Positions 1-64,000 of a stretch of DNA of 64,000 nt are shown here, piece after piece. The translations under genes were made by a program, and so were the position numbers. A model generated the notes under the pieces. It did no database searches. It worked only from the letters and a program-made list of their open reading frames with translations, and was not told the origin of the DNA. How positions within the stretch are numbered: position 1 is the stretch's first letter; every line of letters begins with the position of its first letter. Location: NCBI GenBank assembly GCA_019347805.1, contig JAHWKR010000004.1, positions 14,158 through 78,157 on the forward strand. Direction: 5' to 3'. Source of the stretch: Methanobacteriota archaeon (GTDB lineage Archaea; Thermoplasmatota; E2; JACPAO01; JAHWKR01).

Positions 1-132
1 GGGCGTCCCGTCGCCCCCGTCCCCCGCCCCTCCGGCGTCCAGGCCCCTCCTTCTCGCGTTGAACCTCACCCTGGCCTGGGCGTCCCGTCGCCCCCGTCCC
101 CCGCCCCTCCGGCGTCCAGGCCCCTCCTTCTC
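1..132. repeat. 55-bp perfect direct repeat (1-55 and 78-132), G-rich on the minus strand, possibly continuing left of the window
   Basis: gggcgtcccgtcgcccccgtcccccgcccctccggcgtccaggcccctccttctc occurs identically at 1-55 and 78-132. Confidence 0.95.
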
Positions 133-1624
133 AATCGGCCCAACCTTTCGTGCGCTCGACCGCCCGATGCCATCCGGCAAGACGCCGCTCGCGTTCCGCC
201 TCGTCCATGGCCGGCTCGTAGCGCGCCGCCTCCTGCCACACCACCTCCAACTCGTCCGTCCCCTGCCACAGGCCGGCACCGATGCCGGCGAGGAACGCCG
301 CCCCGAGCGCCGTCGTCTCGTTCACGACCGGCCGCACCACCGTCTTGCCCGAGATGTCGGCCTGGAAGCGGCACAGGAACCCGTTCTTCGATGCGCCCCC
401 GTCGACCTTCAAAAGCGCGAGGTCGATCCCCGCATCCGCCTCGAACGCCGCGAAGAGGTCCGCCGACTGGAAGCAGATCGCCTCGAGCGTCGCCCGCACG
501 ATGTGCGCCTTCTTGACGCCACCCGTGAGTCCCACGATGGCACCGCGTGCCGTCTCGTCCCAATGCGGCGCGCCGAGACCGGCGAAGGCCGGCACGAAAT
601 ACGCCCCATGGGTGTCCGGCACCGACTCCGCGAGCGCCTCCGTCTCCGGCGCCGACGCGATGACACCGAGCCCGTCGCGCAACCATTGCACCGCCGCACC
701 GGCGATGAAGACCGAGCCTTCGAGCGCGTACGTCGTCTTCCCGCCGATCTTCCACGCCACCGTGGTGAGCAGCCCATGGTCACTCCGGACCGCCTCCGTC
801 CCGGTGTTGGCGAGCGCGAAACAACCGGTCCCATAGGTGTTCTTGGCCATGCCCGGCGCGAAGCAGCCCTGGCCGAAGAGCGCCGCCTGCTGGTCGCCCG
901 CGATGCCGGTGATCGGGATCTGGGCGCCGAACCATTCGGCATCCGCATGGCCGACGAGCCCCGATGAGTCGACCACCTCTGGGAGCATCGAGAGCGGCAC
1001 GGTCATGATGTCACAAAGCTGTGGGTCCCAGTCGCCCCGGTGGATGTCATAGAGCATCGTGCGGCTCGCGTTCGACGCGTCCGTCGCGTGCACCTTGCCC
1101 TTGGTGAGCTTGTGGACCAGCCAGGTGTCGACCGTGCCGAAGGCGAGCCGGCCGCCCTTGGCGAGCTTGCGCGCGTCCCACGCGTTGTCGAGGATCCACT
1201 TGATCTTCGGACCCGAAAAATAGGAATCGACCACGAGACCCGTCCGGTCGCGGATGTAGCCGGCATGTCCCGCGTCGCGGATCCTGCGGCAGATCTCCGC
1301 CGTCCTCCGGCATTGCCAGACCACCGCGTCCTCGATCGGCTCTCCGCTTTCGCGGTCCCACACGATGGTCGTCTCGCGCTGGTTGGTGATGCCGATGCCG
1401 GCGATCTCCTTCGGCTCGATGCCGGCCGCCGCGATGGCCCCCCGCCCGACCTTGAGCGTCACCTCCCAGATGTCGTTCGGGTCGTGCGACACCCAACCCG
1501 GGCGCGGATAGCGCTGCGGGAACTCGCTGTAATCCTGCCCGACCGGCCGCGCCTCCGCATCGAAGACGAAGGCCGTCGAACCTGTCGTCCCCTGGTCCAG
1601 CGCCAAGACATATCGACCCGCCAT
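131..1624 (-). CDS. glpK: glycerol kinase
   Basis: FGGY kinase motifs: YVLALDQGTTGSTAFVFD, NQRETTIVWDRESGEP, GIAGDQQAALFGQGCF, VDGGASKNGFLCRFQAD. Start placed at MAGRYVLALDQGTT. Confidence 0.96.
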   Translation of the reverse strand: MAGRYVLALDQGTTGSTAFVFDAEARPVGQDYSEFPQRYPRPGWVSHDPNDIWEVTLKVGRGAIAAAGIEPKEIAGIGITNQRETTIVWDRESGEPIEDAVVWQCRRTAEICRRIRDAGHAGYIRDRTGLVVDSYFSGPKIKWILDNAWDARKLAKGGRLAFGTVDTWLVHKLTKGKVHATDASNASRTMLYDIHRGDWDPQLCDIMTVPLSMLPEVVDSSGLVGHADAEWFGAQIPITGIAGDQQAALFGQGCFAPGMAKNTYGTGCFALANTGTEAVRSDHGLLTTVAWKIGGKTTYALEGSVFIAGAAVQWLRDGLGVIASAPETEALAESVPDTHGAYFVPAFAGLGAPHWDETARGAIVGLTGGVKKAHIVRATLEAICFQSADLFAAFEADAGIDLALLKVDGGASKNGFLCRFQADISGKTVVRPVVNETTALGAAFLAGIGAGLWQGTDELEVVWQEAARYEPAMDEAERERRLAGWHRAVERTKGWAD

Positions 1625-1733
1625 CGCGCCACCGGGAGCCGCCGGGCGGTCAAGTCCCTTTCCCCGGGCCCCCCGATATGCGGACGCGCGCAGACCGACA
1701 CCCCCATATCCAGGCCACGCCCAATCCCGGGTC

Positions 1734-2618
1734 GTGAAGCGGCTCGGCCTCCTCACACAGGACTTCCGCGTCCTGCACGAACTCGTGCGCCGCCTCAACT
1801 CGCGCGGCGTCCTCTACCGCGTGCTCGACCCGCACGACCCCGTGCCGCCCGACGTCGGCGCCATCCTCACATCGTGGCGCGACTTCATCGAACGCAAGAA
1901 AGGGGTGCAGAAACGGCTCGACGGGAACGACGCGCCCAAGCACGGCCGCTTCGACGCGTTGCCCGTCGTCTCCGTGCGGCTCGACGAGAGCGGTGAAGAA
2001 GACTACGAGCGCGCCATCACCGAAGCGCGCCGGGCGCTTTCCGGCATCGAATCCTACAAACGGCTCATCGTCGGCATCGACCCCGGCGACCATCCTGGTG
2101 TGGCGTTCCTCGGCGATGGCGTCGTCGTGCACACCGCCAACCTACCGGACCCGCTCCATGTCATCGACCATCTCAAGAACTACCTGCCGTCGTTCCCCAC
2201 CGACGAGATCGTCATCCGTGTCGGGCACGGCGCGCGGCTGTTCCGCAACCGCATCCTCAACGACGTGATGGACCTCAAGATCGAGGACGTCCGTGTCGAG
2301 CTCGTCGACGAGACCGGCACCAACCCCCAGATGATCCGCCGGCCGTCGTTGCATGTGACGCGCGACATCCAGGCCGCCATCGGCATCGGCATGACCCCCG
2401 GCAAGCCGGTCGACCGCAAGATGCGGCTCGATGTGCTGCCGGGCGAGATCGCCGAGATCCAACGCAAATCGCGCATCCAATCCGACGGCGAGATCACCGT
2501 CAACCGCATCCTCGCCGGGCGTGTCGCACGGGGCGACATCACGATGGGGGAAGCGATCCAGGAACAACGCGCGGTCGTGCGCGCGAAAAGAGAGGGCGCC
2601 GCGTCCGGCGCTTCGTGA
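1734..2618 (+). CDS. conserved archaeal protein, possible RNase H/RuvC-like fold
   Basis: Long ORF with GTG start; IVGIDPGDHPGVAFLGDGVVVH resembles a RuvC-like first strand. Confidence 0.7.
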   Translation: MKRLGLLTQDFRVLHELVRRLNSRGVLYRVLDPHDPVPPDVGAILTSWRDFIERKKGVQKRLDGNDAPKHGRFDALPVVSVRLDESGEEDYERAITEARRALSGIESYKRLIVGIDPGDHPGVAFLGDGVVVHTANLPDPLHVIDHLKNYLPSFPTDEIVIRVGHGARLFRNRILNDVMDLKIEDVRVELVDETGTNPQMIRRPSLHVTRDIQAAIGIGMTPGKPVDRKMRLDVLPGEIAEIQRKSRIQSDGEITVNRILAGRVARGDITMGEAIQEQRAVVRAKREGAASGAS

Positions 2619-2837
2619 GCGGGTGAAGAAGAGGCCCGCGCGCACCGTGGCTCCCGGAGGGAGGTGGTGTCCGTGGTGGCGGTGGTGGTGTGCGTGCGTC
2701 GATCAGGCGCGCGCGGGCCAGGGACCGGCAGGTCCCTTCAAGGGCTTTGATCAGGAGGACGGCGGGGACCGGAGCCCCCGCCGACCGGTGGTCATGTTCG
2801 GGCCGTCGGCCCGGGACGGATGTGCGACGTCCCCGTT

Positions 2838-3806
2838 TCAGGCGGTCTCGTTGCCGGAGCCGCCGTCACCCGTGTCGTCGGTGCTCTCGTCGGAGGTGTC
2901 GTCCGTCGTGTCATCACCGGTGTCGTCGGTGCTCTCGTCGGACGTGTCGTCCGTGGTGTCGTCGGAGGTGTCGCTCTCCGGCTCGTCACCGGTCGCGGTC
3001 CCTTCCTTCACCGCGTACCAGTGGTCGAGCTTGGCGTCGATGCGCAGGATGTGGCGCTCCATCTGGAGGATGGCGATCTGCAGGCCGAGGGCGCGGTCCT
3101 TGGCGCGGTACTGTTCGCTCTTCGTGGTGTTGTTGTCCGCGGCTTCGGCCTCGTGCGCGGCACTCTTGTTCTCAAGGTGGAGCTTGACCTTCTCGGCGTC
3201 CGCCTTTCGGCGCTCGAGGGCGGCGATGCGCGCATCGACACAGTCCGGGTCCTCGGCACACTTGCCGTCTTCACCGCGCTCGGACACATAGGCCTCGCGG
3301 GCGCTCTGGAGGCGGTCGTGGTACTTCTCGCGGGCGCGCTCCTGGGCCGCCTTGAACGCCTCGCGGGCCGCCTTCTGGCGCTCGAGGAACTCTTCGCGCT
3401 GGGTCTCGTTCGAGCGGTCGTACTCGGCACGCAGGCGCGCCTTCTCGGCGTGGTAACCGTGGCGGGCCTCGTCACGTTCCGAGTGGAACGCGTCACGGGC
3501 GTCATGGCGCTCGTCCCGGAAACCGTGGGCGTTCTCCCGGTCTTTCTTCCCGGCGGCGCGCTCTTCGCAGCGTTCCTCGGCGGTCTCGTTGTCCGTTTCG
3601 GCGCAGCGCTCCTCAGGGGCCTTCTCGGCCGGTTGGCAAGCCTCGCGGACCCGCTCCCTGTTGACCGGGTTCGGGTCTTCGCGTTGGGCGTCCTTGGCTT
3701 CTTGACAGGCCTCGCTGTCGTGCGCGTCGGCCAAGACAGGGATGGCGGCGACACCGAGACCGGCGAGGGCAAGGGCGGTGATGAGGGCGAGCAGTCTGTT
3801 GTTCAT
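2838..3806 (-). CDS. secreted charged coiled-coil protein with Asp/Thr/Ser repeat tail
   Basis: Signal peptide MNNRLLALITALALAGLGVAAIPVLADA, highly charged helical region, tail repeats TTDDTSDESTDDTGD. The upstream part of the 801-aa ORF is antisense to a DUF1015 gene. Confidence 0.75.
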   Translation of the reverse strand: MNNRLLALITALALAGLGVAAIPVLADAHDSEACQEAKDAQREDPNPVNRERVREACQPAEKAPEERCAETDNETAEERCEERAAGKKDRENAHGFRDERHDARDAFHSERDEARHGYHAEKARLRAEYDRSNETQREEFLERQKAAREAFKAAQERAREKYHDRLQSAREAYVSERGEDGKCAEDPDCVDARIAALERRKADAEKVKLHLENKSAAHEAEAADNNTTKSEQYRAKDRALGLQIAILQMERHILRIDAKLDHWYAVKEGTATGDEPESDTSDDTTDDTSDESTDDTGDDTTDDTSDESTDDTGDGGSGNETA

Positions 3807-4001
3807 GTGGGTCACGTCCGTTCCGTTGACAGTCTCTTGGATACCCCTCGCGCATATAAAGCGGCTCGAACACTCGTCGAACTTCAGCAGCGGCCGGTAA
3901 GCGGCGTCTCCCTGAAGTGACCGGATGCCCGGAGCGGTCGCCCCTAAGGGTCCGGAGCGCGGAAAGTGTATGTACGGAGAGCGGCTCGGCGGGCGAGCAA
4001 C

Positions 4002-5312
4002 ATGGTGGAGATCCGTCCCTTCAAAGCGCTCACGTACGATTGGGACGAGGTCGACGGTGACCCGGCGAGCGTCACCGCGCCTCCCTATGACGTCCTCACC
4101 GCCGAAGAGGTCGAGCGGCTCAAGAAAACAAGTCTCCACAACGTCACCCGGCTCACACTTCCGGACGCGTCGCCCGGAAAGGGCGAGGCGTCGAAGTACA
4201 CCGAAGCGGCGAAGACCTTGCGGCGCTGGATGAAGGAAGGTGTCCTGACCCAGACCAAGGACCCCTCCCTGTACGTCTACCACGAGACCCACACCGAGGG
4301 TGGCGCGCGCAAGACGGTGCGCGGGTTCTTCTCGCTCCTCCGACTCGACCCCGAATACAAGGAAGTGCGACCGCACGAGCGCACCCACAAGGGCCCGATC
4401 GAGGACCGGCTCAAGCTGCTCGGCGCGACCCGCATGGACCTGGAGCCGATCCAGTTCCTCTACACCGACAGCGAAGGCTTCGTCCAGCGCACGCTCGAAG
4501 CGGAGATCGTCGACGCCGACCCTATCGTCGACTTCACCGACCCCTCCGGTGTGCGCCATGAACTCTGGGCGGTCGACGACGCGGACACCCTGCAAGCGGT
4601 GCAGGCTTTTTTCGACGGGCGCAATGTCTACATCGCCGACGGCCACCACCGCTATGCCACCGCCTGCCACTACGCCCGCGAGGCGCGCGATGGCGGACCC
4701 ATCGACGGCACCTTGCCCTACGACCACAAGCTCAGCCTCTTCGTGTCGCGTGACGACCCCGGCATCGCGGTCCACCCGACCCACCGGCTCCTTTCCGACC
4801 TTCCCGCGCCCGCCGAGGGACGCCGGGCGCTCCAGGAGCGCTTCAAGACCGAGCCGGTCACCGTGGGCAGCGACAGCCGGGCGCGTGCCGTGGCGCTCCG
4901 GGACATCTGCGAAGGCGTCGATGTCGACACTGTCCACCGGTTCGTCTTCTATTGGGGCGACGGCGAGGCCGACATCCTGACGCTCCCGCACGCCGAGGTC
5001 CCCAAAGCGGAGATGGGCGACCGGTCGGACGCCTGGAAGGCGCTCGACGTCTCCGTCCTCCACCACGTCGTCCTGCCCAAGACCCTCGGGGTCGACCAGG
5101 ACAACGCCGGGGAGCACCTGCGCTACACACGGGTCGACGAAGAAGCGGTGCGCTGGGTCGACGAGGGCCGCCACCAGTGCTCGATCATCATGAACGCGAC
5201 CCCGCTTTCGGCGGTGACCGCGGTCGCGGACCATGGCGAGCACATGCCGCAGAAGTCGACCTACTTCCAGCCGAAGGCGCAGAGCGGACTGCTTTTCTCG
5301 CCCATCGGGTGA
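4002..5312 (+). CDS. DUF1015 family protein
   Basis: MVEIRPFKALTYD...VTAPPYDVLT, PSLYVYHETH, YIADGHHRYATACHYARE are typical of DUF1015. Confidence 0.88.
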   Translation: MVEIRPFKALTYDWDEVDGDPASVTAPPYDVLTAEEVERLKKTSLHNVTRLTLPDASPGKGEASKYTEAAKTLRRWMKEGVLTQTKDPSLYVYHETHTEGGARKTVRGFFSLLRLDPEYKEVRPHERTHKGPIEDRLKLLGATRMDLEPIQFLYTDSEGFVQRTLEAEIVDADPIVDFTDPSGVRHELWAVDDADTLQAVQAFFDGRNVYIADGHHRYATACHYAREARDGGPIDGTLPYDHKLSLFVSRDDPGIAVHPTHRLLSDLPAPAEGRRALQERFKTEPVTVGSDSRARAVALRDICEGVDVDTVHRFVFYWGDGEADILTLPHAEVPKAEMGDRSDAWKALDVSVLHHVVLPKTLGVDQDNAGEHLRYTRVDEEAVRWVDEGRHQCSIIMNATPLSAVTAVADHGEHMPQKSTYFQPKAQSGLLFSPIG

Positions 5313-5446
5313 CCTGCGGCCGCGCCTCGGACGTGCTTCGTCGAGGCGTCGTGGCGGACGCTTCCGGACCCCCTTTTTCCAGGAGGGGCGTCATGTCCTC
5401 GATACATAGAAATAGCCTGACCCGATTACCGGCATCGTAGCGGGAA

Positions 5447-5776
5447 GTGGGGAAAATGTCGGAGTGCCGGTTCTGTTCAAGTCCTGAAGTCGTCAAGTAC
5501 GGCGTACGCAAGAACAAGTCTTCGTTCAAGCAGATGTACAAGTGCAACATCTGCGGCCGCCGCTTCACGCCCGACAACGGCTTCCTCAAGATGAAGACGG
5601 AACCCGAGATCGTCACCGAGGCGCTCGACCTCTACGTGAAGGGCCTCTCGCTCGCCAAGATCCAGGACCATCTCTACTCCCACCACAACATCAAGATCTC
5701 CAAGGAAGGGATCCGCGGCTGGGTCAACAAATACGGCACCTTCCAAGGCGGACCCCGCGCCCCCGGCCCCCTCTGA
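5447..5776 (+). CDS. InsA/IS1-like zinc-finger plus HTH protein without a DDE catalytic domain
   Basis: CRFCSSPEVVKYGVRKNKSSFKQMYKCNICGRRF zinc finger followed by HTH-like LSLAKIQDHLYSHHNIKISKEGIRGWVNKYG. Confidence 0.7.
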   Translation: MGKMSECRFCSSPEVVKYGVRKNKSSFKQMYKCNICGRRFTPDNGFLKMKTEPEIVTEALDLYVKGLSLAKIQDHLYSHHNIKISKEGIRGWVNKYGTFQGGPRAPGPL

Positions 5777-6011
5777 ACCCTCCTCTCCCCGACCGCGACT
5801 TCTTTTTCGGCCTACCCCCTGATGCCCCATTCTGCACCATGGTGCTCGTTCCGGCAGGCCCCGTTCATCGACCCATCAATGGGTAACAGGTCTGCTCATA
5901 TAGGCTGAAGAAAAGCTTCAAGCCTGGTCTCGCCCATGCGCTCCATCGGATGCACATGAACCGCGAGGACCCCCGCAGCAACATGCTCACGCATGACATG
6001 GAGGCAGGCGA

Positions 6012-6671
6012 ATGAAATCGGACGGGACCGAACGCATGAACGCCCACGGCGAGACCCGGTGGGTCTTCGAGATCACCGACTCCCTTGTCGACCGTTGGCT
6101 CCACGAGACCCTCACCATCATCGACGATGAGGCCCCGCTTGACGCACGCGCCCTCAACCGCCTCAAAGAGGCCGTCGCCCTCCTGGGAGAAGCCAACGAA
6201 GACGCCGACCTCGGCATGATCGCCGGCGCCCACATCGCCCACGGCATCCCCATGGAACGCATCCTCGTGGCCCTCACCAAGACCCGACTGCAACACGTCT
6301 GCCAGATCTGGGGATGGGACGATTCCGGCAGCAAGCGCGTGCTCACCGAGCGCGTCCTTGCGCAACTCGAATGGGCCGGCTACAAGTCGCCGCTCTACGA
6401 AAGCGATGAAACAGAAGAGACACGCGACGGCGCAGGCACGCTCACCACACGCACCAACCTGCGCGCCCGCGTCCACGTCGACGCCATCGAACGCGTCGAG
6501 ACGAACGACGAGGAAGGCCGCACCACCCCCGGCTACGCCATCACCCTCAGCCTGTCGCTCCCGGAACACATCGCCCAACGGGTCTTCCAGGACTACGTCC
6601 AGAACGGCACCGCAGACATCGAGTTCCGACCGCTCGGACGACGCCAGGTGCCCGACTACGTGCGGGTGTGA
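6012..6671 (+). CDS. conserved hypothetical protein
   Basis: 219-aa ORF with plausible composition; the opposite-strand ORF looks like antisense shadow. Confidence 0.6.
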   Translation: MKSDGTERMNAHGETRWVFEITDSLVDRWLHETLTIIDDEAPLDARALNRLKEAVALLGEANEDADLGMIAGAHIAHGIPMERILVALTKTRLQHVCQIWGWDDSGSKRVLTERVLAQLEWAGYKSPLYESDETEETRDGAGTLTTRTNLRARVHVDAIERVETNDEEGRTTPGYAITLSLSLPEHIAQRVFQDYVQNGTADIEFRPLGRRQVPDYVRV

Positions 6672-8128
6672 GGCCGCGGCTCCCCTGGCGTCCCAAGGGT
6701 CACGTCCTCGATCGGCAAGGGACCCTCCAACCCGACCGGCAGGCTCACGATGAAACATGTGCCGCTCGTGACGTCGGAGGACAGGTCGATGCGCCCGCCA
6801 TGGCGTGCGACGATCCGGGACACCAGGAACAGACCGAGCCCCGTACCACTGCGCTTGCGGGTGAAGAAGGGGTCGTAGATGCGGCCCCGGTCCTCTGGGC
6901 GGACGCCCTCCCCCTCGTCCTCGACGACGAGCCGCGCCCGACCGTCGTCGTGCCGGGTCGACACCCGCACGCGACCCCCTTTCGGGGTCGCCTCGACGGC
7001 GTTCGCCACCAGGTTCACCACCACCTGGACCACCTGGCCCTCCTCGAACCCGACCCCCGGTGCCGATCCCAGGTCGCGCTCGATGCGCACATCCCCCAGA
7101 TAGGCGCCCTCATAGAGGTCCAAGGCGCGCTCGACCGGGTCGGACAGGTCCCCGATGCGCCACTCTGCCGCCTCCGACCGATAGACCGATCTCAGGTCGT
7201 CCAGGATGTCACCGATGCGCGACACCCCCTCCAGGGCCACATCCACCGAAGCGAGGATGCGTTGCAGCTCCGGGCCGCTCAGCCCGGTCCGTTCCAACCG
7301 CGCCCGGACCAGGTTCAGGTTGTTCGCCACATAGGTCATCGGTGTGCGGATCTCGTGCGCCACACCCGCCAGGAGCGTCCCGAGTGCAGCCAGTCGCTCC
7401 ATGTCCCCGACCCGTCGCACGGCCCGCTGGACATCCCGCTCGGCCCGCTCACGCTCCAGGATGTTGGTCAAGAGACGGTCGACCTCGACCTCGACCGGTA
7501 CGCCGGACAGGTACTCCTCGGGCGGGACGTAATAGGGGTTGCGCCCGATGAGACCGTCGACGACGACACGCGGATGGGTCAGGATGACGTCCCGGAGCGT
7601 ATCCGGCGGGAACGCGCTGCGGTCGTACTGGCACAACACGGTCACCTCACGACCCGCCAGATAGAGGTTCAGCATCGCCTCGTAGCGCATCAAGGTCACT
7701 CGGTCCACGCCCGCACCGATGGCCCAATCCATCTCGGCCACCCCCCGCACCGCCGGGAACCCCGATTCCAACGAAGCAAGACGGACGGACTCGATGAACG
7801 CCACCATCGCCTTCGGATCGAACGTTCCATCCTGCAGGTAGGCGTCACGCGCTTCCATCAGAACGAGCGCGTCACGCGCGGATTCCGCGGCCACGTCCAC
7901 ACCCGCCATGGCCAGGTTCTCCTCCACCACACGGCGACTTTTCTCATCCGCCAGGAAGAGGACCCGTTCGCCCCGTGCCAAGCCAGCGCGGAGGAAAGCG
8001 GTCGCCACTTGACGCCTGCCCACATTGCCCTGGTGGAGCCGACAGAGGTGCTCACCCGGACCGACCCGCGAGAAAGCCGAGGTGAGCTCCTGGAGATCGC
8101 CCGGAGTGTCGGGTCCGTGGACAGCCAT
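6656..8128 (-). CDS. MEDS-domain sensor histidine kinase
   Basis: N-terminal MEDS-like GEHLCRLHQGNVGRRQVATAFLRAGLARGERVLFLADE; HisKA LGTLLAGVAHEIRTPMTYVANNL; HATPase VVNLVANAVEATPKGG, GTGLGLFLVSRI. Confidence 0.9.
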   Translation of the reverse strand: MAVHGPDTPGDLQELTSAFSRVGPGEHLCRLHQGNVGRRQVATAFLRAGLARGERVLFLADEKSRRVVEENLAMAGVDVAAESARDALVLMEARDAYLQDGTFDPKAMVAFIESVRLASLESGFPAVRGVAEMDWAIGAGVDRVTLMRYEAMLNLYLAGREVTVLCQYDRSAFPPDTLRDVILTHPRVVVDGLIGRNPYYVPPEEYLSGVPVEVEVDRLLTNILERERAERDVQRAVRRVGDMERLAALGTLLAGVAHEIRTPMTYVANNLNLVRARLERTGLSGPELQRILASVDVALEGVSRIGDILDDLRSVYRSEAAEWRIGDLSDPVERALDLYEGAYLGDVRIERDLGSAPGVGFEEGQVVQVVVNLVANAVEATPKGGRVRVSTRHDDGRARLVVEDEGEGVRPEDRGRIYDPFFTRKRSGTGLGLFLVSRIVARHGGRIDLSSDVTSGTCFIVSLPVGLEGPLPIEDVTLGTPGEPRPHTRT

Positions 8129-8264
8129 GACGGACGCCTATCCAAAGAGGCCCCTGATAGACCGTCCTCCCGGTTCGATTGGACATGTCTCGGAACGACC
8201 GATTGCCTTGCCGCCTTCGGCGGCTTCGGGCCAGGCGGTGTAGAGAAAGCGTCAGACGCCACCC

Positions 8265-8294
8265 TCACTCGAGGGTGGCGTGTCGCTTTCTCAT
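8265..8294 (-). pseudogene. reiterated hxlB tail, copy A (MRKRHATLE*)
   Basis: atgagaaagcgacacgccaccctcgagtga on the minus strand encodes the last 9 codons of hxlB with synonymous changes only. Confidence 0.85.
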
Positions 8295-8362
8295 GCTCGC
8301 GAGGCGGGCGCCGAAGGCGCCTCGCCAGAGCGCTCACTAGAGAAAGCAGACAGAAGCGACCC

Positions 8363-8392
8363 TCATTCGAGGGTCGCATGCCTCTTTCTCAT
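8363..8392 (-). pseudogene. reiterated hxlB tail, copy B (MRKRHATLE*)
   Basis: atgagaaagaggcatgcgaccctcgaatga on the minus strand encodes the last 9 codons of hxlB with synonymous changes only. Confidence 0.85.
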
Positions 8393-8456
8393 CTTCGTCG
8401 GCCCTGCCGCCTTCGGCGGCTTCGGGCTCGACGAAGTAGAGAAAACGCCGCGCCGC

Positions 8457-9053
8457 TCACTCGAGCGTCGCGTGGCGTTTTCTCATCGCCACCTCGGTCT
8501 GCCCCGTCCGCACCATCAGGTCCGCCACGAAGCCGTCGAGGAGGATCCAGGTCGCCGACTCGAAAAGCGTCCCGAGCGGTGCGAGCTGTTCCTGTTCCGG
8601 ACCCGGCCGTTTCGCAGGAAGCGCGAGGACGATGTCGGACAAAGCCGCGATGCCGGTCTTCTGGTTGTGCGTGATGGAGACCACGGTCGCCCCGATGTTC
8701 TTGGCGATCTCGGCGGTCATGACGACCGGATAGGTCTCACCGGAACCGGAGATGAGGAGCACCACGTCGCCTTTGGCGACCGGTGCGGTGATCGTCTCGC
8801 CGATGACGAAGGTCTGGTAGCCGAGGTGCATCAGGCGGATCGCGAAGGCACGCGCCACGAGCCCCGAGCGACCGGCGCCGTAGAGGAAGACGCGCTGGGC
8901 GTGCTCCAGGGCGGAGAGGGCCTCCTCGAGCCGTTCGTCATCGACATCGTCCAGGATGTCCTTGACCTGTCCGAGGACGTGGTCGACGCCACGGCGCAGC
9001 CGTATTTCGCCCTTCATCGTCATACCCCCTGGGCGGACCGTCGCCTGTTCCAT
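8457..9053 (-). CDS. hxlB: SIS-domain 6-phospho-3-hexuloisomerase
   Basis: SIS fold VFLYGAGRSGLVARAFAIRLMHLGYQTFVIGETITAPVAKGDVVLLISGSGETYPVV typical of PHI. Confidence 0.9.
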   Translation of the reverse strand: MEQATVRPGGMTMKGEIRLRRGVDHVLGQVKDILDDVDDERLEEALSALEHAQRVFLYGAGRSGLVARAFAIRLMHLGYQTFVIGETITAPVAKGDVVLLISGSGETYPVVMTAEIAKNIGATVVSITHNQKTGIAALSDIVLALPAKRPGPEQEQLAPLGTLFESATWILLDGFVADLMVRTGQTEVAMRKRHATLE

Positions 9054-9054
9054 G

Positions 9055-10263
9055 TCACCCCGAATTGCGGGGCGGGCGATAGCCCTTGTGGCTGGAACAG
9101 TACTTGGAGCGGCCCCGGGCGAGGTTCTGGCACGGTGTGCCCGCCTTCGTGAGGGCCGCGCAGCGCGGCTGCCGCTCCTCCTCTACCGCCTCGGGCTCCT
9201 TGGCCTTGGCGGCCTTCTTGGCGGGCTCCTTCTTCGGAGCCTCCTTCTTCACCGGCTCCTTCTTGGGCTCCTTCTTGGGAGTCTCCTTGGCCGGCTTGGC
9301 CGCCTTCTTGGCGGGCTTCTTCGCCGCCTTCTTGCGCGGCTGCTCGTCGTCGAGGCCGTAGTCGTCCTCTTCCTCCTCCTCTTCGTCCTCGGGTGCCTCT
9401 TCACCGGACTCCTTGCGGGCCAGTTCCTTGGCGAGCCGCTGGTCGCGCTTCTCGCGGACCCGATCGAGGATGATCTGCATGTACATCGCATCATGCTCGA
9501 GGATGGGCGAATTGGAGATCAGGGTGACATTGTAGTCGTTCTCGAGGATGACCTCGACGAGCGGCTCGAAACGCAGGTCGCCCTTCTTGATGGGCAGGTG
9601 GTGGCGCTCGTTGCCGTTCTCGTAGAGGACCCCGGTGAAGTGGAGAAGGTGGTGCTTCAACCCGAGCGGGATGAGCTTGTCGAAGACGTCCTGGAAATCC
9701 TCCACGGTGTTGAGCGACCCGTTGCCGCGCGCGTGGATGTGGGCCAGGTCGAGGACCGGCAGGACGTCGGGGACCTCACGGCAGACGTCGACGATCTCGT
9801 CGAGCGACCCGAACACCTTGCGCTTGCCCATGGTCTCGAGGGCGAGCTTGGGGGTGTAGCCGTTCGACTTCATGTCGTCACGGAACATGCCGACCACCTG
9901 GACGATCCGCTCGGTCGCCTCTTCGGGGGTGCGCTCGCCATAGAAGCCAGGGTGGACCACGCAGGTCTTGGCGCCCATGATGTGGCCCATCTTGGCGGCG
10001 GTCATGACCTTGTCCCGGGTGAGATCCAGGTTGCGGTCGTCACCCGCCAGGTTGGTGTAGTAGGGGGCGTGGACATGCAGCTCGACGTCCGCCTCGGCGG
10101 CCACCTCGCCCACTTCGGCCGCGTCCTCTTCGGAGATGCGGATGCCGCGGACGAACTGGACCTCGAGCGCATCGAGCTCGAGGCTCTTCGTGTAGATGAT
10201 GCCGTCCTTCAGCGTCCGCCCTTTGCAGGAGAGCGGGATACCAGCGGGTCCGATCCGGATCAT
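9055..10263 (-). CDS. endonuclease IV-like TIM-barrel protein with Lys/Ala/Pro-rich linker and C-terminal Cys/His zinc motif
   Basis: LHVHAPYYTNLAG, CVVHPGFYGERTPEEATERIV, LALETMGKRKVFGSLDEI, PVLDLAHIHARGNG, LHFTGV; then KKAAKKPAKKAAK linker and CAALTKAGTPCQNLARGRSKYCSSH. Confidence 0.82.
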   Translation of the reverse strand: MIRIGPAGIPLSCKGRTLKDGIIYTKSLELDALEVQFVRGIRISEEDAAEVGEVAAEADVELHVHAPYYTNLAGDDRNLDLTRDKVMTAAKMGHIMGAKTCVVHPGFYGERTPEEATERIVQVVGMFRDDMKSNGYTPKLALETMGKRKVFGSLDEIVDVCREVPDVLPVLDLAHIHARGNGSLNTVEDFQDVFDKLIPLGLKHHLLHFTGVLYENGNERHHLPIKKGDLRFEPLVEVILENDYNVTLISNSPILEHDAMYMQIILDRVREKRDQRLAKELARKESGEEAPEDEEEEEEDDYGLDDEQPRKKAAKKPAKKAAKPAKETPKKEPKKEPVKKEAPKKEPAKKAAKAKEPEAVEEERQPRCAALTKAGTPCQNLARGRSKYCSSHKGYRPPRNSG

Positions 10264-10590
10264 TGGGCCAAGGCGGCGCCAAGGGGGACCCATTTAAGCG
10301 TTTTATCCTCGGAGGGGCCGCACGACGGTCCGTTCCAGCGCCGGCACGGAGAGGGTGTCGGGGGGCCGCTCCAGGGACGGGTCCATCGAGCGGAGTGGTG
10401 CACAGGCGCATGGCCAAGGCGAGGAAGGGGCCCGTGGGTCACGCCGATCCAGTGTGGCCGGAAGGTGGACGGACGGACCCCGAGGGCCAAAAGCCCGGGA
10501 CCCCATGACGAGGCGACCTCCTGCGATCGCGCCTCCGTCTCCGTCCGCTCTTCCCCCGCTACGCTCTTGTACCCCGGTGCCGTAGGAAAC

Positions 10591-11523
10591 ATGGCGGCGC
10601 CCCCATTGCACATCGCCATCCTGTCGCGCAAACGGACCCTTCATTCCACGTCCAACCTGATGCGGGCGGCGCTCGAGCGCGACCATGACGTCAGTGTCAT
10701 CGACCCCATGCGCTGCAACCTCTCCATGGGCAAGGGCGAACCGCGCATCTACCACGAAGGTGAGACGCTCACCGATATCGACGTGGTCATCCCACGCATC
10801 GGCGCCTCCATCACGACCTATGGCCTCGCTGTCGTCAGCCATTTCGACATGATGGGCGTCCCGGTGGTCAACTCCCCCGCCGGCATCTTCCGCTCCCGGG
10901 ACAAGCTGCGCTCGATGCAGATCCTGTCGCGCATGGACATCGACATGCCGCGCACCTACATCTGCCGCCGCCCGGAGGACATCGACGCCGCCATCCGTTA
11001 TTGCGGCGGCTTCCCCATCATCCTCAAGCTCCACCAGGGCACGCAGGGCGTCGGCGTGATGATCGCCGACTCGCGCGATTCCGCCGAGAGCATCCTGGAC
11101 ATCTTCTTCTCGATGGGACACATCATCCTCATCCAGCAGTTCATCAAGGAATCGCGCGGCAAGGACATCCGCGCGCTCGTCCTTGGTGACCAGGTGTGCG
11201 CCGCCATGAAACGCGAGGCGCGCATGGGCGAGTTCCGTTCCAACATCCATCGCGGCGGGACCGGCCGGGTCGTGCGCCTCAGCGACGAAGAGGAACGCGT
11301 CGCCATCCAGGCGGCGGCCGTGTTGGGCATCAACATCGCCGGCGTCGACATGCTGATGGGAAAAGACGGCCCGAAGGTCATCGAGGTCAACTCCTCGCCC
11401 GGTTTCGAAGGGCTCGAGGCGGCGACGGGGCGCGACATCGCCGGCGACATCATCGACTTCACCATCGATTACGCCGAACGGGCCCGCCGCGGCGAGATCG
11501 CCGAACCCCCGCGCATCGGATAG
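10591..11523 (+). CDS. rimK: RimK-type ATP-grasp ligase
   Basis: IAILSRKRTLHSTSNLMRAA, VVIPRIGASITTYG, PIILKLHQGTQGVGVMIADS, FIKESRGKDIRALVLGD, AGVDMLMGKDGPKVIEVNSSPGFEGLE. Confidence 0.93.
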   Translation: MAAPPLHIAILSRKRTLHSTSNLMRAALERDHDVSVIDPMRCNLSMGKGEPRIYHEGETLTDIDVVIPRIGASITTYGLAVVSHFDMMGVPVVNSPAGIFRSRDKLRSMQILSRMDIDMPRTYICRRPEDIDAAIRYCGGFPIILKLHQGTQGVGVMIADSRDSAESILDIFFSMGHIILIQQFIKESRGKDIRALVLGDQVCAAMKREARMGEFRSNIHRGGTGRVVRLSDEEERVAIQAAAVLGINIAGVDMLMGKDGPKVIEVNSSPGFEGLEAATGRDIAGDIIDFTIDYAERARRGEIAEPPRIG

Positions 11524-11597
11524 CGACGGCCTCCTGCGGATGAGCGACACGCCCTGACACCGCGCCCTCATAAGGGAGCGACCGCTTCGCCGCCGCG

Positions 11598-12905
11598 ATG
11601 GCGAACCCGCCCGTCCGCGGCAAGGACGACAAAAGACGGGAGCGTGCCGACCAAGCCTCGACGCCGGCCCCGGAACGGAAAAAAGGCGGCGGCAAGACGC
11701 GCCCGGCCGAGAGCGGTGTCGCTCCCAAAAGCCCGGGCAAGAAGATCATCGACAAGTCCGACACCAAGAAGAAAGGCCGCAAGCGGACGAGCGGGAAGTC
11801 CCCGAACAAGGACATCATCCCCAAGTCGCGCAAACGCTCCCCCATCCGCATCGGCGGGCGCACCATACCACCCGGGACGAAATCGGAGATCCACCTCAAA
11901 GTCAGCGAACACTACACGGCGCAGAAGGTCGACATCCCCGTCACCGTCATCCGGGGCCGACGCGCCGGACCCCGCCTCTTCCTCACCGCGGCGGTCCACG
12001 GCGACGAGGTGAACGGCGTCCAGATCATCCGCGAGGTCATCGACCAGATCGAGGCCGAGACGATCCGCGGCACCATCATCGCCGCCCCCGTCGTGAACCG
12101 GTTCGGCTTCGTCTCCCACTCCCGCTACATGCCGGACCGGCGCGACCTCAACCGCGTCTTCCCCGGCGACCCGAAAGGCAACACCTCGCAACGTTATGCG
12201 CACAACGTCTTCAAGCACATCATCAACCCGTGCGACTACGGCATCGACCTGCACACCGCCGGATACCAACGACACAACCTCCCGCAGGTGCGCGGGGACA
12301 TGTCCAACGACGAGGTGCGACGGCTCGCCAAGGCGTTCGGCGCCGAGGTCATCCTCGACAAGCGCGGCGCCAAAGGGACCCTGCGCCAGGTGGCGACCGA
12401 CCATGGCGTCCCGACCATCATCTACGAAGCGGGCGAGACGTTCCGGTTCCAGCGCGACGTCATCTCGCAGGGCGTGACCGGCATCCTCAACGTCATGCGC
12501 GAACTGAACATGCTCGCCGGCGAACCGGTCCGTCCCCGCTACCAGGTCATCACCAAGACGAGCGCCTGGGTGCGCACCGACCATGGCGGCCTCATGGAGA
12601 CCTTCGTCCAGGCCGGCAGCGTGGTCCACAAGGGCGAACTCATCGGCATCATCACCAATCCGTTCGGCCAGGAGCGGGGCCAGATCCTCGCGCCCTTCAC
12701 CGGCATCGTCGTCGGCGTCACCCTGCTCCCGATGGTCAACCCCGGCGCCCCCATCTGCCACATGGTCAAACTCAAGAAGACCCTCCGGACGGTGCGCGAA
12801 CACGTCGTCCCCGAATCGGTCCCCATCGAAGGCGAAGTGCCGTTCCCCGGCTTCACGCCGACACGCGCACCCGGCGAACCCGAGGAAGAGGAGATCGAGG
12901 GTTGA
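11598..12905 (+). CDS. succinylglutamate desuccinylase/aspartoacylase (M14-like) family protein with basic N-terminal extension
   Basis: LFLTAAVHGDEVNGVQIIREV, RDLNRVFPGD, YGIDLHTAGYQRHNLPQVR; lies just after rimK. Confidence 0.88.
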   Translation: MANPPVRGKDDKRRERADQASTPAPERKKGGGKTRPAESGVAPKSPGKKIIDKSDTKKKGRKRTSGKSPNKDIIPKSRKRSPIRIGGRTIPPGTKSEIHLKVSEHYTAQKVDIPVTVIRGRRAGPRLFLTAAVHGDEVNGVQIIREVIDQIEAETIRGTIIAAPVVNRFGFVSHSRYMPDRRDLNRVFPGDPKGNTSQRYAHNVFKHIINPCDYGIDLHTAGYQRHNLPQVRGDMSNDEVRRLAKAFGAEVILDKRGAKGTLRQVATDHGVPTIIYEAGETFRFQRDVISQGVTGILNVMRELNMLAGEPVRPRYQVITKTSAWVRTDHGGLMETFVQAGSVVHKGELIGIITNPFGQERGQILAPFTGIVVGVTLLPMVNPGAPICHMVKLKKTLRTVREHVVPESVPIEGEVPFPGFTPTRAPGEPEEEEIEG

Positions 12906-12907
12906 AC

Positions 12908-13264
12908 ATGTCCGGACCCGCGCTCAATGACACCTGCCTGGAAGGACTCCGTCACCTCGATGCCCGCCAGCCCGGTTTCCTCGCCGAGATCTACGGTGTC
13001 TTCCTCGAGGACGCCGACGAACGGCTCGACCACATCCGCACGGGTCTCGCCGAAGGCGACGCCGACAAGGTGGCCAAGGCGGCGCATGCGCTGAAGGGTG
13101 CGAGCGGGGGCGTCTGTGCCTCCACCCTGTCGACCCTGCTGCAAGCCATCGAGCAGGCAGGACGAGCGGGTGACCTCACCGCGGCCCGTGACGGTCTGGA
13201 GGCGGTGGAAGCCGAATATAGCCGGGTGCGTGCCGCCATCGCCGACCTCCTTGGCACGTCGTGA
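12908..13264 (+). CDS. stand-alone HPt (histidine phosphotransfer) domain protein
   Basis: FLAEIYGVFLEDADERLDHIRTGLAEGDADKVAKAAHALKGASGGVCASTLSTLLQAIE contains the HALKG HPt motif. Confidence 0.88.
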   Translation: MSGPALNDTCLEGLRHLDARQPGFLAEIYGVFLEDADERLDHIRTGLAEGDADKVAKAAHALKGASGGVCASTLSTLLQAIEQAGRAGDLTAARDGLEAVEAEYSRVRAAIADLLGTS

Positions 13265-13409
13265 GCGAACATCGGCGCGGCAGAAGAACCGGGTCCTGGA
13301 CGGGTGCGGCAGGTCGGCACATCCTGGACCGGTGCGGCCGAACGGCCAAGCCCCCGACGGACGCTCCAGCGCCCTATATCAACCCGAGCGGCGCCATCAG
13401 GACGCAGCC

Positions 13410-13622
13410 TTGCTCCGAACCCCGAGCGCGCCCCGCTGCGCCACCTGCGGCCATTGGTCCGAATCGAGCGAATCGGGACTCAGCCTCGGCACCGGCTATT
13501 GCCAAGCCCACGAGAAACTGACCGACCGCGGCCACAGCTGCGACCACTATCTGACCCGCCAGGAACAGACCCGCAGGCAACTGGAGCTGGCGCGGCGCCA
13601 CCTCGACGACCTCGACCTCTAG
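13410..13622 (+). CDS. small Cys/His-rich (zinc-binding) protein, putative TTG start
   Basis: RCATCGHWSESSESGLSLGTGYCQAHEKLTDRGHSCDHYLTRQEQ; TATA-like ccctatatc about 33 nt before TTG. Confidence 0.5.
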   Translation: MLRTPSAPRCATCGHWSESSESGLSLGTGYCQAHEKLTDRGHSCDHYLTRQEQTRRQLELARRHLDDLDL

Positions 13623-13709
13623 GGGGTGAAGGTGGCCAGGACGACGCCGGACCTTGCCCGCCCCCCGGCTCCCTTTTAACCGAGCCCCAAGATACCGCCT
13701 CTCGGCACG

Positions 13710-14897
13710 ATGCAAGCCATCCTCCTCGCAGCGGGCGAAGGCAAACGCCTCCGCCCCCTCACCGCCACCCGGCCCAAGGTGATGATCCCCGTCGGCGGCG
13801 CACCGCTCATCGAGCACGTGGTGCGCGCCCTCGTCGCGAACGGCATCCGCGACATCACCCTCGTCGTCGGCTACAAGCGCGAACGCATCCAGACCCACTT
13901 CCAGGACGGCGACGACTGGGGCGCCGACATCCGCTACGCCGTCCAGGACCGCCAACTCGGCACCGGCCACGCCCTCGCCGTGGGACTGGAGACCGCCGGA
14001 CCCCAGGAAGACTTCCTCGTCCTCCCCGGAGACAACTACGTCACCACCGGCCTCATCAAGGCACTCGTTCAAGCCAAGGGCGACCTGGCGCTCGTCTCGA
14101 CCCGCTCCACCACGCCGTCCAAATATGGTGTGCTCGAAGTGCAGGGCGACACGGTGCAACGCATCCAGGAAAAACCGAGCCTGCCGACGACGCGCCTCAT
14201 CTCGACCGGTATCTACCGGCTCCCGCCCGACTTCGGCGGCCACATCTCCGCCGACGACCTCGCGCTCACCGACGTCGTCAACCGCACCATCCAGAACGGC
14301 CACCGCCTGACCCACGTCCCGGTCGAGAACGCCTGGCAGGACATCGTCTATCCTTGGGACCTCCTCCAGGTCAATCACCGCATCCTCAACGAACTCGCCG
14401 ACACCCGACTGCCGGAGACGACCGAGGAAGGCGTCATGACGAGGGGCCCGGTGCACGTCGGCGACGGGACGATCCTGCGCAGCGGTTCCTATCTCATCGG
14501 CCCCATCCGCATCGGCGCCCATTGCGACATCGGACCCAACGTCGTCATCCGCGGCCCCGCCACCATCGGCGACCACTCCACCGTCGGCCCGTTCTCGGAC
14601 CTCGAGAACGTCACCCTCATGGATAACACCCTCGTCGACACCGGTTGCGTCCTGCGCCACACCATCCTCGACCAGGGCGCCCGACTCGGTCCGCGCGTCT
14701 CCGCCGACCGCGGACCCGCCGTCTTCGACATCGAAGGGGAGTTCCAGCACATCCACGACCTCGGCGCCGTCATCGGCGGCGACGCCTTCGTCGGTGCCAA
14801 CACGGTATTGGAACCCGGCGCCATGATCGGTGTCGGCGCGAGCGTGGCAGCGAACCGGACCGTCCGACGCGTCCCCGACGGGGCGCACGTGGTGTGA
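13710..14897 (+). CDS. glmU: bifunctional sugar-1-phosphate nucleotidylyltransferase/acetyltransferase (GlmU-like)
   Basis: MQAILLAAGEGKRLRPLTATRPKVMIPVGG nucleotidyltransferase and C-terminal hexapeptide repeats; adjacent to glmS. Confidence 0.9.
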   Translation: MQAILLAAGEGKRLRPLTATRPKVMIPVGGAPLIEHVVRALVANGIRDITLVVGYKRERIQTHFQDGDDWGADIRYAVQDRQLGTGHALAVGLETAGPQEDFLVLPGDNYVTTGLIKALVQAKGDLALVSTRSTTPSKYGVLEVQGDTVQRIQEKPSLPTTRLISTGIYRLPPDFGGHISADDLALTDVVNRTIQNGHRLTHVPVENAWQDIVYPWDLLQVNHRILNELADTRLPETTEEGVMTRGPVHVGDGTILRSGSYLIGPIRIGAHCDIGPNVVIRGPATIGDHSTVGPFSDLENVTLMDNTLVDTGCVLRHTILDQGARLGPRVSADRGPAVFDIEGEFQHIHDLGAVIGGDAFVGANTVLEPGAMIGVGASVAANRTVRRVPDGAHVV

Positions 14898-14915
14898 GGC
14901 GCTTGGCCATGGAAC

Positions 14916-14923
14916 AAGGAGGT
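14916..14923 (+). promoter_or_regulatory. Shine-Dalgarno-like site of glmS
   Basis: aaggaggt about 8 nt upstream of ATG at 14932. Confidence 0.6.
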
Positions 14924-14931
14924 GGACCAAC

Positions 14932-16779
14932 ATGTGCGGCATAATCGGCATCGTCTCGGACGCGCATAGCGGTGCACGCGAGATCCTCCTCAACGGGCTG
15001 GAACGCCTCGAATACCGCGGCTACGACTCCGCCGGTGTGGCGTTGGTCGATGAGAGCACGGCCATCTACAAGACCGCCGGACGTGTCGCCGCCCTCCGCC
15101 GCATGGTCGGAGCGAGCGCCGACGCCGGCACCGGAATCGCCCATACACGCTGGGCCACCCATGGCCCCCCGAGCGAGACGAACTCGCATCCCCACAAGGA
15201 CTGCAAGGGCCGCGTCGTCGTCGTCCACAATGGCATCATCGAGAACTTCTCCACGCTCAAGAAAGCGCTCCAGGACGACGGCCACCAGTTCGTCTCCCAG
15301 ACCGACACCGAGGTCTTCGCGCACCTCTTCGAGGACGAACTGGCCGCGCTCGACAAGGTCGACCTCGAGAACGCGACCGCCGCGTTCCGCCGCACCATCA
15401 GCAAACTCGACGGCCAGTACGCCATCGTCACCTCGGTCGCCGGGCTGCCCGGGGTCCTCTTCGCCGCCCGCTCCCACGCCCCGCTCCTTGCCGGGCTGGC
15501 GGACGGCATGACGCTCTTCGCCTCCGACGCCACCGCCGTCGTCGAACACACCAAGCAAGTGGTCTACCTCGAGGATGGCGACCTCGCGGTCGCCACGCCT
15601 GAGGGATTGCATCTTTTCGACATCGACGGCAAGACCATCGAGCGCGCGCCGCAGACCATCTCGTGGGACATCGAGGACGCCCAGAAAGGCGGCTACGACC
15701 ACTTCATGCTCAAGGAGATCTACGACGGCCCACGCGCCATAAACGACGCCCTCGCCGGCCGCCTATTCCCCACACCGCCCCACGTCCGTCTCGAGCTCGG
15801 CATGGACGATGCGCGATTGCGGGGCATCGGCCGCATCCTCATCCTCGCCTGCGGCACCTCGTTCCACGCCGGAATGGTGGGCAAATACGTCATCGAGAAG
15901 CTCGTCGGCATCCCCGTCGAGGTCGCCTACTCGAGCGAATACCGCTACGGCTCCGAAGTGCGCGAAGAACCGGGACTCGCCGTCGCCATCTCGCAGAGCG
16001 GCGAGACCGCCGACACCCTCGCCGCGTTGCGCGAGGCGCGCAGCCGCGGCCACACCGTCCTCTCCGTCTGCAACGTCGTCGGCAGCACCATCGCCCGTGA
16101 ATCGGACGGCGTCCTTTACATCCAGAGCGGGCCCGAGATCGGCGTCGCCGCCACCAAGAGCTTCCTCGGCCAATTGTGCGCCCTCTACCTCCTCGCCTTC
16201 CGCCTCGCCGAGATCCAGGGGACGCTGCCCGCCTCCGACCTGCGCGAACTGGAGCGTGGGTTGCAGCACACGTCACGGTTGGTCGACCAGGTCCTGCAAA
16301 AGAGCGAAACGATCGCCGAGCAGGCCGCCCTCATCGCCAAGGCCGACTCCTGCTTCTTCCTCGGCAGGCAAGTGCTCTACCCCATCGCATTGGAAGGGGC
16401 CCTGAAACTCAAGGAGATCAGCTACATCCACGCCGAAGGCTACTCCGGCGGAGAGCTCAAGCACGGACCGTTCGCGCTCCTCACACCGGACACCCCCGTC
16501 GTGGCGCTCCTTGCCCCCGATGGCGTCTACAGCAAGATGGCCTCGAACATCATCGAGGTCAAGGCGCGCGGCCCCCAGGTGTTCATCGTCACCACCGCCT
16601 CCGACACGGAAGCCGAGCAATTGGGCGACCACGTCATCCGCGTGCCCGACACGGAAGCCATCTTCACACCGCTCACGCACGCCGCCGCGTTGCATCTCTT
16701 GAGTTATCACGCAGCGGCGGCGCGGGGATGCGAGATCGACAAGCCGCGCAATCTCGCCAAGAGCGTCACCGTCGAATAG
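14932..16779 (+). CDS. glmS: glutamine--fructose-6-phosphate aminotransferase (isomerizing)
   Basis: MCGIIGIVS N-terminal Cys nucleophile, RLEYRGYDSAGVAL, two SIS domains, C-terminal KPRNLAKSVTVE. Confidence 0.97.
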   Translation: MCGIIGIVSDAHSGAREILLNGLERLEYRGYDSAGVALVDESTAIYKTAGRVAALRRMVGASADAGTGIAHTRWATHGPPSETNSHPHKDCKGRVVVVHNGIIENFSTLKKALQDDGHQFVSQTDTEVFAHLFEDELAALDKVDLENATAAFRRTISKLDGQYAIVTSVAGLPGVLFAARSHAPLLAGLADGMTLFASDATAVVEHTKQVVYLEDGDLAVATPEGLHLFDIDGKTIERAPQTISWDIEDAQKGGYDHFMLKEIYDGPRAINDALAGRLFPTPPHVRLELGMDDARLRGIGRILILACGTSFHAGMVGKYVIEKLVGIPVEVAYSSEYRYGSEVREEPGLAVAISQSGETADTLAALREARSRGHTVLSVCNVVGSTIARESDGVLYIQSGPEIGVAATKSFLGQLCALYLLAFRLAEIQGTLPASDLRELERGLQHTSRLVDQVLQKSETIAEQAALIAKADSCFFLGRQVLYPIALEGALKLKEISYIHAEGYSGGELKHGPFALLTPDTPVVALLAPDGVYSKMASNIIEVKARGPQVFIVTTASDTEAEQLGDHVIRVPDTEAIFTPLTHAAALHLLSYHAAAARGCEIDKPRNLAKSVTVE

Positions 16780-16880
16780 ACGGTGGCGCGAATGCCTGTG
16801 ACGAGTATTGGTGAACTGAACCAAGTGGCGAAGCGATGAGGCAAACATCGACAAGCCGAGGAAGAAAAAAAGGCGGCCCT

Positions 16881-17306
16881 CTAGCCCGTGAAATCCCGTG
16901 CGGCAAGAGCCCCAAGGCGCCGGTCAAATGTGGCCAAGAGATCGATGGATTCGTCCTGCTGCATCACCAAGAGACTTGCGTCGGTGAACGAGACCCTTGC
17001 GTCTCGATACTTCAAGAAGACCTCCATGATGCGGTCGAACCGGGCGATCCCGACTTCCCTCCGCACCAATCCCAAAAGTGGCAGGGTCGAACCGCTCAAC
17101 AGGTCACGGGCCGCCTCCTCGAACGCCGGGGCCATCTTGCAGGCCCTGGCCAGGTTGTGGAGCTCCGCGATAATGAGATCGGTGACGACGGGCGTCCCCA
17201 ATGCGCCTTCGGAGACCGCGAGCAGGAACTCCTTGGCCCGCGCATGGTCAGCATCGTCCTGGTTCAGGAACGCGAACAGGACGCTCGTGTCGAGAAGCAG
17301 GCTCAT
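16881..17306 (-). CDS. PIN-domain (VapC-like) toxin
   Basis: MSLLLDTSVLFAFLNQDDADHARAKEFL, TPVVTDLIIAELHNL, SFTDASLLVMQQD acidic PIN residues. Confidence 0.88.
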   Translation of the reverse strand: MSLLLDTSVLFAFLNQDDADHARAKEFLLAVSEGALGTPVVTDLIIAELHNLARACKMAPAFEEAARDLLSGSTLPLLGLVRREVGIARFDRIMEVFLKYRDARVSFTDASLLVMQQDESIDLLATFDRRLGALAARDFTG

Positions 17307-17575
17307 CTGCTCGACCCGTAGAGAATATCGTCATAGTCCTCAGGCCGGATCTGGACACCGGTCCGCACGGGCAGCGCCATAAGACGCTCGCGCTGCGCCT
17401 TCGTCATCTTCTTGGGACGGTCGGTCAAGAACGCAAACTGGGATTCCCCGAGTGAGAGGAGTAGCCCAAGCAGCTCCTGTTGGGTGAATTTCTTACCGGA
17501 CTCCGCCAGGATCCGTGCCTGGAGCCGGTCGAGCCGCTCCTTGTCCTCGGACCGCATCTTCACGGAGGTCGTCAC
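17303..17575 (-). CDS. VapB-like antitoxin of the PIN module, GTG start
   Basis: Overlaps the PIN gene by 4 nt (ATGA); 90-aa basic protein MTTSVKMRSEDKERLDRLQARILAES. Confidence 0.75.
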   Translation of the reverse strand: MTTSVKMRSEDKERLDRLQARILAESGKKFTQQELLGLLLSLGESQFAFLTDRPKKMTKAQRERLMALPVRTGVQIRPEDYDDILYGSSR

Positions 17576-17582
17576 AAGCTTA

Positions 17583-17613
17583 AGTAGAACTTTCTACTTT
17601 ATAGAATATTCTA
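17583..17613. promoter_or_regulatory. double palindromic operator/promoter of the VapBC-like module
   Basis: AGTAGAA-CT-TTCTACT (17583-17598) and TAGAATATTCTA (17602-17613), AT-rich, just upstream of the antitoxin start. Confidence 0.75.
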
Positions 17614-19323
17614 CTGTTTGCTACTCTGCGGCCCGTGCACATGGACCGGCTCGACCTGGTTCAAGGGGACGTCGACCGTCCCGCTCCCGTACACCGCACG
17701 CCCTCCGACCATGGTGAGCGCCACCTCTGTGGCGGCGATCTCCTTCGGGTCGATGGTGAAGAGGTCGCGCTCGAGGACCACCAGGTCGGCGTACTTGCCT
17801 TCCGTGATGCTGCCGAGCTCTTCGTCCCGGTGCTCGAGATAAGCGGCGTTGATGGTGATCGTGCGGAGCGCCTGGTCGACCGTGAGCGCCTCCTCGGGAT
17901 GGAAGCCCTCGGGCGGTTCACCGTTCAGGTCGATGCGGGTGACGGCGCGCTGTACGCCCCAGAGCGGCGGCAGGACCTCGTTGGGCCAGTCGCTCGAACC
18001 GGCGACGACGAGCCCCTCGTCCATCATGGTCTTCCAGCGATAGGTCTCCGCGGCGCGCTCTTCTCCCAGCGCTTGCTCGATCCACGGCGCGTCGCTCGTC
18101 GGGAACGACAACTGCACGCTCGGCACAAGACCGAGGTCGACCATGCGCGCGACAAGGTCGGGCTGGGCGAGCGAGGCGTGCTCGAGCGAGAAACGCGGGT
18201 CGGTGCAGACCTTGTGGGTCGCCCCTTCGGGGCAGCCCGCTGCGACCGCTTTCTCGTAGGCGGTGATCATGCGGTCGACGGCGCGGTCGCCGATGGCGTG
18301 CGCGGTGATCTTGAGCCCCCCTTGGTGCGCCTTGAGGACGTAGTCGTCGATCTCTTGTTGTGAGAAGAAGGCGAAACCCTGGTGGGGCCGGTCGTTGAAC
18401 ATCTCACGGAGTGCTGCGGTGCGCGGCCCGAGCCAGCCGTCGCTGTAGATCTTGAGGCCGAGGATGCGCACGTCGTCGTCACCATGCCCGAGCGTCTTGT
18501 TCTCGGCAATGAGCGTGTCGAGGTGCTCGGGGAACAGGTAAAGGTTGAAGCGCGCGGTGAGCCCGCCTTCTCCGTCGAGTTCCTGGAGGACGTCGAACGC
18601 CTCGATGGGCGCCCCCGCCTCCGACGATGAAGTGAGGCCATACTTGTTGGCCACCGACAGGGCGACACGGAGCGTGTTCTTCCAGGTCTCGGTCTCGACA
18701 CCCATCATCACGGGCCACGGCCCGACATCGGTCATGCGGGTGCGGTCCTTCGGCGCGAAATCGGCGTAGGGCGACCAGAGGTGGTCATGCCCTTCCTCGT
18801 CGTCATGATGGTCATGCCCATGCCCCTCGGCCGCCGGCGGGTCCGGCAGGCGGCCGTCCTCGATGCGCGCCACGTTCCCGTTCCCCCAGGTCGCGATATG
18901 GTTCAGGGCGATGCGGTTCTGATTGACGTTGCCCACCACCGGGTCCCAACCGGCCGGCCACGGCTCGTACGGGTTCGTTTCCCACGTCTCTGCGTCGAGG
19001 ACCGACGCGTCGCGGACGAAATGGTTGTGCGTGTCGTGGAAACCGGGCGTGACGAGGCGGCCACCGAGGTCGATGATGGTGGGATCGCCGCCAAGGCGCT
19101 CCATGATGGCTTGCGCATCGTCACCGACCGCGGCGATGCGGTCCCCGACGATGGCGACGAACGAAGCCCAGGGCCGGGTGTCGTCGGCGGTCCACACCTT
19201 GCCGTTGACCAGAAGCAGCCACGACTCCCCCTCGAACTCTCCAGGGGTGGGATCGTCGAAGAGACAACCGGACAGCACCCCGGTGACAAGGAGCAGGGCG
19301 ACGACAGGCAGGGGACCACGCAT
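17611..19323 (-). CDS. lipoprotein amidohydrolase (Amidohydro_3/YtcJ-like)
   Basis: Lipobox VTGVLSGC; NGKVWTADDTRPWASFVAIVGDRIAAVG, LVTPGFHDTHNHF, ITAHAIGDRAVD, VAGSSDWPNEVLPP, GKYADLVVLERDLF. Confidence 0.9.
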   Translation of the reverse strand: MRGPLPVVALLLVTGVLSGCLFDDPTPGEFEGESWLLLVNGKVWTADDTRPWASFVAIVGDRIAAVGDDAQAIMERLGGDPTIIDLGGRLVTPGFHDTHNHFVRDASVLDAETWETNPYEPWPAGWDPVVGNVNQNRIALNHIATWGNGNVARIEDGRLPDPPAAEGHGHDHHDDEEGHDHLWSPYADFAPKDRTRMTDVGPWPVMMGVETETWKNTLRVALSVANKYGLTSSSEAGAPIEAFDVLQELDGEGGLTARFNLYLFPEHLDTLIAENKTLGHGDDDVRILGLKIYSDGWLGPRTAALREMFNDRPHQGFAFFSQQEIDDYVLKAHQGGLKITAHAIGDRAVDRMITAYEKAVAAGCPEGATHKVCTDPRFSLEHASLAQPDLVARMVDLGLVPSVQLSFPTSDAPWIEQALGEERAAETYRWKTMMDEGLVVAGSSDWPNEVLPPLWGVQRAVTRIDLNGEPPEGFHPEEALTVDQALRTITINAAYLEHRDEELGSITEGKYADLVVLERDLFTIDPKEIAATEVALTMVGGRAVYGSGTVDVPLNQVEPVHVHGPQSSKQ

Positions 19324-19464
19324 AGGGCGGGAGCGGGCGGGCCGGCTGAAAAGCCTGACGCCTCCTGATGGCCGAAAAAAGACCAACGACCCGGTTGTCC
19401 CGGCCGGTTCCTGTCCATCACGAGCCCCAAAACCCTTTTCAAGCCACTTTCCACGTCAGAGCCG

Positions 19465-20496
19465 TTGTCCCCCGCTCCGCTCCGTCTCGGCCTCCTGGTC
19501 CTCCTCATGATGACCGGCAGCGTCCTCGCCGGCTGTCTCGCCGAGGACACCCCACGGTCGGACGACGAGGACGTCACCGCACCGGAGCCGAAGACCGCCC
19601 GCAGCACCTGGTTCTTCGCCGAGGGCTGGGGCCTCGACGAAGCGGAACCGGTCGGCGATACGAAGCGCGCCCCCCTCGGCGATTTCTACAGCAAATGGGC
19701 CCAAGGCGGTCCCTTCCCCGAATGGGTCTCCGCCCCACTCCCCGACCCGCTCCTTGTCACCGGCACGGTACGGCTCGAGTTCTTCGTCACCACCGATTCG
19801 GTCGTCACCTCGACGCCCGGCGTCTTCCCCGACTTTGTGCTCTACTTCGGCACGAGCGAGAGCGTCATGGCCGACTTCAGCCCGCGTGCCATCCAACCGG
19901 TCGCCGACCAGGACTTCAGCATCGTCAAGACCGGCGACGCGGTGCGGGTGCTCGTCGAGATGACCCTACCCCCTGGCGGCATCACTGTCCCCGCCGGAAG
20001 CGGCCTGCGTGTCATCACAGCCCCGGTCATGCTCGAGACCGACGTCAACGACCTCATCGTCCTCTACGGTTCGACGCACTATCCCTCCCACGTCGCCTTC
20101 GACGCCACACCGCTCGCGCCGACACTGGCGCTCAGCGACACATCCGATCCACGCACCTACGGCGAATCCTACACGCTCCTTGCGGGCAGCATCTTTCATG
20201 GCCAAGAGATCGACGGCGTCACCATCCAGAACCTCACCGTCGACGTCCACGACAACGATACCACGTTCCTCGCCGACCTGCGCTTTACCGGCATGACCCC
20301 GTTCCCCGACATGGACCTCTACGTCTACGCCCCGAACGGCACCCTCGTCGCGCGCAGCGTCACCCCCGGCCCCCACGAATCGGTCCATCTCTACGCCGAG
20401 AACCTCGCCGCCGTCGGACCCGGCACCTGGACCGTGAAGGTGGTCAACTACGTCACCCCACGCTCCACCTTCGACCTCAGCGTGACCGTTTCCTAA
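19465..20496 (+). CDS. secreted lipoprotein with beta-sandwich domains, TTG start
   Basis: MSPAPLRLGLLVLLMMTGSVLAGC lipobox; Gly/Asp/Thr-rich extracellular sequence. Confidence 0.75.
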   Translation: MSPAPLRLGLLVLLMMTGSVLAGCLAEDTPRSDDEDVTAPEPKTARSTWFFAEGWGLDEAEPVGDTKRAPLGDFYSKWAQGGPFPEWVSAPLPDPLLVTGTVRLEFFVTTDSVVTSTPGVFPDFVLYFGTSESVMADFSPRAIQPVADQDFSIVKTGDAVRVLVEMTLPPGGITVPAGSGLRVITAPVMLETDVNDLIVLYGSTHYPSHVAFDATPLAPTLALSDTSDPRTYGESYTLLAGSIFHGQEIDGVTIQNLTVDVHDNDTTFLADLRFTGMTPFPDMDLYVYAPNGTLVARSVTPGPHESVHLYAENLAAVGPGTWTVKVVNYVTPRSTFDLSVTVS

Positions 20497-20589
20497 GGAG
20501 ACGACACCACCAGACGCGGCCGTCCGTACAAGCGAAGCTTTTGGAACCCTCTTAAGCCTGGTATCCCTCTTCACCGTGAGCGAACGCTC

Positions 20590-22683
20590 ATGACGGCCCA
20601 GGAACCACGACCTCTGTCCCGGACACGCCTCCTCCAGGGCAGCCTGGCGCTCCTCTTCCTTTTCGCGAGCCTCGCCACCGTCATCCCCTCGACCGGCGCC
20701 GACACCTCCGCCTCGCGCGCCAACATCCAGTTCGAGGCCCCCATCCCCGCCCCCCTCGTCTCGCTCGCGACAAGCACAGATGGGCTCGACATCCTCGCGG
20801 TCGACGAAGAAGCGACCTTCACCTACCTCCCCGACGGCGGCGACCGCGAGCACGGTTGGACCGCCCCCGCGGCCGGAGTCGCGGCACAATACGACCCGAC
20901 CGCCATCGCCGGCGCGGTCAGCCCCGACGGCATGTATTGGGGTGCCGCCATCGCCTACGAAAGCGGTGAAGAAGGGCGCCTCTACGGCTTCGCACGCTGG
21001 AGCGACGCCCCCATCTGGACCTTCCAGATCGCCGACTCCGGCGAACTCCTGAACGCCCCGCAACCGACCGCCCTCGCGGCCGGCGGACCCTACTACGCGC
21101 TCGGCACCGACCACGGCAAGGTCCACCTCATCAAGACCGCCGACCCCAATAGCGCCATACAGAGCGCCACCCGCACCTATTCCAGCGACAACCGCGGACG
21201 TGCCTTCGGCACGATCAACGACCTCGCCATGTCCCGCGACGGCGACCGCGTCCTCATCGCCACCGGTGCCGCAGGCGGGACCGCCGGACTCCACCTGTTC
21301 TCGGACACCTTCTTCATGATGAGCTTCAGCCGCATCACGACCGCCGTCTCGCAGGTCGCCATCTCCCCCGATGGCACCTACGGCGCGGCGGTGACCACGA
21401 CCGGCGGCGACACACGGGTCCACCTCCTCGACCTCACCGACGGCAAGACCGTCTGGGAATCGGACATCGGGTCGAATGTCGAACGGCTCGTGTTGAGCAC
21501 CGGCGGCCGCACCCTCGCCATCGGCACCGCGGACGGAGCGGTCCTCCTGCACCAGCAGAGCGGCGACCCGTTCGACCGCCTCCCCGAACGGACGTACGTG
21601 ACGGGCGGCCGCGTCACCGGGCTCGCTGTCAGCGACGACGGGAAGCAACTGGTCGCCACCACCGCGACCGGCACCCTCCACTTCCTGCACCCCGACCGCG
21701 CCGACCCCCTCTGGACCTACCAGCCCGGCGGGAGCCTGACCGGTGTGGTGCTGGCCGCCGACGGCGAAGCGCTCGCCTTCGGCGCCCGCAACGACGCCGG
21801 CGACCGCATCGTCTTCGCCACCGCCCGCCACCGCCTCGCCCACATCGCCCCCGGCGAACCCGAGGCCGCACCGGGCGAGACCACCACCCTCGCCGTCGCG
21901 CTCACCAACACCGGCAACCGCATGGAGACGGTCAAGGCGGTCTGGGGCCAGCTCCCGCCACGCTGGAGCGCCGGCCACAGCGAGGCGGCGATCGCGCCCG
22001 GCGAGACCATCGACTTCCCGCTCAAGGTCAACGTGCCGTCCGGCCAGAGCGCCGACAAATACACGCTCCCGGTCACCTTCACCACGGACCACACTCAGAT
22101 CTCCACCACACTCACCGTGCGCGTCCCCGAGGTCCACGGCGGCCGCCTCGACATCACCTGGTCGCTCCCCGTGGTCGTCCCCGGCGGGGCACCGGCCGGC
22201 TTCGTCCTCGAGGTCGAGAACACCGGCAACACGCCCAACACCGCACGGCTCGGCTACGCCAAACTCCCCGCGACCTGGCAGGCCGCCTACAGCGGCCCGA
22301 GCGAGTTCCGCCTCGGACCCGGCGAGAGCCGACAGGTCGACCTCAAGGTGAAAGCCCCGGCGACGGCACCCATCGGCGAGACCGCGCATTTCGAGATCCT
22401 CCTCGTCTGGACACACGGCGAAAGCCGCGTCCCGGTCGACATCCAGATCGTCTCCGGCACCGACTACCGCAAGACCCTCGGCCAACTGGGCGCGGAGAAA
22501 GACGCGTCCCGCAACGACGCCTCACCGCTCGTCGCCGAACTCGGCGCCATCGCCGAGAGCGATCCTGAGGCGGATGTCTCGATCGACGAAAAGAAGGACA
22601 CACCTGGACCGGGCGTGGCCATCGCGGCGCTCGCGCTCCTCGGTGTCGTGTACGTGATGCGCAAGAGAAGGGACGGCGAATAG
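20590..22683 (+). CDS. secreted beta-propeller/NEW3-like surface protein with C-terminal PGPG-TM-basic anchor
   Basis: Signal peptide, repeats such as LVLSTGGRTLAIGTADGAVLL and LAVSDDGKQLVATTATGTLHFL, NEW3-like LTNTGNRMETVK, tail TPGPGVAIAALALLGVVYVMRKRRDGE. Confidence 0.82.
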   Translation: MTAQEPRPLSRTRLLQGSLALLFLFASLATVIPSTGADTSASRANIQFEAPIPAPLVSLATSTDGLDILAVDEEATFTYLPDGGDREHGWTAPAAGVAAQYDPTAIAGAVSPDGMYWGAAIAYESGEEGRLYGFARWSDAPIWTFQIADSGELLNAPQPTALAAGGPYYALGTDHGKVHLIKTADPNSAIQSATRTYSSDNRGRAFGTINDLAMSRDGDRVLIATGAAGGTAGLHLFSDTFFMMSFSRITTAVSQVAISPDGTYGAAVTTTGGDTRVHLLDLTDGKTVWESDIGSNVERLVLSTGGRTLAIGTADGAVLLHQQSGDPFDRLPERTYVTGGRVTGLAVSDDGKQLVATTATGTLHFLHPDRADPLWTYQPGGSLTGVVLAADGEALAFGARNDAGDRIVFATARHRLAHIAPGEPEAAPGETTTLAVALTNTGNRMETVKAVWGQLPPRWSAGHSEAAIAPGETIDFPLKVNVPSGQSADKYTLPVTFTTDHTQISTTLTVRVPEVHGGRLDITWSLPVVVPGGAPAGFVLEVENTGNTPNTARLGYAKLPATWQAAYSGPSEFRLGPGESRQVDLKVKAPATAPIGETAHFEILLVWTHGESRVPVDIQIVSGTDYRKTLGQLGAEKDASRNDASPLVAELGAIAESDPEADVSIDEKKDTPGPGVAIAALALLGVVYVMRKRRDGE

Positions 22684-22782
22684 GCCGAGAAAGAAGAAGG
22701 AAACCTTCCTTTCCCGCCTTCAAATTCGCTTCGCGCGGTCGCTCCGCTCCCTCGCTCAGCTCATCAGAAAGGTTCGCTCCGC

Positions 22783-23088
22783 TCACGCTTTCATTATACT
22801 CACCAGGAACAACACCAGGCTCGCCAAACCGCCGACCGTGGCCGCCAAGACGGCGACCACCGCCTGGGCGACGACCTGTGGCTCCCACAGCACCTCGACA
22901 CCGGGGATGAACTCCCAGGTGAACATGGCGAAGAGGAAACCGGCGAGCACCGCGACGACCATGAGCATGACGCCGACGACGCGGCTCTTGCCGGTGCCGA
23001 AATAGGCTGCGAAGGTCCCGAGGGCGAGCGTGAAGAACGCGAACGACAAGAGCAGGATGCTCAGGAAGACGGTCGTGAATTGTGCCAT
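22783..23088 (-). CDS. small integral membrane protein
   Basis: Three hydrophobic helices in MAQFTTVFLSILLLSFAFFTLALGTFAAYFG...LVLFLVSIMKA. Confidence 0.65.
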   Translation of the reverse strand: MAQFTTVFLSILLLSFAFFTLALGTFAAYFGTGKSRVVGVMLMVVAVLAGFLFAMFTWEFIPGVEVLWEPQVVAQAVVAVLAATVGGLASLVLFLVSIMKA

Positions 23089-23112
23089 GCCCTCGCGTCC
23101 CGGTGGCGTCGA

Positions 23113-23346
23113 CTAGAAGCGGGTCCCCGTGAGGGTCTTCGTGTCGACGACACCGTCTATCGTCCGGATCTTGTTGACGATGACGTGGCCGAGCGTATCG
23201 AAGTCGCTCGCCTCGAGTTTCGCGATGAGGTCGTATTCGCCGAAGAGCGGGTGCAGCTCGACGATCTCCGCCACTTTGAGGAGCTCGTTGTACACGTCAT
23301 GCTCTCGGGCGGGCGCTGCGCTGATCAGGACAAATCCTACGGCCAT
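23113..23346 (-). CDS. stand-alone Lrp/AsnC ligand-binding (RAM) domain protein
   Basis: MAVGFVLISAAPAREHDVYNELLKVAEIVELHPLFGEYDLIAKLEASDFDTLGHVIVNKIRTIDGVVDTKTLT. Confidence 0.92.
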   Translation of the reverse strand: MAVGFVLISAAPAREHDVYNELLKVAEIVELHPLFGEYDLIAKLEASDFDTLGHVIVNKIRTIDGVVDTKTLTGTRF

Positions 23347-23439
23347 CGTCGTCCTCCGACGGTATCTGCCAATTGGAGGCGTCTTAAAAAGGCATTGGAA
23401 TGGAAGGTCGACCCTGCAAGCCGCGGCCGGAAAACGGTG

Positions 23440-24441
23440 TCATGAGCGGCGCCAATCGACCGTCTCGAGGGTGCGCAGCATGACCGTCGCCTCGAAACGG
23501 GCGTCGCCGCCCGGCATGACACCGGCGACCTCGATGCTCCAGGTGCCCGGCACCGTCGGTGTCGCGGCCTCCACCGTCGCGTTCTGGGGACAAGTCCGAT
23601 CGTCGCGCCATCCCGACTGGGCATCCGCCACCGGTGCCACCGCGATCGAGAAGACCCCGTGCTGACAGTCGAGGGTGTAGCCGACCCAGATGTCGGTGTG
23701 CGCCTCGGACACCTCGAACGTGGGTCCCGCGGTCCCGCCGACGCCGGTGGCGTCCGGACCGGCACCGGACCAGGCCTCTTCGAGCGTATACCTGTATAGC
23801 GTCCCGTCGAAGTCGTGGCCGCTCTCGACGAGCCGCATGCCGAACTCGCTGCCATCCGTATCGAAGAACATCATCGAGGTGAACCAGCGGATGTCGTGGT
23901 CATAGGTGTAGCGCACCGCCAGCCGGTCACCCTCGTACGCCTCCATCGTGAAGACCATCGTGTCGCGTTCGGTGGCGCGCACCGTCCGCTCGACGCCGTC
24001 CCACTTGGTCGTCCACTCGATGCCGTCCTTGAGGGGCCACTTGATGTATTCGACCCAATCGTCGCCCTGCTGGCCGGCGAGGTCGGGTTTGCGCAATGTG
24101 CCGACGAAACTGATGTCGAAGCGCGCGTCGAAGAAGGCCGTCGACTCGGAATCGGTATCGACGGTCCAGGTGGCGTCGGTGTCGTTCGTCACCACATAGG
24201 CGGTCTGCTCGCCGGCCGTGTTCTCGTAGCGCCACCAGTCGCCATAGTCCCATTCGGGCGGGATGAGGCCGTGCGCCGAGATCCGCTTCTGGGTCGGCGA
24301 GTCGGGATCATGGGTGTCGATGAAATCCTCCTTCGGCTCCTTGCGCGCCGCATCCTCCGTGCAGCCGGAGAAAAAGAGGACCAGGAAGACGAGGGCCCAC
24401 GCTGCGGTCCGAGGACGCGGAGCGGCACGGCTCGCCTTCAT
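23440..24441 (-). CDS. lipoprotein, unknown function
   Basis: MKASRAAPRPRTAAWALVFLVLFFSGC lipobox followed by extracellular domain. Confidence 0.75.
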   Translation of the reverse strand: MKASRAAPRPRTAAWALVFLVLFFSGCTEDAARKEPKEDFIDTHDPDSPTQKRISAHGLIPPEWDYGDWWRYENTAGEQTAYVVTNDTDATWTVDTDSESTAFFDARFDISFVGTLRKPDLAGQQGDDWVEYIKWPLKDGIEWTTKWDGVERTVRATERDTMVFTMEAYEGDRLAVRYTYDHDIRWFTSMMFFDTDGSEFGMRLVESGHDFDGTLYRYTLEEAWSGAGPDATGVGGTAGPTFEVSEAHTDIWVGYTLDCQHGVFSIAVAPVADAQSGWRDDRTCPQNATVEAATPTVPGTWSIEVAGVMPGGDARFEATVMLRTLETVDWRRS

Positions 24442-24511
24442 CGATGGCCATTCGGCGCACTCCTTCTTGGGCTTTTCCGGTATATCCCCGAAGGGACCCG
24501 CCCAGGGGGTG

Positions 24512-25369
24512 TCAATGGAGGGGCATCTTGTTGCCGTCCGGGCCGCGATGGTAGTGGCCCCAATCGGGGAGTCGCTCGGCCACCTCGGCGGGAATGCAGG
24601 GCCCTTCGACGCAAGCGCGGACGCCGTCGCCCATGACACACGAGCCGCAGACGCCGACGCCGCACTTCATCCAGCGCTCGACCGAGACCTGGCACGGAAC
24701 CCCGTGGCGGCGCGCCGCCTCGGCGACCTTGACCATCATGATCTCCGGGCCGCAGGTCAGCACGAGGTCGAAGGCACCGGTGGCAAGCAGCTCCTCGGTC
24801 TTGCCGGTCGTGAAGCCGTGATGGCCGAGAGAGCCGTCGTCGGTGCAGGGATGCACCGCGTCCGCCGCCGCCTCGAACCGGTCGAGCCATACCAGGAGGT
24901 CCTTGGTGCGGGCACCGGGGACGACGGTCGCCGTGCCGCCCGTGGCATGCACCTCGTCGACCGCGGCCAGAAGCGGCGCCGTGCCCGTCCCGCCGCCGAC
25001 GAGGAGCGTCTTCGCCGCCTTCGGCACAGCGAACGGACGGCCGTAGGGTCCGCGCACGCCGATGCGGTCGCCGGCCTTCAACCGGCCCATGGCGCGCGTG
25101 CAGTCGCCGACCTCGAGGACCAGGAACCACGCCGTACCGCGCTCCGGGTCGACGGTGGAGACGCCCATCGGCACCTCGTCGACGCCGGGGATCCAGAGCA
25201 TGGCGAACTGGCCGGCTTTTGTGCGTGCCAGATGCGGGTCCGCCACCTCGAAGGCGACATGCCGGTCCGAGAGACGCTCGAAGGCGACGATGCGCGCCGC
25301 GCGGGGACGGGCGAGCGCTTCACCCCCCGCGTGGGAGGGCATGCACCACGTGGGATACGGGTCACGCAT
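24512..25369 (-). CDS. pyrK: dihydroorotate dehydrogenase electron-transfer subunit-like flavoprotein
   Basis: FAD/NAD motifs GVRGPYGRPF, LLVGGGTGTAPLLAA, LVLTCGPEIMMVKVAEAA; 2Fe-2S ligands CGVGVCGSCVMGDGVRACVEGPC. ATG at 25342 is an alternative start. Confidence 0.88.
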   Translation of the reverse strand: MRDPYPTWCMPSHAGGEALARPRAARIVAFERLSDRHVAFEVADPHLARTKAGQFAMLWIPGVDEVPMGVSTVDPERGTAWFLVLEVGDCTRAMGRLKAGDRIGVRGPYGRPFAVPKAAKTLLVGGGTGTAPLLAAVDEVHATGGTATVVPGARTKDLLVWLDRFEAAADAVHPCTDDGSLGHHGFTTGKTEELLATGAFDLVLTCGPEIMMVKVAEAARRHGVPCQVSVERWMKCGVGVCGSCVMGDGVRACVEGPCIPAEVAERLPDWGHYHRGPDGNKMPLH

Positions 25370-25482
25370 CGACCCGGACACCGTCTCCACATCAGCCCTG
25401 TCGCCCAATCCGTCGCCTCGGGCCGCATCGAGCCCCTCTTCGTTTATGTCCCCTTCGGGCTTGCGGTCGCCCGGGAGAGCAC

Positions 25483-26430
25483 GTGCACGACGAGGAACGC
25501 CCACGGGACCAGACGCGGCTCGACGCCTTCGGCACGAGCCGCCGCCCCATCGTGCGCCGGCCGCCCATGGAACGTCCCCCCCGGCCTGCCCCCGACACGT
25601 CACCGAGCGCGGGCGAGGCGTTGCCGCGGCCGACCCGGGAACGCCGCCTGCGCCGGCTCCTCGTCGAGGGCCTCGAAGCGGTCGGGTTCGACCGGCCTTC
25701 GCTCGACCTGCGCATCCACGACTACGCCGGATTGCGCGCCTCCTTGGAGCGCCGCGAGACCGGCGTCCTGCGCACCGGGGAACCGCTCGTCCTGGACCTC
25801 TCCGACGGCTTCTTCGACGCGCCCGACCAGGCGGTGAAAGGCCTCGCCGCCTCGCTCGGCACACGGGTCGTCCCGCGGCGCCACAAGGTGCCTGAACTGG
25901 CCCGGCTGCTTTCCGACTACTACGCCGTCTGGCAACGCTCCAACGCGGCCAAGGAGCTGCACAGCCGGTTGCGGCGGGCGCGGGCACGCAAGCAGGGCAA
26001 GGGCCCCCGCGGCGACGTCTACGACCTCGGCGAGCTGACCGACCGCATCGTCGACCGGTACCTCGGAGGCCACATCAAACCGGTCACCGTCACCTGGTCG
26101 TCCCGGGCCGGCTACCGCACGTTGGGACATCATGACGGCGACCTCGACACGATCGTCGTCTCGAAGGCGTTGGACCACGACTCGGTGCCGGAATCGGTCG
26201 TCGCCTACGTCCTTTACCACGAACTCCTGCACCATGTCATGGGCATCATGGAAGGGCCCGCCGACTCCCGCCGGGTCCATCCCCCCGCGTTCCGGCGCCG
26301 CGAGCGCCGCTTCCCACACTGGGAGCTGTGCGACGCCTACCTCACCGAGATGTGCGACCGCCGCAGACCGATCCCCTACGCCCGCGCCAAGGTCGAATGG
26401 CGCGTGCTGTGGGACGACGAATGGGACTAA
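25483..26430 (+). CDS. SprT/M48-like zinc metallopeptidase
   Basis: VAYVLYHELLHHVMG zinc motif with downstream acidic/His region; GTG start uncertain. Confidence 0.7.
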   Translation: MHDEERPRDQTRLDAFGTSRRPIVRRPPMERPPRPAPDTSPSAGEALPRPTRERRLRRLLVEGLEAVGFDRPSLDLRIHDYAGLRASLERRETGVLRTGEPLVLDLSDGFFDAPDQAVKGLAASLGTRVVPRRHKVPELARLLSDYYAVWQRSNAAKELHSRLRRARARKQGKGPRGDVYDLGELTDRIVDRYLGGHIKPVTVTWSSRAGYRTLGHHDGDLDTIVVSKALDHDSVPESVVAYVLYHELLHHVMGIMEGPADSRRVHPPAFRRRERRFPHWELCDAYLTEMCDRRRPIPYARAKVEWRVLWDDEWD

Positions 26431-26490
26431 CACTCTTTCAGCGTCATACCCAATGAACCTTTAATACGCCCAACTGTGCTTCGTGTTGGC

Positions 26491-28785
26491 ATGAAGGATG
26501 TCAACGGCCTGACCAGACCGGCTTTGAAGGCCACCGCCTCCTCTCGACGACGACGAGCCATGCCCCTTTCGCGCGTCGTCCCGCTCATCCTCCTCGCCGG
26601 TCTCCTCGCTCTTCCTGGACTCCTCGCCGCCACCAGCGCGGGCGCCGACGAAGAGCCCGGCTTCACCCTCGCCCCGTTCGAAAGCGGTGCCACCTACCGC
26701 TACGACGCCACCTACCGCATCCTGTCGCCGGACGTGCGTCAATGGACCGTCCGCGACCAGCTCACCCTCGAGGTCGGAGCGCCAGAGACCTGGGACCTGG
26801 TCGGGCGCTCCGTCCTCCCTATCACCATCACCCATACGATCGCCCCGTGGGACCGGGCGCGCCTGCCGATGGCCCACGACGGCCCCGGTGCCCTTCTTGC
26901 CGCCGAAGGGCAGGTGGTCCGCACCCTCCACATCGACATCGAGACGGGCGAGCCGGTGCAGAGCCGCACCACCCACGGCCTCGCGCTCTGGAGCCGTCCC
27001 GAAGGCGGCAGCATGGTGGCCGAGGACCAATGGGGACGCGTCGAGGAACCACGCCCCGCGATGTCGCCGTTCTTCACGAGCCCCGTCTGGCCCGGGCTCC
27101 GCTACGTCCCGCACGGCCATGCTGATGCTGCTGCGGATGTCGGCACCTACAGCGCCCGTGGTCTCCTCGACGGCCGCACCGTCTACGACGTCGGCCCCGA
27201 CGGGCCCGTCACCGCCGCCCGTGCCGCCCGCGGCCCGACCTGCGACCATCCCTATCCGCAGCCAGGTGGTGTCCTGGTGCCGTTCGCCGACCCCGCCGAC
27301 GTCCCCACCACGGTCGGTGTCGAGACGCGCCAGGTCTGGCTCGACCCCACCATCCCGTTCCCTGTCCTGTCGGTCTGCCGCCACCTCTACCCGCACAGCG
27401 ACGGCGGCCTGCGCACCCAGGTGCTGTCCGAACTGCGCCTCAGCGATCTCTCCCCCGGGGACCGTTCGATCGACGTGCCGCGGCCGGATGGACGGGCGGA
27501 AGAGCCGATGCGTGCAGGCAGCGCGACCGATGCTCCCGGCGTCCCCCGCGAAGACCGACGTCTCCTGCGCTTCCCGCTCCACGAGGCGTACGAGGAGGCG
27601 TCGGATGTCGAAGACCTCGGCTACCGCCATTTTCGCACGCACGACGACGAACGCTTCACGCTCACCGCCGCATCCTATCGCGTCCACACCGCCGACGAGG
27701 ATGCGGAGGGGCTCGAAGGGTTGGTCGCCGACCTCACCCGCATCGGCGGCGACGCGCCGGTCCTCCTCGAATGGACCGTGACCCTGCAGAACGACCGCGG
27801 CGAACGGCTCACCATCACCGTCTCGCGCCGCGTCGACAGCGACGGCGACCTCGTCTCCGCCGGCAAGCGCACCGAAGCGTTCCACGCCGGCCATGGGGAT
27901 CTCGGCCGCCTCGTCGCCCCGGAACGCCTCATGGCCCTCGACACGCTGCTTCTGCGCTGGTCCGAGACGACCCACCGCGACCTCGACCAGTGGCAGACGA
28001 CACCGGGCGCCGTTCTGGACCACCGGATCTCCGATGACTCGGCCACGCTCACCATCGGCGGCCGCGCCATGGACCCGACCCCGCTCGACCGCCTGCGCAC
28101 CTATCGCCTCAGCGACGGCGCCCTGCTTCGCGACGCCACCTGGGAACGCAGCCCCCGCAACGACCAGAGCCTCCCGCAAGGGCCGACACCCGAACCGCTC
28201 AGCGCCTCCGCCACGCGCGTGCATCCCCACCCCGAAGACGGCCTCGGCCTCGCCGAGAAGACCGGCCTGTGGGCCGCCGCCGCGCTCGGGCTCGCCACGC
28301 TCCTCCACGTCGGCAAAGGGCTTCTCCTTCCCCTCTACGCCAAGATCTCCCGCGAACGGGTCCTCGACCACGGCACACGCGACGAGATCCTCCACTACGT
28401 GCGCGCCAACCCCGGCGCGAACGCCGAAGAGATCCGCCGCCGCATCCTCATCGGACGCGGCACCGCCCTCCACCATCTCGACACGCTGGAACGCAACCGC
28501 CTCCTCGTCAGCATCAAGAGCGGCGGCCGTCGCTGCTACTTCGAACCGGGACAGATCGACGCATCGAAGAAAGCGACGGTCGCCACCCTCCGGAGCCGCG
28601 CCGCGGAAGCGTTCTACGCCGCGGTCCAGGAACGGCCCGGTCTGACGCAGAAAGAGATGGCCGAGCGCCTCGGTGTGTCCCACCCGGCCGTCTGGTACCA
28701 GGCGCGAAAACTGGAGGAGGCCGGCATCATCCGCAGCGAACGCTGCGCAGGGAGCGTGCGCTACTTCGCCGCCCCAGGCGCCTAA
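26491..28785 (+). CDS. membrane-anchored protein: large extracytoplasmic domain, TM, C-terminal winged-helix domains
   Basis: Signal/TM VVPLILLAGLLALPGLLAA; TM TGLWAAAALGLATLLHVGKGLLLPLYA; wHTH HYVRANPGANAEEIRRRILIGRGTALHHLDTLERNRLLVSIKSGGRRCYF and ERPGLTQKEMAERLGVSHPAVWYQARKLEEAGII. Confidence 0.82.
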   Translation: MKDVNGLTRPALKATASSRRRRAMPLSRVVPLILLAGLLALPGLLAATSAGADEEPGFTLAPFESGATYRYDATYRILSPDVRQWTVRDQLTLEVGAPETWDLVGRSVLPITITHTIAPWDRARLPMAHDGPGALLAAEGQVVRTLHIDIETGEPVQSRTTHGLALWSRPEGGSMVAEDQWGRVEEPRPAMSPFFTSPVWPGLRYVPHGHADAAADVGTYSARGLLDGRTVYDVGPDGPVTAARAARGPTCDHPYPQPGGVLVPFADPADVPTTVGVETRQVWLDPTIPFPVLSVCRHLYPHSDGGLRTQVLSELRLSDLSPGDRSIDVPRPDGRAEEPMRAGSATDAPGVPREDRRLLRFPLHEAYEEASDVEDLGYRHFRTHDDERFTLTAASYRVHTADEDAEGLEGLVADLTRIGGDAPVLLEWTVTLQNDRGERLTITVSRRVDSDGDLVSAGKRTEAFHAGHGDLGRLVAPERLMALDTLLLRWSETTHRDLDQWQTTPGAVLDHRISDDSATLTIGGRAMDPTPLDRLRTYRLSDGALLRDATWERSPRNDQSLPQGPTPEPLSASATRVHPHPEDGLGLAEKTGLWAAAALGLATLLHVGKGLLLPLYAKISRERVLDHGTRDEILHYVRANPGANAEEIRRRILIGRGTALHHLDTLERNRLLVSIKSGGRRCYFEPGQIDASKKATVATLRSRAAEAFYAAVQERPGLTQKEMAERLGVSHPAVWYQARKLEEAGIIRSERCAGSVRYFAAPGA

Positions 28786-29576
28786 TCCTCCTCGGCGAGC
28801 CCTGGCCGCTCCGGGAACCCACGCACCGTCTCGACGTCAAAACGCTCCTGCACCCATTGCGGCGGGAAGAACGCCATCAACACGACGAGGGCGGCGAGCA
28901 GCCCGATGGCACGGGACACGATGTGCCCAAGGACCGTGTCGAGGCCGAAGAACAGGTTGATGAGGAGCCCGGTGCCGAGCCACACCATGATGGTCGCAGA
29001 CACCAATCCGATGCGATAGCGCTGCGAGCGGCCCGAGGCACGCAAGAGCAACGACGCGTACGCCGCCGCAGAGAGCAGCGGAACACCGATGACCACCCCG
29101 ACGAGGACCCGCTCCGCAAGCCCCTGCGGAGGATCGCGGTAGACGACCACGACCTCGCCGCCCTGCATGGCGACCGCCTGGGGGCCCGACTGGACGATGT
29201 AGTACACCACGGCGACGTAGAGGACCACGTAGAACGCCAACGTCGCCGGCAGCAGACGCTCGTCGCCCGTGTAGACGAAGAGCAGGTAGTAGACCAATCC
29301 CCAGAGCGCGATGAAGACGATGAGGAGCGCCGAGAAAACGACGGTCATGTGGATGACGATGTCCCAGATCCCGATACGGAAAAGCGAAAGCTGCACCACC
29401 CCGCTCAACGTATAGAGGCCGACACCGAACCACCAGAGGGCGAAGAGACGCGACGCGCTGGCTGCGTCCTGGGGCACGGAACGGGAGCCGAGCCGGGCGC
29501 CGACCAGCAGATAGACGACACCGGTCGTGAAGATGAAGAACGCCTGCAACGCTTCGAGCGGGCCGAAGCCGTTCAT
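28782..29576 (-). CDS. multi-pass membrane protein (about 7 TM) coupled to a histidine kinase gene
   Basis: Hydrophobic helices throughout; start overlaps the upstream HK stop (ATGA). Confidence 0.7.
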   Translation of the reverse strand: MNGFGPLEALQAFFIFTTGVVYLLVGARLGSRSVPQDAASASRLFALWWFGVGLYTLSGVVQLSLFRIGIWDIVIHMTVVFSALLIVFIALWGLVYYLLFVYTGDERLLPATLAFYVVLYVAVVYYIVQSGPQAVAMQGGEVVVVYRDPPQGLAERVLVGVVIGVPLLSAAAYASLLLRASGRSQRYRIGLVSATIMVWLGTGLLINLFFGLDTVLGHIVSRAIGLLAALVVLMAFFPPQWVQERFDVETVRGFPERPGLAEED

Positions 29577-31444
29577 ACGAGCTCCTCCACACGCCGCCGG
29601 AAGGTCTCCTCCGGTGCCTCCTCGGGTGCCTCCTCGTCCTCCTCCTCGTGCTCCTTCGGCAGGGTGAACCAGAACGTCGAACCCTCACCGGGGACCGATT
29701 CGACCCCGATGCGCCCCTCGTGCCGTTCGACGATCTTCTGGCATACCGCAAGGCCGATCCCGGTGCCCGGCACGTTGCCTGGGTCGAGGCGCTGGAAGAT
29801 CTCGAAGATGCGATCCTGGTACTCCGGCTCGATGCCGATGCCGTTGTCGTGCACCATGACGCGCCAAGCGTCCACGAGGTCCACCGCCTCCACGACGACA
29901 CGGGGCGCTTCTTCACCATGGAACTTGATGGCGTTCGACACCAGGTTCTCGAGAAGCTGCACGAGTTGCGAACGGTCGCCCTTGACCACAGGAAGGGCGC
30001 GCCACGACACCTCGGCCCTCGATTCCTGGATGAGCACCGAGAGGTCGCGCACGACGACCTCCATCACCTCGTCCAATTCGACGGGCCGATGCGGCCGCCG
30101 CCGCCTGCCGACGCGCGAGAAGACCAGAAGGTCGTCGACGAGCCGTTGCATCCGCTCCGCGCCGTCCTTGGCGTACCCGAGGAACACCTTGAGGTCGTCC
30201 TCGACCCGGTCCGGGAAACGGCGCTCAATGAGGTCGAGATAGGAACGCACCATGCGGATCGGCTCCTTGAGGTCGTGCGACGCGATGTAGGCGAACTGCT
30301 CCAGCTCCTGGTTCGACCGGCGCAGTTCCGCGGTCGCCGACCGCACCCGCTCGACGAGCGTCCGCTCCGCCTCGTCGAGACGTGCGGCAAGACGGTTCAT
30401 GGAAGCGGCCATGGTGCGCAACTCCTCGTCGCCGGCAGGGAAGATGCGCAGGTCGTGCCGGCCGTCCGCCACACGTGCCGCCCGTCGCGTGAGCCGCACA
30501 AGGGGGCGCGAGACCGTGAAGGAGACCCAGACGGCGGTCCCGCCGAGCACCGCGATGAAGGTGAAGACCCCGGCGACCGCCTGGACCTCAAGGTCGGTGA
30601 CCGGTCGGAACGCCTCGTCGCGGTCCATCTTGACGACCAGGACCACATCGTCGTCGAGCGTCCGGACCGCCGCGACCACCGGGACACCGCGCGAATCCTC
30701 GACCCCGTCGAGGATGCCCGTAGCACCGGCGAAGGCGAGCGCGACCGGGCCGTCGTCGTGGTGGACGGGCGAGGCGAAACCGATGGACGGGTCGAGCCGC
30801 GACGGCGCGAGCGCATGCGGTACATCCGAGGTGTCGCGCAGCATGAAGAGCACCTCACCCGAGACACCCCTGTCCGGGAACGAACCGCCCCACTGGTCGA
30901 ACACCGTCCTCTCGATATGCATGGCCAGGGACGCCGGCGCGCCCGGTGCCTCCGAGACGTTCCCGACGAGCCAGATGTCCGGAGAATCGCCGAAGCGGGC
31001 GAACCGCAGCTCGGGCCGCTGCTCCAGGTCCTCCAGGAGCCCACCTGCGGTGACATCGATCCCGACCAGGTCCGGGACCGTGGACGCCGCGATGCGTCCG
31101 TCGCCGTCGATGAGCGAGATGTCCGTCACGCGTGGCGCCGTCTCCACGACGAGCCCCAAGAGATGATCGAGCCGCGCCTCAGTGGTCTCGTTCGGTCCTG
31201 CGCGGTGGTCGGCGTACGCGGCGCGGACCCGTTCGTCCTCAGCGACACTGCTCCAGGCACCCCGCACCGATTCCATGAACCCGCCATAGCGGCTCGCCTG
31301 GACGTCCGCGACCGAACCCAGACCCGACTCCACCGACGACTCGAGCGCGGCGCGTGCATTGCCGTACCCGACGACGAGGCCGAACGCCAACGGGACGAGC
31401 GCGGTGAGGAACAATGCCAGGAGCAACCGGTTGGAAAGACGCAT
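29573..31444 (-). CDS. membrane sensor histidine kinase (extracellular sensor-HAMP-HisKA-HATPase)
   Basis: TM MRLSNRLLLALFLTALVPLAFGLVVG; HAMP; ELEQFAYIASHDLKEPIRMVRSYLDLI; LVSNAIKFHGE; HDNGIGIEPEYQDRIFEIFQRL; GTGIGLAVCQKI. Confidence 0.94.
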   Translation of the reverse strand: MRLSNRLLLALFLTALVPLAFGLVVGYGNARAALESSVESGLGSVADVQASRYGGFMESVRGAWSSVAEDERVRAAYADHRAGPNETTEARLDHLLGLVVETAPRVTDISLIDGDGRIAASTVPDLVGIDVTAGGLLEDLEQRPELRFARFGDSPDIWLVGNVSEAPGAPASLAMHIERTVFDQWGGSFPDRGVSGEVLFMLRDTSDVPHALAPSRLDPSIGFASPVHHDDGPVALAFAGATGILDGVEDSRGVPVVAAVRTLDDDVVLVVKMDRDEAFRPVTDLEVQAVAGVFTFIAVLGGTAVWVSFTVSRPLVRLTRRAARVADGRHDLRIFPAGDEELRTMAASMNRLAARLDEAERTLVERVRSATAELRRSNQELEQFAYIASHDLKEPIRMVRSYLDLIERRFPDRVEDDLKVFLGYAKDGAERMQRLVDDLLVFSRVGRRRRPHRPVELDEVMEVVVRDLSVLIQESRAEVSWRALPVVKGDRSQLVQLLENLVSNAIKFHGEEAPRVVVEAVDLVDAWRVMVHDNGIGIEPEYQDRIFEIFQRLDPGNVPGTGIGLAVCQKIVERHEGRIGVESVPGEGSTFWFTLPKEHEEEDEEAPEEAPEETFRRRVEELV

Positions 31445-31541
31445 CGCCACCTCTTGCGCACGCCATGGGCGCCGCGGAGTCGACGCAAGGGACACATCCG
31501 GATGAACCCAATGCCAACGGCCGCACCCACAGGTGGACACA

Positions 31542-32162
31542 TCAGCCTTCGCCGGTCATGCGCGGGTCGCCACGCAACTCCAGGAACTCGCCGGTCACCG
31601 CATCGATGCGCGCCTCAAGGGCGAGCTCTGCGGTGCGCTCCACCTCCCGCACCTCGACGGCCCAGACCGCGCCGCCATGCGCCTCGTCCTGATAGAGCAC
31701 CATGAGGACCTCGATGTCGTCCTGTTCCATGAAGTCCCTGTACCCCGGCAAGGTGTCGGCAAGGGCGTCGCCGACCTCGGCCGAGCCGACCGTCCATTCG
31801 CCGAGGGGGGCGCCTCCGCCGAACGGTCTGACGAGGCGATGCTCCCCCGCCGGGACGTCGAACTCGTTGGCGGCGACCACCTCTCCGGCCTTGGAGACCC
31901 CGAGGGCGACGTGTCCCTCCTTCTGATCCGATTCGAACAGATAACCCCACACCTCGGCGATGCCGTCGCCGAGCGGACCCTTCGTCTCCGCCGGCTTCTC
32001 CTGGGTGAGGGCCGCCACCAGGAAGGCGTCCGGGGCCCAATCCTTCGCCGCGGCTTCGGCGGGGCCCACTCCGCGGATGGCGTCCCCGTCCGGCGGACCC
32101 TCCTCCGCGCAGCCCGCAAAGAGCGCGACGACGATGACGGAGAGGACCAGGTACAGGCGCAT
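31542..32162 (-). CDS. lipoprotein, unknown function
   Basis: MRLYLVLSVIVVALFAGC lipobox. Confidence 0.7.
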   Translation of the reverse strand: MRLYLVLSVIVVALFAGCAEEGPPDGDAIRGVGPAEAAAKDWAPDAFLVAALTQEKPAETKGPLGDGIAEVWGYLFESDQKEGHVALGVSKAGEVVAANEFDVPAGEHRLVRPFGGGAPLGEWTVGSAEVGDALADTLPGYRDFMEQDDIEVLMVLYQDEAHGGAVWAVEVREVERTAELALEARIDAVTGEFLELRGDPRMTGEG

Positions 32163-32271
32163 GAACAGATGGACCGGGGCTACATGTAAAACCGTTTTGT
32201 GCAAACGGTCGTCTGTTCCCGGCCGCACCTTCCTTTAAGCGACGTGCCGCCGTCGCCCCCCGAAGCGGACC

Positions 32272-34305
32272 ATGGGTGAAAGGAGTTCGGAGGAGGGCCT
32301 GGACCTCGGTTTGCCCGAGAAGGACCCTGAGGAGAAGCCGAAACGCATCGAGATCGGCTCCTGGGTCTTGTACGACCTGGCCAATACATTGTTCTCGTTC
32401 GTCGTCCTGTCGTTCTATTTCGGCCCCTGGGTGGTGGAGGACCTCGGCGGCCGCGATTCGGCGGTGACCGTCACCGAATCGGCGTCGATGATCGTCGTCA
32501 TCCTCCTCGCCCCCGTCCTCGGCGCGTTGTCCGACCGCACCCGCCGCATGCCCTTCCTCATCGCCTCGACGTTGGTGGCCGCGGGCGCTACTTCCCTGCT
32601 TGGGGTAGGACGGTTCCTCGGGTTCGGCACCGGTACTTCGTTGGTCTTCGCTGTGGCGGCGTTCGCCGTCGCCAACCTCGGCTTCCAGCTCGGGCTGGTG
32701 TTCTACGACGCCCTTCTTCCGAGCGTGTCGACCCCGAAGACCATCGGCAAGGTGGGCGCCATCGGGGTCGGCGTCGGCTATATCGGCAGCTTCATCGGCC
32801 TCGGCCTCGGGGCTTTCCTGCTCGGCGCGGATGCCGATGCCGAACCGATGCTGTTCTTGGCCACCGGCGCCCTTTTCGTTCTTTTTTCCTTGCCCTGCTT
32901 CTTCTTCGTGCGCGAGGTGCCGCCGCGCAGACTCGAGGGCGAGAAACGGATGCGCTTGGCCATCTCCTCGGTCGTCAAGACCCTCAAGGGCCTCCCCAAG
33001 GACAAACGCACATCACGCTTCCTGATCGGTCGCTTCCTCTACGCCGACGCCGTCAACACGCTCATCCTCATCCTCGGCATCTACGCCGTCACCGAGGTCG
33101 GCTTCCAGACCGACACGCTCGCCTACAGCATCCTCCTCGGGCTCGGCATCCTGTTCGCGGTGTTGTCGGCTCCGGTGTGGGGCCATCTTGTCGACCACAT
33201 CGGACCCAAGCACACCCTCGACCTTGTGCTCCTTATCTGGATGCTCGCGCTCGGCGTCACCATCGTCCACCCGCTCCTCGACCTGCCCCGGGGGTTGTTT
33301 TTCATGATCGGCGCGGTGGTCGGCATCGCCCTCGCCGGCACCTGGAGCGCCGACCGGCCTCTGCTCGTCGGGATCGCCCCGCAAGGACAGGTCGGGGAAT
33401 GGTTCGGCTTCTATGCCCTCGCCGGCCGCTTCGCCGCCGTCACCGGGCCGCTCACCTGGGCGCTCGTCGTCGATGTCTTGATGCGCGACCATCCTTCTGC
33501 CCGACCGGTCGCCGTCATCACCATCCTCGCCACCATCGTCGCCTCCTTCATCGTCCTGCGCAAGCTCGACGACCCGAAGTATCCCGACACGAACCCGCTC
33601 GCCCGCTTCACGCCGTGGGGCGAAGGCATCGGTCGCCGGCTGTCCCGATGGTATCTCTTTCCGGTCCGCGCACCCTTGACGCTCGGTTTCATCGCCGTCT
33701 CATGGGCCGTTTTTCTCCCCCTTGCGGAATCGATGAACGGCATCCTGGTCGTCCGCGGCCCCTACGAAGGCTGGAACTTCGAGATCCCCGACCTCACACG
33801 GGCTCCACTGGACATCCTGCGGGGGTTGTTCGTCGCGCCGTGGTTGAACCACGACATCATCCAACTCGTCTATGTCACCGTGCTCTTGATGCTCTTCGGC
33901 GCGCTTTTCGAAGTGCGCGAGGGGACGCTGCGTATGCTCACCGTCTTCTACGTCGCCACGTGGGTCGGCGCCCTTGTCGCCGCGGTGCTGCTGCACGGCC
34001 TCATCCAGGTCTACCCCGACTCGGACTTCTTCCGCAGCGCATGGGACCGTTCCTGGAACGGCGGCAGCGTCGGCGCCTTCGGCTTGATGGGTGGCTTGTC
34101 TGCGCGGGCGCGGAACCCCTGGCCCCTCCTCGCCTTCTTCGTCTTCTGGGAGATCAACGTCGGCTACTGGTACCTACGGAGCTACACGCCGGCGTTCCAC
34201 CTGACCGCACTCGCCACTGGCTACCTGCTTGTCCGATATGGATTCCGGGCGCTGTCCGATGACACGACGGAGCCGGCCGGTCTTGGTCAGCGACAGGAGG
34301 GATGA
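32272..34305 (+). CDS. UMF1/Atg22-like MFS transporter fused to a C-terminal rhomboid-like membrane domain
   Basis: MFS part GSWVLYDLANTLFSFVVLSFYFGPWV, LAPVLGALSDRTRRMPFLI; C-terminal 6-TM-like part with GGSVGAFGLMGGLSARARNPW and FHLTALATGYLLVRYG. Confidence 0.82.
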   Translation: MGERSSEEGLDLGLPEKDPEEKPKRIEIGSWVLYDLANTLFSFVVLSFYFGPWVVEDLGGRDSAVTVTESASMIVVILLAPVLGALSDRTRRMPFLIASTLVAAGATSLLGVGRFLGFGTGTSLVFAVAAFAVANLGFQLGLVFYDALLPSVSTPKTIGKVGAIGVGVGYIGSFIGLGLGAFLLGADADAEPMLFLATGALFVLFSLPCFFFVREVPPRRLEGEKRMRLAISSVVKTLKGLPKDKRTSRFLIGRFLYADAVNTLILILGIYAVTEVGFQTDTLAYSILLGLGILFAVLSAPVWGHLVDHIGPKHTLDLVLLIWMLALGVTIVHPLLDLPRGLFFMIGAVVGIALAGTWSADRPLLVGIAPQGQVGEWFGFYALAGRFAAVTGPLTWALVVDVLMRDHPSARPVAVITILATIVASFIVLRKLDDPKYPDTNPLARFTPWGEGIGRRLSRWYLFPVRAPLTLGFIAVSWAVFLPLAESMNGILVVRGPYEGWNFEIPDLTRAPLDILRGLFVAPWLNHDIIQLVYVTVLLMLFGALFEVREGTLRMLTVFYVATWVGALVAAVLLHGLIQVYPDSDFFRSAWDRSWNGGSVGAFGLMGGLSARARNPWPLLAFFVFWEINVGYWYLRSYTPAFHLTALATGYLLVRYGFRALSDDTTEPAGLGQRQEG

Positions 34306-34474
34306 GGCCTTTCGGGGGTGTCTCTGTCCACTGTGTCCGTACAGCCGGACAACCACCCGTTTAGGTGCATAACCCCATTGTGGACCATGGCCCCCGACCC
34401 CCTCCCACAAGAGGAGGGAGATGGGTGGCACCGACGGGCGTGGTGCCCTCGACCCGACACAGGAGCCCCCGCAC

Positions 34475-34594
34475 ATGATCAAGTTCTGTCCCGGAGCCGC
34501 ACGCCACGGAGAGACCATGCGCCGCGCCGCCCGCGCCGCCGACCCGAACCTCGTCCGCATCGTGCACCGCACCGCGCAACTGCAGATGCGTTAG
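34475..34594 (+). CDS. possible 39-aa small ORF
   Basis: MIKFCPGAARHGETMRRAARAADPNLVRIVHRTAQLQMR; free-standing between genes, no other support. Confidence 0.25.
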   Translation: MIKFCPGAARHGETMRRAARAADPNLVRIVHRTAQLQMR

Positions 34595-34628
34595 GCGCAT
34601 TACGCGGATCCCGATGCGTGGTTCTGCT

Positions 34629-35606
34629 TCACAGATGCGCCGTACCGACGACCGCTCTCAGGTCGTCCTCGGGTTGCTCGTCGAGCCACGCCCGCACCCC
34701 CTCTGTGATGCGTCCGAAGACGTCGTAGCCCTGCCGGAGGAACGCGGTCCCCACCTGCACCGCCGATGCTCCCGCCAGGATGTATTCGAGCGCGTCGCGC
34801 GCTGATTCGACACCACCCGACCCGACCAAGGGGCAGTTCTTCACGGGATGGATACCCTCTTTTTCGAGCGCGTTCCAGACGTCCCAAGCGGCGCGCACGC
34901 CGATCGGCTTGATGGCCGCACCGGAGAGCCCGCCGATGGTGTTGCCCAAGATCGGCCGCCTGAGGTCCGGGTCGATGGCGATCGCCTTCACCGTGTTGAC
35001 AAGCGTGAGCGCTTCTGCTCCGGCGCGTGCGGCCGCGATGGCGCACGGGGTGATGTCGGTGACGTTCGGCGTGAGCTTCGCCCAGACCGGGATGTCCACC
35101 GCGTCGACGCAGGCTTGGACGATGGGACCCATCACCTTCGGGTCGGCGCCGATGTCGGTGCCGTAGCCCTTAGCGTGGGGACAGGAGAGGTTGAGCTCCA
35201 CCGCGGTGGCGCCATATTCCTCCATTTTTTGTGTGAGCGCGACGAACTCGTCTCCGGTCCCCGCGAAGACGCTTCCTACCACCGGCGCGCCGAGCGCGTT
35301 CGCTTCGGGGACGACCGCCTCCATGTCCTCCCCGTACGCCTCGATCCCTGGGTTCGGCAGGCCCATGGCGTTCATGGCGCCCGACTCGACCTCGAAGAAG
35401 GAAGGCGATGGATGGCCCGACCTCGGGTGCGTGCCGATCGATTTCGTGACGACCCCACCCGCCCCGGCGCGCACGGCCCGCACGAGCGATCCGCCGAGCT
35501 CGTCCAGGATGCCCGACGCAAGCAGCGTCAGGTTGCGCAGGCGCACGCGGCCCACCTGGACCGGCAAGAGGACATCGAGCGCGTCACTTTCGCTGAGGGT
35601 GGCCAC
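34629..35606 (-). CDS. pyrD: dihydroorotate dehydrogenase
   Basis: FMN-barrel motifs TLLASGILDELGGSLVRAVRAGAGGVVTKSI, NAMGLPNPGIEAYGED, VELNLSCPHAKGYGTD, VWAKLTPNVTDI, PLVGSGGVESARDALEYILAGASAVQVGTAFL. Confidence 0.93.
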   Translation of the reverse strand: MATLSESDALDVLLPVQVGRVRLRNLTLLASGILDELGGSLVRAVRAGAGGVVTKSIGTHPRSGHPSPSFFEVESGAMNAMGLPNPGIEAYGEDMEAVVPEANALGAPVVGSVFAGTGDEFVALTQKMEEYGATAVELNLSCPHAKGYGTDIGADPKVMGPIVQACVDAVDIPVWAKLTPNVTDITPCAIAAARAGAEALTLVNTVKAIAIDPDLRRPILGNTIGGLSGAAIKPIGVRAAWDVWNALEKEGIHPVKNCPLVGSGGVESARDALEYILAGASAVQVGTAFLRQGYDVFGRITEGVRAWLDEQPEDDLRAVVGTAHL

Positions 35607-35717
35607 GGGGCCACGGCACGACGAGGACCCTTAAAGCGTTCCGCCGACCCAACCTTAAAGCCCATGCCGTCTTCCGCCGCCTGCCCCGGCGCGCCCGTGT
35701 CGGGAGGAACGACACCG

Positions 35718-36902
35718 ATGTCCGGCACCACCCTCATCACCACCTGGTACGGCAGCTTCCTCGTCACAGACGGTGCCGTGACGGCGAAACGCCTCTTCCC
35801 CCAGGAACCTGCCGCCGTCGCCGACCGCCTCGGAGCGGCCCGCAGCGGGCAGGTGCTCGACGAGGAGAAGGCGCTCGCCGAGGAAGCTGCAGGTCCCCTC
35901 GCGGTCCAGGAGAAACGGCTCGCCGGGCTCGGCACGGTGCGCCGCAAAGGACTCGTCGTCGCACCACCCTTCAAACCGGAGGCGTCCGGCTACAAGACCC
36001 GGCTCCTTCGTGAAGCGCTGCTCCTGCTCGCCGTCCGCGAGGCGAACCTCGACCTCGCCCAACGCGACCGGCTCGTCGTGCAGGAGGTCCGTGCGTTGGA
36101 CGACATCGTCCGCTCCGCCAACCTCCTTGCCGAACGGATGCGCGAATGGTACGCCATCCACTCCCCCGAAGCGGTCGGCGCCATCCCCGACCACGCCGAC
36201 CTCGCCCGCCTCATCGAACGCCACGGCTCCCGCGAAGGCCTCGCCGGCGAAGTGGCCGGCATCACCATGGACCTCGGTGTGCCGTTCCCCGAGGCCGACG
36301 AACGGATCATGCAGGAGTTCGCGACCGGCCTGCGCACCCTCTACGACACCTGGGCCCGCATCGAGAAGCGCATCACCGACGCCATGGAAGAGATCGCCCC
36401 CAACACCTCCATCGTGGTCGGCCCCATGCTCGGCGCGCGCCTCATCGCCGGCGCCGGCGGACTGGAACGGCTCGCGGTGTTGCCCTCCGGCACCGTGCAG
36501 ACCCTCGGCGCCGAGAACGCCCTCTTCCGCCACCTCAAGGAAGGCAACCCACCCCCCAAGCACGGCACGCTCTACCAGCACGAAGCGGTCAACCGCGCCC
36601 CGCGCTGGCAGCGCGGCAAGATCTCGCGGGCGCTCGCCGGCAAGGTCTCCATCGCCGCCAAGGTGGACGCCTACGGCGAAGACAAGAGCGGCGACGTCGG
36701 CCGGACGCTCTTGGAAGGCTTCCGCATCCGCCACGAAGAGATCCGCAAGAAACACGCCCAACCGCCGCCCCGCGCGCCGCGCCCCGGCTACGGATCCGGG
36801 CCCCGCTCGGGCGACCGCCGTGGACCCGGTCGTGGTCCTCGGGGCCCTGGACGCGGGCCACCTCAGCGTGGCCGTGCGCCGCACGGGAGGCAACGCCGAT
36901 GA
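35718..36902 (+). CDS. nop5: Nop5/Nop56/58-like C/D RNP protein with RG-rich tail
   Basis: NOP domain ITDAMEEIAPNTSIVVGPMLGARLIAGAGGLERLAVLPSGTVQTLGAENALFRHLKEGNPPPKHGTLYQH; gggaggaac upstream of ATG; tail GPGRGPRGPGRGPPQRGR. Confidence 0.95.
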   Translation: MSGTTLITTWYGSFLVTDGAVTAKRLFPQEPAAVADRLGAARSGQVLDEEKALAEEAAGPLAVQEKRLAGLGTVRRKGLVVAPPFKPEASGYKTRLLREALLLLAVREANLDLAQRDRLVVQEVRALDDIVRSANLLAERMREWYAIHSPEAVGAIPDHADLARLIERHGSREGLAGEVAGITMDLGVPFPEADERIMQEFATGLRTLYDTWARIEKRITDAMEEIAPNTSIVVGPMLGARLIAGAGGLERLAVLPSGTVQTLGAENALFRHLKEGNPPPKHGTLYQHEAVNRAPRWQRGKISRALAGKVSIAAKVDAYGEDKSGDVGRTLLEGFRIRHEEIRKKHAQPPPRAPRPGYGSGPRSGDRRGPGRGPRGPGRGPPQRGRAPHGRQRR

Positions 36903-37657
36903 ACGGCCGTGGTCCTCCGCGTGGTGGTCCCGGCCGACGTGTGCGCAAGGCGGAAGAGAAGGCGCCCCGCTCGCCACCGGCCCCCGCCCGTGGCTATGTC
37001 CGGCACGCCTTCCCGCACACCTGGCGCAGCCCGTATGGTGTTCTCACCGAGAACAGCGTCCCCGGCACCAAGGTCTATGGCGAACGGCTCTTCATGCACG
37101 AAGGCAAGGAGCTGCGCACCTGGAACCCGCGCCGGTCCAAGCTCGGCGCCATCGCCATCCTCGGCTCGAACGCGCTCAAGTTCGAAGGGAACGAGACGAT
37201 TTTGTATCTGGGCGCGGCAAGCGGCACCACCGTTTCGCATCTTTCCGACATCGTCGCCGGTGGTTCTGTCGTCGCTGTCGAGAAAAGCATCCGCAGCTTC
37301 CGCGATCTGTTGAACGTCGCCCGCATGCGCCGCAACATCCACCCGGTGTTGTCTGATGCGCGCGAGACCGACACGTTGGTCCCCATCATCCCCGGTGGCG
37401 CCGACATGGTCTACCAGGACGTCGCCCAGCGTGACCAGGCACAGATCTTCCTCGACGCCTGCGACCGCTTCCTCAAACCCGGTGGCTTGGGGGTGCTCAT
37501 GGTGAAGGCGCGCAGCATCACCGTCTCGCGCGACACGAAAGAGGTCTTCGACGAGGTCGAAGGGCAACTGCGCGATTCCGGGTTGAAGGTGTGGGAGCGC
37601 AAGAACCTGGAGCCGTTCGAAGCGGACCACGTGGCGATGGTCGTGAACCGGCCTTAA
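36899..37657 (+). CDS. flpA: fibrillarin-like rRNA/tRNA 2'-O-methyltransferase
   Basis: RSKLGAIAILGSNALKFEGNETILYLGAASGTTVSHLSDIVAGG, DMVYQDVAQRDQAQIFLDAC; overlaps the nop5 stop by ATGA. Confidence 0.96.
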   Translation: MNGRGPPRGGPGRRVRKAEEKAPRSPPAPARGYVRHAFPHTWRSPYGVLTENSVPGTKVYGERLFMHEGKELRTWNPRRSKLGAIAILGSNALKFEGNETILYLGAASGTTVSHLSDIVAGGSVVAVEKSIRSFRDLLNVARMRRNIHPVLSDARETDTLVPIIPGGADMVYQDVAQRDQAQIFLDACDRFLKPGGLGVLMVKARSITVSRDTKEVFDEVEGQLRDSGLKVWERKNLEPFEADHVAMVVNRP

Positions 37658-37666
37658 TTTCGGTCG

Positions 37667-38767
37667 TCATGCGACCATGAAGATGAGCACGAGGTCCAGG
37701 ACGAACAAGAGGACGATCATCGACTCCAGGATGACCGCGCGTCGGTGATCCACCGCTTCTTCTGCCAGGTGCAGGATGTCGTTCAAGGTCTGCATCTTCG
37801 CGGTGACGGCCCGCGCCCATTCCTCGAGGTGGAACCGTTCGCTCGCGATGCGGTGCAACCGGCCGAGATACCAATCGCCGAAGAGTTTCCCGGTGTCGCG
37901 CAGGTTCTCGGTCAACCGGGCGAAATCGAGTCTAGTCTCGGACAGCTCCGTAAGGACCCCGCGCGCGGAACGGAACACGCCGCCCGGCCGTTGCAGCCGG
38001 CTCAAGGTGGGGAGCGCAAGGTCGAGGCGGCGGTCGAGGTAGGCATCATAGGTGCGCAACTCGAGAAGCTCCAGGTTGGCGAACTCGAGGACATCGAGCA
38101 CATCCTCGTACGGCTCCCTCGGTGAGACGACCACGGTCGCCTCGGGGCCCACCAGGACCAGGTCGTCCACGTCATACTGCAACGGCGCCCGGAGGACGTG
38201 GTCGATGAGTCTCGTCGATATGCGGCTCCCGCTCGGGTCGCCCATGAGGAGCGCGGTGAGGGGGCCCTGTTCCTGTTCCAGGAGTCTTGTCGGTTCTGCG
38301 CCCGAGCCGGGGATCGCGAAGACAAGGTAGGGCTCCGGGGGCACATGCACCTCGTAGGGTTCGACCCTTGCTGCGGCGAGCTCCGGCCGGATCGAGGCCA
38401 TCCACGCCTCCGCCGCTGAGATGAACGGCCGTCCGTCGATCCTGAGCCCGGCAGCGAGCCGCCCCAAGCCGTCGATGCCCTCATGCTCCACCATCGTACG
38501 GAGACGGATGGCGACGACGCCCACCGCGTGGACCCGCGACTCGACCCTGCCTGCGACGGTATAGACGCTGCCGTCCGGGCGGGTGACCTCGACGGTGGTC
38601 TCGATGACGGTCTCCAGCGGGCTCAGGATGCCGGCATAGGTCGGCAATGGCGAACGGGCGACGAGCGGCGCCCGGACGGGTGCTTGTCCGAGGACGGTGG
38701 CGACCCGGTCGAGCTCGAGCTCGGAGCCGACATCGAAGACGGCCATGTGGACAAGCTCGACCTGCAT
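37667..38767 (-). CDS. RMD1/DUF155-like protein with C-terminal TM
   Basis: YEDVLDVLEFANLELLELRTYDAYLDRRLDLALP and C-terminal hydrophobic IVLLFVLDLVLIFMVA. Confidence 0.8.
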   Translation of the reverse strand: MQVELVHMAVFDVGSELELDRVATVLGQAPVRAPLVARSPLPTYAGILSPLETVIETTVEVTRPDGSVYTVAGRVESRVHAVGVVAIRLRTMVEHEGIDGLGRLAAGLRIDGRPFISAAEAWMASIRPELAAARVEPYEVHVPPEPYLVFAIPGSGAEPTRLLEQEQGPLTALLMGDPSGSRISTRLIDHVLRAPLQYDVDDLVLVGPEATVVVSPREPYEDVLDVLEFANLELLELRTYDAYLDRRLDLALPTLSRLQRPGGVFRSARGVLTELSETRLDFARLTENLRDTGKLFGDWYLGRLHRIASERFHLEEWARAVTAKMQTLNDILHLAEEAVDHRRAVILESMIVLLFVLDLVLIFMVA

Positions 38768-38892
38768 CGCCCGCTATGGAGCGTATGGGGTTCATCCACT
38801 TTTTGCAGCGGACCATGCCGCGGCCATTGACTCGGACCCAAGGGTTCATACGCGCCTTGGCACCTGAAACGACACCGCGGCCCGACCCGTTC

Positions 38893-39681
38893 ATGACACC
38901 AAGGCCACCGCTTGACAGGAAAGAGACCGACACGTCGTCGGACGACCCCCAGCGCGGGCACGAGGGCGACCTCGACCCCGATGCGCTCCTCGCCAAGGTC
39001 GAGGCATTGGAGGAACGTCTGTCCACGGTCCAGGCGCGCATCGAGTACGCCCTCAAGCTCGTCGCCCCCCCGCTCTTCTTCCTCTTCATGCTCGCCGTCA
39101 TCTACCTCTTCTATCCCACGATGTTCGCCGAGACCATCGCCCGCATCACCTCTACTTTGGTTCTGGGCAAGTTCGCCGCGGCCGGTGGACAAGAGGATTT
39201 CTTCTTCTGGCTCATCGTCCTCGGCACCATCGACGTCCTCGTCGGCCTCTGGTTGCTGTGGAACTTCGACCTCTTGTTCAAGCTCCCCTATGTGGGTCCG
39301 CGGTTCCGACGGTTCGAGGCTTTCGGTCGTACCTTCCTGGGCCAACACCAATGGGTGCGCCGCACCGCCTTCTTGGGCATCGTCCTCATCGTCATCGTGC
39401 CCTTCCAAGGCACCGGAGCGGTGATGGGCAGCATCGTCGGACGCATGATCGGTATGGGGCCCCTCAGGGCTTTCGCGGCCATCGCCATCGGCGCCTACAC
39501 CGGTTTTGCGCTGATGCTGGGTGGGTCGGCGGCGATCACGCACGCCTTCCAAGGCAGCCTCGTCTTCGGCCTCCTGCTCGCCGCTGGCGTCGTTGTGGGA
39601 CTGGCTGCTGTCTGGTGGCGCTGGTTCCGGACGAAAAGGGTCACCGGGCGGGTGGAGGCGCCGGTGGAGGGGGAGACCTGA
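38893..39681 (+). CDS. small multidrug export/SNARE-assoc-like membrane protein (PF06695-like)
   Basis: RTAFLGIVLIVIVPFQGTGAVMGSIVGRMIGMGPLRAFAAIAIGAYTGFALM; start among several in-frame ATGs (38776-38893) uncertain. Confidence 0.75.
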   Translation: MTPRPPLDRKETDTSSDDPQRGHEGDLDPDALLAKVEALEERLSTVQARIEYALKLVAPPLFFLFMLAVIYLFYPTMFAETIARITSTLVLGKFAAAGGQEDFFFWLIVLGTIDVLVGLWLLWNFDLLFKLPYVGPRFRRFEAFGRTFLGQHQWVRRTAFLGIVLIVIVPFQGTGAVMGSIVGRMIGMGPLRAFAAIAIGAYTGFALMLGGSAAITHAFQGSLVFGLLLAAGVVVGLAAVWWRWFRTKRVTGRVEAPVEGET

Positions 39682-39760
39682 GTGATTTTTGGATCGGGTG
39701 ACTTGGCCGTGTACGCTGAAGAGCGGACGGCCGCGAAGACGAGAAGCTTCTCATGCCGTA

Positions 39761-40150
39761 TTAGCCTTCGATCGTGATGGTGCCTGTTGTAGCATGAGAG
39801 AACAAGAGTGCGACACGGACACGTTCGGCGTCGACGCTCGTCTGATGGTTGTACACCTGCGGTCGGAAAAAGGGTTCATCGTCGACCTGGATTCGGAACC
39901 ATACATTCGGCCCCCACTGATCATCGACGACAGTGATCGTGCAAGAGCCATGGGGGCAAGGCGTCCAGCATGCCCCACCTATCCCATATTCTTCATCCGC
40001 AACTTGTCGACACGCAATTGGACCCCCACCGGCCAAATCCCCTCCCCCGATATAGCGAATGGTATATTTCTCATGGCTTGCCTCCGCAGATCCCGCGAAC
40101 GCTAACGCACTGAAGAGCAGAATGACGCCGAGGGCGATGAGCTTTCTCAT
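39761..40150 (-). CDS. small secreted Cys-containing protein
   Basis: MRKLIALGVILLFSALAFAGSAEA signal peptide; mature part CRQVADEEYGIGGACWTPCPHGSC; TATA box upstream. Confidence 0.7.
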   Translation of the reverse strand: MRKLIALGVILLFSALAFAGSAEASHEKYTIRYIGGGDLAGGGPIACRQVADEEYGIGGACWTPCPHGSCTITVVDDQWGPNVWFRIQVDDEPFFRPQVYNHQTSVDAERVRVALLFSHATTGTITIEG

Positions 40151-40181
40151 ACCAGCACCAGGCTTGAAGAGCTGTTCCAAG

Positions 40182-40188
40182 TATATAT
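40182..40188 (-). promoter_or_regulatory. TATA box of the 39761-40150 gene
   Basis: gcatatatac with purine-rich flank, 32-38 nt upstream of the ATG on the minus strand. Confidence 0.6.
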
Positions 40189-40360
40189 GCCTCCCGCACT
40201 CTCTGATCCGCCACTGTGTTGGGTCCGAATTCGGTGGGACGATGCGGGTTCCGCGCGTCAGGAATCACAAGACGGCCCGAGTCCCAGGCGCAGCCCAACG
40301 GCGAACCTCGATCCTCCCTCGACCCTCATCCTTTTTTGGCAGGCCCCCTACGGTGGCCCG

Positions 40361-41362
40361 ATGTCGGAGTATGACAAGGCCGAGGGCGCCGCCAAGGTGT
40401 GCGTCACGGGTGGTGCAGGATTCATCGGGCGGCACCTGTCGCGCGTCTTGGTTGAGCGGGGCCTCCATGTCATCGGCATCGACGATTTCTCGGGTGCCGA
40501 CCGGAGGGCCCTCATGGAGTTCGACGGCGTCCCCAACTACTCGTTCGTCGAAGGCGACGTACGCGACCCGGAGATCATCCGCTATGCCCTCGAGGATTGC
40601 CGCACGGTCTTCCATCTCGCCGCCAACCCCGAGGTGCGGGTCGGCGAACAGGACCCGGTCTCCCATGTCACCGGCAACCTCGACACCACCGTCGCGGTCC
40701 TTGAGGCGATGCGCGCCGAAGGCGTGAAGGAGATCCTCTTCACGTCGACCTCGACCGTCTATGGCGAGGCCGACCAGATCCCCACCCCCGAGGATTTCGG
40801 CCCCCTGCTTCCCGTCTCCATCTACGGCGGCGCCAAGCTCGGCGCCGAAGCGCTCATCTCGTCCTATTGCGGCACCTTCGACATGCGCGCCGCCCTGTTC
40901 CGCTTCGCCAACGTCGTCGGCCCCGGCTCCGGCCACGGCGTCACGGTCGATTTCGTCCGCAAGCTGCAGGCCGACCCAAAACGGCTCGAGATCCTCGGCG
41001 ACGGCAGGCAGACCAAGTCATACGTCCACGTCCACGACACCGTGGAAGGCATGATCACCGTCTTCGAAGGCGCCATGCCCGAGCCCGGCTACGCGACGCC
41101 CTACAACATCGGCAGCCACGACTGGATCCCCGTCACGGAGGTGGCCGACACCGTCGCCGAAGTGATGGGCGTGAAACCCGAATACTCGTTCACAGGCGGC
41201 GCCCGTGGCGGGGGCGGCTGGAAGGGCGACGTCCCGCGCATGATGCTCGATGTCAAGAAGCTCCTCGGCCTCGGCTGGTCACCCGCCTACACGAGCCGCG
41301 ACGCCATCAAGGACACCGCGCGCTGGCTGGTCGGAGAAGAGAAGGCGACGACGGAGACGTGA
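40361..41362 (+). CDS. NAD-dependent epimerase/dehydratase (UDP-glucose 4-epimerase-like)
   Basis: KVCVTGGAGFIGRHLSRVLVERG Rossmann motif, TSTSTVYGE and SIYGGAKL catalytic region. Confidence 0.93.
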   Translation: MSEYDKAEGAAKVCVTGGAGFIGRHLSRVLVERGLHVIGIDDFSGADRRALMEFDGVPNYSFVEGDVRDPEIIRYALEDCRTVFHLAANPEVRVGEQDPVSHVTGNLDTTVAVLEAMRAEGVKEILFTSTSTVYGEADQIPTPEDFGPLLPVSIYGGAKLGAEALISSYCGTFDMRAALFRFANVVGPGSGHGVTVDFVRKLQADPKRLEILGDGRQTKSYVHVHDTVEGMITVFEGAMPEPGYATPYNIGSHDWIPVTEVADTVAEVMGVKPEYSFTGGARGGGGWKGDVPRMMLDVKKLLGLGWSPAYTSRDAIKDTARWLVGEEKATTET

Positions 41363-41546
41363 ATCGCTCAAGGTGCCGTCGACCACACGACCGCACAAAA
41401 CCGCACCACCCCTCCCCCACTCCCGTCCAGGGCCCGGAACCCGGCACGAAATTAGATAAAGCCAGGCGGGGACAGCGAGGCACGACTTCAGCAGCGTGCT
41501 CAGAAAACTTTTATACGTTTCCTGGAGTCGAACGGGTCGTCGGGTC

Positions 41547-43016
41547 ATGTTCTCCTTGAAGAACCGCCTCCTTGTGGGGCTCGGTCTCCTCCTCACCGTC
41601 ACGGTGCTCACCACCACCGGGCTCGCGCAGAGCGGTGGCGACCCGAGGAACACCTCCGACGATTTCTATGACGCCATCGACGGCGCCCTCTGCATGGCCC
41701 ACCATGAACAGGAAGGCTTCCGGCCCATGCTCATCTCGCTCGTCCAACGCTATCCCCAGATGGCGATCGGCGAGACCCAGAACCTCCAGGTGAGCATCCG
41801 CAATCCGTGGAAGCACACCGTGCACGACATCGCGGTGACCGTCAACACCTCGGCCGCGCCCAACGTGATGGTCCTCACCGGCGACCTCCCGCCGGCCCTC
41901 GAGAACGACAACCTGCAGCACACCCTCGTCCAGGGTGAGCACACCGCCGACAAGCCGTTGTCGCAGAACCTCGAGGTGTTGGAGAACGCCACCACGGTGC
42001 GCGTCTACGCCAAGGTCGTCGAAGCGCGCCTCGCCGATGCCAGCGGCGACCGGCTCCAATCCCCCAAGATCGGCCTCTCCGTCAAAGGACCCTCGGAGGC
42101 GGCGGACCCGGTCAAGGCGACCGGCAGCGACCGCGCGAAAAGCGTCAAGGTGCAAGGGGACGACATCGCCAAGCACGGCTTCGGGAACTGGCGCGTCAAC
42201 GTCTGGTACGACTCCGGCATCGACGACGAGATCACCATCCAGATGGGGATGTTCGTCTACTACAACGCCACCGCCTCGACCGAGTTCACCTTCTTCGCGG
42301 GGAGCGATGTCGTCCTGCGCCAAGACGAGAGTGTGACCATCGAGATCCCGCTCCAGATCACCTCCGCCGATGAAGCGACCCTCGACTTCGCCGTCCAGAC
42401 CCGCACCCACTGGATCCACCAACCCGGCTCCAACGCCGTCAACAACGGCCAGTTCTTCCGCTTCATGAAGATGAACACCAAGGGCGGCGACCAGTTCATC
42501 TCGGTCGCCGACACCTCGGCACCCCAGATCGTCGGCGCCCAAGTCGACCTCATGAACCTCTTCACCCGCATCATCGGCTTCGCCGCCGCGTTCATCATCC
42601 CCATCGCCATGGTCACCGGCGGCATGTTCGGCAAAGGCTCCCGTCGGGTCATGAACAAATGGATCGGCGGCGCCCGCAAACGCGTGCTTTGGCACAGCTC
42701 CATGAGCTGGATGATCATCGTCATCGCCTCGCTCCACTTCGTCTTCGCGCTCATCGAGACGCGCTTCACCTGGGAACGCGGCCTGTTCTGGGGCGGCGTC
42801 GGCTGGGCGCTCTTGATGAGCCTCGGCGTCACCGGCTACTGGCAGGTGCAGATGATCAAGCGTTGGAACTACCGCACCTGGCGGCACGTCCACCTCTGGT
42901 CCGCCGTCGGTGTCTTCGTCTTCGCCGGCATGCACACCCTCGTCGAAGGCAGCGACCTCCAGGTCGTCCGCGACGCCATGCCGTTCCTGGAGCGCCTCAT
43001 CTGGCCGCGCATCTAG
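41547..43016 (+). CDS. secreted/membrane redox-like protein, paralogue 1 (no CxxCH), C-terminal b-type-cytochrome-like TM domain
   Basis: DPRNTSDDFYDAIDGALCMAHHEQEG; C-terminal TMs with H residues LWHSSMSW, ASLHFVFAL, HVHLWSAVGVFVFAGMHTL; TATA-like cttttatacg upstream. Confidence 0.75.
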   Translation: MFSLKNRLLVGLGLLLTVTVLTTTGLAQSGGDPRNTSDDFYDAIDGALCMAHHEQEGFRPMLISLVQRYPQMAIGETQNLQVSIRNPWKHTVHDIAVTVNTSAAPNVMVLTGDLPPALENDNLQHTLVQGEHTADKPLSQNLEVLENATTVRVYAKVVEARLADASGDRLQSPKIGLSVKGPSEAADPVKATGSDRAKSVKVQGDDIAKHGFGNWRVNVWYDSGIDDEITIQMGMFVYYNATASTEFTFFAGSDVVLRQDESVTIEIPLQITSADEATLDFAVQTRTHWIHQPGSNAVNNGQFFRFMKMNTKGGDQFISVADTSAPQIVGAQVDLMNLFTRIIGFAAAFIIPIAMVTGGMFGKGSRRVMNKWIGGARKRVLWHSSMSWMIIVIASLHFVFALIETRFTWERGLFWGGVGWALLMSLGVTGYWQVQMIKRWNYRTWRHVHLWSAVGVFVFAGMHTLVEGSDLQVVRDAMPFLERLIWPRI

Positions 43017-43089
43017 GCCACGACGGCCGAGGATGTCAAGGCGTCGCCCAGACATGGTATAACGGCTCGGGCGGTGTTCCCGTCGTCCC

Positions 43090-44517
43090 ATGGTGAACCG
43101 GCGACGACACCTTGTCACCCTCATCCTCCTCGGGCTCGTCACCACCGCCACGATGATCGCCGCCGCCGGGCCGGCGCAGACCGACCCGCGCAACACATCG
43201 GACGAATACTATGACTCCATCGACGGCGCCCGCTGCATGTCGTGCCACCAGGAGGAGGGCTACGACCCACTCATCGTGTCGTTCTCGCGCGCCCTCCGCG
43301 TCGTCGCCCTCGACACCACCGAGACGCTCGACGTCCAGGTCGTGAACCCCTGGAAACATGCCCTCTACGACGTCGTCCTCACCGTCGACCTCGATGCCGC
43401 ACCCGATGTCCGCATCCCGGTCGACCGCGGCACGACACCCCCACCGCACAAACTGACCGAAGAGGTGGAGGTGCCACGGGGCCGCGACAACGCGGTCGAG
43501 ATCCCGTTCCCCGTCGAGCCGAACGCGACATCGCTCTCCGTCGTCGCGGCAGCCGAAGAAGCGCTCTTCGGCAGTCTCGCCTCGTCACCCCCCAACCTCC
43601 ATCTCCTCGTCATGTCCGACCGCCCCGTCGAAAGCCGCGGCGACCGCATGGCGCGCGAAGTGCGGCTCGACGCGGAAGCGCTGCGCAGCCACCCCGCCAA
43701 GGAATGGACGGCCCTGTTGTGGCACGACGAGGAAGACCTCGACCCCGAACTCACCGTCACGGTCGACATCGTCGTCGACTACACGCCCCCCGACCGACGC
43801 ATCCTCACCTTCACGACAAGCGGCATCCGAGCCGGCGAAGCCCACACCTTCAGCATGCCCATCGAACTGTCCACCACAGAATCCAACCTCATCGACCTGC
43901 AGGTCACCGCCCGCGCGTTCTGGGACCACGCCAGCGGCACAGACCGCAACAACGGCATCGTCACCCGCTTCGCGACCTTGAACGTGCGCGGCGGCGACGA
44001 GACGGTGACGACCGCCGCCGCCGCCTTCCCGCAACCGGTGGGCCCCCTCGTCAACATCACCAACCTCCTCGCGCGGATCTTCGGCATCGTCGGCGCCCTC
44101 CTCGTCCCCCTCGCCATGGTGAGCGGCGGCATCCTCGGCAAACGTTCCCGCCGCGCCCTCAACCGCATGCTCGGCGGCGCACGTCGGCGCGTCCTCTTGC
44201 ACGGCGCCATGAGCTGGATCATCCTCGCCGTCGCCACCGGCCATCTGGCGCTCGCGTTCATCGAATCACGCTTCACCTGGACCCATGGCCTCCTCTGGGG
44301 CGGCGCCGCCTGGCTGCTCCTCACATCCCTCGGCGTCACCGGACTCCTCCAGACACGCATGATCAAGCACTGGGACTACCGCACCTGGCGCGCGACCCAT
44401 CTCTGGTCCGCCGTCGGCGTCTTCGCCTTCGCCGCGCTCCACACGCTCATCGATGGGTCCGACCTCGGCGTCGTCCGCGACGCCCTGCCGTTTCTGGAAC
44501 GGCTGGTCTGGCCTTAG
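43090..44517 (+). CDS. secreted/membrane redox-like protein, paralogue 2 (CxxCH heme-c motif), C-terminal b-type-cytochrome-like TM domain
   Basis: DPRNTSDEYYDSIDGARCMSCHQEEG (CMSCH); C-terminal LLHGAMSW, TGHLALAFI, ATHLWSAVGVFAFAALHTL. Confidence 0.8.
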   Translation: MVNRRRHLVTLILLGLVTTATMIAAAGPAQTDPRNTSDEYYDSIDGARCMSCHQEEGYDPLIVSFSRALRVVALDTTETLDVQVVNPWKHALYDVVLTVDLDAAPDVRIPVDRGTTPPPHKLTEEVEVPRGRDNAVEIPFPVEPNATSLSVVAAAEEALFGSLASSPPNLHLLVMSDRPVESRGDRMAREVRLDAEALRSHPAKEWTALLWHDEEDLDPELTVTVDIVVDYTPPDRRILTFTTSGIRAGEAHTFSMPIELSTTESNLIDLQVTARAFWDHASGTDRNNGIVTRFATLNVRGGDETVTTAAAAFPQPVGPLVNITNLLARIFGIVGALLVPLAMVSGGILGKRSRRALNRMLGGARRRVLLHGAMSWIILAVATGHLALAFIESRFTWTHGLLWGGAAWLLLTSLGVTGLLQTRMIKHWDYRTWRATHLWSAVGVFAFAALHTLIDGSDLGVVRDALPFLERLVWP

Positions 44518-44569
44518 CAGGGAGACCTCCCGGTCGGGCCCTACCCCCTGGGTCCGGCCTGACCCCCGC

Positions 44570-44764
44570 TCAGCGCTTCGGTGGCGCACGACGCCGCTCA
44601 CGCTTGCGCCGCGCCCGCCGCTCATACCAACCCGCGATGCCATAGGCAAGAAGGAGCAACGCCACCATCAGGACGATCGAGACGACCAGGACCTGGGTGA
44701 CGGTCAGTTCGAGGGCGAGGAGCGTCGAAGGCACCACGGGCGCTTCGACCCCCTCGTCGTACAT
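44570..44764 (-). CDS. small single-TM protein with basic tail
   Basis: MYDEGVEAPVVPSTLLALELTVTQVLVVSIVLMVALLLLAYGIAGWYERRARRKRERRRAPPKR. Confidence 0.55.
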   Translation of the reverse strand: MYDEGVEAPVVPSTLLALELTVTQVLVVSIVLMVALLLLAYGIAGWYERRARRKRERRRAPPKR

Positions 44765-44790
44765 ATTTTTTGTCCGCGACCCCTTGAGGT

Positions 44791-45228
44791 CTAGGACCAA
44801 GCGAGGTGCTGGACGACCGCCCAGACGACAGCAATGAGCTGACCCGCGACGAGGGTCGAAAGCGCGTACTGCCACGACGTCTCCAGGCCATGATAGATGC
44901 GCCGGATGCGCGTCTGGGAAGCGATGGCGAAGAAGCCGGTCTGCACGACCGGACGCCACGAGAAGAACAGGAACGGCAACGCGAAGACGACGAGACCCCA
45001 ACCGGTCACCTGCGTGCGCCAGCCGGCCGCGTACCACTCCGGCTCGCTCGTCCACAGCCAGCCGAGATAGAACGTCGCCAAGACCGGGGCCGAGATGGCC
45101 GCCAGGGCACCGATGGCGTAGGCGCTGCGGTCGCCCGTGTCCTGCCAACGCTGGAACAGGACGAGCGTCGCCAAGAGAAGACCCAGGACGAACAGGACCA
45201 CCGGGTCGACGGCGTCGGCGACGGTCAT
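44791..45228 (-). CDS. multi-pass membrane protein
   Basis: Four hydrophobic segments in a 145-aa ORF MTVADAVDPVVLFVLGLLLATLVLFQRW.... Confidence 0.65.
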   Translation of the reverse strand: MTVADAVDPVVLFVLGLLLATLVLFQRWQDTGDRSAYAIGALAAISAPVLATFYLGWLWTSEPEWYAAGWRTQVTGWGLVVFALPFLFFSWRPVVQTGFFAIASQTRIRRIYHGLETSWQYALSTLVAGQLIAVVWAVVQHLAWS

Positions 45229-45716
45229 GCTACGACCTCGCTCTGCCCCGTCCGCGTCCGCGTGTTCGCCACGAAGGCGCCACAGGACCGGCCCTTAAAG
45301 CCGTTCAGGGAGGGGCCGCCAAGCCACTTGAGAAGAAAAAGGGACCCGGGCCGGGAACAAGGTCTGGTGTGGGTAGGTGGGTCTGAGGCTCCTTCTGGTG
45401 GTACTCGGTCCGCCGACCCGAAGTCCCTGGCGCCGACGGCCGGGGAGAACGGGCCGTCGACGCTGGTGGCTGTCGCATGTCGCGCGCATACAGGATGCGT
45501 GCAAGAGAAGAGTGTCAGCCCCTGGTAAGATAAAGGATTGGGATGCCAGGGTTCCCATGTCGGATGAAGTGACCAAGGGGGAGGTCGGGGTAGAGAAGCT
45601 GTGTCTGGTGTGGTGGTCGGTAGGAGCAGATCCGGCCATCTGCGAGAAAAACGCTCGTGAAAAAGCGGTAAGGCGAGTTGCGAGAAAAGGGGCGTGAAAC
45701 GTGGGTACGGCGGGCT

Positions 45717-45747
45717 GCGGGGGAGGGAACAAATTTCCCTCCCCCGC
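45717..45747. other. perfect 13-bp GC-rich hairpin
   Basis: GCGGGGGAGGGAA-caaat-TTCCCTCCCCCGC. Confidence 0.85.
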
Positions 45748-45769
45748 GCCCCCCCTCCCTTTTTCGTTG

Positions 45770-46086
45770 ACGGGCGACACGCCCCCAAGTGAGCGATTGC
45801 CACGCCCGTGAGGTGATCAACAGCATCCTCGGTCCCGCGACCCCGCAAGCTCCGGTAGTCCGCAGTGAGGCTGCTCACTTCCGTGCCTGACCCGGTTTCC
45901 ACGGCCAAGGCGGGACGCCTTCCCTCCGGAAGACATCCTCATCCACCTCCGGCCCCGCGGGACGAGACTTCATCGTCTGGCTGTTGGCCCCACAGGCAAG
46001 CAGGACGCCGCCTTGGGATTTCGACCCCTCCATGAAGACCATTTGAGGTAGAGGGGAGGCCTGACCCCCCGGTCTAGTGCCGCCTT
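45770..46086 (-). ncRNA. ffs: signal recognition particle (7S/SRP) RNA, approximate ends
   Basis: Minus strand carries the SRP helix-8 signature ccgggtcaggcacggaagtgagcagcctcactgcgg; terminal helix GGCGGCAC/GUGUCGCC; long-helix pairings GGCCAACAGC/GCUGUUGAUC and CCCAAG/CUUGGG; 5' domain ctagaccggggggtcaggcctcccc. Confidence 0.9.
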
Positions 46087-46284
46087 GCGTCGAACGAGGC
46101 CCGGCGCGAACAGGAGTCCACGGAGTCCGGACCCGGCAAGGGACAAGCGACCCAATCGGGTCGCCGTGATGAACGTTTGGGTACGTCGTAGAAAAGAGCT
46201 GGGGTGGGGGAAGAGGAGGCCGGGAGCGGTCCACGGAGCGCGTCGCTGGGGTGCGGCGGAACCACGACGCGGGTGCGGGTTCCC

Positions 46285-46309
46285 GGGGAGGGGGCGACGC
46301 CCCCTCCCC
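46285..46309. other. perfect 12-bp GC-rich inverted repeat
   Basis: GGGGAGGGGGCG-a-CGCCCCCTCCCC. Confidence 0.85.
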
Positions 46310-46324
46310 AGACCCCACCCCTTC

Positions 46325-46610
46325 CTAGTATGGCCTCTGCATCACGGCATACTGGGCCTTGAAGAAGCGGAAGAAGATCCAGGCGAGGCTGCCGACCAGG
46401 AAGGCGGTCGCGACGGAGACCTTCCACAGCGCGTCATGGCTGGTGGCATAACGGCTGAACTGCAGTTCGAATCCGGCATGATAGGCGTTGACGACCAAGA
46501 GGATCATCGAGACCGCGAAGATGGCGATCACGATGAGGTCCGTGTAGAACAGGACTTTGTTCCACTGCCGCCGGTCGATGTGGCGATAGCGCTCGACGTC
46601 CATGTGCATC
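46325..46610 (-). CDS. small two-TM membrane protein
   Basis: MHMDVERYRHIDRRQWNKVLFYTDLIVIAIFAVSMILLVV...VSVATAFLVGSLAWIFFRFFKAQYAVMQRPY. Confidence 0.65.
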
Positions 46611-46705
46611 CCGCGCAGCCCATCCCCGAAGGACCTATTTGAATGGCGGGGAAAGGTCTCGGTGCGGTCCCCAATGCTTATGCGACATCCGGGGCTCGGG
46701 GGCGC

Positions 46706-47434
46706 ATGCGCGCCACGGGGAGCGACCCGACCACGTTGAAGCGTCTGGCGGGGGAGACGGCGGCCGAGGAGGTGCACGACGGCGACGTGGTCGGCCTCGG
46801 GACCGGCAGCACGGTCGAGTGGACCCTCAAGGCGCTCGGCCGCAAGGTCGCAGAGGGGATGTCGCTCCTCGGCATCCCGACGAGTCTCCGTTCGGAGTCG
46901 CTCGCCAAGGAGCTCGGCATCCCGCTCACATCGCTCGAGGAGCATCCGGTACTCGATGTCACCATCGACGGTGCCGACGAGGTCGACCGTGCCTTCGACC
47001 TCGTCAAGGGCGGCGGCGGAGCGCTGACGCGCGAGAAGATCGTCGCCGCGGCGTCGAAGCGCGAGGTCATCGTGGTCGATCCGTCGAAGCTCGTCGAGCG
47101 TCTCGCGGACCGTTTCCCGCTCCCGGTGGAGGTCGTGCCGATGGCGGTGCCGACGGTGCGCCGGACCATCGCCGACATGGGGGCCGAGGTCGTGGTGCGC
47201 AAGGCCGACGACGGCACCGACATGCGCACGGACAACGGCTTCGCCATCCTTGATTGCCGCTTCCCGGGCGGCATCGGGGACAAGCGGTATGTCGAGCAGG
47301 AGATCAACAACATCCCCGGGGTGCTGGAAAACGGATTGTTCCTGGACATGACAGACCGCATCGTCGTGGGGACGGAGGACGGTCCAGTGCGGCTCGACAC
47401 GGGTCAGTGGCTCGGCGACCGGCCGGTGCATTGA
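46706..47434 (+). CDS. rpiA: ribose-5-phosphate isomerase A
   Basis: DGDVVGLGTGSTVEWTLKALG, LDVTIDGADEVDRAFDLVKGGGGALTREKIVAAAS, DNGFAILDCRF. Confidence 0.96.
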   Translation: MRATGSDPTTLKRLAGETAAEEVHDGDVVGLGTGSTVEWTLKALGRKVAEGMSLLGIPTSLRSESLAKELGIPLTSLEEHPVLDVTIDGADEVDRAFDLVKGGGGALTREKIVAAASKREVIVVDPSKLVERLADRFPLPVEVVPMAVPTVRRTIADMGAEVVVRKADDGTDMRTDNGFAILDCRFPGGIGDKRYVEQEINNIPGVLENGLFLDMTDRIVVGTEDGPVRLDTGQWLGDRPVH

Positions 47435-47595
47435 GCGGGCCCTTCAGGGGGACCCATCGGTGCTGCCGGGTGTGACGGAGCGTCCCTGACCGAACGCCCG
47501 AACACCGGCCAGAATGTTCAAAAGAGTGAGACGTATCTTAGGGTCGCAGGGATCCGCCATATCAAGAGATACGGCGACTCAGGTGGTGCTGGAAA

Positions 47596-47997
47596 ATGTC
47601 GATCAAGAGATACGCGACGCTCGCCCTTGTGATCGGACTCCTCGCGATCGTGCCCCCGGCCGAGGCGCGTTCCGTCTGCACGTACGAAGACGTCTTCGTC
47701 GCTAAGGTGACCGCCGACGAGCGGGCCTACACCTGTGCCCAGACATTCGACGCCGTCCTCGTCGAAGCCGGCAATGCGGCCGTCGGCTCCGCCCTCAAGG
47801 TCTGCCTCAAGACCTCCGCCGGCCACACCATCGACTGTAGATCCGGTTGCTCGTTCGTGATCTTCACCGGCCTGTCCGACACCGCCTACATCACCGTCAA
47901 ACAGCCGCTCACCGGAGACTTCGACGCCACCTGCACTCCGGTCGCCGGCACGATCACCGTGCAGTTCGGCGACACCCGAGACGGCGGCTCGTTCTGA
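47596..47997 (+). CDS. small secreted Cys-containing protein
   Basis: Signal peptide MSIKRYATLALVIGLLAIVPPAEA; mature part with five cysteines. Confidence 0.65.
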   Translation: MSIKRYATLALVIGLLAIVPPAEARSVCTYEDVFVAKVTADERAYTCAQTFDAVLVEAGNAAVGSALKVCLKTSAGHTIDCRSGCSFVIFTGLSDTAYITVKQPLTGDFDATCTPVAGTITVQFGDTRDGGSF

Positions 47998-48223
47998 GTC
48001 ACCGCCCCCGAGACCTGAGCCGGAGGCGACGCCCCCCACTTCGGATGGGTCGGCAACAGACAGCGTGACGTACCAGACATGTCCCAGGGACCCCATCGAG
48101 GGGAGAGAGCGGGACGCCGGCATTCGGAGGATAATGAGAACGCCCCGCGCGGTCCTGGAAGCCATCCGCCTTCGAAAGAACCTTAATCGACCCCCCTCTC
48201 CGGCCGCCCTGAGAGTGTAAAAC

Positions 48224-49171
48224 ATGGAACCTGGACAAGCCGTCATGATCGGCGATGTCCTGGCGATCAGCGAGGAGCTGCTTCCCGGCCCCGGAACGTT
48301 CGACGACGGGGCCCACATCCGCGCCGCCCGCATGGGCGTCTTCCAGATCGACCAGAACGAATTCGCCGCCACCGTGGACCCTGCAACGCATACCCCGGTG
48401 GTGCTCCAGCCCGGCGACCTCATCGTCGGCGAAGTGTACGTCGTCAAGGAATCGATGGTCGGCATCTCCGTCCGCGTCCGGGTCGGCGACGAAGACCGCA
48501 ACGTATCGGGCGCGACCGACGGCACACTGCATGTCGCCAAGGCCGCCGACCGCTACATCCACAGCCTCGAGGACCACTTCAAGAAAGGCGACCTCGTGCG
48601 CGCCCGGGTCACCTCGGCGGCACCCTCCATCCAGCTCACCACGAAAGGCCGCGAGCTCGGCGTCATCAAGGCGCGCTGCACCAAGTGCCGCAACCCGCTC
48701 GTCATCCAAGGCCGCAAGCTCGTCTGCAGCGAGTGCGAGAACCAGGAGTTCCGGCATGTGAGCGCCGACTACGGCTCCGGACGCATCGAACCCGATGAAT
48801 CCGAGTTCCGTGACATCGACCTCGAGGAACCCCCGCGCGAGCGCCGCGACGACCGCGGCGGTGGCCGCGGAGGCGGCCGTGGTGGACCCCGAGGCGGCGG
48901 CCGAGGCCGGGGCGGCCCCGGTGGCGGAAGAGGCCGTGAAGGCGGCGACCGCCGCGGCGGCGGCGGCGGCGGGGGCGGCGGCCGGAGCCGCGACGGCGGC
49001 GGAGGCGGCCGTGGGGGACCCCGAGGCGGCGGCCGAGGCCGCGGCGGCGGAGAAGGGTCCGGCGGCGGAGGCGGTCGAGGCCGGGGCGGTGAGCGCTCCG
49101 GAGGCGGCGGCCGAGGCCGCGGCGGGTCCTCAGGGGGACCACGGCGGCGCCGGGGGCCCTCGAACGACTGA
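48224..49171 (+). CDS. csl4: exosome subunit Csl4 with long RGG-rich C-terminal tail
   Basis: S1-like GDLIVGEVYVVKESMVGISVRV, zinc ribbon CTKCRNPLVIQGRKLVCSECENQEFR, then >100 residues of Gly/Arg repeats. Confidence 0.93.
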   Translation: MEPGQAVMIGDVLAISEELLPGPGTFDDGAHIRAARMGVFQIDQNEFAATVDPATHTPVVLQPGDLIVGEVYVVKESMVGISVRVRVGDEDRNVSGATDGTLHVAKAADRYIHSLEDHFKKGDLVRARVTSAAPSIQLTTKGRELGVIKARCTKCRNPLVIQGRKLVCSECENQEFRHVSADYGSGRIEPDESEFRDIDLEEPPRERRDDRGGGRGGGRGGPRGGGRGRGGPGGGRGREGGDRRGGGGGGGGGRSRDGGGGGRGGPRGGGRGRGGGEGSGGGGGRGRGGERSGGGGRGRGGSSGGPRRRRGPSND

Positions 49172-49228
49172 TGGCGACTGAAAGCCTATATACAGGAAGC
49201 ATGTCGAGCGGCCTTCGAGGTGCCTGAG

Positions 49229-49519
49229 ATGGAACTCCGACCCATCAGCGTGACCGACAACGAACTCGAGGTCGAGGTCATCGGCGAGAACGAGACGATC
49301 CTCAACCCCCTGAAGGTGCGTCTCCTCCTGGACGACGACGTCGAGCTCGCCGAGTACATCATCGAGCACCCGTTCCTCTCCAACCCGAAGATCTTCATGC
49401 GCACCCGCAAGGGCGACGCCACCAAGGCGCTCACCCGGGCGCTGAAGGCGCTCCAGAAGGAGTACAAGGACTTCGAGAAGGCCTTCGAGGACGCGGTCCC
49501 GACCGAGCAGAAGGAATGA
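49229..49519 (+). CDS. rpoL: DNA-directed RNA polymerase subunit L
   Basis: MELRPISVTDNELEVEVIGENETILNPLKVRLLLDDDVELAEYIIEHPFLSNPKIFMRT matches Rpo11/RpoL. Confidence 0.94.
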   Translation: MELRPISVTDNELEVEVIGENETILNPLKVRLLLDDDVELAEYIIEHPFLSNPKIFMRTRKGDATKALTRALKALQKEYKDFEKAFEDAVPTEQKE

Positions 49520-50877
49520 GGGCGGCGGCCCCCGTGCCGAGAGCTGTGGCCCCGACGAGCCACGAGCACGCCGCGGGGATGGAACTCTTCTACACCGACA
49601 CGCCGCCCCTCGGCGGCAAGCTGCGGGTCGACCCGCGCGACTTCGTCGTCGAAGAGGTCGGCAACGAACCGCGACCCGTCCCGGACGGCAAGCAGCTCGC
49701 GTTGCGCGTCCGGCTCGAGAACTGGGAGCACAACCATTTCATCCGCGACGTCTCGCGCACCTTGCGCTGCGGCCGAAACAACATCGGCTTCTCCGGCACG
49801 AAGGACAAGCGCGCCGTCACCGCGCAATGGTTCACCGTCCGCACCGAGTTCCCGGACGAAGACGCCGTCGCCCGCATCGACGCCATCCCCCGCGTCGAGG
49901 TGCTCGCCCACCACCGCACCGACAAGAAGCTCCGGCTCGGCATGCACACCGGCAACCGGTTCACCGTCACCGTGCGCAACATCGAACGGAGCGAGGCCGA
50001 GGTGCGGGACATCCTCGACGCCACGATGGGTGCGCTCGACGCCACCGGTGGCGCGCCCAACTTCTTCGGCATCCAGCGCTTCGGCGCCGTGCGCCCCATC
50101 ACGCACATCGTCGGCCGCCATCTCATCCACGGCGACGTCGAGGAAGCGATCCTTACCTACATCACCGCGATCGGGCCTTCGGAACACCCGAACACCACGG
50201 CCGCACGGCGACAGGTCGCCAAGACGCGCGACTGGAAAGAGGCCCTCGATGTCTTGCCGCACGGGCTCAAGTTCGAACGCGCCATCGCGCAGCGCCTGAT
50301 GGAGGACCCGGACGACGCCGTCAACGCCATCCGCGTGCTCCCGAACAACCTCCTCACCCTCCTCGTCTTCGCCTACCAGTCCTACCTCTTCAACCGCATC
50401 CTGTCGGCGCGCATCCGGGAGGGTCTTCCCATCCACCGGGCGGTCGAGGGCGACATCGTCCTGCCGATGCTTGACGGCGTGACGCAGGAACGCGCGACAC
50501 CGATCCCGGTGGACGCCGCGAACATCGACAAGATCAACCGCCAACTGGCACGCGGCCGCGGTGGCGTCACCGCCCCGCTCTACGGCACCGAGACGGAGCT
50601 CGCGGGCGGCGAAGCGGGCGAGATCGAGCGCCGCATCCTTGACGCGGAAGGGGTCGTGCCCGAGTTGTTCTCGAACGAGCGCATCCCCGAACTCTCTTCG
50701 GGCGGCGTCCGACGCGTGCTCATGGTGCCGCTCGGTGGCCTCGAACACTCAGTCGCGCCCGACACTCATCATCCGAGCCGCACGTCGGCGACCTTCTCGT
50801 TCACCTTGACGAAAGGCGCCTACGCCACCACCGTCCTGCGCGAGGTCATCAAATCCGATGACACGCTGAGCTACTGA
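49516..50877 (+). CDS. truD: tRNA pseudouridine(13) synthase TruD
   Basis: DFVVEEV, NNIGFSGTKDKRAVTAQWF, LRLGMHTGNRFTVTVRNI, GGAPNFFGIQRFGAVRPITHIVGRHLI. Confidence 0.96.
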   Translation: MRAAAPVPRAVAPTSHEHAAGMELFYTDTPPLGGKLRVDPRDFVVEEVGNEPRPVPDGKQLALRVRLENWEHNHFIRDVSRTLRCGRNNIGFSGTKDKRAVTAQWFTVRTEFPDEDAVARIDAIPRVEVLAHHRTDKKLRLGMHTGNRFTVTVRNIERSEAEVRDILDATMGALDATGGAPNFFGIQRFGAVRPITHIVGRHLIHGDVEEAILTYITAIGPSEHPNTTAARRQVAKTRDWKEALDVLPHGLKFERAIAQRLMEDPDDAVNAIRVLPNNLLTLLVFAYQSYLFNRILSARIREGLPIHRAVEGDIVLPMLDGVTQERATPIPVDAANIDKINRQLARGRGGVTAPLYGTETELAGGEAGEIERRILDAEGVVPELFSNERIPELSSGGVRRVLMVPLGGLEHSVAPDTHHPSRTSATFSFTLTKGAYATTVLREVIKSDDTLSY

Positions 50878-51039
50878 ACCGAGTGGCGTCCTGACCCCTC
50901 CAGCGAGTGACCAGGACGCTGGTCATGATGGGTGACAGGTCCACCTTCTGCCGTGGATGGTCACTGTCGTCGAGGATCCTTCCAGAGAACCGTCCGGCCA
51001 GGCCGCGGCGGCCCGAAAAGCGCGCGTTTGGAGCGCCGT

Positions 51040-51047
51040 AAAATAGG
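51040..51047 (+). promoter_or_regulatory. TATA-like box of the 51070-51216 small gene
   Basis: taaaatag 23-30 nt upstream of ATG, consistent with a leaderless transcript. Confidence 0.5.
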
Positions 51048-51069
51048 CGACGGGGACGAACAACCGGTC

Positions 51070-51216
51070 ATGCGTCGACCCTCACGCGTCTTCGCCCTCG
51101 CCCTACTCGGGCTGACCCTCGTGGGTCTCCTCGCCCCTACGGCCTCTGCCCAGTGCTGGCCGATGTGCGGCACGCCCACCGACAGCGCGTCCTGGTATTG
51201 GTGGATCTTCGGCTAG
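51070..51216 (+). CDS. small secreted Trp/Cys-containing peptide precursor (48 aa)
   Basis: MRRPSRVFALALLGLTLVGLLAPTASA signal peptide plus about 21-residue mature QCWPMCGTPTDSASWYWWIFG. Confidence 0.6.
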   Translation: MRRPSRVFALALLGLTLVGLLAPTASAQCWPMCGTPTDSASWYWWIFG

Positions 51217-51327
51217 CACGCCTCCCACATCCCGGCCGTCCGCACGGTCCCGTCGGGCGGCCGGCTCCCGTTCTCCCACACCAGGAAATAGAGCAACCCT
51301 TAGGACCACCCGGCCGTTTGACCACCC

Positions 51328-53439
51328 ATGGTGGGCACGGAAGGCCTCCACGCGCTCACCGCGCTCCTGTCGGGACCCGCATTGGCGCTCATCGCGGTGC
51401 CGCTCGTCCTGATCCGTCCGCGCCGCGCCTACGTCGTGTCCCTGGCCGCGTTCCTCGTGCTGTGGGGCGCGCTCATCACCCTCGGCAACCTGTCCCGGAT
51501 CGCCTACGCCGAAGGGCACCTGCTTGTCGCCGAACGGTCCATCCTCGGCTTCCTCGCGCTCCAGACCGTCCTCTACGTCCCGCTCGTCCATTTCTCGGCC
51601 GTCTATCCGGTGCGTCACGGCCTCGTCGCGCGCCGCACCTGGGCCGCCGCGCTCCTCCTCGTGCCCGCGATGGTCGGCGTCGCGCTGCTCTTCCACGACC
51701 TCACATGGTTCTACCGTGGCTTCGCCTCGGGCGCCGGGCTCGGCGCGAACTGGGGCCCGCTGTTCCCCGCCTTCGTCGTGCTCTTCGCCGCCGCCCTCTA
51801 CGGCACGCTGTGGTCGCTGTCGCGTCACGGCACCGCCAGCACCCATGGCCACACGCGCAGACGCACCCACCTCGTCCTCGTGGCGCTGTCGCTCTACACG
51901 GCGTTCTGGGCCGCCGAACTCGCCACGGTGTCGCTGGGCCGGATCCTCCTCATCGGCACGACGCCCGTCGACCTCGTCTACCTCGTCGTCGCGCTCACAG
52001 GACTCGGACTCCTTGTCCGCCATCTCGCCGCCCCCCCGGCCGCGGACGGAAAGAAAGCCCGTCGTCATGCCCGCCTCGCCATCGCCGTCCCCACGCTCTT
52101 CGGCATCGTCTCCGGCACCACGGCCCTCCACCCGGCCGTACCCTGGTTCGAGACCCTTGGCCTGTGGCGCCTCGGCGCCGCCGTCCTCCTCACGCTCGCC
52201 CTCCTGCGCTACGAAGAGAGCCGCACCGCAAGACGCGCCCTCATGGCGACATTGGGCCTCACCGGGCTCCTCCTCGGCCTCGTCCTCGCGGTCTACGCCC
52301 AACAGGCCGTCGAATCGGTCATCGGCTCCATGGCCGTCGCCGTCACCGTCACGCAGGCCGCGCTCCTGGCCGCCGTCTTCGCCGTGCTGCTTGGCAACCC
52401 GACGACCCTGCGCTGGCTCGCCGTCCGACTCGGCACCGCCGTCCCCGACATCGACGCCCACCGGCTCGAGGTCTACGAAGCGGCCCTCGCGCACGCCCAG
52501 ACCGAGACCGACAGCGCCCGCTCCATGCGACGGCTCGAAGCGCTGCGCGAACGCCTCGCCATCAGCCCCACCGAACACGAATCGCTCTCACGGATCGTCG
52601 CCGCGCACAGCGTCCAGACCCACCGCGCGCCCACGACCGGTACGCTCGTCGCGGGACGTTACCGCCTCGGCGTCCACGTCGGACACGGCACGAACGGCGC
52701 CGCCCACGAAGCCGACGACCTCGTCCTCGGACGCCGCGTCGTCGTCAAGGTGCTGAACGGCGACGGCCGCATCGACCACGACGCCTTCCGCAACGAATCG
52801 CGCCTCGCCGCCTCCGCCGAGCACCAGAACGTCCTGCGCGTCTATGATTCCGGCATCCACGGCACCACACCGTTCCTCGTCACCGAACAGGCCGACGGCG
52901 GCACGCTCGAGGCGCTCATCCAGGAACGGGGCGCCATCCCGGAAGCGGAAGCGCTCGCGCTCATCGACGGCATCCTGCAAGGCCTGGCGCATCTGCACGG
53001 ACTGGGCGTCGTGCACGGCGACCTCAGCCCCGCCAACATCCTCATCGGCCGCGACGGCCACCCCCGCATCGCCGACTTCGGACTCGCGCTCACCCTCGAC
53101 CCCAACACCACCCAGACCGGACTCGACGCCCCGCGCGCCGCCGGCACGCCCGCGACCATGAGCCCCGAACAGACCACCGGACTCGCACCGCGGCCGAAAA
53201 GCGACCTCTACAGCGCCGGCGCCATCCTCTACCGCCTGCTGTCGGGCCACCACTACGCCGACTTCGAGGGCCAGGACGCCTTCGGGCTGCGCCACCTCGT
53301 CCTCCACGTCGGACCCGCACCGCTTCCCGACACCATCAGCGCCAAGGCCCGCGACACGGTCATGCGGGCGCTCGCCAAGGACCCGGAACGGCGCCCTGCT
53401 GACGCGGAGACGATGCGGCGCTCTCTCGGGCTCGGCTAA
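51328..53439 (+). CDS. multi-TM Hanks-type Ser/Thr protein kinase
   Basis: N-terminal TM segments; kinase motifs YRLGVHVGHGTNGAAHEADD, VVVKVL, VVHGDLSPANILI, IADFGLAL, TPATMSPEQ, KSDLYSAGAILYRLLSG. Confidence 0.93.
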   Translation: MVGTEGLHALTALLSGPALALIAVPLVLIRPRRAYVVSLAAFLVLWGALITLGNLSRIAYAEGHLLVAERSILGFLALQTVLYVPLVHFSAVYPVRHGLVARRTWAAALLLVPAMVGVALLFHDLTWFYRGFASGAGLGANWGPLFPAFVVLFAAALYGTLWSLSRHGTASTHGHTRRRTHLVLVALSLYTAFWAAELATVSLGRILLIGTTPVDLVYLVVALTGLGLLVRHLAAPPAADGKKARRHARLAIAVPTLFGIVSGTTALHPAVPWFETLGLWRLGAAVLLTLALLRYEESRTARRALMATLGLTGLLLGLVLAVYAQQAVESVIGSMAVAVTVTQAALLAAVFAVLLGNPTTLRWLAVRLGTAVPDIDAHRLEVYEAALAHAQTETDSARSMRRLEALRERLAISPTEHESLSRIVAAHSVQTHRAPTTGTLVAGRYRLGVHVGHGTNGAAHEADDLVLGRRVVVKVLNGDGRIDHDAFRNESRLAASAEHQNVLRVYDSGIHGTTPFLVTEQADGGTLEALIQERGAIPEAEALALIDGILQGLAHLHGLGVVHGDLSPANILIGRDGHPRIADFGLALTLDPNTTQTGLDAPRAAGTPATMSPEQTTGLAPRPKSDLYSAGAILYRLLSGHHYADFEGQDAFGLRHLVLHVGPAPLPDTISAKARDTVMRALAKDPERRPADAETMRRSLGLG

Positions 53440-54197
53440 TCGTCGCGGAACAGGAGCAGCGACCGGCCGACCCCGATGACGTCCCCCGTGCGGAGCGGCG
53501 TCTCGGCGCCGACATCGAGCCGTTGCCAGTTGAGCCAGGTCCCGTTCCTCGCGGTGCGCAGGTCGAGCAGCCGATGGCTGCCGCCGACACGGACGATCTC
53601 GGCGTTCTCCGCCGACACATAAGGGTCGTATTCGAGCGGCACCGCCACGCCCGAGGCGCGGCCGATGACCCAGCCACGCGGCTCGGCCCTCCGGTTCGCC
53701 GTGAGCGGGAACGTCCGGCCCTCCTCGGCACCATGCACCAGGACAAGGCGCGCCCCCTCGCCCGCGGCATGCTCCGAGCGTTGGGGCAACCCCATCGTGC
53801 GCGTCGGGTCGAGCCGTGTCGACGCGGGCACGGCCGAGAGCCGACGCAGCTCTTCCGTCACCGCGAACAAACGGGCACGGTCCGTGACATATTCGTAGAG
53901 GGCACGCCGGCCCGGCCGACGCGCCTCGCGCACCCGCACCAGGCCCGCCTCGACGAGCTGGTCCATGTGGTGCTGCACCGCCTGGCGCGAGATGGGGCCC
54001 TCCGGACGCGCGTTCGTGCGCTGCGCCGGGCTCGCCTCGAGCTCCACCTCGTCGATCGTGCGCGGCGTCCTGAGCTGCGACAACAACCCAAGCCGTGAAG
54101 CCGAGCCGAGCACTTTCAGGTAATGCTCCAGACGGTCGAGATCCTCCGGCACAAGGCACTTCCGTGACGGCACGAAGAGGACGGGGTCCAAGGACAT
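53436..54197 (-). CDS. winged-helix plus FHA domain regulator
   Basis: wHTH PISRQAVQHHMDQLVEAGLVRVREARRPGRRALYEYV; FHA GWVIGRASGVAVPLEYDPYVSAENAEIVRVGGSHRLLDLRTARNGTWLN. Alternative start 54404 lies about 30 nt from a TATA-like ttataaac. Confidence 0.88.
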   Translation of the reverse strand: MSLDPVLFVPSRKCLVPEDLDRLEHYLKVLGSASRLGLLSQLRTPRTIDEVELEASPAQRTNARPEGPISRQAVQHHMDQLVEAGLVRVREARRPGRRALYEYVTDRARLFAVTEELRRLSAVPASTRLDPTRTMGLPQRSEHAAGEGARLVLVHGAEEGRTFPLTANRRAEPRGWVIGRASGVAVPLEYDPYVSAENAEIVRVGGSHRLLDLRTARNGTWLNWQRLDVGAETPLRTGDVIGVGRSLLLFRDD

Positions 54198-54631
54198 TGC
54201 GCCTCCTAAGACTGCGACCCCGGCCCGGCCCCCGGTGGGGGGCCAGGCCGAAGGCCGGACTGCTGGGGAGGAGGGCGCACGCACCGGCAGGAGCGGGCAG
54301 AGCCCATGGCACCCTACCTCCAAGTGGTGGTCGGCGTCAGGGAGGACACGTCGACCACGACAGGACAATCCGGGCCCGTAGTAATACGTCACCAACAGGA
54401 CCATTGCGGGCGCAGACTGGAGCTTGCACCCATCGTTTATAAGGGGCAGGTCGGCCGCGACGAAACGTTCAAGCGGCCAAGCCGGCCTATCTTCATCCCT
54501 ACCCTTTGAGACGACCGGCGGAAGGTCCTACCCTTGTCAGTTCCTACCCGACAAGTCTTCTGCCGCGTCTCTTTTCGATTCGATGAGCCTGGGCGCTGGC
54601 GCGAGAGGACAGCGGCGCCGTCTGGACGGCG

Positions 54632-54682
54632 CTACGCGCCTTCGCTTCAGACAAGGACGAAGTGGGCCAGCAAGGCTTCCAT
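54632..54682 (-). pseudogene. 17-codon diverged remnant of the rfcS 3' end
   Basis: Minus strand encodes [15 protein letters not shown] versus the gene's [16 protein letters not shown]; nearly all differences are synonymous. Confidence 0.85.
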
Positions 54683-54751
54683 GTGCGCGACGGCGGTGAC
54701 CGGCGGTCGCCGCCGGACGCGCACACAGAGCGCTCAGAGCGCATGAGACCA

Positions 54752-54791
54752 CTTGTCGGCCGAGGCGCTATGCGCCCTCGGATCCGACAAG
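54752..54791. other. palindrome spanning the rfcS stop codon
   Basis: CTTGTCGG (54752-54759) ... CCGACAAG (54784-54791) with inner ccgaggcgc/gcgccctcgg. Confidence 0.8.
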
Positions 54792-55727
54792 GACGAAATG
54801 CGCGAGGAGTGCCTCTATCTGGATGCGCTCGTTGCTCCCCTCGACCATCCGGAACTCCGCCTCGCCGATGCGGTCGACGAGGCGCACCTTGAGCGGGTCT
54901 GAAACAGGCAGGTCGAAGACCGAGCGGTGGATCTGCCGGATGATGTCCTCACCCGACAACCCGTAATCGATGAGCATGTCGTCCAGCGAGGCGCGCGCGG
55001 CGAGGAAATCACCCTCGAGCGCCGTCGTGAGAAGCGCCTTGATCTGTTCCGGGCGCGCCGTCGAGGTGGTCTGGTAGACCGACTCGGCGTCGATCTTGCC
55101 ACCCACCGAGGCGGCCACCTGGAGGGCGTTCGTGACCCGGCGGGCGTCGCCGCGGGCGACATAGGTGATGGCCTCGAGGCCGTCGCCGGTCACTTCCAGG
55201 TCCTCGGTCTTGGCGATGCGGCGCACATACTCCTTGACGTCGTTGGCGCTGAGCGGCCGGAACCGGAAGACGGCGCAGCGCGACTGGATGGGCTCGATGA
55301 TCTTTGAGGAATAATTGCACGACAGGATGAAGCGGCAGGTCTGCGTGTAGCGCTCCATGGTGCGCCGGAGGGCCGCCTGGGCGTCATCGGTGAGGGCGTC
55401 CGCCTCGTCGAGGAAGATGATCTTGAACGGATGGTCCCCGATGGGCCGCGTGCGCGCATAATCCTTGATCTGCTTGCGCACGACCCCGATGCCGCGCTCG
55501 TCCGAGGCGTTGAGCTCGAAGAAGTTGCCGCGCCATTCGTCGCCGAAGAGCTCCCGGGCGAGCGCCATGGCGGAGGTGGTCTTGCCCGTCCCCGCAGGAC
55601 CCGCGAACATGAGGTGGGGCAGGTTCCCCGATTTCACGTAGGACTTCAGGCGCGCCATGACCTCTTTCTGGCCGACGACCTCGTCCAGTGCCTTGGGCCG
55701 GTACTTCTCGACCCAGACCTCGTGCAT
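54768..55727 (-). CDS. rfcS: replication factor C small subunit
   Basis: [109 protein letters not shown]. Confidence 0.97.
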
Positions 55728-55789
55728 GGCGGCGCCCAAGGAGGGTCCGGTGGTAAACCTTTGGGCGACACCTCCCGGGCGCCCGTAGC

Positions 55790-56545
55790 ATGACCCGTGC
55801 CGATATGGCCAAAGAGGGACGCAAAGGTCAAGACCACAGCGCCCCAAGGCGCTTTCCCGTGCACTCCGACGTACGCGAAAAAAGCGCGCAGAGACGGCTT
55901 GCCGACTCTGTCCGGCACCATCCCGAGGTCACCGACCCGCGCGTCGTCGAGGCCATCGCCAAGGTCCCCCGAACGCTTTTCGTCCCCCTGGAACAACGGA
56001 TGCGCGCCCTTGATGACGCCGCCCTGCCGATCGGGGACGCCCAGACCATCTCCGCGCCGCACATGGTCGCCATCATGTCGAGCGTCCTCCGGCTCGCACC
56101 GGGCCATCGGGTCCTCGAGGTCGGAACAGGCTCCGGATATCACGCCGCGGTCCTTGCCGAAATGGTGGGACCGGCCGGGCGGGTCTTCTCGGTCGAGACG
56201 GTACCGCGACTGGCGGAGCGCGCCCGGCGCGACCTGGACGCGGCCGGCTACCCGGAGGTGGTCGTGGTGCAGGGGGATGGCGGTCTCGGCCTTCCTGGGG
56301 AGGCGCCCTTCGACCGCATCTCCATCGCCGCCGCATGTCCCGATATCCCCGACCCGCTCTTGGCCCAACTCAAGGTGGGCGGACGCATGGTGGTGCCGTA
56401 CGGCCAGAAGGATTGCACGCTCATCACCATCGACCGCACGGAGGACGGCTACACGACCACCGACCATGGTCGCTGTCTCTTCGTGCCGCTCACCGGCCGC
56501 TATGGCGCGGCCACCGCCCCGGCATCCGGGTCGACGCACCCATGA
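55790..56545 (+). CDS. pcm: protein-L-isoaspartate O-methyltransferase
   Basis: [61 protein letters not shown]. Confidence 0.95.
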
Positions 56546-56670
56546 GATGACGAACGGACGACATGCCGGGCAAGGTGAGCGGACGCATGCCCCACCCACC
56601 TGGGCGGGTATATAGCGTCCATGGCGACAGAGGCGCAACGAGCGCCCTTACGACGACCTCCCGACAAAGC

Positions 56671-56678
56671 CTATATAA
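56671..56678 (+). promoter_or_regulatory. TATA box of the PKD-like lipoprotein gene
   Basis: ctatataa 33-40 nt upstream of ATG 56711. Confidence 0.6.
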
Positions 56679-56710
56679 CGACCCGTCTTGAGCGGCGACT
56701 GGTGCCCTTG

Positions 56711-57652
56711 ATGGACCGGACCCTTACGACCCTCGTCTCCTGCCTTCTCCTCGCGCTCGCCCTTTCCGGCTGTTTCGGCGGCGACGGCGATGACGAGAAG
56801 GACGACGACACGACGACGGGACCCGGCAACGGCACACCGCCGGCCGACAACAACACGACCGTCCCCCCGGAACCGAACCTCCCACCGATCGCGTTCTTCA
56901 ACGTCACCGTCCAGAACGCCACCGAGTCGTCCGAACCATGGATCGTCCGCTCGGGCCAGAACGCCACCTTCGTCTTCGACGCCTCGGCGTCCCGCGACCC
57001 CGACGGCAACATCACGAACTATGTCTGGAAGGTCACCAAGGGCACCCGGGAGTTCACCTCGGCCGATGCGGTCTTCCGCCTCGACGTGGCGAATTTCGGC
57101 GGCACCGACGCCGGCGTCTACGAGGTGACACTGCGCGTCGTGGACGACGACTTCAACATCACCGAGATCCGCGACTTCCTCGTCGTCTCGTACGAGGTGC
57201 AATGGGTCGAGGAACTCACCATCGTCGGTCCCGGCACCTATTCGCGCTCCGACGCGCGCGAGAACGAGGCAGGCAGCGACCTGCAAGGCACCGGCACGAC
57301 CCAAGGGACATGGGCCAAGGAGACGCTCACCGTGACCGGCAACGCCACCAAGATCGAGCTCGACCTCGCCTACACCCCCGGGACGACCGGGAAGCTCGGC
57401 CTCTACCTCTTCAAGCCGGACGACGACCACGAGAGCGCCGAGCCGCTCGCGGAAGCCCAACCCGCCGCCAGCCCGGTCAACCTGTCGGTCGACGAGGTGC
57501 CGACGAGCGGCGGCTACACCATCCGCATCGAACTCGACGGCGACCGCGTCGAAGGCTACACGCTGACCGCCAACGTCATCTATGCGGCCCCGAGCGGCGG
57601 CACGGCGGGCGAGAGCACCGACGAGGAGACGGAAGACGGCGGCGAGGAATAG
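56711..57652 (+). CDS. lipoprotein with PKD-like domain
   Basis: MDRTLTTLVSCLLLALALSGC lipobox; FVFDASASRDPDGNITNYVWKV PKD signature. Confidence 0.82.
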   Translation: MDRTLTTLVSCLLLALALSGCFGGDGDDEKDDDTTTGPGNGTPPADNNTTVPPEPNLPPIAFFNVTVQNATESSEPWIVRSGQNATFVFDASASRDPDGNITNYVWKVTKGTREFTSADAVFRLDVANFGGTDAGVYEVTLRVVDDDFNITEIRDFLVVSYEVQWVEELTIVGPGTYSRSDARENEAGSDLQGTGTTQGTWAKETLTVTGNATKIELDLAYTPGTTGKLGLYLFKPDDDHESAEPLAEAQPAASPVNLSVDEVPTSGGYTIRIELDGDRVEGYTLTANVIYAAPSGGTAGESTDEETEDGGEE

Positions 57653-57655
57653 GCC

Positions 57656-58600
57656 TCAGGTCCGATAGCGCACCCTGTTGCCGCACGTGCAGCGCAAGGT
57701 GTCCTTGCCGAGATGCATCGTCGAGCCGCACCGCTCGCACGGCAACATGTCGGCAAGACGCTCGAGCCATGCCCGCGCCAGCTCCGGTTCGTCCTTGTTG
57801 GCGATGAACCGGTCATAGATCTCCCGCTGCTCCGGGGTCTCGATCCGGGATTCGAGCGCCTTGAGGTCGATGGGACGGCCCGCCTCCTTGCCGCGCTGGA
57901 CCGGCCGGATGCGCATGATGAGGAACGCCAGGAAGGCGCCACCCCCGATGCCGCCGATGTGGGCGATGCGCGCCACCCCCGAACCGAGGCCGCCGACGAA
58001 CTCGAGCGCCACGAGCTCCATCGCCGTGTAGACCAGTGCGGCGATGTAGACCGGGACATTGGGCAGGATGAGGATAAAAAACAGCACCACCTTGTCACGC
58101 GGATAGAGCGTGGCATAGGCCGCGAGCACCGCGAAGACCCCGCCCGAGGCGCCCACCACCGGCCGGAACGCCTCGACGGGCGCCGCCGCGACAAGGACAT
58201 AGAACGTATGCAGGAGCGTCCCGATGATGCCCCCTCCCAGGAAGACGAGAAGCAGACGGCCGCGGCCGATGCGCTCCTCGAGACCCATCCCCATGAAGAC
58301 GAAGATGACGACGTTCATGACGATGTGGACCGCATCGGCATGCAGGAACATGGTGGTGACGAGGGTCGGCCAGTGCAGGAAGGCAGACGGGGCGATGTAG
58401 GCCGGGCGCCAGGCGAGCGACTCGACGAGCGACGAACCGACCAGCGACAAGGCGAGACCGGGGCTCGTCACGACCCCCAACATGAAGACGCCGAACATGG
58501 CGACGATGAGCGATTGCACCATCGACCAGCCACGGAACCATCCGAAGCCGACCACAGCGATCATGAGACCTGCCGCCGTGAGGCCTACCCAGTCGACCAT
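57656..58600 (-). CDS. rhomboid-family intramembrane protease with C-terminal zinc ribbon
   Basis: MFLHADAVHIVMNVVIFVFMG, VVGASGGVFAVLAAYA (GxSG), ARIAHIGGIGGGAFLAF; C-terminal CERCGSTMHLGKDTLRCTCG. Confidence 0.93.
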   Translation of the reverse strand: MVDWVGLTAAGLMIAVVGFGWFRGWSMVQSLIVAMFGVFMLGVVTSPGLALSLVGSSLVESLAWRPAYIAPSAFLHWPTLVTTMFLHADAVHIVMNVVIFVFMGMGLEERIGRGRLLLVFLGGGIIGTLLHTFYVLVAAAPVEAFRPVVGASGGVFAVLAAYATLYPRDKVVLFFILILPNVPVYIAALVYTAMELVALEFVGGLGSGVARIAHIGGIGGGAFLAFLIMRIRPVQRGKEAGRPIDLKALESRIETPEQREIYDRFIANKDEPELARAWLERLADMLPCERCGSTMHLGKDTLRCTCGNRVRYRT

Positions 58601-58624
58601 TGCGGACGGGGGGACGGAGCCGGG

Positions 58625-61060
58625 TCATAAGAAGGGACCGGAGCGGGTCCTTCCCAGGAGGACAAGGAGTCCCAGGAGCGAGACGAGGAACGGGAACGGG
58701 ACGGCGGGTGTGGTGGCGGTGGTGTCCCGGGTCGGGTCGATGAAGTCGCGGTCGATCACAAGCGGCGGGACGTCCGCGGCATCGAGGTCCGCTGCCAGGA
58801 CGTCACGATAATAGGCCGCGACCGTCGGGTGTTCGATGAAGAGCGTCACCTCGCGGTTCATGGTCTGCGACGCCAGGTTGCCGTTCGCCGAACCGACCAC
58901 CGCCAGGTTGCGGCCGCCCGCGACCGGGTCGACCAGCCAACCCTTGTTGTGCAACACACCGCCCGGCCCGGAACCGAGCCGCACCGGAACCGCGTACGGG
59001 TCATGATCCAGTTCTGCTGCGCGTCGGGAGAGCACCGCCGCGGTCTCGTCGTTCCCTGCCGTCTGCACGTCACCGTCCTCGAAATCGCCAGACAGGACGC
59101 CGCGGACCTTGACACCCTGTTCCATCTGTTCCAAGAGCACAAGGACGAGCGGCGAGAGCTGATCATAGCCCGGCCGCCGCCACGCGAACGGCAGGTTGAG
59201 CTGCTGGGTCCACACCTCTTCTTTCGCAGCACCGAGCGCGCTCACCAAGGGACTCGAACGCGGGTCACCGAGATGGTCGGGTGCGACGACCGGCATGACG
59301 CGCACCGGGCCGTCGATGACCAAGGTCTCCAGGCGTTCCTCCGCTGGAGGGGGGACCGGTGCCCAGACCGGGTCGCGCACATCCGGGTCGAGGTCTTCGC
59401 CGATGAGGGGCCGACTGTCGACCGGATGCGTGGCGTCGGCGACGAAGAGACCGGTCATCCAGGTGGCGACCTCTTCGTCGTGGACGGCGACACCCCAACC
59501 GCGGTTGCCGGAGACGCCGTCCGGTGGCCAGCCATGCAGGTTGGCGTTCTCCGAAAGGACCACCGTCCATGCTCCGTCGACGACGAGATACTTGGCATGG
59601 TCATGGTCGAAACGCAGCCGCTCGAGCGTGCGCACTTCGACGCCTGCGGAGCGGAGCCTGTCCACGGCCCACGCCGTCTGCTCAAGTTTGTCAGCGCTCG
59701 CGGCGACCGGCCGTCCCTGCAGGAGCACCCGCACCGTGACGTTGCGCTCCGCCGCCGCGACCAAGGCCTCCACGGCTTCCAGAAGCGTGAGATCGTAGAG
59801 GTTGACATCGATCGTCGACGTGGCGCCGTCGATGCGCAAGAGCACCTCCTCGAGACAGCGGTCCGGACACACGAACGCGCGCACGGGGCCTTGGGCGTCG
59901 AACCAACGCGTCGGCCGGTCTTCCTGGTATTGCCGCAGGATGCGCGGCGCGAGCCAATCCTCGGCCCGGTCGGTGTCGACGAATGTGTCGCCCGACGCCA
60001 GTCGTGACAAGAGCCGTCCTTCCAGGCGGTTCTTCTCGGCCGCCGGGCCCGACCACCCCGGGCCGAGCGCGTCACCATAATGGAACGCATCGACAAGGAC
60101 ATCGCCGTAATGCAGCGTCAGGTCGTCGCCGCCGTTCGCAAGGGCGAAAGGGCCGGTCTGCCACAACCCTGCGGCGGTCGTCGGATGGTCCCAAGAGAAC
60201 GTGTATGCCGCGCCTGGTGCACCGGCATGTCCCGCATCCGGTGCGGTTCGCAGAAGCACCGAGGCGCCGGGGACTACGGGAACGTCCGGCAATACGAGTT
60301 CGCCTTCACCGTCCGAGACGCGCAGCCCTTCGAGCGACGTGATCTTGGCATCGGGCGCGACCCACAAGACGACCGCTTCCGCCCCGTCCGGATGCAGGTC
60401 GGGGCCGACACGCACGAAAAGCACGTCCCCCGGGGCGACCGGCCGCGCGACGGAACGCGCCACCTCGCCACCCTCCGGCGGAAGCGACACCCACGCATAG
60501 CCCGGCGGCGCGGGATGGCCGTCACGGTCGACCCCGAGCGGTGCCGTGGTGCGGATGCGCCCCGATGCCTCGATGGCCGCCCAGCCCGCACCCGGCTCGA
60601 CCCAGGTCCCCATGCCACCCTCGTTCTCAGTCCAGACGATCGCACCGTACGACCGGACCGGGCCGGTGCCGTCCGGACCGCGCAGACGCAACTGGACCGT
60701 GCCCTGCTCTCCCACTTCTTTTCCATCCGCCGTGCGGAGCGGTATGATCCTTCGTCCTTGGTCGTCCTGTTCGAAGATGGTGAGCGGCACATAGCGCGTC
60801 GGCGACGCCCACGCGGAACCGTTCCACAGACGGGTCACCGCCGTATCGGTGTCGCCGACCCAGAGGCGCACCTCGTGTCCGTCCAGGCATGTGGGTATCG
60901 TCAACCGAAGGGCGAACGGCACGCCTCCACCATCCGCCATCTCCGGTGCCTCGACCACGAAGGCGTCCGCGCATGACGCCTCGGCGTAAGCGGCCGGCCA
61001 CGCTGCGAACAGCAGGACGACAAGGAGGAACGAACGGACCAGGACGTGCCGGTGCGCCAC
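58625..61060 (-). CDS. secreted phospholipase D-like protein with lamin-tail-like N-terminal domain
   Basis: HKD motifs HDHAKYLVVDGAWTVVLSENAN and LHNKGWLVDPVAGGRNLAVVGSANGN; signal peptide. Confidence 0.88.
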   Translation of the reverse strand: MAHRHVLVRSFLLVVLLFAAWPAAYAEASCADAFVVEAPEMADGGGVPFALRLTIPTCLDGHEVRLWVGDTDTAVTRLWNGSAWASPTRYVPLTIFEQDDQGRRIIPLRTADGKEVGEQGTVQLRLRGPDGTGPVRSYGAIVWTENEGGMGTWVEPGAGWAAIEASGRIRTTAPLGVDRDGHPAPPGYAWVSLPPEGGEVARSVARPVAPGDVLFVRVGPDLHPDGAEAVVLWVAPDAKITSLEGLRVSDGEGELVLPDVPVVPGASVLLRTAPDAGHAGAPGAAYTFSWDHPTTAAGLWQTGPFALANGGDDLTLHYGDVLVDAFHYGDALGPGWSGPAAEKNRLEGRLLSRLASGDTFVDTDRAEDWLAPRILRQYQEDRPTRWFDAQGPVRAFVCPDRCLEEVLLRIDGATSTIDVNLYDLTLLEAVEALVAAAERNVTVRVLLQGRPVAASADKLEQTAWAVDRLRSAGVEVRTLERLRFDHDHAKYLVVDGAWTVVLSENANLHGWPPDGVSGNRGWGVAVHDEEVATWMTGLFVADATHPVDSRPLIGEDLDPDVRDPVWAPVPPPAEERLETLVIDGPVRVMPVVAPDHLGDPRSSPLVSALGAAKEEVWTQQLNLPFAWRRPGYDQLSPLVLVLLEQMEQGVKVRGVLSGDFEDGDVQTAGNDETAAVLSRRAAELDHDPYAVPVRLGSGPGGVLHNKGWLVDPVAGGRNLAVVGSANGNLASQTMNREVTLFIEHPTVAAYYRDVLAADLDAADVPPLVIDRDFIDPTRDTTATTPAVPFPFLVSLLGLLVLLGRTRSGPFL

Positions 61061-61114
61061 GACGGAAAGTCGGACGGGGGGCTTTTAAACGACCCGTTCT
61101 TGGCCGCCTCCCGA

Positions 61115-61189
61115 GGGCACGTAGCCTAGCCCGGATATGGCGTGGGCCTCCTAAGCCCAAGATCGGGGGTTCGAATCCCCCCGTGCCCG
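61115..61189 (+). tRNA. tRNA-Arg(CCT)
   Basis: Cloverleaf: acceptor GGGCACG/CGTGCCC, anticodon arm TGGGC-CTCCTAA-GCCCA (CCT), T arm CGGGGGTTCGAATCCCCC; no encoded CCA. Confidence 0.92.
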
Positions 61190-61313
61190 TTTCGCTCCTC
61201 GCGTCGCTCGCGGTCCCGGTGGGAGACCGTCGCTGGCGCTCCGGAACCCCCCGTGCCCGTTTCGTTCCTCGCGTCGCTCACGGTCACGGTGGGAGACCGT
61301 CGCTCGCGCTCTG
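61173..61313 (+). repeat. two-copy ~70-bp tandem repeat containing the tRNA-Arg 3' end
   Basis: gaa(t)ccccccgtgcccgtttcg[c/t]tcctcgcgtcgctc[g/a]cggtc[c/a]cggtgggagaccgtcgct[g/c]gcgctc[c/t]g at 61173 and 61244. Confidence 0.92.
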
Positions 61314-61424
61314 GAATCCGTTCTCTCCCTTCGATCCCGTCCCTCTTCCTACTGTGTTCCGACCTCGACCCACCTTGTCCTAACCGACAATCGTTTAGAA
61401 GGAACGCCCTATAGGCTCCCCTGA

Positions 61425-62225
61425 ATGGGTCTTCCTCCCTCTTCCCGGCTCCCACGGGTCACCCGGTCGCTCATCGCCGCCATCCTGGTCCTACCTGTGG
61501 CGTTCTCCGGCTGCTTCGGCATCGGCGAGACCGAAGGCGGCCCCGGAGATTGGGGGCGCGAGTTCCTGTCCGACTCCGACTATACACGCCTCATCGTCGA
61601 GATCGACCATGAGCAAGGCGCGGCACCGGCCGACGAGGCGCTCGCGGGCCTGCGCACCAACATCGAATCGTTTTTGCGCAAGCCGGGCGGCGTCGAGATC
61701 CGCACGCCGACAAGCGAGGTGCCGAACAAGGGCCAAGGCGCCAAGTGGAGCTTCGCGCAGATCCGCTCGGCCGAGGATTCCATCCGGGACGAGACCAAAG
61801 ACGGCAAGACCGCCGTCCTCTACATCATGTACGTCAACGGCGGCTCCTCGGAGGATTCCGATTCCGGGCGCGTCCTCGGCGCCGCCTATTCCGGCTCCAG
61901 CATCGTGATGTTCAAGGACAACATCCGCAGCGTGCAGAACCAGTGCTTCAACCTTCTGCCCCTCGGCTGCCCGAGCCCCGGCACCATCGAGAAAGCGGTG
62001 CTCATCCACGAGCTCGGCCACATCCTGGGGCTCGTCAACAACGGCATCCCGATGGTCGAACCCCACGAGGACCCCGACCATTCGCACCACTCCGACAACC
62101 CGGACAGCGTCATGTACTGGAAGGTCGACACCGGGAGCGTCATCGACCTCATCCGGGGCCGTGGTCTCCCGACCGAGTTCGACGCCAACGACAAGGCCGA
62201 CATGCGCGCCGCGGGAGGCAAATGA
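61425..62225 (+). CDS. lipoprotein zincin-like metalloprotease
   Basis: RSLIAAILVLPVAFSGC lipobox; VLIHELGHILGLVNNG (HExxHxxG) followed by EPHEDPDHSHHSDNPDSVMYW. Confidence 0.85.
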   Translation: MGLPPSSRLPRVTRSLIAAILVLPVAFSGCFGIGETEGGPGDWGREFLSDSDYTRLIVEIDHEQGAAPADEALAGLRTNIESFLRKPGGVEIRTPTSEVPNKGQGAKWSFAQIRSAEDSIRDETKDGKTAVLYIMYVNGGSSEDSDSGRVLGAAYSGSSIVMFKDNIRSVQNQCFNLLPLGCPSPGTIEKAVLIHELGHILGLVNNGIPMVEPHEDPDHSHHSDNPDSVMYWKVDTGSVIDLIRGRGLPTEFDANDKADMRAAGGK

Positions 62226-62410
62226 TGCCCGCCGACGGCAAGCTCCTCGAAGACGCCCTGCGGCTCGCGGTGGACAAGAACCTCGCCGACATCCGCACCC
62301 TCCTCGCCTGGGCGGAACGGAGCGACGGGCTCGACGAGAAGCTGCGCCACATCGGCCACGCGCTCGAGCTCCTCGCCGAGGTCAAGGAGAACCTGGAAGC
62401 GTTGCGCTGA
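62222..62410 (+). CDS. small helical protein coupled to the metalloprotease gene
   Basis: ATGATG overlaps the upstream stop; MPADGKLLEDALRLAVDKNLADIRTLLAWAERSDGLDEKLRHIGHALELLAEVKENLEALR. Confidence 0.6.
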   Translation: MMPADGKLLEDALRLAVDKNLADIRTLLAWAERSDGLDEKLRHIGHALELLAEVKENLEALR

Positions 62411-63286
62411 TCAGGGGGCCTCGTCGGGAAGGTCCGACGACGGCACATCGACGTGGAACGAAACGCTCGCGCCACCCTCCGCCACCTCGCCGTCGGCCTC
62501 TTGATGTCGTGGTGGGAACGGGTCGGGCGGAAGGTCGCGGTCGCGGAGCGCGCGCATGCGGATGACCTCGAGCGCGTCCCCCTCAAGCCGATCCTCGATG
62601 ACCTTGAGCATGCCGGAGACATGGCCGTCGCCGACCACGGCGACGACCCGCTCGACCTTCGGTTCGCGCTCGGCGAGCGACAGGATCGCCGTCGCCATGT
62701 GGGCGTCGCGCTCGTCGATGAGCACCCGCTTGAGGGTCGGGAAGCTGTCCCCCATGCGGGCGATGTAGGCGACCGGGTCCGATTCGTATTCCGCGAGCTC
62801 GGTGTCGACCTCGGTCTTGCCGCCGCCCCGCAGGATGGCCCACAAGAAGCGGAACTTCTCACCGAAGCCCATCTCTTTCCAGACACGCCGGACGAGAAGA
62901 CGCGCATCGACATCGATGCAGCCGAGGGGCTTGCCGAGCCTGCGTGCGGCGTCGACCGCGGCGAGCATCTCGCTCCCCGGCGCCACCCCCTCGCCCTCCG
63001 CGAGCTTCTCCTGCGTGCCGGCGAGGAAGCGGTAGACGAACGGCATCTTGCGCTGCGCCTCATGGTGGGCGGCACGGATCTCCTCGGCGCGCGGATCACC
63101 CACCGCCTCCAGGCGTGCCAGATGGCGGCGTTCTTCCAGGCCGCGCAGGCGCACCGGGTCGAGCTCGACGCAGACCACATCGGGATCACGCGAACGGATG
63201 ACTTCCTCGACCATGTCGCCGATGGCGAAGATATGCCCCGTCCCGACAAGCGTCACCTGCACAGGGGCGCGCAACCTGGGTCCCAT
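62411..63286 (-). CDS. TraB-family protein
   Basis: VTLVGTGHIFAIGDMVEEVIRSRDPDVVCVELDPVRLRGL, RVLIDERDAHMATAIL, VVAVVGDGHVSGM. Confidence 0.88.
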   Translation of the reverse strand: MGPRLRAPVQVTLVGTGHIFAIGDMVEEVIRSRDPDVVCVELDPVRLRGLEERRHLARLEAVGDPRAEEIRAAHHEAQRKMPFVYRFLAGTQEKLAEGEGVAPGSEMLAAVDAARRLGKPLGCIDVDARLLVRRVWKEMGFGEKFRFLWAILRGGGKTEVDTELAEYESDPVAYIARMGDSFPTLKRVLIDERDAHMATAILSLAEREPKVERVVAVVGDGHVSGMLKVIEDRLEGDALEVIRMRALRDRDLPPDPFPPRHQEADGEVAEGGASVSFHVDVPSSDLPDEAP

Positions 63287-63312
63287 GATAAAAGGTCGGG
63301 AGGGCCGGCCGT

Positions 63313-63987
63313 CTATGTGGACCCGAGGACATCGAGGTCCTTGGAGAGCCGGTCGGCCAGTTCCGCCTCCTCGCGCTCCTTCGGGCTCATGCGGGCAAGA
63401 AGGATGCGCCGCTCGAGCGCCCGGCGCACCGGCTTGTAGGGGTGGGCGGAGACAAGATGGAAACGCTCCTCCTCGTCCCAGCCGTTGCCGCGCGTCGCGT
63501 GCTCGGGCGGCTCCTCACCGACCACCGGTTTCGTGACGCGGTCCTTCATGGTGCCCTTGCGCACCTTGGCAAGGAAATCGCCATAGCCCCACATGCGGCC
63601 CCAGAAGGTGCGCGAGGCGGTCATGTCACGCACCGCATCGAGCGGCAGTTCGTGGATGAGCCGGTAGCGCCGAACGAAGACACTCAAGAGGTCGTTGTCG
63701 AGGGTGATGCGCACCTCGCGGCGGCGCCGCTCGGCGACCACGACGAGGAACAGGCCGAGGGAAAGCAGGACCACACCCGGCGCGGTGGCAGGGGCCGGGA
63801 GATGGCCGAGGAGCGGCCAGGCGGCGAAGTGAGCGGCAAGGGCGAAACCGGGGACGCCGATGATGGCGAGGAGCCTCAGAAGCGGGTGGTGGCGCAAGGC
63901 AAGGCCGAGCCCGATGCCTGCGACAAGGGCGACCAGGACCGCGGCGACAGCGCCCAAGAGCGGCCGGGTCGACATCCAGCCCTGCAT
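63313..63987 (-). CDS. membrane protein with PH-like cytosolic domain
   Basis: N-terminal TM helices; EVRITLDNDLLSVFVRRYRLIHELPLDAVRDM. Start MQGW or internal MSTRP uncertain; near window edge. Confidence 0.6.
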   Translation of the reverse strand: MQGWMSTRPLLGAVAAVLVALVAGIGLGLALRHHPLLRLLAIIGVPGFALAAHFAAWPLLGHLPAPATAPGVVLLSLGLFLVVVAERRRREVRITLDNDLLSVFVRRYRLIHELPLDAVRDMTASRTFWGRMWGYGDFLAKVRKGTMKDRVTKPVVGEEPPEHATRGNGWDEEERFHLVSAHPYKPVRRALERRILLARMSPKEREEAELADRLSKDLDVLGST

Positions 63988-64000
63988 GAGCGTATCGGCG

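Follow-up and report, generated by a model that had tools for sequence, protein, structure and literature searches.

Recoded copies of protein-coding gene ends in archaeal hairpin arrays: possible traces of very small palindromic elements

The arrays known as REP/BIME consist of alternating palindromes downstream of genes, and their sequence is common across the genes that they follow. Restoration at the end of a protein-coding gene is exemplified by e14 at icd of Escherichia coli, a classical phage integration target. Genomic islands at tRNA genes likewise restore their target and displace a fragment of it (PMC4383910). Rickettsia palindromic elements are short palindromic repeats lying in frame in core protein genes (PMC10969869). 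In fungal mitochondria, the insertion of an mORF supplies a synonymously different C-terminus and leaves the native one downstream, the cases of replacement being atp6 in Allomyces and atp6, atp9, cox2 and nad3 in Glomus sp. (PMC3630166). The arrays described here, found at the 3' ends of core genes in an archaeal draft genome, share features with each of these systems.

The first array lies at hxlB, in a window of 64,000 nucleotides (the whole stretch of DNA that was analysed), where the end of the gene is followed by two further copies of itself (Table 1). As the original prediction had stated, three 30-nt tails lie on the minus strand, all encode MRKRHATLE followed by a stop, and every change between them is synonymous; in pairwise comparison they differ by 4-6 nt. 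When the nucleotide differences of copies A and B were scattered at random, a synonymous-only outcome was obtained in about 3 of 10,000 trials, the weight of this test coming mostly from copy B. Simple duplication followed by drift proved an inadequate account of the conservation of this peptide, in agreement with what had been argued from the letters. Tails, inverted arms and three spacer hairpins tile window positions 8205-8486 (minus strand) without gaps. Folding of all three copies bore out the palindrome claimed over each stop codon: every copy is predicted to form a hairpin whose loop contains or adjoins the stop (-31.7 to -36.5 kcal/mol; coding-strand z -4.2 to -5.9). The entire stretch of 311 nt folds into a chain of six hairpins at -195 kcal/mol, with z -10.9 on the coding strand and z -13.9 on the plus strand. 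The spacer hairpin GCCGCCTTCGGCGGCTTCGGG, which had been proposed as common to the spacers, is present in spacers 1 and 3, and spacer 2 holds a different, UUCG hairpin; the ends of the latter resemble the module M discussed below, and it was not scored as M.

The hxlB sequence itself is confined to this place. Its half-motif pattern gave 3 matches in the window vs 0 in 100 shuffles, and a genome-wide search for the full motif returned 3 matches, all at the hxlB locus, with none among 292 other genomes of the phylum. A sequence-model search with the hxlB hairpin likewise matched the hxlB locus only, and an Rfam search returned nothing. A viral or plasmid source was considered and rejected, the spacing and context of the 9 viral matches to the hxlB pattern being different; no phage match was found, and plasmid matches were weak. 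Among relatives of the same class, conservation of the protein's C-terminus, M[RK]xRHATL[EQ], is strong, and the pattern occurs once per hxlB gene (genome G021 having two such genes), and no inverted tail follows the hxlB stop in the 3' flanks of relatives that were inspected. Copies A and B thus faithfully reproduce a conserved protein end, and MRKRHATLE is no side effect of hairpin formation.

Table 1. Features of the hxlB and RFC gene ends, in window coordinates.
Feature	Position	Strand	Remark
hxlB, host gene, 6-phospho-3-hexuloisomerase (SIS domain)	8457-9053	minus	
Tail copy C, native position, MRKRHATLE and stop, 5' arm of hairpin 1	8457-8486	minus	nine codons and stop
Inverted arm of copy C, 3' arm of hairpin 1	8437-8456	minus	
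Spacer hairpin S1	8393-8436	minus	26 of 27 core bases identical to S3
Tail copy B, MRKRHATLE and stop	8363-8392	minus	6 differences from C, synonymous
Inverted arm of copy B	8338-8362	minus	
Spacer hairpin S2	8295-8337	minus	ends GTGAGC ... GCGAGC, then ATG
Tail copy A, MRKRHATLE and stop	8265-8294	minus	4 differences from C, synonymous
Inverted arm of copy A	8241-8264	minus	hairpin of copy A is the strongest of the three
Spacer hairpin S3	8205-8240	minus	
RFC small subunit gene end, second example in the window	54768-54818	minus	16-letter tail
Inverted arm after the RFC stop	54752-54767	minus	
Recoded RFC tail copy	54632-54682	minus	15 protein letters

The idea that this arrangement is a peculiarity of hxlB did not hold, as about a dozen core genes of the genome, and genes of a second genome of the same order, show such arrays. 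In a scan for reiterated tails, which covered 764 kb and later 1.47 Mb (about half of the genome), roughly one in 80 core genes (about 1 percent of genes) was found to carry extra recoded copies of its own tail. The genes concerned were identified via Pfam or from their C-terminal sequence (NAC from its C-terminus); they include nusA-like, secY, pdxS, NAC, HIT, sucD and acyl-CoA dehydrogenase genes, a PurE/LarB-like gene, a gene ending in PDPPGF, an iron-sulfur protein gene with five tails, and the isocitrate dehydrogenase (ICD) and enoyl-CoA hydratase (ECH) genes, whose copies are near-identical. The gene for the small subunit of replication factor C (RFC), within the window at 54632-54818, also has an array; its downstream copy shows nine synonymous and two nonsynonymous codon changes and has TGA where the first tail has a Gly codon. 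The same-order genome, G001, carries arrays at the genes for TFB, SucD, acyl-CoA dehydrogenase, an IF5A/EF-P-like protein, aspartate dehydrogenase and a DUF7121 protein and at one more ORF, so that sucD and the acyl-CoA dehydrogenase gene have arrays in both genomes. About 0.8 Mb of controls (514 kb of class mates and E. coli; 250 kb of haloarchaea, Rhizobium and further E. coli) yielded no convincing case, the lone match being the low-complexity RQERQR of Natrinema. The histogram of tail identity is bimodal, with 7 genes at 8/8, 2 at 7/8 and 2 at 6/8, and shuffled tails placed no genes in the upper mode.

Other repeats were noted in the same material. In the window, a 70-bp tandem repeat occupies positions 61177-61316 (2 copies, 92 percent matches), and a separate family of very strong G/C-run hairpins of the type GGGGGAGGG ... 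CCCTCCCCC occurs at 45701-45760 and 46271-46330 and, elsewhere in the genome, at L093:1811, L100:15441, L088:15641, L080:13091 and L107:19491; with minimum free energies of -43 to -51 per 60 nt, these have the appearance of a dispersed repeat or of terminators. In contig C63, the stretch from about 84700 to 88300 (L098) repeats itself roughly every 1.3 kb; the ORF ends compared are identical, and the repeat is possibly tandem or an IS-like element. The end of icd (L103:12750-13060) carries three near-identical 60-bp units. Two further tail repeats, at L094:9296 and L116:14566, were discarded as scaffolding artefacts, being identical sequence on either side of N-runs (L094:9200-9560 and L116:14380-14700).

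The typical unit of the arrays can be written as T.T^R.M, where T comprises 3-16 codons at the end of the host gene together with the stop, T^R repeats T imperfectly in inverted orientation and so makes a hairpin over the stop, and M is a spacer. Units measure about 80-150 bp, spacers are 20-100 nt long and hold no ORF, and successive copies are spaced 50-250 nt apart. In 30 curated pairs of copies, 95 changed codons are synonymous vs 17 nonsynonymous, a ratio to be read with the caveat that candidates were picked by peptide similarity, which favours a synonymous excess. The changes include Ser TCG to AGC and a stop codon going from TGA to TAG. Among the diverged pairs, 61 of the 109 codons capable of synonymous change differ, vs 52 expected from independent draws under native codon usage, and by this measure such pairs appear to be near synonymous saturation with the peptide conserved. 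Divergence between copies forms a continuum that runs from 0 to 9 changes, few of them altering an amino acid, and no foreign codon usage was detected in first or last copies.

The palindromes and the tails are strongly coupled. Stop-centred palindromes are rare, occurring in 16 of 985 genes, and they coincide with tail copies, 7 genes having both (Fisher 1e-9); the base of the hairpin falls where the tail copy starts, as pdxS (about 16 codons) and secY (12 codons) show best. The hairpin is present in the first copy and absent from the last in 10 of 12 arrays (p 0.02, for a comparison chosen post hoc), hxlB being an exception in that its strongest hairpin is in the last copy. Some arrays consist of near-identical units, as with VSPIEIGA, ICD and ECH, and for these plain duplication is needed; in the HIT array, T3 resembles T1 and T4 equals T2, as after duplication of a dimer, and blocks of units have been duplicated in tandem.

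The spacers of nusA, ECH, HIT, NAC and pdxS align as one module, M, which reads GACGGTGA[GC]CCGAGC, a variable hairpin, GCGAGG[GC]GAAC and then ATN. The ATN codon adjoining the right end of M is in frame with the next tail. Among the final 20 codons of genes, ATN has a share of 5 percent, so that so consistent a junction is unlikely to be due to chance, with the reservation that the alignment of M was cut there. About 18-20 copies of M were found in the source genome with a sequence model, and none above threshold in the sample of the order, class or phylum. Candidate copies of M lie at C44:1591, C77:14658, C52:12482, C69:21428 and C70:63679-63872. Two genes were reached via M alone. One is GDH, whose two tails read ATT GTC GCC TGA and ATT GTC GCA TAA. 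The other encodes a MoaD/ThiS-like protein (L112:17931-18788, contig C72) in which two M units are read through in frame as a 51-residue C-terminal extension ending in IVPFIAGG, so that the IVPxIAGG end recurs at the extreme C-terminus. The function of MoaD/ThiS proteins depends on their di-glycine end, and the restored end is therefore what selection would demand. Outside this gene, M sits after the stop, in phase with the next tail. An antisense copy at about L008 1490-1545, between two exosome-type genes (identified by C-terminal and N-terminal sequence), has no tail copy and, together with its flanks, forms a hairpin on its own. The ends of M are weakly inverted at best; M is absent from some arrays, and the hxlB spacers S1 and S3 are not M. 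A viral source of M was rejected, since the 96 viral matches to a loose pattern (best E 0.02) look like chance.

The reading that we favour, to which we give about an even chance, is that tiny palindromic elements insert at gene ends with a recoded tail, displacing the native one, and that the resulting arrays duplicate. A non-autonomous palindromic element of about 80-150 bp would enter in frame, just before an Ile or Met codon near the 3' end of a gene; it would supply its own functional, differently coded tail, leaving the host gene unharmed, and push the native tail downstream, as happens with integrative islands at tRNA genes and endonuclease ORFs in fungal mitochondria. Later insertions and tandem duplications would then enlarge the array, and the peptide would persist because each copy was a real C-terminus until recently, in a donor lineage or here. 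In favour of insertion are the recurrence at unrelated core genes, the excess of synonymous changes and the saturation of diverged pairs, the coincidence of stop palindromes with tail copies, the presence of M in common at different genes, the GDH and MoaD-like tail copies reached via M, the hairpin asymmetry between first and last copies, and the fungal precedent. Counting against it are the lack of M in some arrays, the native-like codon usage, the reversed asymmetry of hxlB and the near-identical copies of some arrays. From the sequence, the structure of the unit, its phase, the recoding, the coupling of palindrome and tail, the module M and the tandem duplication are established; that the units move, by the action of an enzyme and from donors, is what we infer from them. 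No recombinase gene lies within any unit, and recombinase matches in the genome amount to one serine enzyme (C6:33439) and one tyrosine enzyme (C38:3653). The original prediction had also offered att-like scars. Insertion at the 3' end with restoration, as that proposal has it, is near to our best reading; the long element expected between the tails was not found, no larger element flanked by tail copies being seen over distances of as much as 200 kb within the contigs that were read, and the arrays are thus not scars of ordinary integrated elements. The few long-range tail pairs are identical-copy repeats and tandem paralogues.

The main rival to insertion is an unstable array kept in place: a unit of tail and hairpin is duplicated, the array goes on expanding and contracting, and contraction re-exposes downstream tails as the actual C-terminus, so that purifying selection acts on the amino acids of downstream copies too while synonymous positions drift and no foreign donor is required. 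We regard this as possible, if on the doubtful side. It accounts well for the continuum of divergence, and the native-like codon usage of both copies fits it, as do the near-identical units of the ICD, ECH, HIT and VSPIEIGA arrays and the dimer duplication at HIT; it poorly explains how unrelated genes come to have M in common with an in-phase ATN junction, why the hairpin is mostly absent from last copies, and how copies reached saturation without homogenisation. The two processes can be combined.

A role as tandem terminators or mRNA 3'-end hairpins, with the peptide retained merely through the hairpin, appears improbable. The strong hxlB hairpins do have A-rich and U-rich outer arms, and one hxlB copy fits a terminator-like pattern in a sequence scan; yet the changes obey a codon pattern, many last copies have the peptide without the hairpin, and terminator function alone, one of the options raised at the outset, leaves the conservation at the codon level unexplained. 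Stop palindromes as the ordinary terminators of this lineage were rejected as well, given how few genes possess them.

An assembly artefact is more improbable still. The genome is a metagenomic draft in 81 contigs, and two apparent repeats flank N-runs; against this stand arrays free of N-runs at about a dozen genes, matched compensatory arms, the shared module M, the case of in-frame read-through, and comparable arrays on a 377-kb contig of a second genome. Should insertion be the right reading, gene-end repeats in archaeal drafts may represent biology and not misassembly.

Least probable of all is that the downstream tails are translated, as selected mini-ORFs (a further option of the original prediction) or as a fallback for frameshifted ribosomes. 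Several arrays do have one copy per alternative frame, but the frame that runs from gene to copy is free of stops in 14 of 23 cases (0.61) vs a background of 0.60, that is, at chance, and frame 0 accounts for 6 of 30 copies, which is not significant. No ribosome-binding site could be recognised for hxlB copies B and A, and at most other genes the copies lack a start codon at their beginning. An apparent avoidance of frame 0, seen in a first list with almost every recoded copy out of frame, was dropped when the bias proved not significant in the full list.

To return to insertion by palindromic elements, we would tentatively suggest, with less confidence than for the insertion itself, that the units represent an undescribed minimal class of mobile element in an archaeal order, targeting the 3' ends of core genes and carrying a recoded mimic of the C-terminus paired with its own inverted copy. 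If true, the gene ends of this lineage would be replaceable, exchangeable cassettes, in which different DNA specifies the same peptide; insertion would be invisible at the level of the protein, the element evading selection by recoding the sequence of its host. It would also raise a testable question, namely how a gene-less parasite of about 100 bp inserts precisely and in frame while restoring many genes.

A literature search of partial coverage did not find this arrangement described in prokaryotes, and C-terminal replacement by fungal mORFs is the nearest precedent found. As there, an in-phase, differently coded C-terminus occurs at several core genes of one genome. Fungal mORF inserts include an ORF for a homing endonuclease, about 1 kb long in atp6, whereas the archaeal units of about 80-150 bp contain no gene; moreover, the archaeal tail pairs with an inverted copy of itself, and the units form arrays. 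With gene-restoring islands and prophages the arrays have in common a restored end and a displaced copy that is near-identical or synonymous, but no island, integrase or att core separates the archaeal tail copies. Like Rickettsia palindromic elements and MITEs, M is a short multicopy family that lies in frame in a protein-coding gene, the MoaD-like one; Rickettsia palindromic elements usually lie within genes and bring no copy of the host end, whereas the archaeal units are 3'-terminal with a gene-specific tail. As in REP/BIME arrays, two kinds of palindrome alternate 3' of genes, although in the archaeal arrays each tail palindrome is coding and specific to its gene. The arrays share part of each known definition and depart from it in other respects; without claiming membership in any of these families for them, we consider that they work like gene-restoring insertions.
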